From: Solirubrobacterales bacterium
Lineage (GTDB): Bacteria; Actinomycetota; Thermoleophilia; Solirubrobacterales; Solirubrobacteraceae
Length of the DNA: 53,590 bases
NCBI GenBank assembly: GCA_019244745.1
Contig: JAFASF010000255.1
Span: 1-53,590, forward strand
Reading direction: 5' to 3'
Of this stretch, positions 1 to 53,590 are shown one piece after another. The notes beneath the pieces are model-generated. The model worked only from the letters and a program-made list of their open reading frames with translations. It was not told the origin of the DNA and did not search any database. Position 1 is the first letter of the stretch; each line of letters starts with the position of its first letter. The translations under genes and the position numbers were made by a program.

Positions 1-2
1 CG

Positions 3-1151
3 GTGCCGGTGATGCTGCTGGGGTGCGTGGCCCCGTACGCCAACCGGCTCGCGCTCGGGCACGTGGCGCAGACCGGGACCGTGACCGGCGGGCTGTACGC
101 GCTCTCGACCGCGGGGTCGCTGGTGGGCACCTTCGCCGCGGCGCTGCTGCTGATCCCGCTGATCGGGACCCACCGCACGTTCCTGGTCTTCGCGCTCGCG
201 CTGGCGGTGGTGGCGGTGGCTGCGTCCGCCTCCTGGCGGTGGCTGGTGGTTCCCGCCTTGATCGCGGGCCTGCTCGCGGTGCCGCCGCCGGCGGTCGGGG
301 CGGACGTCAGCGGGGCGCGCGTGATCTTCTCCGCCGAGACCCAGTATCAGTACGCGCGCGTGCTCCAGTTTCGGAGCGGCGAGCGCTGGCTTCAGTTGAA
401 CGAGGGCGTCGCGATCCATTCGCTGTACCGCCCCTGGAGCTACCTGACCGGCGGGTACTGGGATGACTTCCTGGTGCTGCCGCTGGCGGGCGAGCGCGGC
501 CTGCCGCGGCGGCTCGCGATCCTCGGCGACGCCGCCGGCACGGTCGCGCGGGCGTATGGCCATTACTACCCGGGGACGCGGGTAGACGCGGTGGAGCTCG
601 ACGGTGAGCTGACCACGATCGGCAGGCGCTACTTCGACCTGCGCGGAGCGGACCTGCACCTGTACACGGCCGACGCGCGGCCCTGGCTCGCGGCCAGCAA
701 GGCGAGCTACGACGCGATCTTCGTCGACGCCTACCGCCAGCCCTACATCCCGTTCTACCTGGTCACGCGCGAGTTCTTCGCGTCGGTGCGGGCGCATCTG
801 CGGCCGGGGGGAGTGACGATCGTCAACGTCGGGCAGATACCGGGGTCCAATGGGCTCGAGAAGGTGGTGACCGCGACCATGCGAGCCGACTTTGCGTATG
901 TCATGCGCGACCGGATCAGCGATTCGAACACGCTTGTCGTGGCGAGCGACGCGCCGCTGTCATCGGCGCGGATCCTGTCGGCGGCGGCGACCGGGGCGGC
1001 GCTGCCTCGTGGTCTCTGGCCGCTCGCCGGGGGCGTGGCCGAGCGGCTGGGGCCCGGGCTCTCCGGCGGGAGCGTGTACACCGACGACCGCGCTCCGGTC
1101 GAGTGGCTGACCGATCTGTCGATCCTGCGCTACGCGCTCGGGAGGCGGTAG
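3..1151 (+). CDS. Spermidine/spermine synthase-like fused membrane protein (5' truncated by window edge)
   Basis: N-terminal hydrophobic TM region followed by a class I SAM/spermidine-synthase fold (LAILGDAAGTVARAYGHYYPGTRVDAVELDGEL, YDAIFVDAYRQPYIPFYLVTREFF). Confidence 0.8.
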   Translation: MPVMLLGCVAPYANRLALGHVAQTGTVTGGLYALSTAGSLVGTFAAALLLIPLIGTHRTFLVFALALAVVAVAASASWRWLVVPALIAGLLAVPPPAVGADVSGARVIFSAETQYQYARVLQFRSGERWLQLNEGVAIHSLYRPWSYLTGGYWDDFLVLPLAGERGLPRRLAILGDAAGTVARAYGHYYPGTRVDAVELDGELTTIGRRYFDLRGADLHLYTADARPWLAASKASYDAIFVDAYRQPYIPFYLVTREFFASVRAHLRPGGVTIVNVGQIPGSNGLEKVVTATMRADFAYVMRDRISDSNTLVVASDAPLSSARILSAAATGAALPRGLWPLAGGVAERLGPGLSGGSVYTDDRAPVEWLTDLSILRYALGRR

Positions 1152-1155
1152 GCGA

Positions 1156-1983
1156 GTGTTGATCTCGGCCGAGGATCTGCACGAGCGGGTTGGGGGCGCC
1201 CGCGATCGGCCGGCGCTTCTCGACGTCCGCTGGGCGCTCGGGGGTCCTCCGGGCGTGGAGGAGTACCTGAGGGGACACATACCGGGGGCGGTGTTCGTCG
1301 ACCTCGAGACGGCGCTCGCGGCGCCGCCCGGGGCGCGAGGTCGCCACCCGCTCCCGGATGCCCGCGCGTTCGAGGCTGGGATGCGGGGTGCGGGCGTTCG
1401 GAACGATCGGGCTGCGGTGGTGTACGACGCGGCGTCGTCGATCGCGGCCGCGCGCGCCTGGTGGCTGCTTCGGTACTTCGGGCATCGGGACGTCGCGGTG
1501 CTCGACGGTGGCCTTGCGGCGTGGGTCGCGGCGGGCTATCCGGTGCAGTCGGGCGAGATCGCTGGTGCGCCCGGCGATTTCGTAGCCCGGCCGGGCGGAA
1601 TGGCGGTTATCGACGCTTCTGGCGCGGTTGGTCTGGTGGAGGGCGGCGGCGTGCTGCTCGATGCCCGGGCGTCGGAGCGCTTCCGCGGAGAGCAGGAGCC
1701 GATCGATCCGGTCGCCGGCCACATCCCCGGCGCTCGCAATCTTCCGGCCTCGTCGGTCGTCGATGCGTCGGGGCGCTTCCTGGATCGGGAGGCGCTGCGC
1801 GCGCGGTTCCAGGCCGCGGGCCTGAGCGATGGCGTCGACCTGGCCGCGTACTGCGGCTCGGGGGTGACCGCCGCGCACACCGTGCTGGCGCTTTCGCTGG
1901 CTGGCTACCGCGGCGCCCTGTATCCCGGCTCGTGGAGCGAGTGGATCACCGACCCGGCGCGGCCGGTGGCGACGGGGGACTAA
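1156..1983 (+). CDS. Sulfurtransferase (tandem rhodanese domains, SseA-like)
   Basis: Two rhodanese-like halves, LLDVRW...GHIPGAVFVDLE and LLDARASERFRGEQEPIDPVAGHIPGARNLP, with active-site loop AAYCGSGVTA. Confidence 0.9.
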   Translation: MLISAEDLHERVGGARDRPALLDVRWALGGPPGVEEYLRGHIPGAVFVDLETALAAPPGARGRHPLPDARAFEAGMRGAGVRNDRAAVVYDAASSIAAARAWWLLRYFGHRDVAVLDGGLAAWVAAGYPVQSGEIAGAPGDFVARPGGMAVIDASGAVGLVEGGGVLLDARASERFRGEQEPIDPVAGHIPGARNLPASSVVDASGRFLDREALRARFQAAGLSDGVDLAAYCGSGVTAAHTVLALSLAGYRGALYPGSWSEWITDPARPVATGD

Positions 1984-2001
1984 ATCGGGGGGCCGCCGCG
2001 C

Positions 2002-2050
2002 TGAGCGTGGGCAATACCTATGGCTATTCCTTAGATATTGCCCACGCTCA
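2002..2050. terminator. Bidirectional terminator-like inverted repeat
   Basis: Perfect 15-nt arms TGAGCGTGGGCAATA (2002-2016) / TATTGCCCACGCTCA (2036-2050), 19-nt loop, between convergent genes. Confidence 0.7.
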
Positions 2051-3430
2051 TGGTGGGCGACGGCGGGTGCTCGAGGATGACCCGCACGCCGTTGCGCGGG
2101 GCCAAGGTGATGCCGCGGAACTGCACCTTCTCGAGCTCGGGGTCGTGCGCTCGCAGCGCTGCGCGCTCGAGGATCCGCGCCACCACGATTCGCATCTCCG
2201 TAAGCGCGAAGCTCGCGCCCAGGCATCGCCGTGTGCCGCCGCCGAACGGAAGCCATGTGTAGGTATCGGGCGCGTCCGGGCCGAGGAAGCGCTCGGGACG
2301 GTATTCCTTGGGGCTCGGGTAGAGGTCCGCGCGACGGTGGATCATCCGGATCGAGGGGTTTATCTCGACCCCCGGCGGGATCACGTAGCCGCCCAGGCGG
2401 AACGGCTCCTGGCGAACGACTCGTCCGACCCCGGGAATCACGGGACGGAGCCGCAGCGCCTCCTTGACCACCGCATCGAGATATTCGTCGTCGCGCTCGC
2501 GGGCTCGGCCGAGGACGGCGGGGGCGTGCAACAGCAAGTCGAACGTCCATGCGAGCCCGGTGGCGGTCGTCTCGTGGCCCGCGAGCAGCAGCGTCACGAG
2601 CTCGTCGCGGATCTCGCGGTCCGAGAGCCGATCGCCGGTCTCATCGACGGCGAGGAGCAGCGAGGAGAAAACGTCCTCGCGTTCGGATAGCTGCGGATCG
2701 TCTCGGCGGCGGGCGATCTCCGCGTACAGGATCTCGTCGACCGCGCGCCGGGCCGCGTCGAACCGCCGGGCTGCTCCCCGGTCGGCTCCGCGGCCCGCTC
2801 CGAGGCGGCCGAGCACGAGCATCAGCGGCACCCCGCGAGGCCGTGCGAGCGGATCGATCATGTCCCGGATGCGCCTTCGGAGCTCCTCCTCCGCGGCGCC
2901 GGGCTCGAACCCGAACACCGCGCACATGATCACTCGCAGGGTCAGCGACTGCATGCTCGGCATCAGCGAGAACGGCTCGCCGAGCGGCCACGAATCGATC
3001 TCGAGATCGGCCGACTCGCGCATGGTGTCCGCGTAGGCCTGCATCCGGCGGCCGTGGAACGGCGGCAGCATCATGCGTCGGTGGCGAAGGTGCTCCGCGC
3101 CGTCGAGCAGGAGCACCGAGCGGTTGCCGAGGATTGGACCAAGCAGCGCGTTCGCCTCCCCGGCGTGCAGCTGGTCGTGGGGGCCTTGGAAGAGCTCCTT
3201 GACCAGGGCAGGATCGAACAGCATGACGAAGCGCTCGTCGAACAGCGTGCCTAACGTGACCGCGTTGCCATACCGGCGCCGACAGGCCTCGAGGAAGCGG
3301 GGGCCCGCGAATATGAACCCCAGCGTCTGAAGGAGGCGGGGGATCCGGGGGCCGGGGGGCAGCCCATTGCCCTCGGCTCGCGGGACCGTGCCGGATTCGG
3401 TGCTGTGCTCGAGGGTATCCACGCTCACGA
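2031..3430 (-). CDS. Cytochrome P450
   Basis: I-helix AGHETTATGLAWTFDLL, ExxR (KEALRLRP), heme loop FGGGTRRCLGASFA; start taken as GTG (VSVDTLEHS...). Confidence 0.92.
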
Positions 3431-3484
3431 CTGGGTGATAGTTGCACAACGCCAACCCCGCCTCGCCCCGTAGATTGGATTCCC

Positions 3485-4630
3485 ATGCGCGAGACGTTCC
3501 TTGTCTTCGGCAGTCCCTTGATCGGCGAGGCCGAGATCGCGGAGGTCGTCGACTCCCTGCGCTCGGGCTGGGTGGGAACCGGTCCGAAGGTGCAGCGGTT
3601 CGAGACGATGCTGAGCGAGTACGTGGGCGTCCCGTATTGCCGCTGCCTGTCGTCGTGCACGGCAGCACTGATCCTTTCGATGCGCCTGCTCGGGGTGGGT
3701 CCCGGCGACGAAGTGCTCGTCCCGGCGATGACGTTCGTGGCCTCGGCAAACGCGGTGGAGCACACGGGCGCCACACCGGTGTTGATCGACTCGGTCCCCG
3801 GCACGGGGCTGATCGACTTCGCGGCGGCCGAGGCCGCCATCACCTCGCGGACGCGCGCGATCATGCCCGTGCACCTGGCCGGCCGCCCGGTCGACATGGA
3901 TCGCCTGGCCACGCTGCGCGACCAGCGGGGGCTGGTCGTGATCGAGGATGCCGCGCACGCGATCGGCGCCGAGTGGAGATCTCGCAAGATCGGAGCCTTC
4001 GGCAACCTCACCGCATTCTCGTTCTACGTGACCAAGAACATCTCGACGATCGAGGGAGGGGCGCTGGTCACCGAGGACCCCGAGATCGCCGCGCAGGTCG
4101 AGCGGCTGGCGCTGCATGGCCTCAGCCTCGGCGCCTGGCAGCGGTTCTCAGACGTCGGCTTTCGCCACTACGAGGTGGTAAATCCCGGGTTCAAGTTCAA
4201 CATGACCGACGTCCAGGCGGCCCTGGGTCTCCACCAGCTCCCCCGGCTCGACGACTGGATCGAGCTCCGCCGGGAGCAGTGGGAGCGCTACGACGAGCTG
4301 CTCGCCGGGCTCCCTCTGGAGACTCCGCCCCCGCCGGAGCCCGGCACCAAGCACGCGCGCCACCTCTACCAGGTGCTGCTGGATCCCGACGCGCGCGTCG
4401 AGCGCGATGAGCTCCTGAGCGCGCTGTCCGAGCGCAACATCGGCACCGGAGTGCACTACCGGGGAGTCCACCTCCACCCGTTTTATCGAGACAAGTACGG
4501 CCTGCGACCGGAGGATTTTCCGGTCGCGAACGCGATCTCGGAGCGGACCGTGAGCCTGCCGCTGAGCCCCAAGGTGACTGAGTCAGACCAGCACGACGTG
4601 GTGTCCGCCTTAAGAGAACTCCTACGGTGA
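3485..4630 (+). CDS. DegT/DnrJ/EryC1/StrS family PLP-dependent aminotransferase (ArnB-like)
   Basis: FVASANAVEHTGATPVLID, VIEDAAHAIGAEW, FSFYVTKNISTIEGGALVT (PLP Lys). Confidence 0.92.
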   Translation: MRETFLVFGSPLIGEAEIAEVVDSLRSGWVGTGPKVQRFETMLSEYVGVPYCRCLSSCTAALILSMRLLGVGPGDEVLVPAMTFVASANAVEHTGATPVLIDSVPGTGLIDFAAAEAAITSRTRAIMPVHLAGRPVDMDRLATLRDQRGLVVIEDAAHAIGAEWRSRKIGAFGNLTAFSFYVTKNISTIEGGALVTEDPEIAAQVERLALHGLSLGAWQRFSDVGFRHYEVVNPGFKFNMTDVQAALGLHQLPRLDDWIELRREQWERYDELLAGLPLETPPPPEPGTKHARHLYQVLLDPDARVERDELLSALSERNIGTGVHYRGVHLHPFYRDKYGLRPEDFPVANAISERTVSLPLSPKVTESDQHDVVSALRELLR

Positions 4631-4705
4631 ACGTCCCTGCAAGCGGCTAGAATCGCCGCCCGTTGGGGATGATCTTCAAAGGTCGGGAGGGCGCACCCGC
4701 TTGAC

Positions 4706-6304
4706 ATGAGCGCATCCGACTACGAGGCACGCTTCCCTGCGTCCGGTCCGGGGCCCGCGGGCCTGCGCGCGGGGGTTGCCACGCGCGCGCTTTCTGTCGA
4801 CGTCTGGATCGTGGGGGCACTCATTGCCGCCGCGGCCGCGATCCGGTTCATCGTCATCGACAACCAGAGCATCTGGCAGGACGAGGCGCTCACGCTGTAC
4901 GAGGCGCGCCTTCCGTTCGGGGCGATGATTCACACGATCGTCCACGTCGAGACCACCCCGCCGCTCTATTTCGTGCTGGCGTGGATCTGGGGACGGGTCT
5001 TCGGCACCGGAGAGGTCGCGCTCCGCACGATCTCGGCTCTCGCCGGGATCGCGCTCGTTCCGCTCGCCTACCTATCGGCGCGAGAGCTGTTCTCGCGCCG
5101 GGCCGCGGTGATCGCCGGCGCGTTCGTGGTCGTGAACCCGTTCATGATCTGGTACTCGCAGGAGGCGCGGGCGTACATGCTGCTCGCGGCTCTGAGCGGC
5201 GCCTCGTTTCTCTGGTTCATCCGCGCTCGGCAGGATCCGAGCCGGCGAGGCGTCGGCTGGTGGTGTCTCTTCTCGTCGCTCGCGCTGATGACGCACTTCT
5301 TCGCCGGGTTCCTCGTCGCTCCGGAGGCTCTGTGGCTGTTGTGGAGGTGGCGAACGCGGGTCGTGGCGCTCGCGGTGGTCGTGGTCGCGGTCGTGCAATG
5401 CCTGATGCTGCCGTTCGCGTTTGCCGACACCTCGCACGGCTTGTCGTGGATCGCGGCGGTTCCGAGGCTCAACCGGATCAGCGCGACGGCGGCCGAGTGG
5501 GGGGTGGGCATCATCTACCGCCGCACGACGATCCCCGAGGGGCTGATCGGGGGCGCCCTGCTGATCGCGATCGTGGCCGGCCTGATTGTGTTCGGCGGCG
5601 ACCGGCGAACGCGCCGCGGAGCGAAGGTAGCGGCGGCGATCGCCGGGTTCGTGTTTCTCGTGCCGCTCGCCCTGAGCCTGGTCGGGATGGACTACTTCCT
5701 CTCCCGCAACGTGATCCCGGCGTTCGTTCCGCTCGCCGCGTTGGTCGCCGGCGCGTGCGCGGTGCCGCGAGCCCGGCTGCTCGGCGGCGCTCTGGCCGTC
5801 GCGCTGCTAGCGATCTTTTCGGTCGCCGCGGTGCGCGTTCAAACCATCTCCTACCTGCAGCGGCCGAACTGGCGCTCGGTCGCCCACGCGCTCGGGCCCG
5901 CCCCGGTTCAGCGCGCGATCCTGGTCGCCGATGGGACGACCGGCAACCCACTCAAGCTCTACCTGCCCCGTGTGAACTGGGTCCAGCCGCAGAATCACAG
6001 GCTGTCGATCGGCGAGATCGATATCGTCGGCGCGACGAAGCGGCTGCCGCTCGTCGCCACTGACCGGGTGATCGCGGGAGTCCTGACTGCCCGGCCGGCC
6101 GCCGGGGCCTCGGTCCCGCGGAGCCGCTCCCCGCGGGGCGCGGCCCTGCTCGCCCGCTTCCGTGTCAACAACTGGATTCTGGCGCGCTTCGCGCTGCGTC
6201 ACCCGATGTCGGTCGACATCCGCGAGCTCGTCCAGCTCGCGCCGCGGTACTTCCGGCGGGTGCCGGCGTCGCTGCTGGTGTTCTTCCAACAGCCCGGGCG
6301 GTGA
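4706..6304 (+). CDS. GT-C fold glycosyltransferase (family 39 / ArnT-like), multi-pass membrane
   Basis: IDNQSIWQDEALTLYEA, TTPPLYFVLAWIWGRVFG...ALRTISALAG, YSQEARAYMLL; many TM segments. Confidence 0.85.
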   Translation: MSASDYEARFPASGPGPAGLRAGVATRALSVDVWIVGALIAAAAAIRFIVIDNQSIWQDEALTLYEARLPFGAMIHTIVHVETTPPLYFVLAWIWGRVFGTGEVALRTISALAGIALVPLAYLSARELFSRRAAVIAGAFVVVNPFMIWYSQEARAYMLLAALSGASFLWFIRARQDPSRRGVGWWCLFSSLALMTHFFAGFLVAPEALWLLWRWRTRVVALAVVVVAVVQCLMLPFAFADTSHGLSWIAAVPRLNRISATAAEWGVGIIYRRTTIPEGLIGGALLIAIVAGLIVFGGDRRTRRGAKVAAAIAGFVFLVPLALSLVGMDYFLSRNVIPAFVPLAALVAGACAVPRARLLGGALAVALLAIFSVAAVRVQTISYLQRPNWRSVAHALGPAPVQRAILVADGTTGNPLKLYLPRVNWVQPQNHRLSIGEIDIVGATKRLPLVATDRVIAGVLTARPAAGASVPRSRSPRGAALLARFRVNNWILARFALRHPMSVDIRELVQLAPRYFRRVPASLLVFFQQPGR

Positions 6305-6306
6305 TA

Positions 6307-7362
6307 ATGGACGAACGCATGGCCGGTCCCAGCCCAGGCGCACGAGGGTCACACGAGGTCCGGCTGAGCGTCGTGGTGCCCGTGTACGGGTGCGAGGACT
6401 GCCTGCGCGCGCTGCACGAACGGCTCACTCACAGCATCGAGACGATCACCGACCGCTACGAGCTCGTGTTCGTCGACGACCGCAGCGTCGACGACGCGTG
6501 GTCGGTACTGCTCGCGCTCGCGCGTGAGGATTCCCACGTCCGCGCATTTCGCCTGAGCCGGAACTTCGGTCAGGACGCCGCGATCACCGCGGGACTCGCC
6601 CAGTGCAAGGGCGAATGGGCGGTGGTGATGGATTGCGACTTGCAGGAGGCGCCGGAGGATATCCCGCGATTGTGGGCCGCCGCGGGCGAAGGCTATGACG
6701 TCGTGCGCACGGTCCGGCGGGGATGGCGCCACTCGCCGTTCAGGCGCTGGGCCAGCCGCGCGTACCGCCGACTGACGCTGGAGACGGACGTTCGTCCCGA
6801 CTACAGCAACCTGAGCCTGCTCTCGCGTCGGGTGATCGATGCTTTCCTGCGTCTCGGCGACCGTGACCGCGAGTACATGATCGCCCTCGATTGGCTCGGC
6901 TTCGACGCGACCGCGATCGAGATCGAGCACCACGAGCGCCACGCGGGCAGCAGCGGTTACGACCTCAGACGACTGGTCCGGGTCGCGCTCGACGGGATGT
7001 TTTTCCGCAGCACGGTGCTGCTGCGGCTGGTTGTGATGCTCGGCTTCGCGGTGGCGATCGCGGGGGTCGCGCTCGCGATCTTCGAGGTGGTCGACTACTT
7101 CGCGGAGCCCGAGAAGACCGTTCCCGGGTACACGAGCCTCGCCGTCCTGTTGCTCGTGCTCGCCGGGTTTATCATCGTCAGCATCGGCGTCGTCGGCCTG
7201 TACGTGGGTCGGATCTTCGAGCAGGTCAAGCGCCGCCCGCTGTTCCTGATCGATCAGCACGTCGAGGGGTCGGAGGAGGCGCTGGTTGCCGGGGAGGGGG
7301 CGAGTGCCACGCCGGCCGGGCGCTCAGCACGAACACCTTCTCCCGTCCGCCCGGAATCGTGA
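6307..7362 (+). CDS. Glycosyltransferase family 2 with C-terminal TM helices (DPM1/ArnC-like)
   Basis: LSVVVPVYGCEDCL, YELVFVDDRSVDDAWSVL, VVMDCDLQEAPEDIPRLW, two C-terminal TM helices, FEQVKRRPLFLID. Confidence 0.9.
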   Translation: MDERMAGPSPGARGSHEVRLSVVVPVYGCEDCLRALHERLTHSIETITDRYELVFVDDRSVDDAWSVLLALAREDSHVRAFRLSRNFGQDAAITAGLAQCKGEWAVVMDCDLQEAPEDIPRLWAAAGEGYDVVRTVRRGWRHSPFRRWASRAYRRLTLETDVRPDYSNLSLLSRRVIDAFLRLGDRDREYMIALDWLGFDATAIEIEHHERHAGSSGYDLRRLVRVALDGMFFRSTVLLRLVVMLGFAVAIAGVALAIFEVVDYFAEPEKTVPGYTSLAVLLLVLAGFIIVSIGVVGLYVGRIFEQVKRRPLFLIDQHVEGSEEALVAGEGASATPAGRSARTPSPVRPES

Positions 7363-7918
7363 ACGCGCTGAGAACGCGCTCGCGGTGGTGCGCCATCAAC
7401 CGGTCGAGCGTCTCCTCGGTGAAGCGCTGACCGTGGCCTCCGGTTCCGGGGTCGGCTGCGCGCCGGCCCAGCAGCCCCATGATCGGGAGGCTGCTCGAGG
7501 CCAGGTTGCGAATCGGCTCGGAGATGATCGTTCGGTCACGAGCCACGGACAGCATGTGATCGACGATCCGTTCCGGGTGGGGGAGGAAGTGATACAGGCT
7601 CGCCTGCATGATGGTCACGTCGGCTTCGGGCAGCTCGAGGTCGGGCCGGTTCAGGTCGAGGTGGCTGGCATCCACACCGGCACGCCTGAGCCTGCGGAGG
7701 AACCGGTCGTTGACATCGAGAGCTATGTAGCTGCCGACGCGGCCGCGCAGGTGTCGCAGATAGAGCGTGCCCGGGCCGCAGCACAGCTCCAGGACCGATG
7801 ATCCGTCGGGGACCTGTTCGGCGACCGCGCGCATCCGGTCCGCGTAATGGCGGCCGTACAGCGCGCGCATCAGAAGCTCGTACCCGGCGGCGCTTCGATA
7901 GATAAGGCTCGGGGTCAC
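7226..7918 (-). CDS. Class I SAM-dependent methyltransferase
   Basis: VLELCCGPGTLYLRHL, YIALDVNDRFL, IMQASLYHFLPHPERIVDHML; GTG start overlaps the stop of the upstream amidotransferase gene. Confidence 0.8.
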   Translation of the reverse strand: MTPSLIYRSAAGYELLMRALYGRHYADRMRAVAEQVPDGSSVLELCCGPGTLYLRHLRGRVGSYIALDVNDRFLRRLRRAGVDASHLDLNRPDLELPEADVTIMQASLYHFLPHPERIVDHMLSVARDRTIISEPIRNLASSSLPIMGLLGRRAADPGTGGHGQRFTEETLDRLMAHHRERVLSAFTIPGGREKVFVLSARPAWHSPPPRQPAPPPTPRRADRSGTAGGA

Positions 7919-8817
7919 TGCTGCCTGGCGTGGGCCCGGGACGCCGCGCCGCCCGGGTGCGCCTGAGACGCCGCGGCCCGCGCGTCGAGCTCGGCCAGCG
8001 TGAGCTGATGGACCGGCGGGGCTTCCAGGGGCCTCGTGACAGTGGCTTTGAGCTGACCATCGACGTGCAGCAGCTCTCCGGACTCGAGTGCCCGCCAGGC
8101 CGGATCCTCGTCCATGCGTTCGCTGGCGACGACCACCGCCGGCAGCGCGGCGAGGTCTCCCGACCGGACTCGAACCGATCCCCGGGCGCTGGCGTGCTCG
8201 AGGTGGCGGCTCCCGTGGGGCCCGCCCGCCGCCCGCTCGAGGACGTACAGCTCGTGGGTGTCGGGATAACGCAGCGCCCACAACTCGTGGGCGTCGATCA
8301 ACACGAGGTTGATCGCGAACACCGGTAGGTTCTCGGCGACCCATCGCGCTGCGCGGACGATCCCTTCGCTGATGGTGCCGGTGTTGGCGATCTCCCGTGT
8401 GATCAGCGCGAAGAACCGCTCCGAGTCGGTCTCGCCCTTCACCAGCTCCATCGCATCGCCCAACTCGCGCTCGAGCGCGGGCACGTCGCCGATCACCCCG
8501 TTGTGGGCGAAGAGTCGCCCCGCCTCCTCGAAGGGGTGCGTGTTCTCCGGCGCCACCGCGCCGTTGGACGCGTATCGGACGTGGGCGACGAACGTTCGCG
8601 AGCGGACCTCGCGGGCCTCGGCAGCGAACTCGTGGTCCTGGTAGGCGGCCAGCGGCTGTTTGGAGACCACCGGCCGATCCTGAGCGTCGAACGTTCCGAG
8701 CCCGGTGCCATCCGGCTCGCGCCGGCTTTGCTCCGCCAGCGAATCGGGCGCCTCGAGCAACCAGAACGTGGCGGCGACCCGCTCGGGTCCCCCGGTCATT
8801 CCGAACAGGCGGCACAT
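7915..8817 (-). CDS. Class II glutamine amidotransferase
   Basis: N-terminal nucleophile MCRLFGMTGG; HVRYASNGAVAPENTHPF; AHNGVIGD. Confidence 0.9.
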   Translation of the reverse strand: MCRLFGMTGGPERVAATFWLLEAPDSLAEQSRREPDGTGLGTFDAQDRPVVSKQPLAAYQDHEFAAEAREVRSRTFVAHVRYASNGAVAPENTHPFEEAGRLFAHNGVIGDVPALERELGDAMELVKGETDSERFFALITREIANTGTISEGIVRAARWVAENLPVFAINLVLIDAHELWALRYPDTHELYVLERAAGGPHGSRHLEHASARGSVRVRSGDLAALPAVVVASERMDEDPAWRALESGELLHVDGQLKATVTRPLEAPPVHQLTLAELDARAAASQAHPGGAASRAHARQQ

Positions 8818-8847
8818 CGGGGGTCACGGTATTAGATTTGCCGCTGC

Positions 8848-10500
8848 GTGAAGGACTTCTCATCGCTTCAGGGCGCGGGGGCACGGCTCGCCCGCCGCGT
8901 GGCCGACGAGGCCCGCGCCACGGCGCACGCCCGCCGCGCGGGCCTGCTCGTCCTCGATTCACCCGCCCGCACGATCGCCACGATGCGCGCGCTCGAGCGC
9001 CTCGGGCAGCTCGGTGGCGCTGTCGCGGTGGCCGCGATCCGTCACGGCGAGCGGGTCGGCCTGGTGGACGAGCGGGGAGCGCTGACGTTCGCGCAGTTGA
9101 ACGCGAGGTCCGATGCCTTTGCGTGCGCGCTGCGCGCCCGCGGCGTGCGCGAGGGCACGGGCGTGGGGATCCTCTGCCGGAACCACCGCGGCTTTCTCGA
9201 CGCGACGTTCGGCGCCGCGAGGGTGGGAGCGCGGGTCCTGTACCTGAACACCGACTTCGCGGGTCCCCAGTTGCGCGACGTGTGCGAGCGGGAAGGGGTG
9301 GCGCTCCTGATTCACGACGAGGAGTACTCGGAGCTCGTAGGCGGTTTCGAGCCGCGGCACGGACGGCTGATCGCCTGGACGGACGGGGAGACGGACGGTG
9401 ACACCGTCGAGCGGCTGCTTGCCGCACACGCCGGCCAGGTCCCGCCCGCCCCCAGGGAGCGCGCGTCGGTCGTGCTGCTGACGAGCGGTACGACCGGCAC
9501 GCCCAAAGGCGCGCCGCGGCACCAGGGGCACTCGCTCGTCCCGGTCGGCGCGCTCCTGTCAAAGGTGCCCTACCGTGCCGGCGAGTCGACCTACGTCGCC
9601 GCCCCCATGTTCCACGGCCTTGGGTTCACCCAGATGATCCTGGCGGTGATGCTCGGGTCTACGACGATCACCCGCCGGCGGTTCGCGGCCGAGAGCGTGC
9701 TCGAGGCGATCGCGCGTGAGCGTCCCACCGGTCTGGTCGTCGTGCCGGTGATGCTCCAGCGGATCGTGAGCGTGCTCGAGTCAGAGCCGGGGCGCTGCGA
9801 CACGGGCTCGCTGCGTATCGTGTTTTGCTCGGGGTCGCAGCTCGAGGCCGAGCTGGTCAGGCGCGCGCGCCGGGTACTGGGCGAGGTCCTTTACAACTTC
9901 TATGGCACCACGGAGGTGGCCTACGCGACGTTCGCCACCCCCGAGGACCTTCGCGATGCTCCCGGCTGCGCCGGCCGCGTTCCGTTCGGCGCCGTGGTCC
10001 GGCTCTACGACGAGGACGGGCGCGTGGTCGCCGGGCCCGGCCGGGTCGGCCGGATCTTCGTCGGCAACGGGTTTCAGTTCGACGGCTACACCGGCGGCGG
10101 CAGCAAGGAGGAGATCGGTGGCCTGATGAGCACCGGCGACGTCGGCCACTTCGACGCGCACGGGCGCCTGTTCATCGACGGCCGCGACGACGACATGATC
10201 GTGTCCGGTGGCGAGAACCTGTTTCCGGGCGAGGTCGAGGAGCTGTTGCTCACCCACCCCGCGGTCGAGGAGACCGCGGTCATCGGCGTCGAGGACGCGG
10301 AGTTCGGCGCGCGCCTGTCCGCGTTCGTGGTCGTCCGAGGTGGTGCGTCCTTGTCGGAGGAGGAGGTTCGGGAGTTCGTCCGGGAGAACCTGGCTCGCTA
10401 CAAGGTCCCCCGCGATGTCACCTTCCTTAGCGAGCTTCCACGCACCCCGACGGGGAATGTGCTCAAACGAGAGCTGCGGCAGCGGTACGCGGCGGCCTGA
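8848..10500 (+). CDS. AMP-binding acyl-CoA synthetase/ligase
   Basis: VLLTSGTTGTPKGAPRHQ, YNFYGTTEVAYAT, STGDVGHFDAHGRLFIDGRDDDMIVSGGENLFPGEVE, PRTPTGNVLKREL. Confidence 0.95.
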   Translation: MKDFSSLQGAGARLARRVADEARATAHARRAGLLVLDSPARTIATMRALERLGQLGGAVAVAAIRHGERVGLVDERGALTFAQLNARSDAFACALRARGVREGTGVGILCRNHRGFLDATFGAARVGARVLYLNTDFAGPQLRDVCEREGVALLIHDEEYSELVGGFEPRHGRLIAWTDGETDGDTVERLLAAHAGQVPPAPRERASVVLLTSGTTGTPKGAPRHQGHSLVPVGALLSKVPYRAGESTYVAAPMFHGLGFTQMILAVMLGSTTITRRRFAAESVLEAIARERPTGLVVVPVMLQRIVSVLESEPGRCDTGSLRIVFCSGSQLEAELVRRARRVLGEVLYNFYGTTEVAYATFATPEDLRDAPGCAGRVPFGAVVRLYDEDGRVVAGPGRVGRIFVGNGFQFDGYTGGGSKEEIGGLMSTGDVGHFDAHGRLFIDGRDDDMIVSGGENLFPGEVEELLLTHPAVEETAVIGVEDAEFGARLSAFVVVRGGASLSEEEVREFVRENLARYKVPRDVTFLSELPRTPTGNVLKRELRQRYAAA

Positions 10501-10541
10501 CGGGTCCGCTCCGGGCGCCTGAGCCGCTAAGGCTCGATGAG

Positions 10542-10606
10542 GCTCGGCGAGCCCCGCCTCCTGGCCTCCTCGAGTAGTTGGGAGGCCAGAGGCGGGGTGG
10601 CCGAGC
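10542..10606. terminator. Imperfect long terminator-like hairpin
   Basis: GCTCGGC..CCCCGCCTCCTGGCCTCC-loop-GGAGGCCAGAGGCGGGG..GCCGAGC nested arms downstream of the acyl-CoA ligase. Confidence 0.55.
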
Positions 10607-10675
10607 TGTCAGAATGGTTTCAAGGTTGTGGCCTAACGTAAGTGGCGCAAGTCACGGAGAAAGGCCCTGGATGTC

Positions 10676-11911
10676 ATGAAGTTCCTGCGCACCACCTCTA
10701 CCCGCCGTCTGCTGGCGCTCGTCGCCGGCGTGGTCGTAGCCATCGGCGGGGGAACAGCAATCGCCGTGGCCGCCGCCGGCGGAGGTCCCACCCCACCACC
10801 CAAGTCGCTCGCGAGCGCGCTGCATCAGGCGGCCACCGCGCCGGCGATCCAGGGAATCTCGGGGCGGGTGAGCTTCGCCAACCACCTGATCGCGTCATCG
10901 AACATCCAGGGCTCCGATCCGATCCTGACCGGCGCGTCCGGCCGGTTCTGGATCTCGTCCGAGGGTCGGCTGCGCATCGAGCTTCAGTCGGACAACGGCG
11001 ATGCGCAGGTGGTCGTGAACAACGGGGCGTTCTGGGTCTACGACCCCTCGTCGAACACGGCTTACGAGGGCAACCTGCCGGCGGACACGTCGTCGACCAA
11101 GGCGGATAAGAAGCAGGCTCACGACGGGATCCCGTCGATCGCGACGATCCAGTCCTGGCTGAGCCGCCTCGCTCAGCACGCGAACCTCTCGGGTGCGATT
11201 CCCGGCGATGTGGCCGGCCAGCCCGCCTACACGGTCCGGGTTTCGCCGCAGCACAGCGGCGGGCTCCTCGGGAACATCCAGCTCGCGTGGGACGCGGTTC
11301 GCGGGGTGCCGCTGCGGTTTGCCGTGTACGCCCGGGGCGACAACAGCCCCGTTCTCGAGCTCAAGGTCACCGACATCTCCTACGGCCCAGTGCCCCCCTC
11401 GGACTTCGCGACGGAGCCCCCGGCCGGCACCAAGATCGTCAAGGTGAACACGCTCGCCGGCGCGTCGGGGCAAGCGTCGGCGGCCGACCGCGCCGCCGAG
11501 AAGCGCGGCAAGGGCAAGGTCCACCAGGACGTCACCGGCGTGGCCGCGGTTGCGCGGCACCTCCCGTTCTCGCTCGTCGCTCCCCGTTCGCTCGTCGGGC
11601 TCCCCCGGCAGTCGGTCTCGCTGCTCGATTGGGGCGGACATCCCGCGGCCCTCGTGACCTACGGCCAGGGCCTCGGCGGGATCGCCGTGATCGAGCAATC
11701 GCCCGGCTCCGGGGCTAACAGCGCGGGCCAGAGTCAGTCGGCCGATCATCGCGGGTTGAGCCTCCCGACCGTATCGATCAACGGCGCGACCGGACAGGAG
11801 CTCGACACCGCCCTCGGGACCGTCGTCCGGTTTACGCGGGGCGGGGTCGCCTACACGGTGATCGGCTCGGTCCCGGCCGCGGCCGCGGACGCCGCCGCTC
11901 GGGCGCTATGA
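10676..11911 (+). CDS. Secreted/anchored LolA-like (outer membrane lipoprotein-sorting-like) protein
   Basis: N-terminal TM/signal region then GRFWISSEGRLRIELQSDNGDAQVVVNNGAFWVYDPSSNTAY. Confidence 0.65.
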   Translation: MKFLRTTSTRRLLALVAGVVVAIGGGTAIAVAAAGGGPTPPPKSLASALHQAATAPAIQGISGRVSFANHLIASSNIQGSDPILTGASGRFWISSEGRLRIELQSDNGDAQVVVNNGAFWVYDPSSNTAYEGNLPADTSSTKADKKQAHDGIPSIATIQSWLSRLAQHANLSGAIPGDVAGQPAYTVRVSPQHSGGLLGNIQLAWDAVRGVPLRFAVYARGDNSPVLELKVTDISYGPVPPSDFATEPPAGTKIVKVNTLAGASGQASAADRAAEKRGKGKVHQDVTGVAAVARHLPFSLVAPRSLVGLPRQSVSLLDWGGHPAALVTYGQGLGGIAVIEQSPGSGANSAGQSQSADHRGLSLPTVSINGATGQELDTALGTVVRFTRGGVAYTVIGSVPAAAADAAARAL

Positions 11912-11948
11912 CGAAGAGAACGCCGGCGCTCCCTCGGAGGCTGAGCGC

Positions 11949-11966
11949 GTGAGCGTTAGCCCGTGA
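11949..11966 (+). other. 5-codon mini-ORF (GTG AGC GTT AGC CCG TGA) echoing the start of the next gene
   Basis: MSVSP* overlaps the GTG start of the ABC ATPase (MSVSPAES...) at GTGA. Confidence 0.35.
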
Positions 11967-12958
11967 GCGTGAGCCCGGCGGAATCCCCGCCACCGGTCGA
12001 GGTCCGTGGCCTCGTCAAGCGATACGGAGACCTGACCGCCGTCGCCGGTGTTGACATCACAGTCAACACCGGCGATGTATATGGCTACCTCGGTCCGAAC
12101 GGCGCCGGCAAGACGACGTCGCTGCGGATGATGCTCGGCCTGATCCGCCCCACGGCCGGGACCGTGCGGCTGTTCGGGCGGGACCCGATGCTGAGCGTCA
12201 AGGCGCTCGAGGGAGTGGCGGGGTTCGTGGAGGCGCCGACGTTCTATCCGTACATGAGCGGGCGCCGCAACCTCGAGCTCCTGGGCGCCTTCGACGGGCA
12301 CGGCGCGTCTGCGCGAATCGACGAGGCGCTCGAGATAGTCGAGCTCTCCGATCGCGCGCGCGACAAGGTAGGCGGCTACTCCCACGGTATGCGCCAACGG
12401 CTGGGGATCGCGGCCGCGCTGCTGCGCCGGCCCAACCTGATGCTGCTCGACGAACCCGCGACCGGCCTCGACCCTGCGGGCATGCGGGACATGCGGGTGC
12501 TGGTGCGACGCCTCGCCGACCAGGGCATCACGGTCATGCTCTCGAGCCACCTCCTGGCCGAGGTCGAGGAACTCTGTAACAAGGTGGCGATCATCCAGGC
12601 GGGGACGATCGTCTACGAGGGGGAGATCGCGGAGCTCAAGCGGGGCGGCGGGACCAGCTACAGGCTCGCCACGACCGACGACGAGCGAGCGCTCGCGGTT
12701 TGCTGCGCGCAGCCCAACATCGGCGATGTCCGCACCGACCACGGGCGGATCAGCTTCACCGCCGACGACGCCGCGGTCGCGGAGCTCTCACAGGCGCTCG
12801 TCGAGGCCGGCGCGCTGATCCGCGTGCTGACGCCGCAGACCATGACCCTCGAGGACCTGTTCTTCTCGCTCACCGAGGGGACCGACGGCGCACGCGGGGA
12901 GCGGTCGATCGCCGGGGAGCATCCGGAGTCGGCGGAACCGGCCGAGACGGCGCGATGA
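11963..12958 (+). CDS. ABC transporter ATP-binding protein
   Basis: Walker A GYLGPNGAGKTTSLRMML, signature YSHGMRQRLGIAAALLRRPNLMLLDEPATGLDP. Confidence 0.95.
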   Translation: MSVSPAESPPPVEVRGLVKRYGDLTAVAGVDITVNTGDVYGYLGPNGAGKTTSLRMMLGLIRPTAGTVRLFGRDPMLSVKALEGVAGFVEAPTFYPYMSGRRNLELLGAFDGHGASARIDEALEIVELSDRARDKVGGYSHGMRQRLGIAAALLRRPNLMLLDEPATGLDPAGMRDMRVLVRRLADQGITVMLSSHLLAEVEELCNKVAIIQAGTIVYEGEIAELKRGGGTSYRLATTDDERALAVCCAQPNIGDVRTDHGRISFTADDAAVAELSQALVEAGALIRVLTPQTMTLEDLFFSLTEGTDGARGERSIAGEHPESAEPAETAR

Positions 12959-13776
12959 ATCCCGGGGTCGGGACCGTCTACCGCTGGGAGCTCACCAAGC
13001 TCCGCTACCAGAAGCGCACCTATCTCGGGCTCGGCGCGGCGGCGATCGTGCCGATCATCTTCGTGGTCGCGATCCATTTCCGCCACAACCAGCGCGGCGG
13101 GGATTTCGCATTTGCCTCCTACCTGACGCGCAGCGGGTTGGCGGTTCCGCTCGTGATCATCCTGTTCGGAGCCGTGTGGATGTTCCCGCTGATCACCGCG
13201 CTTGTCGCGGGTGACATCTTCGCCTCCGAGGATCACAACGGCACGCTCAAGACGATCTTCACCCGGTCGCTGGAGCGCGGGCAGATCTTCGCCGGCAAGG
13301 CGCTCGCCGCCGCGACCTACGCGATCGCGGCGATCCTCCTCGACGGCACAGTGGCGGTGATCGCCGGCAGCATGCAGTCGGGCTTCAACTCATTGCAGAG
13401 CCTGTCGGGGACGATCGTCTCCGCGCCCAAGGCACTCGAGCTGGTGTACGTGAGTCTGCTCGTGTACCTGATTCCGATCGGGACCGTGGTCTGCATCGGA
13501 CTGCTGCTCTCCTCGATCACCCGCAACAGCGCCGCCGCGGTGGTTGGGACGCTGATGATCTCGCTGCTGTTTCAGCTCATCGGCATCCTCCCGGGACTCG
13601 GCGGGACGGTGCCCTACCTGCTGAGCACCCAGTTCAACGCCTGGCAAGGGCTCCTGCGGACGCCCATCGACTGGGCGCCGATCGTACGCGCGGCGTGGGT
13701 GTGCGCCATGTACGGCATCCCCTCGCTGGCCGCGGCATACCTGGTGTTCCTGCGCCGTGACGTCGCCGGCGGGTGA
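12955..13776 (+). CDS. ABC transporter permease (ABC-2 type)
   Basis: ATGA overlap with the ATPase gene; six or so TM segments; DIFASEDHNGTLKTIFTRSLERGQIFAGK. Confidence 0.88.
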   Translation: MNPGVGTVYRWELTKLRYQKRTYLGLGAAAIVPIIFVVAIHFRHNQRGGDFAFASYLTRSGLAVPLVIILFGAVWMFPLITALVAGDIFASEDHNGTLKTIFTRSLERGQIFAGKALAAATYAIAAILLDGTVAVIAGSMQSGFNSLQSLSGTIVSAPKALELVYVSLLVYLIPIGTVVCIGLLLSSITRNSAAAVVGTLMISLLFQLIGILPGLGGTVPYLLSTQFNAWQGLLRTPIDWAPIVRAAWVCAMYGIPSLAAAYLVFLRRDVAGG

Positions 13777-14449
13777 TCCCTCGTCGCTCCGCGGCCGGGT
13801 GTTGGTGGTCGACGACGATCCGCCGCTGAGACGGATGCTCGAGCGCACGCTCGCGGCTGAGGGATTCGAGGTCTCGGTCGCGGCCGACGGCGGCGCCGCC
13901 CTGGTGGCCGCCGAACGCTCGGCGCCGGACGTGATCGTGCTCGACGTCGCGATGCCCGTGCTCGACGGACTGGCGGTGTGCCGGCGCCTGCGCAGCAAGG
14001 GTCTGCCCACTCCGATCCTGATGCTCACCGCGCGCGACGCCGTTCCGGACCGCGTCGCGGGCCTCGACGCCGGCGCCGACGATTACCTGGTCAAGCCGTT
14101 CGCGGTCGCGGAGCTCGTCGCCCGCTTGCGGGCTCTGACCCGCCGCCACGGCGATCAGCAGTCACGGCCGCGGTTGTCGTATGCGGATCTTGTGCTCGAC
14201 GTCGAGGCTCGCAGGGCTACGCGGGGACCCCGGCCGATCGAGCTGACCGGGCGCGAGGTCGACCTGCTCGAGCTGCTGCTCCGCGAGGTGGGCCGCACGG
14301 TCAGCCGCGAGCGGGCGATCGACGAAATCTGGAATGGCGGAGCCGAAGCGAACGTCGTCGACCGCTACGTCACACGCCTGCGCCGCAAGCTAGGCGATCC
14401 TCCGCTCATCAGAACGGTGCGGGGGGCCGGCTTCGCGCTACGGGCCTGA
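13757..14449 (+). CDS. OmpR/PhoB-family response regulator
   Basis: VLVVDDDPPLRRMLERTL, VIVLDVAMPVLDGL, LVKPFAVAELVARLRAL, wHTH C-terminus (VDRYVTRLRRKLGDPPLIRTVRGAGFAL). Confidence 0.95.
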   Translation: MTSPAGDPSSLRGRVLVVDDDPPLRRMLERTLAAEGFEVSVAADGGAALVAAERSAPDVIVLDVAMPVLDGLAVCRRLRSKGLPTPILMLTARDAVPDRVAGLDAGADDYLVKPFAVAELVARLRALTRRHGDQQSRPRLSYADLVLDVEARRATRGPRPIELTGREVDLLELLLREVGRTVSRERAIDEIWNGGAEANVVDRYVTRLRRKLGDPPLIRTVRGAGFALRA

Positions 14450-14491
14450 TGGAGGGCACTGAGGCTGGGAGGTGCCGTCATAGCTGCCAGG

Positions 14492-15847
14492 TTGGTCCCA
14501 CGCACGCTTCGCGCTCGGCTCGTGCTCGCCGCCGCCGGGGCGATCATTGCCGCAGTCGCGCTGTTCGGCGCGGCTACGGTCGTGCTGGTTCGGGGAGAGC
14601 TCCGCACCTCGCTCGACACCGCGCTGCGCCAGCGCGCCGGCGACGTGGCCGAGCTGGCCGCCTCGGCGCCGGCGGTCCTCACGGATCCGGGCGCGCTCGA
14701 AAGCCCCGTCTCCGGGCGGCAGATAGCCGTGGAAGTGATCGACTCCCGGGGGAGGATCCTCGCCCGATCGCTGCTGCTCGGTTCGGTGCTGCTGCCACAG
14801 GATCGGCTGGCGGTCCAGGCCCGGGTTGCGGGGCGCGCCGGGTTTGAGGATCTGCGTATCGGCGGGCGCCCCTATCGCATGTTCGCGGCGCCGCTCGCCA
14901 GCGGGCTGAGCGGCGCCGCCGCGGGCGGTGCGGTGCTCGTCGCGTCCGATACGAGCGACATCACTCATACGATTGGCCGTCTCGGCGTGGTGATCACGCT
15001 CACCGGCGCGGCGGTCGCGATTCTGGCGGTGCTGGCCGCCGCGGCGCTCACCCGCCGGGGGCTGCTGCCGCTGCGGAGGCTCGCGGCCGCCGGAGCCGAG
15101 ATCGAGCGAACGGCCGACCCCGCGCGGCGTCTGCCGGAGACGAACGTGACGGACGAGATCGGGCAGCTGACCGGGGTGCTGAACCGGATGCTCGCTGCGC
15201 TCGAGCAATCCCGCGAAATCGAGCGGCGCTTCCTGGCCGACGCCTCGCACGAGCTCCGCACGCCCGTCACCGCGCTGGTCGGAAACGTCCAGTTCGCCCA
15301 ACGCCACGGCGCCGACCCCGAGGTGCTCGCCGAGATCAGCCACGACGCCGGGCGCCTCGCCCGACTCGTCGATGACCTGCTGGTGCTCGAGCGGGCCGGT
15401 GCCGCGGCCCAGGAGCCCGAGCCGGTCGATCTCGGACCGCTCGTCGAGCACGTGGTCCGCCTGCACGGCGAATCCGACGGCCGCGTGGTGCTGGGGGCGG
15501 TCGACTCGGTTCGCGTGAGCGGCGAGCGGGAGGCGCTCGCACGAGTGCTCGAGAACCTGGTCGAGAACGGGCTCGTGCACGGCCCGCCGGCGGGGCGCGT
15601 GACGGTTGCGGTGAGGCGCCGCGACGGTCGCGCGCTGGTGACGGTCAGCGATGAAGGCCCGGGGCCGGATGCGGCGCAGCGCGAGCGGCTTTTTGAGCGG
15701 TTCTGGCGCGCCCCCGAGGCGATGGAGCGCCCTGGTTCAGGCCTCGGCTTGTCGATCGCCTCGACGATCGTGGAGCGCCACGGTGGCCGGATCGCCGTCC
15801 ACGGATCGTCGTTCACGGTCGACCTGCCGCTGGTGGACGGCGGCTGA
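14492..15847 (+). CDS. Sensor histidine kinase (HAMP + HisKA + HATPase)
   Basis: FLADASHELRTPVTALVGN, RVLENLVENGLVHGPP, VSDEGPGPD, GSGLGLSIASTIVERHGGRI; start codon probably TTG. Confidence 0.93.
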   Translation: MVPRTLRARLVLAAAGAIIAAVALFGAATVVLVRGELRTSLDTALRQRAGDVAELAASAPAVLTDPGALESPVSGRQIAVEVIDSRGRILARSLLLGSVLLPQDRLAVQARVAGRAGFEDLRIGGRPYRMFAAPLASGLSGAAAGGAVLVASDTSDITHTIGRLGVVITLTGAAVAILAVLAAAALTRRGLLPLRRLAAAGAEIERTADPARRLPETNVTDEIGQLTGVLNRMLAALEQSREIERRFLADASHELRTPVTALVGNVQFAQRHGADPEVLAEISHDAGRLARLVDDLLVLERAGAAAQEPEPVDLGPLVEHVVRLHGESDGRVVLGAVDSVRVSGEREALARVLENLVENGLVHGPPAGRVTVAVRRRDGRALVTVSDEGPGPDAAQRERLFERFWRAPEAMERPGSGLGLSIASTIVERHGGRIAVHGSSFTVDLPLVDGG

Positions 15848-15865
15848 CTCGTGCGTTTCACAAAC

Positions 15866-15879
15866 ATAATTCTCATTCT
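15866..15879. promoter_or_regulatory. Possible Fur-like iron box half-site
   Basis: ATAATTCTCATTCT (reverse complement AGAATGAGAATTAT) in the intergenic gap before the ApbE/ferric-reductase operon. Confidence 0.25.
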
Positions 15880-15909
15880 GCTCTTAGCGAAGCCTGGTTC
15901 CCTTCCCTG

Positions 15910-16347
15910 GTGATGACACGTATCAGCGGTGTACACGGGCCGGTCGCGGGTCGAAGCGGCCCGTCGTTGGCGCAGGCCGAGCGCGATGCGGCGATCGAGC
16001 GCACCCGGCGCACCCGGCGGTGGGTGATCGCGGGGTCGGCGGCCCTCACGGCGGGACTCGCCGGGCTCGTCTCCGCCGTCGCCCCGGGGCGGTCGCTGGG
16101 CGCCGGTAGCCACGCCGCGCGCTCGGTGTCCTCATCGGCGTCCGCCGGGCCCGGGTCGGGGTCGACCGAGGCACGGATGCCGCCGCTGGCCAACCCCAGC
16201 TCGCTCGGACTACAAGGTCCCGTGCAGACGCCGCAGCCGGCGCCAAGCCCGTCGCCGGGTCCCTCGGGTCCATCCCAGTCCTCGCCCGGTCCGTCGCAGG
16301 CTTCTCCCTCCGCGAGCTCGCCGGCGCCGGTGTCCGGGGGCTCCTGA
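15910..16347 (+). CDS. Hypothetical single-TM protein with Pro/Ser-rich tail
   Basis: One hydrophobic segment (WVIAGSAALTAGLAGLVSAVAPG) and a low-complexity PSPSPGPSGPSQSSPGPSQ tail. Confidence 0.55.
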   Translation: MMTRISGVHGPVAGRSGPSLAQAERDAAIERTRRTRRWVIAGSAALTAGLAGLVSAVAPGRSLGAGSHAARSVSSSASAGPGSGSTEARMPPLANPSSLGLQGPVQTPQPAPSPSPGPSGPSQSSPGPSQASPSASSPAPVSGGS

Positions 16348-16367
16348 GACTAGTAGCCCTGGCGAAG

Positions 16368-17312
16368 ATGGCCATCTCTCAGCAGGAGACCGCGCGGTTC
16401 GATGCCCTTGGCAGCATCGCCACGGTCGCGGTGAGCGATTCTGGGCAGATCGGCGCGGCGGTTGACTCCGTACAGGAGACCGTCGCTGCCTTCGATCGGG
16501 CGTGCTCGCGGTTCCGCGAGGACTCCGAGCTCTCCGCGGTCAATGCTTCCGCCGGGATGGCCGTGCGTGTGAGCCCGCTGATGATCGAGGCGGTTGGCGC
16601 CGCGCTGCGGGCGGCGGGGCTCACCGACGGCGACGTCGATCCGACCGTGGGCCGGGCGCTGATCGCGCTCGGGTACGACCGCGACTTCGACTCCCTCCCC
16701 ACGGGGCCTCAGCCCAAGGCCCCCGTGGTCTCGTTTGCCTCGGTCCCGGGGTGGCGGACCGTCGAGCTCGACGCCGCTGCTGGCACGATCCGGGTCCCGC
16801 GCGGGGTGGCCCTCGACCTCGGCGCCACCGCGAAAGCCCTCTGCGCGGATCGGGCGGCGGCGGATGCCCATGCCGCCGCCGGCTGCGGCGTGCTCGTCTC
16901 GCTCGGCGGTGACATGGCCGTCGCCGGCGATGGACCGGCCGATGGATGGCGGGTGCGGGTAACCGACGACCACCGGTCCGACGTGGACGCGCCCGGGCAA
17001 TGGATCTCGATTCGCTCCGGTGGGCTTGCCACCTCGAGCACCGCCGTGCGGCGGTGGGAGACGGGGTCAGGCTCCATGCATCATCTCGTGGATCCCGGGA
17101 ACGGGCGGCCGGTCACGAGCGCCTGGCGCACGGTCAGCGTGACCGCGGCGTCGTGCCTGGACGCGAACATCGCGAGCACCGCCGCGATCGTTCGCGGCGA
17201 GCGCGCTGCGGAGTGGCTCGAGTCGCTGGGCCTCCCGAGCAGGCTGGTGGGCGTCGAGGGAGTGGCGCGCCACGTGGCGGGGTGGCCCACGGAAGGGGAC
17301 GAGCTCGCGTGA
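16368..17312 (+). CDS. apbE: FAD:protein FMN transferase (ApbE family)
   Basis: VALDLGATAKALCADRAA, GVLVSLGGDMAVAG, HHLVDPGNGRPVTSAWRTVSVTAASCLDANIASTAAIV. Confidence 0.9.
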   Translation: MAISQQETARFDALGSIATVAVSDSGQIGAAVDSVQETVAAFDRACSRFREDSELSAVNASAGMAVRVSPLMIEAVGAALRAAGLTDGDVDPTVGRALIALGYDRDFDSLPTGPQPKAPVVSFASVPGWRTVELDAAAGTIRVPRGVALDLGATAKALCADRAAADAHAAAGCGVLVSLGGDMAVAGDGPADGWRVRVTDDHRSDVDAPGQWISIRSGGLATSSTAVRRWETGSGSMHHLVDPGNGRPVTSAWRTVSVTAASCLDANIASTAAIVRGERAAEWLESLGLPSRLVGVEGVARHVAGWPTEGDELA

Positions 17313-18436
17313 CGGCGTTGGTGTTGGGCGCGGCGGGGCCGAGCGCGTACTGGTATCTGACCCGCGGCACGGGCGCCGTGTCACTCGTTCTGCTGACCGT
17401 GAGCGTGGTCCTGGGAGTGCTCGGCTCGCTGCGCTTCGCCGCCGCGCCGCGCTGGCCGCGGTTCGCGATCGACGCGCTCCACCGGGACGTGTCGCTGCTC
17501 GCGATCGCGTTTCTGGTCATTCACATCATCACCAGCGTGCTCGACAGCTTCGCCCCGATCAAGGTGACCGACGCGGTGATTCCGTTCGTTTCGAGCTATC
17601 GGCCCCTGTGGATGGGGCTCGGGGCCCTCTCGTTCGACCTGCTCGTCGCGCTCGTGCTCACGAGCCTGGTCCGCCGCCGGCTGGGCTACCGCGCCTGGCG
17701 CGCGATTCACTGGCTCGCCTACGCGAGCTGGCCAATCGCGGTACTGCACGGACTGGGGACCGGGAGCGATACCAAGGCGTGGTGGATGCTCGGGCTGACC
17801 GTGGTGTGCGTGCTCGCGGTCGTGTTCGCCGCGTGGGTTCGAATCGGCCGCGCCGACCCCAACTACGATCGCGTGCGCGCCCCAGCCTTGGCGCTGTCGG
17901 TGGCCGCGCCGATCGGGCTCGCGATCTTCACCCTGGCCGGCCCCCTGCAGGGCGGATGGGCGCGCCGCGCCGGCACTCCGGTGTCGCTCCTGGGCAGGGC
18001 ACCGGCGCCGTCAGCGCCGTCTTCGCCGGTCGGTGCGGTCGCCGCGCCGCACCGGGTCGTTGGCAAGCTCAACCGTCGGTTCTCCGCGCAGCTGGCCGGC
18101 ACCTTGACCCAGACGGCGGAGCCGGCGGGGGCGATCGTCGACATCGCGATGCGGGTGAGCGGTGGGTTGAGCGGGCACCTGCGGGTCAGGCTCGCCGGCG
18201 AGCCCACCGCCGGCGGGGGTTTGTCGATGACCGGAAGCCAGGTCGATCTCACCGCGGTCGGGGTGGCGTCGGCTTTCCAGGGGCGGATCGTCTCGCTGGC
18301 CGGACAGCAGTTCGTTGCCCGGGTGTCGGACGGCTCGGGATCGGTGCTCGACCTGAACGTCAATCTGAACATCGACGACGCCACCGGCAATGTGACCGGG
18401 ACCGTTGTCGGGCGTCCGCCCGGAGGTGGCGGATGA
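17309..18436 (+). CDS. Ferric-reductase-like transmembrane cytochrome with C-terminal extracytoplasmic domain
   Basis: GTGA overlap with apbE; paired heme-ligand-type His (LHRDVSLLAIAFLVIHI, IHWLAYASWPIAVLHG); ~110-aa non-TM C-terminal domain. Confidence 0.82.
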   Translation: MTALVLGAAGPSAYWYLTRGTGAVSLVLLTVSVVLGVLGSLRFAAAPRWPRFAIDALHRDVSLLAIAFLVIHIITSVLDSFAPIKVTDAVIPFVSSYRPLWMGLGALSFDLLVALVLTSLVRRRLGYRAWRAIHWLAYASWPIAVLHGLGTGSDTKAWWMLGLTVVCVLAVVFAAWVRIGRADPNYDRVRAPALALSVAAPIGLAIFTLAGPLQGGWARRAGTPVSLLGRAPAPSAPSSPVGAVAAPHRVVGKLNRRFSAQLAGTLTQTAEPAGAIVDIAMRVSGGLSGHLRVRLAGEPTAGGGLSMTGSQVDLTAVGVASAFQGRIVSLAGQQFVARVSDGSGSVLDLNVNLNIDDATGNVTGTVVGRPPGGGG

Positions 18437-19794
18437 TTCGACGGGGCCGTGAGCAAGTCGCCGCACCCGCGCCGGTCGAGGGACATCACAGCCTCCCGCG
18501 CCTGCTCGCGGGGATGGACCCCGGCGGTGCGCCGATGTCGCTGGCCGAGCACGAGCGGATTCACGGACCGCTGCCGCAACCGAGCCCCCTCGAGCTGATC
18601 GAGGCCGTCGAGATGAGCGGGCTCCGCGGGCGAGGCGGTGCGGACTTCCCGACGGCTCGGAAACTGCGGGCGGTCGCGGCCGGCCGGCGCCCGAGCGCGG
18701 TGGTGGTCAACGGCAGCGAGACCGAGCCGGCGAGCGCGAAGGACCGGCTGCTCCTCTCGCGCCTTCCTCATCTGGTGCTCGACGGCGCCATGCTCGCCGC
18801 GATGGCCGTCGGGGCGAGAGAAGTGGTGGTCAAGCTAGGGGATGGCGCCGTGGGGTCATTCGACGCGCTGGAGGGTGCGGTTGCCGTCCGGGCAGCCGAT
18901 CCCGTCGGAATTCGGCTCGTCACAGGACCCGAGGGATACGTCGCCGGCGAGGAAAGTGCCGTGGTCCACCACCTGAACGGCGGCGCGCCGCTGCCGACCT
19001 TCGTGCCCCCCCGCCCGTTCGAGCGCGGCTATCGAGGCCGCCCGACGCTGATTCAGAACCCCGAGACGCTGGCTCAGATCGCGCTCGTCGCGCGGTTCGG
19101 CGCCTCCTGGTACCGGGAGCTCGGCACCCGGGCCGACCCTGGGTCGGCGCTCGTCACGATCTCCGGAGCGGTTTCAGAGCCCGGGGTGTACGAGCTGGCG
19201 TTCGGCACGCCGATGACCGATCTGCTCGATGCCGCCGGCGGCTCTACCGAGCCGCTCCAGGCGCTGTTGGTGGGCGGGTACTTCGGGACCTGGGTGGGGA
19301 GCCGCCGGGCGCTCGGTCTGCGGCTCGCGCGCGAGGATCTCCGTTCGGTCGGCTGTTCGCTCGGCTCCGGGGTGATCATCGCGCTCGGGGAGAGCTCCTG
19401 CGGTCTGCACGAGAGCGCCTACGTGATCGACTACCTCGCGCGTCAGTCGGCCGGTCAGTGCGGGCCGTGCGTGTTCGGCCTGCGGGCGATCGCCGACGCG
19501 GTGCTGGCGATGGCGGATGGTGTCGGAGGGGCGCGCGAGCGCGACCGGGTGCTGCGATGGACCTCGGAGGTACGCGGGCGCGGAGCCTGCCATCACCCGG
19601 ACGGCGCGGTCAGGTTCGTGGAAAGCGCGATGGATGTGTTCGGTGACGAGATCGAGGCGCATGCGCGCGTTCGCTGTACGGCGCCGCCGGCGGGCTTGCC
19701 TCTCGATGGCGGGGCGCCGGCGCGGCCGCGGAGGGCCGGACTCCGGCCTGGCGGACGGGGTGCGGGCCGGTTGCGAGGGGCGGCGCGGCGATGA
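18433..19794 (+). CDS. NuoF-like NADH dehydrogenase subunit (FMN/NADH + SLBB + 4Fe-4S)
   Basis: GLRGRGGADFPT, VNGSETEPASAKDR, SLBB (VTISGAVSEPGVYELAFG), SAGQCGPCVFGLR...CHHPDG cluster ligands. Confidence 0.88.
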   Translation: MIRRGREQVAAPAPVEGHHSLPRLLAGMDPGGAPMSLAEHERIHGPLPQPSPLELIEAVEMSGLRGRGGADFPTARKLRAVAAGRRPSAVVVNGSETEPASAKDRLLLSRLPHLVLDGAMLAAMAVGAREVVVKLGDGAVGSFDALEGAVAVRAADPVGIRLVTGPEGYVAGEESAVVHHLNGGAPLPTFVPPRPFERGYRGRPTLIQNPETLAQIALVARFGASWYRELGTRADPGSALVTISGAVSEPGVYELAFGTPMTDLLDAAGGSTEPLQALLVGGYFGTWVGSRRALGLRLAREDLRSVGCSLGSGVIIALGESSCGLHESAYVIDYLARQSAGQCGPCVFGLRAIADAVLAMADGVGGARERDRVLRWTSEVRGRGACHHPDGAVRFVESAMDVFGDEIEAHARVRCTAPPAGLPLDGGAPARPRRAGLRPGGRGAGRLRGAARR

Positions 19795-19844
19795 GCAGGC
19801 GCCTGCGCGTCAACCCGGTCATGTGCAAGGTCCGCGGGCGATGA
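19791..19844 (+). other. 17-codon mini-ORF, partial duplicate of the ferredoxin 5' end
   Basis: MSRRLRVNPVMCKVRGR* versus ferredoxin MSRRLRVNPIACEGHGL; 50-bp offset; overlaps NuoF-like stop (ATGA) and ferredoxin start (ATGA). Confidence 0.8.
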
Positions 19845-20041
19845 GCAGGCGCCTTCGCGTCAATCCGATCGCGTGCGAGGGCCACGGCCTGTGCGTGGAG
19901 CTGCTGCCCGAGCTGATCCGGCTCGACGACTGGGGTTACCCGATCCTCGACGACGCAGCGGTTCCGCCCGAGCTCGTGGGACTTGCCCGTCGTGCGGTCG
20001 ACGCCTGTCCGACGCTCGCGCTGATCCTCGACGACGAGTAG
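19841..20041 (+). CDS. Small ferredoxin (3Fe-4S type)
   Basis: CEGHGLC...RAVDACPTLALIL arrangement, 66 aa. Confidence 0.88.
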   Translation: MSRRLRVNPIACEGHGLCVELLPELIRLDDWGYPILDDAAVPPELVGLARRAVDACPTLALILDDE

Positions 20042-20162
20042 CTAACTGAGTTAGTTCCGCGAAGCGAGCCGGCCGCATGGCCCGACCGGTGTCGCGTTCG
20101 GATCCCGCGCATCTGGGCTTGCGACAGTTGCAGCGAGCTCCGCGTCCGGTTAGAGTCGCACC

Positions 20163-22796
20163 ATGCGGAGGTTTGGGGTTGTGCTCGCGTGCGTTTGCCT
20201 GTGCGCGGCAGTTCTGGCCGGTGGGGCTTCCGCAAAGGGGCGCGCAGTCAGGAACTGGCCGAACTCCCCTGTCCACCACCTGATCGGACTGCCGGCGCCG
20301 TCAACACCACCGACGTTCTCCGCGAATCTGCGGGGCGGCGTCGCGGTGACGGGAAACACGGTGGAGACGTGTCCGGAGAACGTCTCGGCCCACAAGAAGC
20401 GCGCGAGGCGACCCCGCCACACCCGTGGATCCCCCCGGGACAGTGAGTCGTGCGTCGACGCCAATAACAACGACCACAACATGGTTTACGTAAACGTCGA
20501 TCCCAGCCACGGGCACTTCAACTCGAGCTCGGCGACATTGACGGTTCCCGCGGGCGCACAGGTCGTGCGGGCCTACCTGTACTGGGGCGCGGACCTGTCG
20601 CGGGGAGTCAACCGGCCCGGCGCTTCTAACTTCAATCCCAGCCTGCCGACGAACGGCCCCGGCGACGACGCGCCCGGTGGCGGTGATCCCCAGACCAACA
20701 CGCTCTGGACACAGGCGCAGCTCCAGGTCGGATCGGGTGCGGCGTTCACGACGGCCAACGCCACCCCATCGGGGGCGACCCAGGCGATCCCGAGCTGGTA
20801 CAGCCAGCCTAACAACGCTCCCGGGTGGGCCTACCAAGCTCGCGCGGACGTCACTGATCAGCTCCAACTTGGCCTCCTGTCGAGGACGCACCGGACGCGG
20901 TCCGGGAGGTCGCAGCTGACCGTGACGGTCGCGGACGTGCAGGCGGGGCGAGGCTACAACCGTTACGCCGGCTGGACGCTGATGGTGATCTGGGAGAGCC
21001 CGTCGACCCCGTTCAGGAATATCACCCTGTTCGACGGCTTCGAGTACGTGCAGGTGGAAGGCGGCCAGCAGCTCGTCGTCGGCCCGCTTGACTTCACCGG
21101 CTTCACCACCCCCTCCACGGGTCCCGTCGACGCCCAGGTCACGGTGTGGGCATACGAGGGAGACCGCGCGATCACCGGCGACTATCTCGCGCTGAAGAGT
21201 CCCATCACCGACACGTGCGTGGGAATGCCGCATCTGTCAGATGCGCTCCACGATCCCGACAACTTCTTCAACAGCACGATCTCGACCGGCGGCGTCGATA
21301 TCGGCGGCCGTACCCCCTTCTACAGCAACCAGCTCGGATTCGACCAGGCCACACTCGCCCTGCCCGAAGGCACGATCCGGAACGGTGCGACGAACGCGTC
21401 GGTCTGCCTGGGAACCATCGGCGACACGTACTTCTTCGGCGGACTGGTGTTTCAGTCGCTGATCCGCGCGCCCAACGTCGAGATCAGCAAGGTCGCCGAT
21501 CGCTCGAGTGCCGGGCCCGGCGACACGGTCACGTACACCACAAGCGTCACGAACCCGCAGCGAAGCCCCGACGACCCGCTTGGTCCGACCGCGACGGCGA
21601 CCAATGTGACGGTCACCGACCCGCTCCCCTCAGGGCTCCACTTCAGCGGCTTTATCGGCAGTCCTCCGTGCACGTTCAACGCCGCCACCAACACGATCGA
21701 CTGCGACGTCGGTAACCTGGCGCCCGACGGCACGTTCACCTACTCGTTCACCGCCACCGTCGACGCGTCCGCGGAGGGACCTGCGCCGAATCCGATCATC
21801 AACGCGGGGTGCTTTTCGGCGGGCTCCGCGGATCTCCCAGGCCAGATCTTCACCGGCTGCGACCGCGTTACTGTCATCGTTCCGCCAACGCCCCCGCCAC
21901 CTCAGCCGGCCGATCTCGGGGTGGTCAAAACCGTCTCCGCCGACACGGTCGCGCCGGGCAACGCACTGACCTGGAAAGTGGTCGGAACCAACTACGGGCC
22001 GGCCACGTCGACGGGCTTCGTCCTCGCCGACCAGTTGCCGCCCGGCGTCGCGTTCGTCAGCGCGAGCGCGAGTCCGCAGCTGACGTGCACGACGCCACCG
22101 GTCGGCGGGAATGGTGCGGTGACCTGTACCGCGCCGAGCGTGCCGCCCACACCCGCTTCGGGCTCGTCGTTGACGCTGACGATCGTCGCCACGGTTCCGG
22201 CCGACACGCCCGACGGAATCCTGCTCCAGAACATCGCCACGGTTCGCGGCGACCAGCCGGAGCCCGTCCCGGATCCGCATCCCAACCGCGCCGAGACGGT
22301 GACCCGCGTTGTGGTACCCGATCAGCCGATCCCGCCTCCGCCACCGCTGCCCCCGGGTCCAATCGGACCACCGACACCACCCATCCCGCCGCCGCCCGAG
22401 CCCCCGACGCCAGACGTCTTCACGGCACGGCTCACCTTGCACAAGAGCGTATCCCCTTCGGTCGCGTCGCAGGGCTCCACGGTGGCGGTCACGCTCCGTG
22501 TCGCCAACATCACTGAGGTTTCCGCGTTGAAGGTGCGTGTCTGCGACACACTGCCGACGGGGCTGACCGTCGCCTCCGCGCCGGGCTTCCACGTGACTGG
22601 CCGCAACCTGTGCAAGTCGATCGGCACTCTCCAGCCCGTGGCCAGCAAGACGTTGCGCTTCATCGTTCGCGTGGGGGCAGTAGCCGGATCGCGGCTCACG
22701 AACCATGCCACCGCCACCGCAAGCAACGCCAGAACGGTCCGCGCCCGGGCGGTGGTTCGAGTGACGGCTCCGCCACCGCCGTCCGGGAAGGGTTGA
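20163..22796 (+). CDS. Large secreted DUF11-repeat surface protein with Pro-rich linker
   Basis: Signal peptide; GWTLMVIWESPSTPFRNITLFDGF; repeated DUF11 units (VEISKVADRSSAGPGDTVTYTTSVTN, LGVVKTVSADTVAPGNALTWKVVGTN, LTLHKSVSPSVASQGSTVAVTLRV). Confidence 0.85.
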   Translation: MRRFGVVLACVCLCAAVLAGGASAKGRAVRNWPNSPVHHLIGLPAPSTPPTFSANLRGGVAVTGNTVETCPENVSAHKKRARRPRHTRGSPRDSESCVDANNNDHNMVYVNVDPSHGHFNSSSATLTVPAGAQVVRAYLYWGADLSRGVNRPGASNFNPSLPTNGPGDDAPGGGDPQTNTLWTQAQLQVGSGAAFTTANATPSGATQAIPSWYSQPNNAPGWAYQARADVTDQLQLGLLSRTHRTRSGRSQLTVTVADVQAGRGYNRYAGWTLMVIWESPSTPFRNITLFDGFEYVQVEGGQQLVVGPLDFTGFTTPSTGPVDAQVTVWAYEGDRAITGDYLALKSPITDTCVGMPHLSDALHDPDNFFNSTISTGGVDIGGRTPFYSNQLGFDQATLALPEGTIRNGATNASVCLGTIGDTYFFGGLVFQSLIRAPNVEISKVADRSSAGPGDTVTYTTSVTNPQRSPDDPLGPTATATNVTVTDPLPSGLHFSGFIGSPPCTFNAATNTIDCDVGNLAPDGTFTYSFTATVDASAEGPAPNPIINAGCFSAGSADLPGQIFTGCDRVTVIVPPTPPPPQPADLGVVKTVSADTVAPGNALTWKVVGTNYGPATSTGFVLADQLPPGVAFVSASASPQLTCTTPPVGGNGAVTCTAPSVPPTPASGSSLTLTIVATVPADTPDGILLQNIATVRGDQPEPVPDPHPNRAETVTRVVVPDQPIPPPPPLPPGPIGPPTPPIPPPPEPPTPDVFTARLTLHKSVSPSVASQGSTVAVTLRVANITEVSALKVRVCDTLPTGLTVASAPGFHVTGRNLCKSIGTLQPVASKTLRFIVRVGAVAGSRLTNHATATASNARTVRARAVVRVTAPPPPSGKG

Positions 22797-22831
22797 CGCC
22801 TCCGCCACCGCCGTCCGGGAAGGGTTGACGC
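22768..22831 (+). repeat. Perfect 32-bp tandem duplication spanning the DUF11 gene stop codon
   Basis: CTCCGCCACCGCCGTCCGGGAAGGGTTGACGC at 22768-22799 and 22800-22831. Confidence 0.95.
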
Positions 22832-22930
22832 CCGACCCCCGACGTCCGAGGTTCCCGATGAGCTATCGGGACTAGTGTGTCGCGCCGTCGATGCGTGCCC
22901 GACGCCAGGGCCGATCCTGACGAGGAGTGA
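22832..22930 (+). pseudogene. Relic of a ferredoxin 3' end
   Basis: Translates to PPTSEVPDELSGLVCRAVDACPTPGPILTRSD, aligning with LDDAAVPPELVGLARRAVDACPTLALILDDE of the intact ferredoxin at 19841-20041. Confidence 0.8.
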
Positions 22931-22984
22931 CGGTCGAGACATCCAGGGGGCTCGGAGTATTCGTGCCCGGCCCCCGGCGACCTG

Positions 22985-23746
22985 TCAGCTGATCTGCACC
23001 GGCGTACCCGGCAGCCGGTCTACGCCAACTGTGGCCACCAGCCAGTCGATCGCGTCATTCGCGAGCCGAATGCATCCGTGACTGCGGGCAGACCCGAGCG
23101 GATCGAGGAGGCTCGCTCCTCCCCGTCCGTGGATCCCAACCGTTCCGTCACCGCCGTCGAACTGCTGCAAGACATCGCTGTGACCTGTCAACTCGAGGAC
23201 CCAACTGCCGAGGAAATCGTTCGGGTGCCACGGTATCGCCCACACGATCGCAAATAGGCCGAGCGGAGTCGGTGTACTTGGCTTCCCGACGACAACGCTC
23301 AGCGTACGAACGGATGCTCCCCCCCGAAGCAGGGTGAGCGTGCGCCGGCCCCTCGAGACTTGGACGCGCCAGGGGGTCTTCTCGACGACGACGTTGTTGG
23401 CGTTCACCCAGCCGGCTGCGCCGTTGGGTCGCCAGGGAAGCCGGAGTCGCAACCAGCAACGGTCATCGGCGACACGCGGGCGCGCCACGACCAGCAGCCA
23501 CGGCGCATCTGTCGGCGCCAGCCAGCGCGCGGGACCGATGCTCTTCCCAGGTAGGCGGTAAAAGACCGCGGTGCGCGCTTCGATGCCGGCGCGCCAGGCC
23601 ACGGTGCGCGTGGGCCCGGCGACAGACGCTCGGCCCAGCACGTTCGTGCATCCGAAGTCTGTGGCCTCGGCGTTGCCGACCGGCAGTGCGGCAGCGGACG
23701 CGAACACAAACCACACCACGACAAAGGTCCACCGCGCAGTCCACAT
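22985..23746 (-). CDS. L,D-transpeptidase (YkuD domain), secreted
   Basis: Signal-like N-terminus; catalytic motif VGIHGRGGASLLDPLGSARSHGCIRLANDAIDWLV. Confidence 0.93.
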   Translation of the reverse strand: MWTARWTFVVVWFVFASAAALPVGNAEATDFGCTNVLGRASVAGPTRTVAWRAGIEARTAVFYRLPGKSIGPARWLAPTDAPWLLVVARPRVADDRCWLRLRLPWRPNGAAGWVNANNVVVEKTPWRVQVSRGRRTLTLLRGGASVRTLSVVVGKPSTPTPLGLFAIVWAIPWHPNDFLGSWVLELTGHSDVLQQFDGGDGTVGIHGRGGASLLDPLGSARSHGCIRLANDAIDWLVATVGVDRLPGTPVQIS

Positions 23747-24004
23747 CGCCAGCGCGAACGTTATCTCACCGCCGCAGAACCGAGGAATGGGTCGATTTGA
23801 TTAGGTGTATGTAGCGCCTGTGGCGTTCCGAACCGTTTCGGGGGTTGTCCCGGCTCTACGACGCGCACGAGTGAGGCCTAAAAGGCGCCGTGTCCCTCGG
23901 CCACGGCACGACTGTGTGCCGGGTGCGCGACATCGTCAATGTTCCGATCTCGAGCGAAAGGTTCTCGCGCTGAGCAGGGGTTCATGTTGTAAGCTCCTGC
24001 CTCT

Positions 24005-26575
24005 ATGTGTCGCCGGAGGTGGCGCCTAGCAGTTCTCCTGGTGCTGGGGATGGCTGCCCTCCTGTTGGAGGTTGTTCCTGCCGGCGCGGTCGTTCGTCCC
24101 AGGCCACCCGCGTTGCGATCGACGGTACGGAGCAACACCGATTTCATTATGAGCGGCGTCGGCCACGGCCGCGGGGTCACCGGGTTCATTGCCAATCCTG
24201 GCTCTGACTTCGACCCGGTTGCCGACGGCTATCCTGCGAGCAATCCGACCTCGGAGTTCACCCCCAAGGACGAGGGCTTCGCGGGCATCATCCATGGCAC
24301 GCCGGTCGGCGGCGGCGCGACGCTCAACCTGTACTGCATCGACATTTTGACCGTGACGTTTGCCGGCCTTGGTTACGAGCTCGGCACCTGGGACGCGTCC
24401 GGCGTCCCCAACGTGGGCTACGTAGCCCGGCTGCTGAACGACTACTACCCCAACACCAACGAGCCTTCCACGTTCCCCGACGGCACGCAGATGACTCGCG
24501 ATGAGATGGCCGCCGCCGTGCAGGCGGCCATCTGGTTCTTCACCGACCGCTACGTGATAAACACATCCATGGGCCAATTTCGCGCGGCCGTGGTCGACAT
24601 CGTGGACGCCGTCATCAAAGATGGGCCGCTGATCGAGCCGCCACCGCCCAGCCTCACCCTCACCCCCGGGAGCGTCAGCGGCCCCCGTAGGGTGCTCGGG
24701 CCGTTCACGGTCGCGACCAACCACCCACCCGCCACCGTCACCGCCACGGGCGCGACGATGTACTCGAACGCGGCAGGCACGACTCTGCTCGGGGACGGAA
24801 CCACGGCCATGGTGCCGGACGGCCAGCACATCTGGTTGCGCTCCACGGGTCCATCGACCGCCGCGCTCCAGGCCACCTCGACGGCCACCGTCCCCAGCGG
24901 CAACGTTTACCTCTACGACGGCAACGCCGATGTCAACGACGCCCAGAGGCTCATCCTGGCCCGGACGACCGAGTTGAAAACCACCGTCTACGCGACCGCC
25001 GAGTTCCTGCCCTTCGGCAAGCTGGTCGTGAAGAAGACGATCGCGGGGCCAGCGGCCGGGTCGCAGGGGCGAGTGGTCATCCGCGCGCGGTGCGATGACG
25101 GCGTGAGGAGGCCTAACTTCATCATTCCCGCCGGTACGCATGCCGGCACGAGCTCGCGCACCTACCGTCACATCGCGGCGGGAACGACGTGCACCGTCAC
25201 CGAGACATCCAACGGGAGCACCACTACTACAGAAGTGGTGGTAAGGGGGGACGGGCAGGAGGTGACCATCCCCAAAGGGCGGACAAAGACGGTCAAGCTC
25301 AAGGATATCTATCGCTTCGTCCCCGGCTCGCTGCTCGTGAGGAAGACGATCGCCGGTCCGGGCGCGGGCCAGCAAGGTGAGATCACGATCCACACGGTGT
25401 GCAATGGCACCGCCTTGGCCCCAGACTTCGCGATTGCCGCGGGGGCTCCCGCGGGTGAGCACACCAAGCAATACGATCGCATCCGCGTTCCGGCCAAGTG
25501 CACGGTCACGGAGACCGCGGACGGGCACACCAGCGCGGTGTCCGTCGTCGTCGAGGGGAGCGGGCAGACGGTTTCCATCCCGCCCGGGGATGTCGCTGAA
25601 GCGGACATCAGCGACACCTATGCGCTCGTCCCCGGCCAGCTGGAGGTGACGAAGACCATTGCCGGTCCCGCCGCGGGCTCGCAGGGAGAGGTGGTTATCC
25701 ACACGCTCTGCAACGGCGCCGTCCTGACCCCCGACTTCGTCATCCCAGCTGGGGCCACGGGCGACCAGTCGCACATCTATTCAGGTATCGCCACTCCGGC
25801 CAGCTGCGTGGTCACTGAGACCGCGGACGGGGCAACCAGCGCCGTGTCGGTCGTCGTTACCGGCAGCCCGCAGACCACGACGATCTCGCCCGGCGGGGCT
25901 GGGGCCGCGCACATCACCGACACCTACGGCGCGATGCCCGGCTCGCTGCTCGTTACCAAGACCATCGCTGGTCCGCTCGCCGGCCACCAGGGGCCGGTCA
26001 CGATCCACGTGGTCTGCAACGGCACCGCCCTATCGCCGGACTTCGTGATCGCATCGGGGACCTCGGCCGGAAGCGTGTCGCACAGTTTCGACGGAATCCC
26101 GGCCGGCTCGGTATGCACCGTCACCGAGACTACGGACGGCAGTAACGACGCGGCGACGGCGACCGTGTCCGGCGATGACCAGGCGGTGACCATTCCGGCG
26201 GGCAGGGTGGTATCGGTGAGCTTGAGCGACGTGTACGAGGGCAGAACCGGCTCGCTGAAGGTGACCAAGACCATCACCGGACCGGCCGCCGGCCAGCACG
26301 GTCGGATCGCCATCCTGGTGGCGTGTGGCGGTTCGCTCAACGACTTCACCTTCCTCATCGGGGCCCGCACCGGTCCCGGTTCTGTCTCGCGCCATTTCGA
26401 CAATATCCCGGCCGGATCCCGCTGCACGGTCACCGAGCTCGTGGACGGCCACACTCACAACGTGGCCGTGGTCGCAACCGGAAGGCACACGACGGTGACA
26501 ATCGGCGCCAACACTAGCGCTACCGCTCATATCACTGACAGCTTTATCCCGCATAGGGTGCCGGTGACCGGCTAA
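24005..26575 (+). CDS. Thioester-domain (TQXA-type) adhesin with five DUF5979-like repeats
   Basis: LNLYCIDI ... AAAVQAAIWFFTDRY thioester Cys/Gln pair; five ~103-aa repeats (xVxKTIAGPxAG..C..F.I..G......CTVTE.xDG....ITDTY). Confidence 0.88.
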   Translation: MCRRRWRLAVLLVLGMAALLLEVVPAGAVVRPRPPALRSTVRSNTDFIMSGVGHGRGVTGFIANPGSDFDPVADGYPASNPTSEFTPKDEGFAGIIHGTPVGGGATLNLYCIDILTVTFAGLGYELGTWDASGVPNVGYVARLLNDYYPNTNEPSTFPDGTQMTRDEMAAAVQAAIWFFTDRYVINTSMGQFRAAVVDIVDAVIKDGPLIEPPPPSLTLTPGSVSGPRRVLGPFTVATNHPPATVTATGATMYSNAAGTTLLGDGTTAMVPDGQHIWLRSTGPSTAALQATSTATVPSGNVYLYDGNADVNDAQRLILARTTELKTTVYATAEFLPFGKLVVKKTIAGPAAGSQGRVVIRARCDDGVRRPNFIIPAGTHAGTSSRTYRHIAAGTTCTVTETSNGSTTTTEVVVRGDGQEVTIPKGRTKTVKLKDIYRFVPGSLLVRKTIAGPGAGQQGEITIHTVCNGTALAPDFAIAAGAPAGEHTKQYDRIRVPAKCTVTETADGHTSAVSVVVEGSGQTVSIPPGDVAEADISDTYALVPGQLEVTKTIAGPAAGSQGEVVIHTLCNGAVLTPDFVIPAGATGDQSHIYSGIATPASCVVTETADGATSAVSVVVTGSPQTTTISPGGAGAAHITDTYGAMPGSLLVTKTIAGPLAGHQGPVTIHVVCNGTALSPDFVIASGTSAGSVSHSFDGIPAGSVCTVTETTDGSNDAATATVSGDDQAVTIPAGRVVSVSLSDVYEGRTGSLKVTKTITGPAAGQHGRIAILVACGGSLNDFTFLIGARTGPGSVSRHFDNIPAGSRCTVTELVDGHTHNVAVVATGRHTTVTIGANTSATAHITDSFIPHRVPVTG
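25013..26557 (+). repeat. Five tandem ~309-bp protein-coding repeats
   Basis: Unit starts about 25013, 25322, 25631, 25937, 26246; conserved K, E, D and a Cys pair in each. Confidence 0.9.
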
Positions 26576-26701
26576 CGTGGACTAACCCGGAGTTTGTTGC
26601 GACACCCGGGGTGATCTTGGAGTGGGGATCTTGAATGGACGGCCCCGCCAGCTGGCGGCCCGGTCCGTGTCAAAGCTCGGTGGTTTCGACAATAACGGAC
26701 G

Positions 26702-27295
26702 CTAGCGCCCGTCTTCGAGGTGCGCCCGGGGGCCGGGCTCGACTGAACCGGGCGACTGGAGCTGCGCCGGCGGCCGGGGACGAGCGGGCGGGTCTTCGCC
26801 GGCGAGGTTCAGTTCCAGCTGCCACCAGCCGACGTCCCACCACCGCCCGAACTTGAAGCCGATCCGCTGATATATCCCGACCGGAGCGAAGCCGAGTGAC
26901 TCATGCAGTCCGACGCTGGCCTCGTTCGGCAACGTGATGCCTGCGCATGCGACGTAGAAGCCCTGGCGAACGAGCAGATCGAACAGGGCCGTATACAGCG
27001 CGCGGGCGATGCCGCGGCGGTGATACGCCGGGTCGACGTACACGGTCACGTCGGTCGCCCATCGGTACGCCGCCCGCTCGCGGTGCAGCGTGGCGTAGGC
27101 GAATCCGGGAAGTTCGCCATCCATTTCGGCCACCAGCCACGGGTGCGTACGCGAGATCCGCTTAATCCTCTGCGCGAACTCGTCCGCGTCAGGGGGTTCC
27201 TCCTCGAGCGAGACGACCGTGTCGCGGACGAACGGGGCGTAGAGCTCCGCGCACCGGGCGGCGTCTCGGTCGGGGTCGGCGTGGCGGATGAGCAC
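26702..27295 (-). CDS. GNAT family N-acetyltransferase (phosphinothricin-acetyltransferase-like)
   Basis: IRHADPDRDAARCAELYAPFVRDTVVSLEEEPP, TVYVDPAYHRRGIARALYTALFDLL, GFAPVGIYQRIGFKFGRWWDVGWWQLEL; GTG start favoured (ORF open to 27400). Confidence 0.88.
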   Translation of the reverse strand: MLIRHADPDRDAARCAELYAPFVRDTVVSLEEEPPDADEFAQRIKRISRTHPWLVAEMDGELPGFAYATLHRERAAYRWATDVTVYVDPAYHRRGIARALYTALFDLLVRQGFYVACAGITLPNEASVGLHESLGFAPVGIYQRIGFKFGRWWDVGWWQLELNLAGEDPPARPRPPAQLQSPGSVEPGPRAHLEDGR

Positions 27296-27415
27296 GCTTC
27301 GCAATGTAGTGATGGGCTCGCCCAGCTCGGACGGCCCGCCATCTGGATTCACACCGGGTGTCCGAGATTTGCCGCCAATATCGCGGCCTATTTCGAACAC
27401 CCCAGCTCGCCACCG

Positions 27416-28378
27416 CTATACCGCGCGACTCCTGGAGGCTTCGGGTGAGCCGCCACCAAGCGGCCCCCGCGCGATCGCGTCCCGGCGCCAGCGCAGCTGG
27501 TTCGGCCCCGTTATCCGGACTCGTTCGGGCAGGATCGGCGTCAGGCTGCGGCAGAGCGTCCCGAGTGCCTGGAACTGAACCTCGTCGATCAGGCTCCATC
27601 CGATGCCGAGCCGGGTCCGCAACGCGCCGCCGAGCAGGCCGGCGCCTCCGAGCCAGAACGCCCTGGCGGCCGGGATGGCCATGGTCCGCCACACGAGACC
27701 CGGGAGCGGCATCGGCGGGCGCGCCGGCCGGCGCGCGACCCGCAGCACCTGCTCCATGGCCTCCGTCGGGAGGAGGTCGTGCGCGGCGGTGCGCTCGAGG
27801 TACTTTCGGAAGCCGTCCCAGTCGGGCGGAAGGTCGCGTTCGCGGACGCCGATCAGGCGCCCGAGCCCGCGGTACTCGCGATAGAAGCGTTCGAGCTCCT
27901 CGCTCCCCATCGGCGTTCCGAAGTGAGCGTGGCCCGCGACATAGCCCTGCACGAGCGTCGCGTGCACCCAGGCATACGCGCCGGGGTCGAGGGCGTGGTA
28001 GGGCTTCCCGTCCTCGCGAACACCGCGGAATCGCCGGTGCAGCGCGCGCAGCCGCCGGCCGGCGGCGATCGCGTCGCGGCCTCCGTAGACGAGCAGGGTC
28101 AGGTAGTCGGCCGTCGCGCGCAGCCGGCTCCAGGGATCCGTCTCGAAGTCGGAGTAGTCCCGAACGCCCGCGCCCACCGTCGGGTGGGCCACTTGGAGAA
28201 GGAGCGGGTAGAGCATGACGAAGTTCAGCCGCGCGTCGCTGACCCGCTGCCAGGTCACGGACTCTGGGCCTACCAGGATCTCGTCAAGCTCGTCCTCGGC
28301 GGGGAACAGCGATCCAGCCACGTCACGCCTGCCACTGAGCGGGTCGTGCAAGATGTAGCACGAGCAGCCGATGCCCAT
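27416..28378 (-). CDS. MpaB/latex-clearing-like oxygenase (DUF2236)
   Basis: GPESVTWQRVSDARLNFVMLYPLLLQVAHPTVGAGVRDYSDFETDPWSRLRATADYLTLLVYG; AWVHATLVQGYV. Confidence 0.88.
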   Translation of the reverse strand: MGIGCSCYILHDPLSGRRDVAGSLFPAEDELDEILVGPESVTWQRVSDARLNFVMLYPLLLQVAHPTVGAGVRDYSDFETDPWSRLRATADYLTLLVYGGRDAIAAGRRLRALHRRFRGVREDGKPYHALDPGAYAWVHATLVQGYVAGHAHFGTPMGSEELERFYREYRGLGRLIGVRERDLPPDWDGFRKYLERTAAHDLLPTEAMEQVLRVARRPARPPMPLPGLVWRTMAIPAARAFWLGGAGLLGGALRTRLGIGWSLIDEVQFQALGTLCRSLTPILPERVRITGPNQLRWRRDAIARGPLGGGSPEASRSRAV

Positions 28379-29516
28379 CCGGACCCTCACCGACGAGCAG
28401 CGCGCCTTCGTCGAGGCGATTCGCGACTTCGCCCGGCGGGAGTGCGGGACGCGCGAGCAGCGCGAGGCACTCACCGATCACGGTCGCGAGCCGCACAATC
28501 AGGGGCTATACGAGCGCATCGCCGACCTGGGTTGGCTGGGCGTGGCGATTCCCGAGGCGTACGGCGGATCCGGTGGCGGCGCGGTGGACATGTGCCTGCT
28601 GTGTGAGGAGTTCTCCCGCGGACTCATCCCGATGGGCTTCTTCCCGATCACGATGATGGCCGCGCGTCCGGTCGAGCGCTTCGCGACCGAGGAGCTCAAG
28701 CGCGAGATCCTCGGCGGGATCACGCGCGGTCACGTCGAGGCGATCGCGATGTCCGAGCCGGAGGCCGGCTCGGACGTCGGCAACCTGTCGTGCAGAGCGG
28801 ACCGGGCTGACGGCGGCTACGTGATCAACGGACAGAAGACGTGGATCACCGGCGCCCACGCGGCCACGCACATCCTGCTGGTGTGCCGCACGAACCGGGG
28901 CGCCGACAAGCATCAGGGCATGTCGATGGTCTCGATCCCGGCCGGCGCCGAAGGGATGGAGATCCGCCCCATCGAGACCATGGGTGGCCGCGAGGTGAAT
29001 GACGTGTTCTTCACCGACTGCTATGTGCCGGCGGAGCGGCTGGTGGGGCGCGAGGACCACGCCTGGCCGCAGCTCATGGCGGGGCTCAACAACGAGCGGC
29101 TGATCATCGCGGCCCAGGCGGTGGGGATGGCGCAGCGGGCGTTCGACGACGTCCTCGCCTACGTCAAGGAGCGCAAACAGTTCGGCCGAACGATCGGGAG
29201 CTTTCAGACCTTGAGGCATCGGCTCGCCGACCTGGCCACCGAACTCGAGGCCACCAGGCTGCTCGTCTACGACGTCGCGGCACGGGTTGACGTCGAGCCC
29301 GAGGCGATGCTCCCACGGGAGGCGTCGATGGCCAAGCTGAAGGCGACCGAGCTCGCCAAACGGATGACGCTCGAGGCCATGCAGATGATGGGCGGCTACG
29401 GGTACGCGGTGGAGTACGACATGGAACGCCAGGTGCGGGTCGCGCTGGTGACCACGATCTACGGCGGAACCAGCGAGATCCAGCGAGAGATCATCTCGAA
29501 GACACTGGGGCTCTGA
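28371..29516 (+). CDS. Acyl-CoA dehydrogenase
   Basis: AMSEPEAGSDVGNLSCRADR, GQKTWITGAHAATHIL, MQMMGGYGYAVEYDMERQVR, YGGTSEIQREIISKTLGL. Confidence 0.96.
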   Translation: MPIRTLTDEQRAFVEAIRDFARRECGTREQREALTDHGREPHNQGLYERIADLGWLGVAIPEAYGGSGGGAVDMCLLCEEFSRGLIPMGFFPITMMAARPVERFATEELKREILGGITRGHVEAIAMSEPEAGSDVGNLSCRADRADGGYVINGQKTWITGAHAATHILLVCRTNRGADKHQGMSMVSIPAGAEGMEIRPIETMGGREVNDVFFTDCYVPAERLVGREDHAWPQLMAGLNNERLIIAAQAVGMAQRAFDDVLAYVKERKQFGRTIGSFQTLRHRLADLATELEATRLLVYDVAARVDVEPEAMLPREASMAKLKATELAKRMTLEAMQMMGGYGYAVEYDMERQVRVALVTTIYGGTSEIQREIISKTLGL

Positions 29517-31530
29517 GCACAGCCGCGGCGGGCCGATCCCAGCCGGCATCGCTGAGCACGGCACGGATCCGCGCCGTGACCATCTCCGCGCCCTCCACCG
29601 ACGGGCCGCCCGGGAGCGCCGCGGCGATCGCGTGGCGCAGCGATGACGTCAGGAACACGCCATCAGCGCGACGGGCGCGGGCCATGGAAATCGAATCGGT
29701 GGAGGCGATCAGCCCAAGCGCGGGCGCGAGTGCAAGCAGCATCTCCCGGGTCACTCCCGCGAGCAGCCGCCCGTCGGCACGCGGGGTCACAATCCGCCGC
29801 CCCTCGATGATCCACACGTTCGCCCACGCCGCCTCGAGCAGCTGATCGCCGTCATCGACGATCAGCGGCACCGAGTCGCCGGTGCCGGCGCCGTCAAGGA
29901 GTCCGCGATCGCACCATTTGTACGGACCGAAGCCTCCGGAAATCGCGACGGGCGCGAGCTCGAGCGGCACGAGCGCGGTCTCCGGATCGAACGGCTCGGT
30001 CTCAAGCTCGACCTTCAGCCCGCCAAGCCGTGGCTCGGGGATGGCGCGGACTCTCACCCGATGGGCTCCGCTGAGTTCGCCGGCGGCGGCGCGGATGCAG
30101 GCCGCCAGATCATCGGGCAGCCGCCGGCGGTACAGGTCTCGGACCGCGCCGGCCAACCGTCGTAGGTGGAGCTCGAGCGCCTGGACATCGCCATCGCGGA
30201 CGAGGAGGGTCTCGAACACCCCGCGGGCGGGGTCGGGCTCGGCCGCGTCGGAGATCCGCGAGCCGATAGCCGCGATCAGCGGAGCGCCCTTGGTCAAAGC
30301 CTCGGCGAACTCGAGTTCGGGATCCGAGTCCGCGACGATCCCACCTCCCGCGCCGAGCCACAAACGCCCTTCGCGCAGCTCGAACGTGCGGATCGCGACG
30401 CTCATCTCGAGCCCGGCGAGCGGGCTCACGAAGCCGATCGCGCCCGTGTACACCTCGCGCCCGGTGGTCTCGAGGTCGGCGATGACCTTCATGGCCTGCA
30501 CCTTCGGCGCGCCGGTGACGGAACCGGGGGGAAACGTGGCCCGCAGAAGCTCCCGGTCGGAGACACCCGGACGCAGCCGCCCCTGCACGTAAGACACGAG
30601 GTGCCACAGGCCCGGGTGCGCCTGCGCCTGCGGAGCGGGGGGCGCTTGGACCGAGCCATACGCGCACACCCGCCCGAGGTCGTTGCGCATCAGGTCGACG
30701 ATCATCACGTGCTCGGCGGCGTCCTTCGCCGAAGCCCGAAGCATCGCGCGGGCGCGCGCCGCGACGGTCTCGTCGCCCTCGCGGCGAATGGTGCCCTTGA
30801 TCGGCCCTGCGGTGACGACATCGCCCCGCCGGCGAAGGAACAGCTCGGGTGAAAGGCTCGCGATGCCGCCCCAAGGCGTTTGGAACACGGCGCCGAACGG
30901 CGGCTGGACGTGTCCCAGCGCGTGGTCGAAGAGCTCCATGACCGTCCCGTCCCAGCCCGTCTCGAGGCGCAGGCAGATGTTGGCCTGGAAGATCTCGCCG
31001 GCGGCGATGCGCTCGCGGCACTCCTGCACCGCGGACAGGTGCGCGGATCTGCGCCCGCCGGCGACGCGGAACGGTGGTGGCCCGGCGTCCTGACCGGGTC
31101 GCTCGCGATCAGGGGGCGGAGGCCCTGCGGTGAGCCGCGCTCTCAGCTCGGCGAGCCGCGCCGACAGGACGCGGCGGCGGCCGGGGCTGACGAGGGTTTC
31201 GAACCACCACCGGCCGTCTGCGTCGAGCCGCAGCACATGGTCGTAGTAGGCGAGGTGGAACTCCGGCAACGGCACCGGCCGGTTCGGTCCTTCGGGGAGC
31301 CTCTCGACGCGCCGGCCGAGGCGGTAGCCGAGCCAGCCGAACCAGCCGCCGCCGACGGGGGTGCCGCCGTCGGGCGGATGGGTGAGGGTGGGGAGCGCGT
31401 CCAGGACGGCAAACGGATCAGCGTCCGGGTCCGCGACGAGCAGCGGCACCGAGCCGAGGATGGCGCCTCCGCCAGCCCAGCTGCCCACGAGCGCGAACGG
31501 CCACGGATCGCTCTTTACGACCTGGAGCAT
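29491..31530 (-). CDS. Aminodeoxychorismate synthase component I fused to class IV aminotransferase (PabB-PabC-like)
   Basis: Chorismate-binding domain (FQANICLRLET, SPELFLRRRGDVVTAGPIKGT, HVMIVDLMRNDLGRV, GAPKVQAMKVI) then class IV PLP domain (ANVWIIEGRRIVTPRADGRLLAGVTREML); start uncertain (ORF open to 31662). Confidence 0.88.
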   Translation of the reverse strand: MLQVVKSDPWPFALVGSWAGGGAILGSVPLLVADPDADPFAVLDALPTLTHPPDGGTPVGGGWFGWLGYRLGRRVERLPEGPNRPVPLPEFHLAYYDHVLRLDADGRWWFETLVSPGRRRVLSARLAELRARLTAGPPPPDRERPGQDAGPPPFRVAGGRRSAHLSAVQECRERIAAGEIFQANICLRLETGWDGTVMELFDHALGHVQPPFGAVFQTPWGGIASLSPELFLRRRGDVVTAGPIKGTIRREGDETVAARARAMLRASAKDAAEHVMIVDLMRNDLGRVCAYGSVQAPPAPQAQAHPGLWHLVSYVQGRLRPGVSDRELLRATFPPGSVTGAPKVQAMKVIADLETTGREVYTGAIGFVSPLAGLEMSVAIRTFELREGRLWLGAGGGIVADSDPELEFAEALTKGAPLIAAIGSRISDAAEPDPARGVFETLLVRDGDVQALELHLRRLAGAVRDLYRRRLPDDLAACIRAAAGELSGAHRVRVRAIPEPRLGGLKVELETEPFDPETALVPLELAPVAISGGFGPYKWCDRGLLDGAGTGDSVPLIVDDGDQLLEAAWANVWIIEGRRIVTPRADGRLLAGVTREMLLALAPALGLIASTDSISMARARRADGVFLTSSLRHAIAAALPGGPSVEGAEMVTARIRAVLSDAGWDRPAAAVLRAPVSSR

Positions 31531-31697
31531 CTCGCCCGGGGTGAGCGAGCAGTCGAGCGTCTCGCGCTCGAAGATCGCGGTTTCCCTCGCCCGCGACCCC
31601 CAATCGGGCACCCACCACCCCGACCCGAGGACTGACCACCACGAATTATGAGTTTGACTCAATTGATACGATGCTACACCAAAGGTGCAATATATAG

Positions 31698-31748
31698 ATG
31701 CGGGGCCTTGACCAAATCAACGCGCTCCTGTACGAATTCGTCCGATGA
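31698..31748 (+). other. 16-codon leader ORF overlapping the folD start (ATGA)
   Basis: ATGCGGGGCCTTGACCAAATCAACGCGCTCCTGTACGAATTCGTCCGATGA = [16 protein letters not shown]. Confidence 0.35.
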
Positions 31749-32626
31749 CTGCGACGTTGATAGACGGCAAGGGTATTGCCCAAGAGGTTCGGGCCGAGGT
31801 GCGGGCCGAGATCGAGGCCTGGTGCGGCGCCGGCATGCCGCGGCCCGGGCTGGCGACGATCCTGGTGGGCGATGATCCCGCGTCCGCGGTGTACGTCGGT
31901 GGCAAGCAGAAGGCCTCCGCGGAGGTGGGCATCGAGGGGTCCTCTTACGAGCTGCCGGCCGACAGCACCTCCGAGGAGGTGGAGCGGCTCATATGCGAGC
32001 TCGGAGACGATTCACGCGTTTCGGGGATCCTCCTGCAACTGCCGACGCCCGAGCACATCGACGGCGCGCACCTGACCACGCTAATCGACCCGAGCAAGGA
32101 CGTCGACGGGCTGACCCCGGTGTCCGCCGGGCTACTCGCCAAGGGCCTGCCCGGCCTGCGACCGGCCACCCCTGCCGGCGTGATGGAGCTGCTGCGCCGC
32201 CACGATGTCCCGCTCACCGGATCCGAAGCGGTGGTCGTGGGCCGCTCCGACCTGGTCGGCAAGCCCGTGGCCGCGCTGCTGCTCGCGCAGCATGCCACGG
32301 TCACCATCTGTCACTCGCGCACCCGTGAGCTGCCCGAGGTCTGCCGGCGCGCGGACTTGCTGGTTGCGGCCGTGGGCCGGCCGCAGATGATCCGCGGCGA
32401 CTGGATCAAGCCGGGCGCGACCGTCATCGACGTCGGGATCAACCGCACGCCCGACGGCCTCGCGGGCGACGTCGCGTTCGAGGAGGCCGTGCAGCGGGCC
32501 GGGTTGATCACCCCGGTGCCCGGCGGCGTGGGGCCGATGACGATCGCCATGCTGCTCCGCAACACGCTCGAGGCGGCGCGAGCCCAGGCCGGCGAGGCCG
32601 CGCCGGACCTGGCGGTGAAGACATGA
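31745..32626 (+). CDS. folD: Bifunctional methylene-THF dehydrogenase/methenyl-THF cyclohydrolase
   Basis: [75 protein letters not shown]. Confidence 0.97.
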
Positions 32627-33903
32627 ACGACGTTATGCAGGCCCCCCTGAGCGAGGTTGATCCCGAGATCGCGGCGGTCCTCGACGCGGAGCTCGAGCGA
32701 CAGCAGCGTACGCTCGAGATGATCGCTTCGGAGAACTTCGTGCCGCAGGCGGTGCTCGAGTGCCAGGGCTCGGTGCTGACGAACAAGTACGCGGAGGGCT
32801 ATCCCGGTCGGCGCTACTACGGCGGGTGCGAGTACGTCGACATCGCCGAGCAACTCGCGATCGATCGGGCTAAGGAGCTGTTCGGCGCCGAGCACGCGAA
32901 CGTCCAGCCGCACGCCGGCGCCCAGGCAAACGCCGCCGTCTACCACGCGCTGCTCGAGCCCGGCGACACGCTCATGGGTATGGGGCTGGCCCACGGGGGG
33001 CACCTCACCCACGGCATGAGGCTCAACGTCTCCGGCCGGCTGTACAACATCGCCGCCTACGAGGTCGATCCCGAGACCAGCTGGATCGACATGGACGCGG
33101 TGGAGACGCTCGCCCACGAATCCCAACCCAAGCTGATCATCGCGGGGTGGTCCGCGTACCCGCGGATCCTCGACTTCGAGCGCTTCGCGCAGATCGCAAA
33201 CGACGTTGGGGCGCCCCTGATGGTGGACATGGCCCACTTCGCGGGCCTGGTCGCGGCTGGGCTCCATCCCAACCCCGTGCCGCATGCCGACGTGGTGACG
33301 ACGACCATCCACAAGACGCTGGGCGGTCCCCGCAGCGGCATGATCCTGTGCCGCGGGGAGTACGCCAAGAAGATCGACTCCGCCGTCTTCCCGGGCCAGC
33401 AGGGCGGCCCGCTCGAGCACGCGATCGCGGCGAAGGCGGTGGCGCTGAAGATCGCCGGGACCGAGGCGTTCCGCGAGCGCCAGGAGCGCACGGTGGCGGG
33501 CGCCAAGGCGCTCGCGCAGGAGCTGCTGGCGGCCGAGGACCCAGGCATCCGCGTTTTGACCGGCGGAACCGACGTCCACCTGATCCTCGTCGACCTTCGC
33601 GACAACGAGCTCGACGGGCGCCAGGCCGAGGACCGGCTGCACGACATCGGCATCACGGTGAACCGCAACGCGGTTCCCAACGATCCCCGTCCGCCGATGG
33701 TCTCCTCCGGGCTGCGCATCGGGACCGCGGCCCTCGCTACCCGCGGGTTCCAGCTCACGGACTTTCACACCATCGGGCGCGTGATCGCCATCGCGCTCGG
33801 ACCTGGCTACGACGCTCGCAAGGCCGAACTGGCCGAACAGACCGCGCAGCTCGCCGACCGCTACCCGCTGTATCCGCACCTCGGCTCCGCGGTAGCCGCG
33901 TAG
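32623..33903 (+). CDS. glyA: Serine hydroxymethyltransferase
   Basis: [54 protein letters not shown]. Confidence 0.97.
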
Positions 33904-33923
33904 CCCGGACCGGGCCCGAGACC

Positions 33924-34880
33924 ATGGCGCGGCCCATCGTGCTCGGCGTGGTCGGCGATTCCGGCGCCGGCAAGACGACGCTCACCCGGGGACTCATCCG
34001 GGTCCTGAGCGACGAGGAGGTGACGCGGATCAGCGCCGACGACTATCACCGCTACGAGCGCCGCGAGCGCCGGCAACTCGGGATCACGCCGCTGCATCCG
34101 GATGCCAATCACCTGGACGTCCTCACCCAGGACCTCCTGCACCTGCGGCGCGGCGAGCCGATCCTCAAGCCGGTCTACGACCATCGTGACGGGACGCTGA
34201 AGCGGCCCGTGTACGTGAAATCGGCGCGGTTCCTGGTCCTCGAGGGTCTGCTCAACTTCCACACCGAGACGCTTCGCGGCGCCCACGACGTGCGCGTGTT
34301 CCTGGCGCCGCCGGAGGAGCTTCGCCGGGCCTGGAAGCTCAAGCGCGACTGCACGCGCCGCAGCTACACGACCGACGAGGTCCTCTCAGAGCTCGATCAC
34401 CGCGAGCGTGACGCGGCGCAGTACATCCGCCCCCAGCGCGAGCACGCCGACATAGTGGTGAGCTTCAAACGGGCGAGGACCGACGACCCGTCGCACCTCG
34501 ACGCCGATGTCGTCCTGTGCGACACGCTGCCGCATCCCGATCTCTCACCGCTCATCGATGGGACCGGCGACGGCCCGACGCTGATCCGCCACGAGGGCGA
34601 TCTGCTGCTCAGGATCCCCGGCGACATCGACCCGGAGCACGCTGCCGCGCTCGAGGAGGCGGTGTGGGCGCGGATGAGCTTCGCGAACCACCTGCGGGTG
34701 CGCCGGCTGGGGGAGTTCACCGTCGGAATCGACCTGCGCCGGTCGGACTCGCTGGCGCTGGTGCAGCTGCTGGTCCTCTACCACCTGGTGCGGGCCCGAG
34801 CGCACGTGACCAGCGGCAGCGAGCCGGAGCGGACCGAGCGGCGCCACGTCACGGGGGCCGACTCGGCGTTGCACGTGTAG
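33924..34880 (+). CDS. prk: Phosphoribulokinase
   Basis: GDSGAGKTTL P-loop, SADDYHRYERRERRQLGITPLHPDANHLD, PVYDHRDG, EGLLNFHTE, RDCTRRSYTTDEVLSELDHRERDAAQYIRPQREHADIVVSF. Confidence 0.92.
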   Translation: MARPIVLGVVGDSGAGKTTLTRGLIRVLSDEEVTRISADDYHRYERRERRQLGITPLHPDANHLDVLTQDLLHLRRGEPILKPVYDHRDGTLKRPVYVKSARFLVLEGLLNFHTETLRGAHDVRVFLAPPEELRRAWKLKRDCTRRSYTTDEVLSELDHRERDAAQYIRPQREHADIVVSFKRARTDDPSHLDADVVLCDTLPHPDLSPLIDGTGDGPTLIRHEGDLLLRIPGDIDPEHAAALEEAVWARMSFANHLRVRRLGEFTVGIDLRRSDSLALVQLLVLYHLVRARAHVTSGSEPERTERRHVTGADSALHV

Positions 34881-34887
34881 GTGGGAA

Positions 34888-35811
34888 ATGGCGGTCACGG
34901 TCACCCAGCTGGTCGCGTTCCTGACCGTCGTTCGCCGCGGGTCGGTGACGGCCGCCGCCGACGAGCTGGTCGTCACCCAGCCGTCGGTGTCGGCGGCGAT
35001 CAACGCGCTCGAGCGCGAGCTCGGCACCACGCTCATGGAACGAAGCGGCCGCAACCTGCGACCCACGGCCGCGGGCCGCGCCTACGTCTCATACGCGACG
35101 AACGTGCTGGGCCTGCTCGAGCAGGGGGCACGAGCGGCGCGCGAGGCGAGCGGCGACGCCAGGACGTCCCTGCGGATCGGAGCGGTGATGACCGCCGGCG
35201 AATATCTCGTCGCGCCGCTGCTGCGGATGTTCCGCGAGGCGAACCCCGAGCTCGAGATCACCCTGCACGTCGGCAACCGGGAGGACGTCTTCCAGCGGCT
35301 CGTCGACCACGAGGTCGACGTCGCGATCACCGGGAGAATCCCCGAGGAGCTTGGCCTGCAGGGACGGCAGTTCCTTCCCAACGAGTTCGTAATGATCACC
35401 GCCCCGGGTGACCCGCTCGCCAAGGGCCGGCCGGTCGCCGTCCAGGAGCTGATGGGGCGGCCGTGGCTGATGCGTGAGCCGGGATCGGGCACGCGGGTCC
35501 TGAGCGAGGAGTTCCTCGCCGCGCATGAGCTGCACCCGAAGGTCCTCACGCTAGGGTCTAACGGCGCGATCAAGCAGGCGGTCGGACTGGGATTGGGGGT
35601 CGCGCTCCAATCGCGCTGCGCGGTCCAGCTCGAGCTTCAGCTGGGCGTGCTGGGCACGATCCGGGTCCGGGGCGGCCTCCCGCGGCGGGCGTGGTACGTG
35701 GTCCACTCCGGCGTCGGGCCGGTCCGGCGGGAAGTGAGCGACTTCGTGGACTTCGCGTGCTCACGCGCGGCGCAGCACGCTCTGGCGCGCACGCTGGCGC
35801 CGGCGGCGTAG
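34888..35811 (+). CDS. LysR-family regulator (CbbR-like)
   Basis: N-terminal LysR HTH (FLTVVRRGSVTAAADELVVTQPSVSAAINALERELGTTLMERSGR); adjacent to prk. Confidence 0.92.
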   Translation: MAVTVTQLVAFLTVVRRGSVTAAADELVVTQPSVSAAINALERELGTTLMERSGRNLRPTAAGRAYVSYATNVLGLLEQGARAAREASGDARTSLRIGAVMTAGEYLVAPLLRMFREANPELEITLHVGNREDVFQRLVDHEVDVAITGRIPEELGLQGRQFLPNEFVMITAPGDPLAKGRPVAVQELMGRPWLMREPGSGTRVLSEEFLAAHELHPKVLTLGSNGAIKQAVGLGLGVALQSRCAVQLELQLGVLGTIRVRGGLPRRAWYVVHSGVGPVRREVSDFVDFACSRAAQHALARTLAPAA

Positions 35812-35819
35812 AGAGAGGC

Positions 35820-35858
35820 TGCGTCAGAAACGACGGCCATGCCGTCGTTAGAGACGCA
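35820..35858. terminator. Bidirectional terminator-like hairpin
   Basis: TGCGTC-AGA-AACGACGGC-CAT-GCCGTCGTT-AGA-GACGCA between convergent genes. Confidence 0.75.
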
Positions 35859-35865
35859 ACCCCCG

Positions 35866-37011
35866 TCAGGCTGCCGACGCGAGCACCGGTTCCGTGGCGA
35901 GGACCGCGTCCAACGCCTCGATCACCCTCTCGGCTACCTCGAGGGTGGCGTTGACTCCCATCAATCCGATCCGCCAGATCGGCGGCGCCGTTGGTCCGAG
36001 ACCACCTCCGATCTCGATGCCATGCTCCCGCAGCATCCGCTGCTGCACGCGCTTGCCGTCGACCCCCTCGGGAACGTGGACCGCGGTGAGCGGAGCGAGC
36101 TGGCGCTCCGGATCCGCGAGCAGCTCGAGATCGCGGGCGCGCAGCGTATCCTGGAGGAAGCGGCCGGCGCGTTCGTGGCGCTCCCAGCGCTCCGGCAGCC
36201 CCTCGATCACCACCTCCCGCAGCGCCTCGTGCAGGGCGTAGATCTGAAGGATCGGCGCGGTGTGGTGGTATACGGCAGGGCGCTCGGTCCAGTAGCGCTC
36301 GAGCGCGAGGAGGTCGAACGAGAACGGCACGGGCGCGCGGCGCGAACGGATGCGCTCGAGCGCCCGCTCTGACACCGCGACCGGCGACAACCCGGGCGGC
36401 GCGCCGAGGCACTTCTGCGTGCACGAATAGCCGTAGTCGATCCGCCAGGCGTCGAAGTTGAGCGGGACGCCGGCGAGCGAGGTGACGCAGTCGGCCATCA
36501 GCAGGACGTCGCGATCCGCTCCCAACTCGGCGCCGAGTTCGGCCAGCGGGTGCTCGATGCCGGTCGAGGTCTCGGCGTGCACCACCGCGAGCAGCCTCGC
36601 GTCCGGATGCCGGTCGAGAGCCTCGAGCAGGCGATCGTTGGGAACGTGCTCCCCGAGCTCGGCCTGCACCTCGACTACCCGGGCACCGTGGCGGCGCGCG
36701 ATCTCAACGATCCGCGCTCCGAAGAAGCCACAGACCGCGACGATCGCTACATCGCCCGGCTCGATGAGGTTCGCCAGCCCTGCCTCCATCCCCGATGTGC
36801 CGGTCGCCTGGAGCGGAAGCACCAGGCCGCCGTCGGCGCGGTAGGCGGCGCGCTGCAGCGCGACGACCTCCGACAGGATCTCGTGGAGGTCGGGGTCGAG
36901 GTGGCCGAGCATGGGCTGCTGCATCGCGGCGAGCGCTGCCGGCGAGACGTTGCTCGGGCCAGGGCCGCACAACAGCCGCTGGGGCGGATTCAAAGCCGTG
37001 GAGGTTGTCAT
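35866..37011 (-). CDS. Alanine/serine-glyoxylate aminotransferase-family protein
   Basis: LCGPGPSNVSPAALAAMQQPMLGHLDPD, LQATGTSGMEAGLANLIEPGD, GYSCTQKCLGAPPGLSPVAVSERA. Confidence 0.93.
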   Translation of the reverse strand: MTTSTALNPPQRLLCGPGPSNVSPAALAAMQQPMLGHLDPDLHEILSEVVALQRAAYRADGGLVLPLQATGTSGMEAGLANLIEPGDVAIVAVCGFFGARIVEIARRHGARVVEVQAELGEHVPNDRLLEALDRHPDARLLAVVHAETSTGIEHPLAELGAELGADRDVLLMADCVTSLAGVPLNFDAWRIDYGYSCTQKCLGAPPGLSPVAVSERALERIRSRRAPVPFSFDLLALERYWTERPAVYHHTAPILQIYALHEALREVVIEGLPERWERHERAGRFLQDTLRARDLELLADPERQLAPLTAVHVPEGVDGKRVQQRMLREHGIEIGGGLGPTAPPIWRIGLMGVNATLEVAERVIEALDAVLATEPVLASAA

Positions 37012-37166
37012 GAGGTGCCAGGCTAACGGCTCGACACCTAAGTGAAAAGCAAAGATTTGTCTGTGGGACTGAACGTATGATCTATGTATTTACGTAACCC
37101 AATCTCTTAAACAAATTCATCTATTGAGGCTTGCGCGCCGTCCAACGGATCGCTCTACTGCCGGGC
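37012..37166. promoter_or_regulatory. AT-rich divergent promoter region
   Basis: Compositional drop to AT-rich (..GATTTGTCTGTGGGACTGAACGTATGATCTATGTATTTACGTAACCCAATCTCTTAAACAAATTCATC..) between divergent genes. Confidence 0.5.
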
Positions 37167-38144
37167 ATGAGCCGCCTGCATCGAAGCGAGCTTGCGGTCC
37201 CGGGCAGCAACGTCCGGATGCTCGAGAAGGCTCCCGGGCTGGGAGCCGACATCGTGATGCTCGACCTCGAGGACGCGGTTGCGCCCGACGACAAGGAGCA
37301 GGCGCGCGTCAACGTGATCGCGGCGCTGCGCGAGCAGGACTGGTCCCGATGCTCGGTGTCGCTGCGGATCAACGGCCTCGACACGCACTATTGCTATCGC
37401 GACCTCGTCGAGGTGGTGGAGCAGGCCGGCCGGCACCTCGACACGATCATGATCCCCAAGTGCAGCGGCGCCGGCGACGTTCATCTGGTCGCGACGTTGC
37501 TGACTCAGATCGAGGACGCCATGCGACTCGAGCGGCGGATCGGGATCGCGGTGCTGATCGAGACGGCCATGGGAATGTTGCGCTGCGAGGAGATCGCGCG
37601 GGCCTGCCCGGAGCGGATGGAGGCGATGGTGTTCGGCGTGGCAGACTACGCAGCGTCGTTGCAGAGCCACACCACTTCGATCGGCGGCGCGAATCCCGAC
37701 TACGCGATCCTCACCGACGACCGCGAACGGCACTGGGGCGACCAGTGGCACTACGCGCTGTCGCGGATCGCGGTGGTCTGCCGGGCCTACGGGCTGCGCC
37801 CGATCGACGGCCCGTTCGGCGACTTCACCGATGCGGACGGCTACCTGGCGTCCGCGCGGCGCGGCGCCGTGCTCGGCTACGAGGGCAAGTGGGCGATCCA
37901 TCCCTCGCAGATCCCGCTCGCCAACGAGGTGTTCACCCCAGATGAGCACATGGTTGAGAAGACCCAGCGGATCATCGCGGCGATGAAGGAAGCGGCCGCG
38001 CAGGGGAAGGGGGCGGTGTCGCTCGACGGCCGTTTGATCGATGCGGCGTCGATACGGATGGCGCAGACGCTGCTGGCCAAATTCGAGCAGATCGAGGCGC
38101 GCGACGAGCCGGTCCCGCTGCGCGCACGAGCGGCAACGGGCTAG
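37167..38144 (+). CDS. CoA ester lyase (HpcH/HpaI/CitE family; malyl-CoA-lyase-like)
   Basis: SELAVPGSNVRMLEKAPGLGADIVMLDLEDAVAPDDKEQAR, LIETAMGMLRCEEIA, VFGVADYAASL, GYEGKWAIHPSQI. Confidence 0.93.
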   Translation: MSRLHRSELAVPGSNVRMLEKAPGLGADIVMLDLEDAVAPDDKEQARVNVIAALREQDWSRCSVSLRINGLDTHYCYRDLVEVVEQAGRHLDTIMIPKCSGAGDVHLVATLLTQIEDAMRLERRIGIAVLIETAMGMLRCEEIARACPERMEAMVFGVADYAASLQSHTTSIGGANPDYAILTDDRERHWGDQWHYALSRIAVVCRAYGLRPIDGPFGDFTDADGYLASARRGAVLGYEGKWAIHPSQIPLANEVFTPDEHMVEKTQRIIAAMKEAAAQGKGAVSLDGRLIDAASIRMAQTLLAKFEQIEARDEPVPLRARAATG

Positions 38145-38146
38145 CC

Positions 38147-38674
38147 ATGCGCGAGAACGCCCCCGAGCTCCACCATGCCTGCCGGGCGCTGCTGCCCGGC
38201 TACGGGGCGACCCGCAGCGAGACCGAGCGCATCGGCGTGCTCACGCACGCGTGCCTCCGCGCGCCGCTGCCCGAGCGAAACGGCGGCCCGGTGCCGAAGG
38301 CGGCCGCCGCGCTCGATGAGGGCGCGCCCGGGGCGTTCATCGTCTCCGACGTCCAGCAACCATCCGACGTCCTGTGCGCGTTGTGGCTGGCGCGCCGGAG
38401 CGGTCTGTTCTCTCCGCCGTACGCGCCGCCACCGGGCACGGGCCGAGCGTCCACGGTCGAGCTCGTCCCGGAGTTCGGGCGGGGCCGCGCGCTCGAGCGG
38501 GCCACTGAGACGATGGGGTTGCTCTACGGCAACGCCGCTTACGCCGAGCAGCTGCGCGCGCGGGGACACCGGCAGAAAGTGATGGTGACCGAGCGTGACG
38601 TCTCGGCGCGCGAGCGCCTGGCGCGCCAGGCCGCGGTGCGGGCCATCGATCTGCATGTGTCCGAGGCACGCTAA
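38147..38674 (+). CDS. Stand-alone PEP-carboxylase-like internal fragment (catalytically incomplete)
   Basis: AFIVSDVQQPSDVLCALWLARRSGLF resembles PEPC YVISMxxxPSDVLAVxLLxKEAG; VELVPEFGRGRALERATETMGLLYGNAAYAEQLRARGHRQKVM resembles VxPLFETLDDLxxAxxVMxxLLxxxxYRxLIxxxQMVM; expected GYSDSxKD is degenerate. Confidence 0.72.
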   Translation: MRENAPELHHACRALLPGYGATRSETERIGVLTHACLRAPLPERNGGPVPKAAAALDEGAPGAFIVSDVQQPSDVLCALWLARRSGLFSPPYAPPPGTGRASTVELVPEFGRGRALERATETMGLLYGNAAYAEQLRARGHRQKVMVTERDVSARERLARQAAVRAIDLHVSEAR

Positions 38675-39543
38675 GCCCGGGCGTGCTCGATAAACGCGCG
38701 CGCCAGAGGGGAGTCATCGCCGGCGCGGACGATCGCGATCAGCTCGGCGCGCGGCGCGCCCGCGACGGGGCGGTAGGTGACGCCGTCGAGCGCCAGCCTG
38801 GTTACCGAGGCGGGGACCAGCGACACCCCGATGCCGGTCGCGACCAGACCGATGATCGTCAGCATCTCGGGGGCGTACTGAACCACCTGCGGGTGCGTGC
38901 CCGGCGCCGACATGCTGCTCATCAGCAGGTCGTGAAAGCCCGGTGCCTGGCTGCGGGGGAACATCACCAGGGGCTCGGAGCCGAGCCGGTGCAAGGGGAT
39001 GCGGCGAAGCGAGGTCAGCTCGTGGCCGGCCGGCAGCGCGGCCACGGTTCGTTCGGTCAGCACGGTCTCGGTACGCACTTCGGGGATGTCGTCGATCGGT
39101 GGGCGCACCAGCCCGACGTCGACCACGCCGGCGCTGATCGCGCGCAGCTGCTCGATCGTCGAGCGCTCGTGCAGCTCGATCTCGACGCTCGGGCGCGCGG
39201 CTCGGAACCGCTGCACGATCCCGGGGACGATCGACAAGAGCGCGGAGCCCACGAAGTTGACCCTCAGCCGGCCGGTCTGGCCGGCGTCGATCCGCCGGGC
39301 GGTCTCCACGGCGCCGTCGAGCTCCGCCAGCAGCGCGCGGGCGTCGCGCAGGAACGCCTCGCCCGCCGGGGTCAGCTCCACCCGGCGGCGGGTGCGGGCC
39401 AGCAGGGGGTATCCGAGCTCGTCCTCGAGCTGGCGGATCTGCTGGCTCAGCGGCGGCTGCGAGATGTGCAGGCGGACCGCCGCGCGCCGGAAGTGCAGCT
39501 CCTCGGCGACGGCGACGAAATAGCGAAGCTGGCGTAGTTCCAC
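38671..39543 (-). CDS. LysR-family transcriptional regulator
   Basis: ELRQLRYFVAVAEELHFRRAAVRLHISQPPLSQQIRQLEDELGYPLLARTRRRVELTPAGEAFL. Confidence 0.95.
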   Translation of the reverse strand: MELRQLRYFVAVAEELHFRRAAVRLHISQPPLSQQIRQLEDELGYPLLARTRRRVELTPAGEAFLRDARALLAELDGAVETARRIDAGQTGRLRVNFVGSALLSIVPGIVQRFRAARPSVEIELHERSTIEQLRAISAGVVDVGLVRPPIDDIPEVRTETVLTERTVAALPAGHELTSLRRIPLHRLGSEPLVMFPRSQAPGFHDLLMSSMSAPGTHPQVVQYAPEMLTIIGLVATGIGVSLVPASVTRLALDGVTYRPVAGAPRAELIAIVRAGDDSPLARAFIEHARA

Positions 39544-39603
39544 GGGCAGCGGACCCCTTGTCCGCCGGCCACGCGGGCCGGCGGGCTGATTCACAGTACA
39601 AAT

Positions 39604-39626
39604 CAATGTTGCCGAATTCGATATTG
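39604..39626. promoter_or_regulatory. Candidate LysR operator dyad
   Basis: CAATgttgccgaattcgatATTG in the divergent lysR/soxD intergenic region. Confidence 0.3.
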
Positions 39627-39693
39627 GACAGGATCAGAGGGGCGGCGTAGCGTTCTGGCCGATCGTGTGGCGTCCAGGACAGGAGGAACCGGG

Positions 39694-40032
39694 ATGTCGT
39701 ATGTACTGAGCTGCCCCAACTGCGGGGTTCGCGAGGTCACCGACTTCGGGTTCGGAGGCGAGGTCTCCGCCCGGCCTAAGTCGCGCCCGACGTTCCGCGA
39801 GCTCAACACGTACAACTACTTCCGCCGCAACGTGGCCGGCGTCCAGCGCGAGTGGTGGTTTCACCGCTCCGGCTGCCGCGCGTGGTTCATCGCCGAGCGC
39901 AACACGCTGACCAACGAGGTGCTGTTCACCGCGCGGCCCGAGGAGGTGGGCGAGGCCGGCCCCGGTGGCCGGGGGCAGGGCGGCCCCGATGGCCGGGGGG
40001 AGGACGGGCCCGACCGCCCGGCAGCCGCATGA
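39694..40032 (+). CDS. soxD: Sarcosine oxidase delta subunit
   Basis: SCPNCGVREVTDFGFGGE, NYFRRNVAGVQREWWFHRSGCRAWFIAERNTLTNEVL. Confidence 0.93.
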   Translation: MSYVLSCPNCGVREVTDFGFGGEVSARPKSRPTFRELNTYNYFRRNVAGVQREWWFHRSGCRAWFIAERNTLTNEVLFTARPEEVGEAGPGGRGQGGPDGRGEDGPDRPAAA

Positions 40033-42890
40033 GCCGCCTCCCCGAGCAGCCCGGCGAGAAGATCTCGCGTCAGCGGGTCGTTCGCTTCAAGTTCGACGGC
40101 ACGATCGTCGAGGCGTACGAGGGCGACACGATCGCCTCGGCGCTGTACGCGGCCGGTCGGCGGACCTTCTCGCGGAGCTTCAAATACCACCGCCGACGCG
40201 GGTTGATGTGCTGCTCGGGCCAGTGCCCGAACTGCATCGTGGCCGTCGACGGCGCTCCGGGGGCGCGAGCCTGCACCGAGCCGGCGCGCGAGGGGATGCA
40301 GGTCGAGCACCTCAACGCGCGCCCCGGCCTCGAGTTCGACGCGATGCGCGCCACCGATCTGGTGGGCGGCCCGTTCACTCCGCCGGGCTTCTACTACAAG
40401 ACGTTCATCAAGCCGCGGCGGTGGTGGCCGCTGTACGAGAAGATCCTGCGCCACGCTGCGGGGCTGGGCCGTCTGCGAGAGGAGCAGCAGGAGCGTGAGT
40501 GGCGGACCGAATACCGGCGCCGTCACGCCGACCTGCTCGTGGTCGGTGGCGGCGCTGCCGGCCTGCGGGCCGCGAGCACAGCCGCGCGGCTCGGCGCCGA
40601 CGTGGTGCTCGTCGACGAGGGCCCCGAGCCGGGCGGCCGGCTGCTGATCGACGGGCGCGGCGAGCGAATCGCGGCGCTAGTCGGCGAGGTTGAGGAGGCC
40701 CGGGTGGAGACCCTGTCGCGGGCCTCGGCCCTTGGCTACTTCGACGGGATGGTTCCCGTGTGGCAGGGCGACACCTTGCACCAGGTCCGCGCCCGCCGGC
40801 ACGTGTTCGCCACCGGGACGATCGAGCAGCCGCTGGTGTTCGCGGGAAACGATCTTCCCGGCGTGATGCTCTCCGACGGCGCCCGGCGGTTGATGGCGTT
40901 GTATTCGGTCCGACCCGGTACGCGCGCGGTCGTCGCGACCACCTCGGATCGGGGGCTCGAGGCGGCGATCGCACTACACGAGGCTGGAGTGGAGATCGCG
41001 GCCGTGGCCGACCTGCGCTCGATCCCGGGATCGCCCGCCGGGACGCTCAAGCGGCTGGGGATCGAGGTGATGCCCGCCCACACCGTCGTTGAGGCGCGCG
41101 GGCGCAAGGCCGTCACCCAGGCCGTGCTCCAGCGCGTGAGCGGGGGCGGCGAGGAGCGCACGTTCGATTGCGATCTGGTCGTCGTCTCCGGGGGCACCGT
41201 GCCCGCCTCGTCGCTGCCCCTCCAGGCCGGCGCTCAGAGCAGGTATGACAACTCGCGCGGGAACTTCGCGCTGACCGAGCTGCCCGAAGGTGTCCACGCC
41301 GCCGGCGAGGTGGCCGGCGTCGAGGAGTTCGAGGCCGTGCTGCGCTCCGGGGAGCTCGCCGGCCTTGAGGCCGCGCATGCGCTCGGGCTCGGCGACGCCG
41401 CATCCCGCGGCAGAGTCGATGAGCTGCGCGGCCGGCTTGCGCTCGCGCGCGACCAGCGCGCCGCGGTGGCCGTGCCTCCGCCGGTGGCGGGCAGCCGACG
41501 CGGCAAGTGCTTCGCCTGCCTGTGCGAGGACGTCACGAGCAAGGACATCCATCTGAGCATCGAGGAGGGCTACGACTCGATCGAGCTCTCCAAGCGCTAC
41601 ACCACGGTCACCATGGGCCCGTGCCAGGGCCGCATGTGCCAGCTGCCCGCGGTCCGGCTGATGGCGCAGGAGACCGGGCAGAGCCTCGAGCAGGTCGGCA
41701 CGACCACCGCGCGCCCTCCATGGGTCTCCGTGCCGATGGGGATCCTCGGCGGCCGGCCGTTCGAGCCGGCGAAGCGCTCCTCGATCCACGGGCGCCACCG
41801 CGAGCTCGGCGGCAACGTCAAGTGGGCGGGCGACTGGCGCCGGCCGTACGACTACGGCGACCCTCGGGGCGAGGCGCTCGCGGTGCATCAGGCGGCCGGG
41901 CTGATCGACGTCTCGACGCTCGGCAAGCTCCTGGTCCGGGGCCCCGACGCCGGCGAATTCCTCGATCGCCTGTACCCCAATCGCTTCTCGAACCTGAAAC
42001 CGGGCCGGATCCGCTATGGCGTGATCAGCTCCGACGCCGGACGAATCGTCGACGACGGGACGATCTGCCGCCTCGACGACGAGTCGTTCTACGTGACCAC
42101 GACTTCGAGCGGCGCCGGCGCGGTCGAGGAGTGGTTCTCCTGGTGGCTGGCCGACTGGGCGATGGGCGTCCACCTGACCGATCTGACCCAGGGACTGTCG
42201 GCGGTCAACCTGGCCGGGCCGCGCGCGCGCGAGATCATGGCCAAGGTCACCGGTCTCGACTGCTCGAACGAGGCGTTCGCGTATCTCGACGGCAAGCGCG
42301 CCGCGATCGCGGGCGTGGCGTGCCTGATCCTGCGGATCGGGTTCGTGGGCGAGGTCGGATACGAGATTCACTTCCGCGCGGCGTACGGCGAGCACGTGTG
42401 GGATGCGCTGCTCGAGGCCGGCGCGGAGTTCGGCATCCGCCCCTTCGGACTCGAGCCGCAGCGGATCCTGCGCCTGCAGAAGATGCACATCCTGGTCGGC
42501 CAGGACACCGATTCCGAGTCGACGCCGTTCGGCGCTGCGATGCCGTGGATCGTCAAGCTCGATAAGGATGAGGACTTCATCGGCAAGTGGGCCCTCGAGC
42601 ACTACGCGCAGACCCCATCGGCGACGTCGCTGGTCGGGTTCACGCTGCCCGACGGGTACGTGCCCACCGAGGGCGCAGTGGTGCTCGACGGGGCCGGATC
42701 GGCGGCCGGTCAGGTCACGAGCGCGCGCTACTCGCCCGTGCTCGGGAAGGTGATCGGCATGGCCTGGGTGCCGAGTGCGCTGGCCCGCGACGAGGCGCGC
42801 GTCACGCTCTCGGACGTCGGCCGGACCGTGACCGCCGAGATCCAGACCAAGCCGTTCTACGACCCCGACGGGGAGGTCCTGCGCTCATGA
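40029..42890 (+). CDS. soxA: Sarcosine oxidase alpha subunit
   Basis: N-terminal ferredoxin-like CCSGQCPNCIV, FAD/NAD domain VVGGGAAGLRAASTAARLGADVVLVDEGPEPGG, CFACLCEDVTSKDI, C-terminal GcvT domain; ATGA overlap with soxD. Confidence 0.95.
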   Translation: MSRLPEQPGEKISRQRVVRFKFDGTIVEAYEGDTIASALYAAGRRTFSRSFKYHRRRGLMCCSGQCPNCIVAVDGAPGARACTEPAREGMQVEHLNARPGLEFDAMRATDLVGGPFTPPGFYYKTFIKPRRWWPLYEKILRHAAGLGRLREEQQEREWRTEYRRRHADLLVVGGGAAGLRAASTAARLGADVVLVDEGPEPGGRLLIDGRGERIAALVGEVEEARVETLSRASALGYFDGMVPVWQGDTLHQVRARRHVFATGTIEQPLVFAGNDLPGVMLSDGARRLMALYSVRPGTRAVVATTSDRGLEAAIALHEAGVEIAAVADLRSIPGSPAGTLKRLGIEVMPAHTVVEARGRKAVTQAVLQRVSGGGEERTFDCDLVVVSGGTVPASSLPLQAGAQSRYDNSRGNFALTELPEGVHAAGEVAGVEEFEAVLRSGELAGLEAAHALGLGDAASRGRVDELRGRLALARDQRAAVAVPPPVAGSRRGKCFACLCEDVTSKDIHLSIEEGYDSIELSKRYTTVTMGPCQGRMCQLPAVRLMAQETGQSLEQVGTTTARPPWVSVPMGILGGRPFEPAKRSSIHGRHRELGGNVKWAGDWRRPYDYGDPRGEALAVHQAAGLIDVSTLGKLLVRGPDAGEFLDRLYPNRFSNLKPGRIRYGVISSDAGRIVDDGTICRLDDESFYVTTTSSGAGAVEEWFSWWLADWAMGVHLTDLTQGLSAVNLAGPRAREIMAKVTGLDCSNEAFAYLDGKRAAIAGVACLILRIGFVGEVGYEIHFRAAYGEHVWDALLEAGAEFGIRPFGLEPQRILRLQKMHILVGQDTDSESTPFGAAMPWIVKLDKDEDFIGKWALEHYAQTPSATSLVGFTLPDGYVPTEGAVVLDGAGSAAGQVTSARYSPVLGKVIGMAWVPSALARDEARVTLSDVGRTVTAEIQTKPFYDPDGEVLRS

Positions 42891-43654
42891 GCTTCGAGTT
42901 CCTGCACCCCGAGGCGGTGGCGAACGATGCCTGGGCCCCGATCGCGCGCAGCCCCATGGAGCGCCGCGCGCGGGCCTGTGGGGCTCGGTTCGAGGTGCGC
43001 GAGGGCTGGAGCGTCGCCGTCGGATACGGGTCCGCCGAACACGATGACGAGGCGTGGCGGAGCACCGTCGGGTGGGCGGACGTCTCGCACCTCGGCAAGC
43101 TGGAGCTCCAGGCCTCGCCCGACGATCTGCGGACGATCGCCGCTGACGGAGCCGGCGGGGCCGGTGTGTCGTTGGAGCTCGGCCGGGCCACGCGCGCGGC
43201 CGGCGCCTGGTGGTGTCCGCTGTCTCAGGCGCGCGCGCTCGTCGTGTGTGATCCGGGTGTGGCCGCGGGTTTGCGCGAGCGCTTGTCCGAGGCGGCCGCC
43301 GGCGCCTCGGCCCCGCCGGCGAGCGTGACCGACGTGACCACCGCTTTCGCCGCTATGACGCTGGCAGGACCGCACGCGCGCGAGGTGTTCGCGCGCTTTT
43401 GCGCGATCGATCTGCGGCCTTCGGTGACGCCGGTCGCGGGCCTCCGCCCGGGTTCGATCGCCCGGCAGCCCGGGATCGTGCTGCGGGAGGCGGAGGACCG
43501 GTTCCTGATGCTGTTCGGGTGGGCCGTCGCCGAGTACATGTGGACCGTGGTCGACGACGCGGGGTGCGCGCTCGGTGGCCGGCCCGTCGGCGTGGACGCG
43601 CTCGCCGCGCTCGGTCGCGCCGCCGAGGAGTCCGGGGTGCCGTCGCATGCTTGA
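42887..43654 (+). CDS. soxG: Sarcosine oxidase gamma-type subunit (GcvT-like)
   Basis: GWADVSHLGKLELQ, TTAFAAMTLAGPHAREVFARFCAIDLRP; position between alpha and beta; ATGA overlap. Confidence 0.82.
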   Translation: MSFEFLHPEAVANDAWAPIARSPMERRARACGARFEVREGWSVAVGYGSAEHDDEAWRSTVGWADVSHLGKLELQASPDDLRTIAADGAGGAGVSLELGRATRAAGAWWCPLSQARALVVCDPGVAAGLRERLSEAAAGASAPPASVTDVTTAFAAMTLAGPHAREVFARFCAIDLRPSVTPVAGLRPGSIARQPGIVLREAEDRFLMLFGWAVAEYMWTVVDDAGCALGGRPVGVDALAALGRAAEESGVPSHA

Positions 43655-44864
43655 CCTGTTCCGCCGGCGACGGATGTGGCGCCGGCAGCGCGACCTCAAG
43701 GACTCCTACGACGTGGTGATCGTCGGGGGCGGCTCGCACGGGCTCGCCGCCGCGTACTACCTGGCCAAGGAGCACGGGATTCGCGACGTGGCGGTATTGG
43801 AGAAGCGCTACATCGGCTCGGGCGCCGCGGGCCGCAACACCACGATCCTGCGCTCCAATTACAAGACGCCCGAGGGTGCGCGCTTCTACGACGCCAGCGT
43901 GAAGCTCTACGAGGGCCTCTCCGAGGACCTCAACTTCAACCTGCTGTTCTCGCAGTGCGGTCACCTGACGCTCGCCCACTCCGACCGCGCGATGTTCGTG
44001 ATGGCCAACCGCGCGGAGGTCAACCGGCTGGCCGGGATCGACTCGAGGCTCATCTATCCGGACGAGATAAAGCGGCTGGCGCCCGCCATGCAGGTCGACA
44101 ACCCGCATGCGACGTACCCGATCATGGGCGCGCTTTACCACCCGCCGGGGGGCATCATCCGCCATGACGCCGTCGTGTGGGGATTTGCCCGCGGCGCCGA
44201 CCGCGGCGGAGCCGAGCTTCACCAGAACACCGAGGTGCTCGGGATGGAGCGCGTCAATGGGCGCGTGTCGGAGGTGCGGACCAACCGAGGTACGGTCAAG
44301 GCGGGCGTGGTGCTCAACTGCACCGCCGGCTGGAGCACGCTGATCTGTGACATGGCCGGGGTCCCGCTGCCGATCACCACCCACATCCTCCAGGCCTGCG
44401 TCACCGAAGCGCTCAAGCCGCTGCTCGACGTGGTGATCGTCTCCTCGCAAATGCATATCTACATCAGCCAAACCGATCGGGGCGAGTTTCTGCTGGGGGC
44501 CGAGATCGAGCCCTGGACCACGTACCGGATGCAGGGCACCCTGAACTTCCTCCAGGAGGTGTCCCGCCACGCCATGGAGCTGTTCCCTCAGCTCGAGCGG
44601 GCACGACTGCTGCGAAGCTGGGCCGGCCTGTGCGACCTCAGCCCGGACTACAGCCCGATCCTCGGCCCGACCGAGGTCGAGAACTTCCACGTGAGCGCCG
44701 GATGGGGCACGTACGGATTCAAGGCGGCTCCGATCGTCGGCAAGACGCTCGCCGAACTGGTCGCCACGGGCCGCACGCCCGAGCTGATCGCGCCGTTCGC
44801 ACTGGAGCGTTTCTACGAGGACAGACTCGTGTCCGAGCTCGCCGCCGCCGCCGTCAGCCATTAG
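43647..44864 (+). CDS. soxB: Sarcosine oxidase beta subunit (FAD-dependent)
   Basis: DVVIVGGGSHGLAAAYYLAKEHGIRDVAVLEKRYIGSGAAGRNTTILRSNY, SWAGLCDLSPDYSPILGP, GWGTYGFKAAP. Confidence 0.95.
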   Translation: MLDLFRRRRMWRRQRDLKDSYDVVIVGGGSHGLAAAYYLAKEHGIRDVAVLEKRYIGSGAAGRNTTILRSNYKTPEGARFYDASVKLYEGLSEDLNFNLLFSQCGHLTLAHSDRAMFVMANRAEVNRLAGIDSRLIYPDEIKRLAPAMQVDNPHATYPIMGALYHPPGGIIRHDAVVWGFARGADRGGAELHQNTEVLGMERVNGRVSEVRTNRGTVKAGVVLNCTAGWSTLICDMAGVPLPITTHILQACVTEALKPLLDVVIVSSQMHIYISQTDRGEFLLGAEIEPWTTYRMQGTLNFLQEVSRHAMELFPQLERARLLRSWAGLCDLSPDYSPILGPTEVENFHVSAGWGTYGFKAAPIVGKTLAELVATGRTPELIAPFALERFYEDRLVSELAAAAVSH

Positions 44865-44884
44865 AGAGACCAGCAAGGGCCACC

Positions 44885-44929
44885 ATGAAAACCAGCGCCC
44901 AGATCGCCCAGAAGAGAGGGTCACGATGA
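44885..44929 (+). other. 14-codon mini-ORF, partial duplicate of the fhs 5' end
   Basis: MKTSAQIAQKRGSR* versus Fhs MKSSLEIAQEHELI; 41-bp offset; stop overlaps fhs start (ATGA). Confidence 0.75.
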
Positions 44930-46605
44930 AGTCAAGCCTCGAGATCGCCCAGGAGCACGAGCTCATCCCGATCGAGACGATCGCCGACCGGGTCGGCCTG
45001 CTCCCCGAGGAAGTCGAGCCCTACGGCCGATACAAGGCCAAGGTGTCGCTGTCGGTGCTCGACCGGCTGGCCGACGTTCCCGACGCCAAGATCGTGTGCA
45101 TCACCGGAATGACGCCGACCAAGGCCGGCGAGGGCAAGACCACGACGCTCGTCGGACTCACCCAGGGGCTCGGCGTGATCGGCAAGAACCCGGTGGCCTG
45201 TCTGCGCGAAGCATCGGTCGGGCCCGTGTTCGGAGTGAAGGGCGGCGCCGCCGGAGGAGGGCTCACGCAGGTGGTGCCCATGGAGGACCTCAACCTACAT
45301 TTCACCGGCGACATCCACGCGATCGGGGCCGCCAACAACCTGCTCGCGGCGATGATCGACGCCTCGATCCTCCACGGCAATCCGCACCAGATCGACGCGC
45401 TGCGGATCGGCTGGCGCCGCGCCGTCGACATGAACGATCGGGCGCTCCGCCAGATCGTGGTGGGCCTCGGTGGACGCCCCAACGGGTACCCGCGCGAGAC
45501 GGGCTTTGACATCACGGCGGCGTCCGAGGTGATGGCGATCATGGCCGTGGCGCATGACCTGGGCGACCTGCGCCAGCGGATCTCGCGGATCACGGCCGCC
45601 TACTCGTATGACGGCGGCAAGCCGGTGACTGCCGAGGACCTCGGGGCTGCCGGCGCGATGACCGTGCTGCTCAAAGACGCGCTCAAGCCGAACCTCGTTC
45701 AGACGCTCGAGGGACAGCCGGTGATGATGCACTGCGGTCCGTTCGCGAACATCGCCCACGGCAACAACTCGCTGGTCGCGGACATGGTCGGCATGAAGCT
45801 CGGCGATTACATCGTGACCGAGTCTGGATTCGGCTCGGACATGGGGATGGAGAAGTTCTTCGACATCGTCTGCCGGTTCGGGAAGCTGATCCCCTCGGCG
45901 GCCGTCCTGGTCACCACCGTGCGCGCGATCAAGCACCACGGCGGCGTGCCCGACGACCCCCGCGTGGACCGCGCCGCCAGCCTGAACGCGATCGAGGTGG
46001 GGATGGCCAACGTCCGTCGCCATCTCGCGATCATCAAGACGTTCGGCGTACCCGCGGTCGTCGCCGTAAACCGCCGGCCGGGCGACACCAACGAGGAGGT
46101 CGAGCTGGTAAAGCGGCTGTCGATGGAGGCCGGGGCTTTTGCCGCTCAGGTCAACGATGGCTTCGCGCGCGGCGGCATCGGCGCCGCCGACCTGGCCGAC
46201 GCGGTCGTCGAGGCGTGCGATCAGCCCAACAGCTTTCACCACCTGTACGAGGACGAGGCGCCGATCCACGACAAGATCGAGGCGATCGCCAAGCGCGTGT
46301 ATGGCGCCCAGGACGTCTACTACTACCCGGCCGCCGAGCAGAAGATCGCGCAGTTCACGCGCGACGGGCTCGCGGAATATCCGGTGTGCATGGCTAAGAC
46401 CCACCTGTCGCTGTCGGCGGATCCGCTGCTGCTAAACGCGCCCGAGCACTTCACGCTGCCGGTGCGCGACATCAGGGCCTACACCGGCGCGGGATGGCTC
46501 GTGCCGCTGTGCGGCGATATCACGCAGATGCCCGGCCTGGGCAAGACGCCGGCGGCGCTGAACGTCGACATCGACGCCGAGGGCCGGACGGTCGGCTTGT
46601 TCTGA
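44926..46605 (+). CDS. fhs: Formate-tetrahydrofolate ligase
   Basis: ITGMTPTKAGEGKTTTLVGLTQGL, CLREASVGPVFGVKGGAAGGGLTQVVPMEDLNLHFTGDIHAI, YTGAGWLVPLCGDITQMPGLGKTPAA. Confidence 0.98.
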   Translation: MKSSLEIAQEHELIPIETIADRVGLLPEEVEPYGRYKAKVSLSVLDRLADVPDAKIVCITGMTPTKAGEGKTTTLVGLTQGLGVIGKNPVACLREASVGPVFGVKGGAAGGGLTQVVPMEDLNLHFTGDIHAIGAANNLLAAMIDASILHGNPHQIDALRIGWRRAVDMNDRALRQIVVGLGGRPNGYPRETGFDITAASEVMAIMAVAHDLGDLRQRISRITAAYSYDGGKPVTAEDLGAAGAMTVLLKDALKPNLVQTLEGQPVMMHCGPFANIAHGNNSLVADMVGMKLGDYIVTESGFGSDMGMEKFFDIVCRFGKLIPSAAVLVTTVRAIKHHGGVPDDPRVDRAASLNAIEVGMANVRRHLAIIKTFGVPAVVAVNRRPGDTNEEVELVKRLSMEAGAFAAQVNDGFARGGIGAADLADAVVEACDQPNSFHHLYEDEAPIHDKIEAIAKRVYGAQDVYYYPAAEQKIAQFTRDGLAEYPVCMAKTHLSLSADPLLLNAPEHFTLPVRDIRAYTGAGWLVPLCGDITQMPGLGKTPAALNVDIDAEGRTVGLF

Positions 46606-46627
46606 GCCCTGGCGCTTCTCGTCGGCG

Positions 46628-47260
46628 ATGGCCTTCACCGAGACGGCACTCGCGAAGAGCTCGTTCGGGGAACTGCTGGACGCCGTCGCGGCGGAGACGC
46701 CGGCGCCCGGCGGGGGCTCGGCCGCAGCCTGGGCCGGCGCGCTTGCCGCGGGGCTGGTCGAGATGGCGGCCAAGTTCACCCTCGCGCGCGACGAGTACAC
46801 CGAGCGGTGGGAGCGGATGGCGGAGGTCCGAGCACGCGCCGCGGAGCTGCGGGGACAGCTGCTCTCCTTCGCCGAGCGCGAATTGCACGCCTACGATCCA
46901 GTGCTCGTGGCGCTGCGGCTGGCGCGGGAGGATCCGGCGCGTGAGGCGCGCCTCCGCGAGGCGCGCTCCGGCGCGGCTCAGTCTCCGCTCGAGATCGCCA
47001 GGGCCGCGGCGGCCGTGACCGAGCTGGCGGCCGAGGCCGCCGCGACCGGGAACGCAAACCTGGCCGGCGACGCGCTCACCGCGGCGCTGCTGGCCGATGC
47101 GGCGTGCCGGGCGGCGGCCGGGCTGGTGCGGATCAACCTCGGAGGTGAGCTGGCCGAGGAGCCTCGCTCGAGGGAGGCGGCCGACCTGGCGAAACGCGCC
47201 GCGAGGTTTGGTGTTCAAGCATTGGAAGCAACTCACGGCAGAGAAGAAAGGCAAGGATGA
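46628..47260 (+). CDS. fchA: Methenyl-THF cyclohydrolase / cyclodeaminase-family protein (FchA-like)
   Basis: FGELLDAVAAETPAPGGGSAAAWAGALAAGLVEMAAKFTL; GNANLAGDALTAALLADAACRAAAGLVRINL. Confidence 0.9.
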   Translation: MAFTETALAKSSFGELLDAVAAETPAPGGGSAAAWAGALAAGLVEMAAKFTLARDEYTERWERMAEVRARAAELRGQLLSFAERELHAYDPVLVALRLAREDPAREARLREARSGAAQSPLEIARAAAAVTELAAEAAATGNANLAGDALTAALLADAACRAAAGLVRINLGGELAEEPRSREAADLAKRAARFGVQALEATHGREERQG

Positions 47261-47409
47261 TGCGTAGGCTGTTCGCGCGCCTTCGGGTTCGGACCCCCGA
47301 AGCGCCACGTTCGGAGGGAACCAGACAGGCAGCAAGGCCGGAGGTCTACACCTCCAGGCCGCCGCGCAGGCGCAGCTTCAACGAGGCCGCGCACAAGCTC
47401 GGGCGGTGA
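47257..47409 (+). CDS. Small 50-aa basic ORF, translationally overlapping fchA
   Basis: MMRRLFARLRVRTPEAPRSEGTRQAARPEVYTSRPPRRRSFNEAAHKLGR*; ATGA overlap with the fchA stop; absent from the supplied ORF track. Confidence 0.5.
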   Translation: MMRRLFARLRVRTPEAPRSEGTRQAARPEVYTSRPPRRRSFNEAAHKLGR

Positions 47410-47418
47410 ACTCCTTCG

Positions 47419-48426
47419 TCAGGCGCCCGGGGCAGGCGCGCCGGCTGGGTCCAGCACCTCAGGATTGATGGGCGTCGGGGGCCGCTCGCGGCGCAGGACG
47501 GCGATCACGTTCTGAGCCGCGAGCACGGCCATAGCCGTACGGGTCTCGACGGTCGCCGACCCGAGATGCGGCACGAGGACGACGTTGTCGAGCTCGAGCA
47601 GCTCCGGATCGATCTCGGGCTCGCGCTCGAACACGTCGAGGCCGGCGCCGGCTAGCTCCTGGGTTTTCAGGGCGCGAGCGAGCGCCCGTTCGTCGACGAT
47701 CGGGCCGCGAGCGGTGTTGATGAGGTATGCCTCCGGGCGCATCTGGCGCAGCCGTTCTGCGTCGATCAGGTGATGGGTGTTTGGGGACAGCGGGACGTGG
47801 ATTGTGACCACGTCCGCTGTGCTCAGCAGCTCGTCGAGGGGTAGACGGCGTGCCCCGCCGAGCTCTGCCTCGACCTCTCTGGGGGCGGGGCGGCGACTGG
47901 TGTAGGCGATGTTCATCCCGAATGCCCGTGCCCGCCTCGCGGTGGCCTGGCCGATCGCGCCAAGCCCGATCACCCCGAGCGTCTTTCCCTGAAGCCCGGT
48001 GCCGAGCATGAAGAACATGTGCCACGACCACGGTATGCGGGCGCGCAGCAGGCGTTCTCCGTCTCCGAGTCGCCGCGTCACCGCGAGGATCAGCGCCAAC
48101 GCCAGGTCCGCCGTGGCGTCGGTGAGCACGCCGGGCGTGTTCGTGACGACCACCCCTCGCTCGGTGGCCGCGGCCACGTCGATGTTGTCGTAGCCCACGG
48201 CGACGTTGGCCACGCACCGCAGCTGGGGGCCGGCGGCATCGAGTAGCGGGCCATCGACGCGATCGTGCAGGAGCGTGACGAGCGCGTCGGCGCCCGACAC
48301 GGAGCGTTGCAGCTCGGTTCTGGTCAGGGGGCGGTCGTGGGGCGAGAGCCACATTTTCCCGGCGCGGGCTAGGAGCTCGAGCGCCGGGTCCGGGATCCGT
48401 CGCGTCACGACGATCCGCGGCTGCAC
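47419..48426 (-). CDS. D-2-hydroxyacid dehydrogenase (glyoxylate/hydroxypyruvate reductase type)
   Basis: VAVGYDNIDVAAATERGVVVTNTPGVLTDATADLAL, GLGAIGQATARRARAFGM, NTARGPIVDERAL, DVFEREPEIDPELLELDNVVLVPHLGSAT. Confidence 0.94.
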   Translation of the reverse strand: MQPRIVVTRRIPDPALELLARAGKMWLSPHDRPLTRTELQRSVSGADALVTLLHDRVDGPLLDAAGPQLRCVANVAVGYDNIDVAAATERGVVVTNTPGVLTDATADLALALILAVTRRLGDGERLLRARIPWSWHMFFMLGTGLQGKTLGVIGLGAIGQATARRARAFGMNIAYTSRRPAPREVEAELGGARRLPLDELLSTADVVTIHVPLSPNTHHLIDAERLRQMRPEAYLINTARGPIVDERALARALKTQELAGAGLDVFEREPEIDPELLELDNVVLVPHLGSATVETRTAMAVLAAQNVIAVLRRERPPTPINPEVLDPAGAPAPGA

Positions 48427-48466
48427 GCCGCCAGTCTACTTTCCCGTTCCGGCGAGGTGGATGGAT

Positions 48467-48499
48467 CAATTCGTCCAGATGTCTATTCGAATGAAATAA
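48467..48499. promoter_or_regulatory. Candidate operator with inverted ATTCG/CGAAT half-sites
   Basis: TCAATTCGTCCAGATGTCTATTCGAATGAAATAA in the divergent gap between the dehydrogenase and gntR genes. Confidence 0.25.
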
Positions 48500-48524
48500 T
48501 CCGCTCCGCCGGCAGTGCCGGGCG

Positions 48525-49463
48525 ATGCATCAGAGGGTGATCATGGCGCGTGGGACGACAACTCGGAGACGGCGGCCCAGGGGGCTTCTGGGGGACCCGG
48601 CCAGCGTCAATCACGGCGCTCCGTCGCTGGTGGACAGCGCCGAGCAGGCGCTGCACAACTGGCTGGCGGGTGGACGCTACCGGCAGGGCGATCGCCTGCC
48701 ACCCGAGCACGAGGTGGCGGCCATGCTCGGGGTATCGCGGGGCACGCTGCGCAGCGCGCTGCAGCGGCTCGAGGAGAGCGGCGAGATCGTTCGGCGCCAG
48801 GGAAGCGGCACGTTCGTCGGACGAGTCAGCGTGCCGACAGCGCTCGACGAGCGACTCGAGCGGCTCGAGCCCTACTCGTCCCTGGCCGCGCGGCGTGGGC
48901 TGACGCTGTCCTCTATGGACCTGAAGATCTCTCGCCGGGCCGTCGGCGTCGAGCTCGGGGAGGCGCTCGGGCTAGCGCCGATCGCCCAAGCGGTCACGGT
49001 ATCGCGCACGCTGATGGCCAACGACGCCCCGGTCGCGGTGATGTTCGACGTCGTTCACCCCAGCGTCCTGCTGCCGTCCGACGAGGAGCTGCGTCGCTCG
49101 CTCGAGGGCGGGCGGATGGTGCTCGACGTGTTGATCGAGCTGGGCGTGCCCGTGACCTTCGCCCGTACGCGCGTCATCCCCTCGCTGATCGGGCCGCGCG
49201 AGCGGGCCGGCAAGCTGCTCGGCGTGCGCAGGGTCACGGCCGTGCTCGAGCTCGAGGAGCTGATCTATGCCGGTCGCGACGAACGCGTCGCCTACTCGCG
49301 CGACCTCTTTGCACCGGGAGGGATCGACGTGATGGTCATGCGCTCACTCGAGTCGACGCGCCCAGAGCCGGTGGTGAACCTCCGAAACTCGCGCGGAGTG
49401 CGGGCACCGGTTGCGGGACGCCGTGGCCGCTCGCGCCGGCAGGCCACCAACGGCGCGTCATAG
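48525..49463 (+). CDS. GntR-family regulator with UTRA-type effector domain
   Basis: GRYRQGDRLPPEHEVAAMLGVSRGTLRSALQRLEESGEIVRRQGSGTFV. Confidence 0.93.
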   Translation: MHQRVIMARGTTTRRRRPRGLLGDPASVNHGAPSLVDSAEQALHNWLAGGRYRQGDRLPPEHEVAAMLGVSRGTLRSALQRLEESGEIVRRQGSGTFVGRVSVPTALDERLERLEPYSSLAARRGLTLSSMDLKISRRAVGVELGEALGLAPIAQAVTVSRTLMANDAPVAVMFDVVHPSVLLPSDEELRRSLEGGRMVLDVLIELGVPVTFARTRVIPSLIGPRERAGKLLGVRRVTAVLELEELIYAGRDERVAYSRDLFAPGGIDVMVMRSLESTRPEPVVNLRNSRGVRAPVAGRRGRSRRQATNGAS

Positions 49464-49482
49464 GCCGGCGCTCGCGGGCGCG

Positions 49483-50268
49483 ATGTCCGCCGATCAGACG
49501 CCCCGAGGACGGCGGCCGGTCGGCTCGGTGGCGCGCGCGATTGCGCTGCTCGACGCGCTGGCCGAAAGCGACGCGGGGCTCGGGGTCAACGAGCTGGCGC
49601 GCCGGATCGGAGTCAACGCGAGCACGGCCTCGCGGCTCCTCGGCACGCTCCAGGACGCGCGGCTCGTGCAGCGCTCACCCGGCGGTCCGTACCGGCTCGG
49701 GCTGCGGCTCGTCGCGCTGTCCGACCGAGTGCTGGCGCAGCTGGACCTCCGCGAGCTGGCGCGACCGTGGCTGGCGTGGTTGGTCGAGGAGACCGGAGAG
49801 ACCGCGACGCTGTCACTGCCGGGCGGCGGCGAGGCGATCACGGTCGATTTCGTCCCGTCCCCGTCGAGCGTGGCCAGCATGGCCCGGGTGGGGCGGCCGA
49901 GCGTCTCCCACGCGACGGCCGCCGGCAAGGTGATGCTGGCGTTTGGCGATCCCGAGCTCTGGCCGCCGAGGACCGGCGGCGAGCTTGCCGCCTACACGGA
50001 GCGGACGATCACCGATCCGGAGTTGCTGACGCGCGAGCTGAACGTGGTCCGTGAGCGAGGCGTCGCCGAGGCCGTCGGCGAGCGGGAGCCCGACCTGAAC
50101 GCGCTCGCGGCCCCGGTGGTGGGACGCGGCGGCGAGTTGGTGGCGATCCTCGGATTGCAGGGGCCCGCGGCGCGTCTGCCGTCGGCCAAGCGGCGGGCGC
50201 TCCAACGCCCGCTGCGCCGGGCGGCGACCGAGCTCAGCCGGTCGCTCGGCGGGCCGGGGATGGAATAG
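49483..50268 (+). CDS. IclR-family transcriptional regulator
   Basis: SVARAIALLDALAESDAGLGVNELARRIGVNASTASRLLGTLQDARLVQR; RVGRPSVSHATAAGKVMLAF. Confidence 0.94.
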   Translation: MSADQTPRGRRPVGSVARAIALLDALAESDAGLGVNELARRIGVNASTASRLLGTLQDARLVQRSPGGPYRLGLRLVALSDRVLAQLDLRELARPWLAWLVEETGETATLSLPGGGEAITVDFVPSPSSVASMARVGRPSVSHATAAGKVMLAFGDPELWPPRTGGELAAYTERTITDPELLTRELNVVRERGVAEAVGEREPDLNALAAPVVGRGGELVAILGLQGPAARLPSAKRRALQRPLRRAATELSRSLGGPGME

Positions 50269-50277
50269 GCGGCGAAA

Positions 50278-50349
50278 GCCGGAACGGGCCGCAGTCGCGC
50301 GGCCCGTAGCGGCGATAAGGCCGGAACGGGCCGCAGTCGCGCGGCCCGT
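50278..50349. terminator. Tandemly duplicated terminator hairpin
   Basis: 30-bp GCCGGAACGGGCCGCAGTCGCGCGGCCCGT at 50278 and 50320; arms ACGGGCCGC/GCGGCCCGT (12-bp GGAACGGGCCGC/GCGGCCCGTTCC in copy 2). Confidence 0.85.
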
Positions 50350-50377
50350 TCCGTGTGGTGCGTTTGTCGGCGTGGGA

Positions 50378-51460
50378 TTAGAAACGATGGTGGTGCGGGG
50401 TGGCGAGCATCCCGTCGGTGTTGCCGTTGCCGTCGACGTAGAAGCCGACCAGCTGACCCTCGTCGTTGACGCCGTTGATCGTGGTGGTGCCGATGCCGTT
50501 CGGGTCGTCCACGGTCTTGAACCCGTGCAGCGGAGTCCAGGTGAAGCCGTGGAGGATGGGGTTGTTGTTCGCGTCGACCCCGTCCTGATAGACGCCGACG
50601 ACCTCGTCGGAGTCGTTGATGCCGAGCGCCTGCGTCATCGTGGCGCCGGGAACCGCCAGCGTGGTCAGGTTGCCGTCGGCCAGCACGAACCCATCCGTCA
50701 TCTTGTCGGCGGGGTTGGCATACGAACCGGCGACGTCGCCCCACCTGTTGATCGCCGCGGCGGTCACGCTGCTGGAGCCCGGGATCGTGATCTCGTTGAA
50801 CTCGTTGGTGCGGATGTTGTACGTGTAGCCGTGGTTGTTGCCATCGGCGTCGGTGGCGAATCCGACCGCGATGTCGCGATCGTTGACACCCAGCAGCTGG
50901 TTGATCGCCGGGGTGCCGAGTCCCTGCATCGGGGTGAAGTTGACGTTGCGGAAATGATGACCGTTGAACGCGACCCAACCAAAGTTAGCGTCCATTCCGC
51001 CGCCCTTGACCGAGTCCGACCAGAACCCGACCGTTACGCCGCGATCGTTTAGACCCGTGACCTGCGTCTGCACGGAATGCGGGAAGTTCTGGTTCAGGTA
51101 GTCCCACTGGCGATACCGGGGGAACAGCACGTAACCCTTGTTCGGATGCGCCGGGCTCGTGGCGGTGGCGCCCGCTCCGGATCCGAAGTAGCCGGCGATC
51201 ACGCCGTACTTGTTGATCCCCAGCAACTGGTTGAACGTGAGATCCCTGCGGTTGTCAAGCGTGCGGAACTGATAATGGTTGGCGGCGCTTGGAGGGTTGG
51301 CAGGCTGCGCTGCAGCCTGACCTGCCAGCGCGCCGGCGCTCAAAGCCGACAGGGTGGTCGCCAGCGCAACGCGGCCCCAGCGGCTCCTGCGGCGACGGAC
51401 GCCGCGCTTCGAGGCGTCGGCGATCGAGCGATCACGCTCGGTGACATGCGCGAGATGCAT
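50378..51460 (-). CDS. Secreted HAF-repeat-like extracellular protein
   Basis: Signal peptide (VALATTLSALSAGALAGQAAAQ); repeated GINxxGxxxGxY/F...GF motifs (LLGINKYGVIAGYF, VTGLNDRGVTVGFW, LLGVNDRDIAVGFA, INRWGDVAGSY, LGINDSDEVVGVY, INGVNDEGQLVGFY). Confidence 0.8.
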   Translation of the reverse strand: MHLAHVTERDRSIADASKRGVRRRRSRWGRVALATTLSALSAGALAGQAAAQPANPPSAANHYQFRTLDNRRDLTFNQLLGINKYGVIAGYFGSGAGATATSPAHPNKGYVLFPRYRQWDYLNQNFPHSVQTQVTGLNDRGVTVGFWSDSVKGGGMDANFGWVAFNGHHFRNVNFTPMQGLGTPAINQLLGVNDRDIAVGFATDADGNNHGYTYNIRTNEFNEITIPGSSSVTAAAINRWGDVAGSYANPADKMTDGFVLADGNLTTLAVPGATMTQALGINDSDEVVGVYQDGVDANNNPILHGFTWTPLHGFKTVDDPNGIGTTTINGVNDEGQLVGFYVDGNGNTDGMLATPHHHRF

Positions 51461-51694
51461 GAGTTCTCCTTGAACGGAAGGTGACAGAGATTCACATCGC
51501 GATGGCGACCCCACGTGGCAAGAGCCCCCTTTGTCGACATCGCTATGTGCCCAACACACGCTTAAGACGCGGCATCTGCCGGGCGCATTCCATCGGTTCA
51601 AAAATTTCGCTCGGAGCCCGGGGATGGAATGCGAGGGCGCCGCCGTGCGTCGTGAGCAATGAGACGGGATTCCCCAAAGCGAAAGGAGCTCACA

Positions 51695-52099
51695 GTGGTC
51701 GACCGCCTCGAATCGAACGACTCTCCCCGGCGCGAGACCCGGCGCGAGGCCCGGCGCGAGACCCGGCGCGAGACCCACGACCCCGCTCCCGGCGCATCGC
51801 GTCGGGAGTTGCTGCTCGCGAGCGGCGCCGGCGACGCCGAGGAAGGGCAGGCTCGGGCGATCACGCTGCTCGCGGGTGGCTCCCTGACCGACGAGGATCG
51901 CCGTAACGCCGAGGCATGGCTCGACGGACGGCCCGAGCTGTGGCGCGACGTCGCGTCGCAGCGACGGGTCGCGCGCGAGCTGCGGACGGGCGGGCCGGCC
52001 GTCCCCGAACGACTGGTCCGAGCGGTGGAGGCTCGGCTGGCGGCGGATGGCCGTCGGCGCTCCCGGCGCGTCTCCTGGACCGAGCGGGGGGTGGGTTAG
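51695..52099 (+). CDS. Putative soluble anti-sigma-like protein
   Basis: LLAGGSLTDEDRRNAEAWLDGRPELWRDVASQRRVARELRTGGPAVPERL pattern typical of anti-sigma N-termini, no TM; beside an ECF sigma gene. Confidence 0.45.
   Translation: MVDRLESNDSPRRETRREARRETRRETHDPAPGASRRELLLASGAGDAEEGQARAITLLAGGSLTDEDRRNAEAWLDGRPELWRDVASQRRVARELRTGGPAVPERLVRAVEARLAADGRRRSRRVSWTERGVG
51726..51776 (+). repeat. 12-bp in-frame tandem repeat (~4.25 copies)
   Basis: cccggcgcgaga x4 (one a>g variant), encoding RRET/RREA/RRET/RRET. Confidence 0.9.
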
Positions 52100-52108
52100 C
52101 GAGCGAGC

Positions 52109-52639
52109 TCAGGCTTGGTATTCGAGGCGCGCGGCGATCTGCCCCCGCCCGCGGTGCAGGCGGCTCATGATCGTGCCCGGCTTCGTTCGAAGCGCGCTTG
52201 CCGCCTCCCGATAGGAGAGTCCGACCACATCGACCGCCACCAGCGCCTCTCGGAGAGGCGGGGTGAGGTCGCGCAGGGCGTCGAACACGACAACACCATC
52301 GATCGTCTGGGCGATTGGATCATCCGGCGCCTTGAGTGCGTCAATTTCGTCTCCGTTCGGCGAGACGGGGCTGGGACGGTCGATCCGCTTGGAGCTGATC
52401 CAGGTGTTCCGGAGTACTCGCAGCAGATAGGCGAGGTCCTGGTCGCAGCGCACGAAACGCGGCCGGCGAAGCACCTTCTCGTAGGTGTCCTGGACCAGGT
52501 CCTCAGCATCCTGGCGGGAGCCGCAGAGCCCGTAGGCGGCCCGATACAGCCGCTGCAGATGTGAACCGAGCGATTCGGGGTCGAGCCGGCGGGGTTCGGT
52601 GGTCGGGATCTCGGCGGGTGGCGCTTGGGCGGTTGTCAT
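52109..52639 (-). CDS. ECF-type RNA polymerase sigma factor
   Basis: LYRAAYGLCGSRQDAEDLVQDTYEKVLRRPRF; LREALVAVDVVGLSYREAASALRTKPGTIMSRLHRGR. Confidence 0.94.
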   Translation of the reverse strand: MTTAQAPPAEIPTTEPRRLDPESLGSHLQRLYRAAYGLCGSRQDAEDLVQDTYEKVLRRPRFVRCDQDLAYLLRVLRNTWISSKRIDRPSPVSPNGDEIDALKAPDDPIAQTIDGVVVFDALRDLTPPLREALVAVDVVGLSYREAASALRTKPGTIMSRLHRGRGQIAARLEYQA

Positions 52640-52811
52640 GGCCAGCGATCCTGCCGCCAGACCCCCGATCCCACATCAGGGGCGCCCCTGATCTTTTCCA
52701 TGACATGGCCGGGTGGCTCCCTGATAGGCGTTCGCGCCCCCCGCTGCTGCCGGGGATTCGCGCAGCCAGGGCTTAGTCCTTACCTCCCGTCGGCGGGGAT
52801 GATGATTCCCT

Positions 52812-53489
52812 GTGACTGTGACCATGATCGTCGCGGCCGTGGCCCAGCATCTACCGGGCGTGCTGCACAGTCTCGAGCCGACGCTCGACCACTACGGCTA
52901 CCTCGCGGTCGCCGCCTTCGTGCTGTTCGAGGACTTCGGCATCCCCGTCCCCGGAGAGACCGTGCTGATCCTAGGCGCCGTGTATGCCGGCACCGGCCGC
53001 CTCAGCCTGCCGCTCCTGATCCTGATCGCGTTCCTGGCCGCCCTGGTCGGCGACAACATCGGCTTTGCCATCGGGCATTTCGGCGGTAGGCCGCTGGTCG
53101 AGCGATACGGCCGCTACGTGCTGATCACACCAGAACGGCTGAACAAGGCGACCGCCTACTTCGATCGCCACGGGGGCAAGATCATCGTGATCGCCCGGTT
53201 CATCGAGGGGCTACGACAAGCGAACGGCATCATCGCGGGCATCGCCGGCATCCATTGGCTGCGTTTTCTCATGTTCAACGCGATCGGAGCGGCGGCCTGG
53301 GTGCTCGTCTGGAGCTTCATTGGCTACTTCTCCGGCAGCCACATCGACACGATCTACCACTACGCGACTCGCTACAGCACCTATCTCGCGATCGCCGTGG
53401 GGATCGCGCTGGTCGCCTACATCGGGTACCGGGTGGGCAAGGCCCGTCTGCACCGAGCGGGCACGGACGAGGCTCGCGAACAGGGCTGA
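52812..53489 (+). CDS. DedA/SNARE-associated family membrane protein
   Basis: FEDFGIPVPGETVLILGAVYAG, ALVGDNIGFAIGHFGGRPLVERYGRYVLI, RFIEGLRQANGIIAGIAGIHWLRFL. Confidence 0.93.
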   Translation: MTVTMIVAAVAQHLPGVLHSLEPTLDHYGYLAVAAFVLFEDFGIPVPGETVLILGAVYAGTGRLSLPLLILIAFLAALVGDNIGFAIGHFGGRPLVERYGRYVLITPERLNKATAYFDRHGGKIIVIARFIEGLRQANGIIAGIAGIHWLRFLMFNAIGAAAWVLVWSFIGYFSGSHIDTIYHYATRYSTYLAIAVGIALVAYIGYRVGKARLHRAGTDEAREQG

Positions 53490-53561
53490 GGCCGCCTCGG
53501 GGACCTCCTCGAGCGGCGCGCCGAGATGCTCGAGTCGGCCGGCCCCGAGGAGGCCTCAGCC
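53484..53561. terminator. Large inverted repeat overlapping the DedA stop codon
   Basis: GGCTGAGGCCGCCTCGGGG (53484-53502) / CCCCGAGGAGGCCTCAGCC (53543-53561), 18 of 19 paired. Confidence 0.6.
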
Positions 53562-53590
53562 GGGTTCCGATCCGAACCTGAGGCCGTGCT

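Follow-up and report, generated by a model that had tools for sequence, protein, structure and literature searches.

PEP carboxylase (PEPC), malate thiokinase and malyl-CoA lyase act at successive steps of the serine cycle (PMC2948502). The window analysed here, a 53,590-nucleotide stretch of DNA from a soil actinobacterium of the Solirubrobacterales (class Thermoleophilia), resembles the serine-cycle gene set of Methylobacterium extorquens AM1 (PMC2948502) in that glyA, an sga-type aminotransferase gene, an mcl-like gene and ftfL lie in one region, along with a glyoxylate/hydroxypyruvate reductase-like gene. Unlike M. extorquens AM1, the genome to which the window belongs carries neither a working PEPC nor an mtkA orthologue by searches of its assembly, and its C4 branch is therefore incomplete as a standard serine cycle. 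A literature search for a serine-cycle-type pathway in Thermoleophilia or Actinobacteria found no paper. A nearer counterpart exists in G013, a genome of the same genus, whose full-length PEPC gene (ppc) occupies the position directly after mcl, within the same order of elements as in the window, and is about 58-60% identical to the window's copy over the shared segment. In the window, this position holds a 175-aa open reading frame (ORF) that corresponds only to codons 406-604 of the G013 gene. We are fairly confident that this ORF is what remains of a serine-cycle-type ppc, non-catalytic, decaying and still in its original place (Table 1).

Table 1. Coordinates of the probable ppc remnant, its junctions and the neighbouring genes in the window.
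Feature	Position	Strand	Remark
Class V aminotransferase (serine/alanine-glyoxylate type)	35866..37011	-	Divergent to mcl
Malyl-CoA-lyase-like gene (mcl; HpcH/HpaI-CitE family)	37131..38144	+	84% aa identity to the gene 5' of the full-length G013 ppc; stop TAG at 38142-38144
5' junction	38142..38149	+	mcl stop TAG, CC and ATG, fused to ppc codon 406/407
Probable ppc remnant	38147..38674	+	Equals codons 406-604 of the full-length serine-cycle-type G013 ppc; ATG at 38147, TAA at 38672-38674
Destroyed catalytic-loop site	38585..38617	+	MVTERDVSARE replaces MLGYSDAGKDLGYLSSQWAMYGAQE
3' junction	38671..38674	.	Remnant TAA overlaps the stop codon of the convergent lysR
LysR regulator	38671..39606	-	In place of the 3' part of G013 ppc and mtkAB; position common to G019
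Heterotetrameric sarcosine oxidase genes soxD, soxA, soxG, soxB	39694..44864	+	
Formate--tetrahydrofolate ligase	44926..46605	+	
Glyoxylate/hydroxypyruvate reductase-like 2-hydroxyacid dehydrogenase	47419..48426	-	

The earlier note had read the ORF, beginning 2 bp after the stop codon of the malyl-CoA-lyase-like gene, as a middle segment of PEPC, and both its placement and its homology hold up. The ORF matches the Pfam profile PEPcase (PF00311) above the gathering cut-off, which we took as the mark of a PEPC homologue (E=5.9e-10; 38.2 bits against 22.4), with residues 60-147 aligned to profile positions 490-570 of 919. The NCBIfam PEPC model gave a weak match only (E=1.1e-7; 30.4 bits against a cut-off of 815). 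Aligned with the full-length G013 ppc by tblastn (E=3e-47), the ORF is 51% identical over 201 columns, gaps included. When the PDB was searched with a profile that included 22 relatives, the matching region was residues 393-579 of E. coli PEPC; the ORF as a single sequence found no match there. A working PEPC has about 880-970 aa, an N-terminal TAHPTE region, a GYSDSxKD loop and an FHGRGG loop. At 175 aa, the ORF has none of these three motifs and also lacks the C-terminal half. Judged from its sequence, it is a true PEPC homologue that would be incapable of PEPC activity alone, as had been concluded earlier from a degenerate GYSDSxKD motif and the absence of TAHPTE and FHGRGG.

Among 61 related genomes searched for homologues, the best match, at 60% identity, lies in G013, inside a complete 896-aa ppc (L003:610-3300; public contig JAJZWB010000098.1, an actinobacterial MAG). 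That contig reads glyoxylate reductase-like gene, lysR, sga-type aminotransferase gene (on the opposite strand), mcl, ppc, mtkA and mtkB, where mtkA is named by its position and by a resemblance to the beta subunits of succinyl/malate-CoA ligases that falls below equivalog cut-offs. The end of ftfL and the gntR/iclR regulators are also common to this contig and the window. Thus, a relative has an intact orthologue at this very locus, in an mcl-ppc-mtkAB run, and the earlier view that a place beside mcl is the right one for ppc is borne out; G013 is the one genome that provides this intact syntenic comparator. G013 also carries a second, more distant ppc (G013:C174:9651-10259), 37% identical over the segment.

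Other relatives depart from this arrangement. In the mcl tree, G019 is the sister of the window's genome and G013 falls outside both. G019 has the same order of mcl, lysR and soxA, and its slot between mcl and lysR holds an unrelated ORF. This ORF (L096:1687-2133, minus strand) is 148 aa long, has high GC3 and is without a Pfam match. A wider survey for short forms covered 146 genomes of the family and found no second one, all other matches falling in open frames of at least 634 codons. A scan of viral contigs and of bacterial and archaeal genome contigs, of a kind that detects close relatives only, found no close copy of the ORF alone; run with a two-sequence alignment, it returned five confirmed loci, namely that of G013 and four PEPC loci from Thermoleophilia MAGs, and no short copy. 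Seven more genomes have close homologues of mcl; in none of them did the stretch fetched around mcl contain a ppc or mtkA, and hence the sga-mcl pair without ppc is common in the family. Because the gene is full-length in G013, the G019 slot holds an unrelated ORF and the other frames in the family reach at least 634 codons, the short form is, on this comparison, lineage-specific and not conserved. The earlier note had named, as a finding that would refute its reading, a full-length ppc here in close relatives and a strain-specific deletion in the window, and this is what G013 and the 146 genomes show.

How the segment was cut can be read against the G013 gene. Downstream of mcl, the window retains only the ppc slice, followed by the convergent lysR and the sarcosine oxidase block; the first 405 and the last ~290 codons are missing. 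At the 5' junction, ~1.3 kb of ppc 5' sequence is absent. The spacer 3' of mcl reads TAGCGATTCG in G013 and TAGCCATGCG in the window, where it runs directly into ppc codon 406/407, and so the ATG of the ORF may derive from the mcl spacer and not from a mutated ppc codon. At the other end, ppc homology stops at the FHGR of FHGRGG, which the ORF reads as VSEAR before its stop codon. Internally, the ORF has lost 10 codons and, further downstream, 14 codons, both in frame. The larger deletion sits in the GYSDSxKD catalytic loop, where VMLGYSDAGKDLGYLSSQWAMYGAQEALARQ of G013 has become VMVTERDV, a 14-codon gap and SARERLARQ. The earlier description of this motif as degenerate (VTERDVSARER) was right in that the motif is destroyed and imprecise in how, as substitution is combined with the 14-codon deletion. 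Through all differences from G013, the frame is retained with no frameshift and no stop.

The model best supported by these comparisons starts from an ancestor with a complete mcl-ppc-mtkA-mtkB run, in which loss or replacement of the PEPC/malate-thiokinase branch would have been followed by truncation and decay of ppc in place. Arrival of the lysR-sarcosine oxidase block by deletion or rearrangement would have removed the 3' half of ppc together with mtkAB, a second deletion would have fused the 3' end of mcl to ppc codon 406, and the internal deletions would have come afterwards. Any translation of the remnant would occur by coupling to mcl and would yield no PEPC activity. The frame would still be open mainly because stop codons arise slowly in DNA of 70% GC and the decay is recent.

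The earlier note had left the choice between a remnant and a repurposed domain, and had taken its clean start and stop codons and its tight operon position as signs that it is not decaying at random. Our results do not support the second point: the ATG was apparently supplied by the spacer, and neutral drift of the segment, simulated at an equilibrium GC of 0.7-0.9, left no stop codon in 42-64% of runs at 60 substitutions and in 22-53% at 130 substitutions. Since a drifting GC-rich copy stays open in ~20-60% of simulations, an uninterrupted frame says little in favour of function. The in-frame status of all the indels is mildly unusual, and it lies beside these counts, which concern substitutions.

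We then considered whether the segment could be a PEPC half-barrel that is translated together with mcl and survives as a folded protein without catalytic activity, binding an effector, acting as a scaffold or regulating mcl or the cluster. The start 2 bp after the mcl stop would permit translational coupling, and the frame has been kept through every indel. On the side of decay, the window's branch in the tree of the segment is about 7-fold longer than that of G013 (0.66 and 0.09 substitutions per site), whereas the same two lineages measure 0.09 and 0.11, respectively, in the mcl tree. The dN/dS to G013, obtained by uncorrected counting near synonymous saturation, is 0.45 for the ORF versus 0.16-0.33 for six neighbouring genes. 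Its differences per codon position (0.33/0.23/0.41) are flatter than those of its neighbours, with positions 1 and 2 relatively enriched. Taken at face value, the substitution pattern says that constraint was probably relaxed for part of the time and that evolution was not fully neutral throughout.

Where the changes fall is a point on the side of repurposing. Outside the catalytic loop, 4 of 30 sites conserved in PEPC are changed in the ORF (0-9% in pairs of functional PEPCs), whereas of the 7 aligned conserved sites in the catalytic loop and in FH, 6 have been lost. Changes are also concentrated in loops (41/66) relative to helices and strands (33/109; p=7e-5). This better retention of structural than of catalytic residues keeps a repurposed half-barrel in consideration. 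However, a recent truncation would also leave such a pattern, as most of the divergence would have arisen while the gene still worked; the kept scaffold and lost catalysis would thus fit recent truncation as well as a kept domain.

Structure prediction gave a similarly two-sided result. AlphaFold2, supplied with 22 aligned segments, returned a compact five-stranded alpha/beta half-barrel (pLDDT 88.6, pTM 0.86), and both ORF boundaries fall at the limits of barrel strands, so that a folded product is conceivable. All 50 Foldseek matches listed were PEPCs (TM 0.74-0.79 on the query). However, prediction from the ORF sequence alone gave a poor model (pLDDT 47), and the confidence of the first model therefore stems from the PEPC alignment and says nothing independent about folding. 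The predicted fold confirms ancestry, not independent stability. A partial barrel would, moreover, expose surface that is normally buried and hydrophobic.

Against repurposing also stands the distribution of the short form, which occurs in one genome and is absent from the G019 slot and from 145 other genomes of the family. Retention in place as a working domain, with no conservation behind it, is unlikely in our judgement, and quite improbable is its most specific form, a young, translated (beta-alpha) half-barrel, cut from PEPC with its scaffold retained and its catalytic loop gone, that would serve the neighbouring malyl-CoA lyase as, for instance, a subunit sensing a metabolite or binding a partner. 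As to the earlier choice, then, synteny with G013 and lineage specificity favour the remnant. A decaying remnant resembles ordinary truncated pseudogenes left by operon rearrangement in being an in-place slice that changes faster, has lost its catalytic motifs and is confined to one lineage. It is unlike them in having a frame open over 175 codons, which the GC-rich composition explains adequately.

Alternatively, the real genome might contain an intact ppc, with the short ORF a product of mis-joined or mis-binned contigs. The assembly is of metagenome type, with 463 contigs and ~91% completeness, and the rearrangement of the locus is deduced from comparison only. Statements about the whole genome rest on targeted searches, and an assembly so fragmented and incomplete may have failed to capture another ppc or mtk. 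Nevertheless, neither the PF00311 profile nor a full-length relative PEPC at a permissive threshold found any other piece of ppc in the assembly, full-length or otherwise; the lysR-sox flank order is independently present in G019; and a mis-join does not explain the slice's own internal deletions and substitutions. We reject this explanation as very improbable. Finally, although spurious ORFs abound in such GC-rich DNA (64 ORFs with 100 aa or more overlap 30-46 kb), the chance that the ORF is unrelated to PEPC is practically nil given the PF00311 match, the 58% identity to the syntenic G013 ppc and the Foldseek matches to an alignment-driven model.

The rest of the genome bears on what was lost. 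The best match to mtkA in the assembly covers only the first 238 of 403 residues, at 34% identity, which is what a succinyl-CoA ligase would be expected to show, and on this ground we regard the orthologue as gone from the assembly. A search limited to the PF05161 family found no MOFRL-type glycerate 2-kinase in the assembly, so that a standard serine cycle would lack another enzyme here, although glycerate kinases of other families are possible. A GTP-dependent PEP carboxykinase, a PYC_OADA-domain protein and RuBisCO are present in the genome, which would allow it to replenish C4 compounds and to fix carbon without PEPC.

Two features of the surrounding C1 cluster were observed in passing. 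Directly 3' of folD and glyA lies a gene for a phosphoribulokinase-family protein (33924-34880, plus strand; NF005655, 303.8 bits against a cut-off of 236; PF00485), and a RuBisCO large-chain gene lies elsewhere in the genome (G000:C395:9150-10073) and also in G013. The presence of a phosphoribulokinase inside a C1/serine-type cluster suggests a joint organisation of C1 metabolism and the Calvin cycle in this genome. The divergent pair of sga-type aminotransferase and mcl-like genes (35866-38144) is kept in many relatives (L096-L103) without nearby ppc or mtkA, among them a genus (g33) with assemblies of 1.2-2.1 Mb. This suggests that the pair has a glyoxylate-related role apart from the full serine cycle.

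In all likelihood, the ORF is what an abandoned metabolic pathway has left behind, an ordinary remnant of fairly recent date, and not a new protein. As such, its importance is modest: it would be the footprint of the dismantling of the PEPC/malate-thiokinase branch in one Thermoleophilia lineage, in which the sga-type aminotransferase/mcl pair stayed. If repurposing were true, the locus would instead show how a large enzyme of metabolism can give rise to a separate half-barrel domain.
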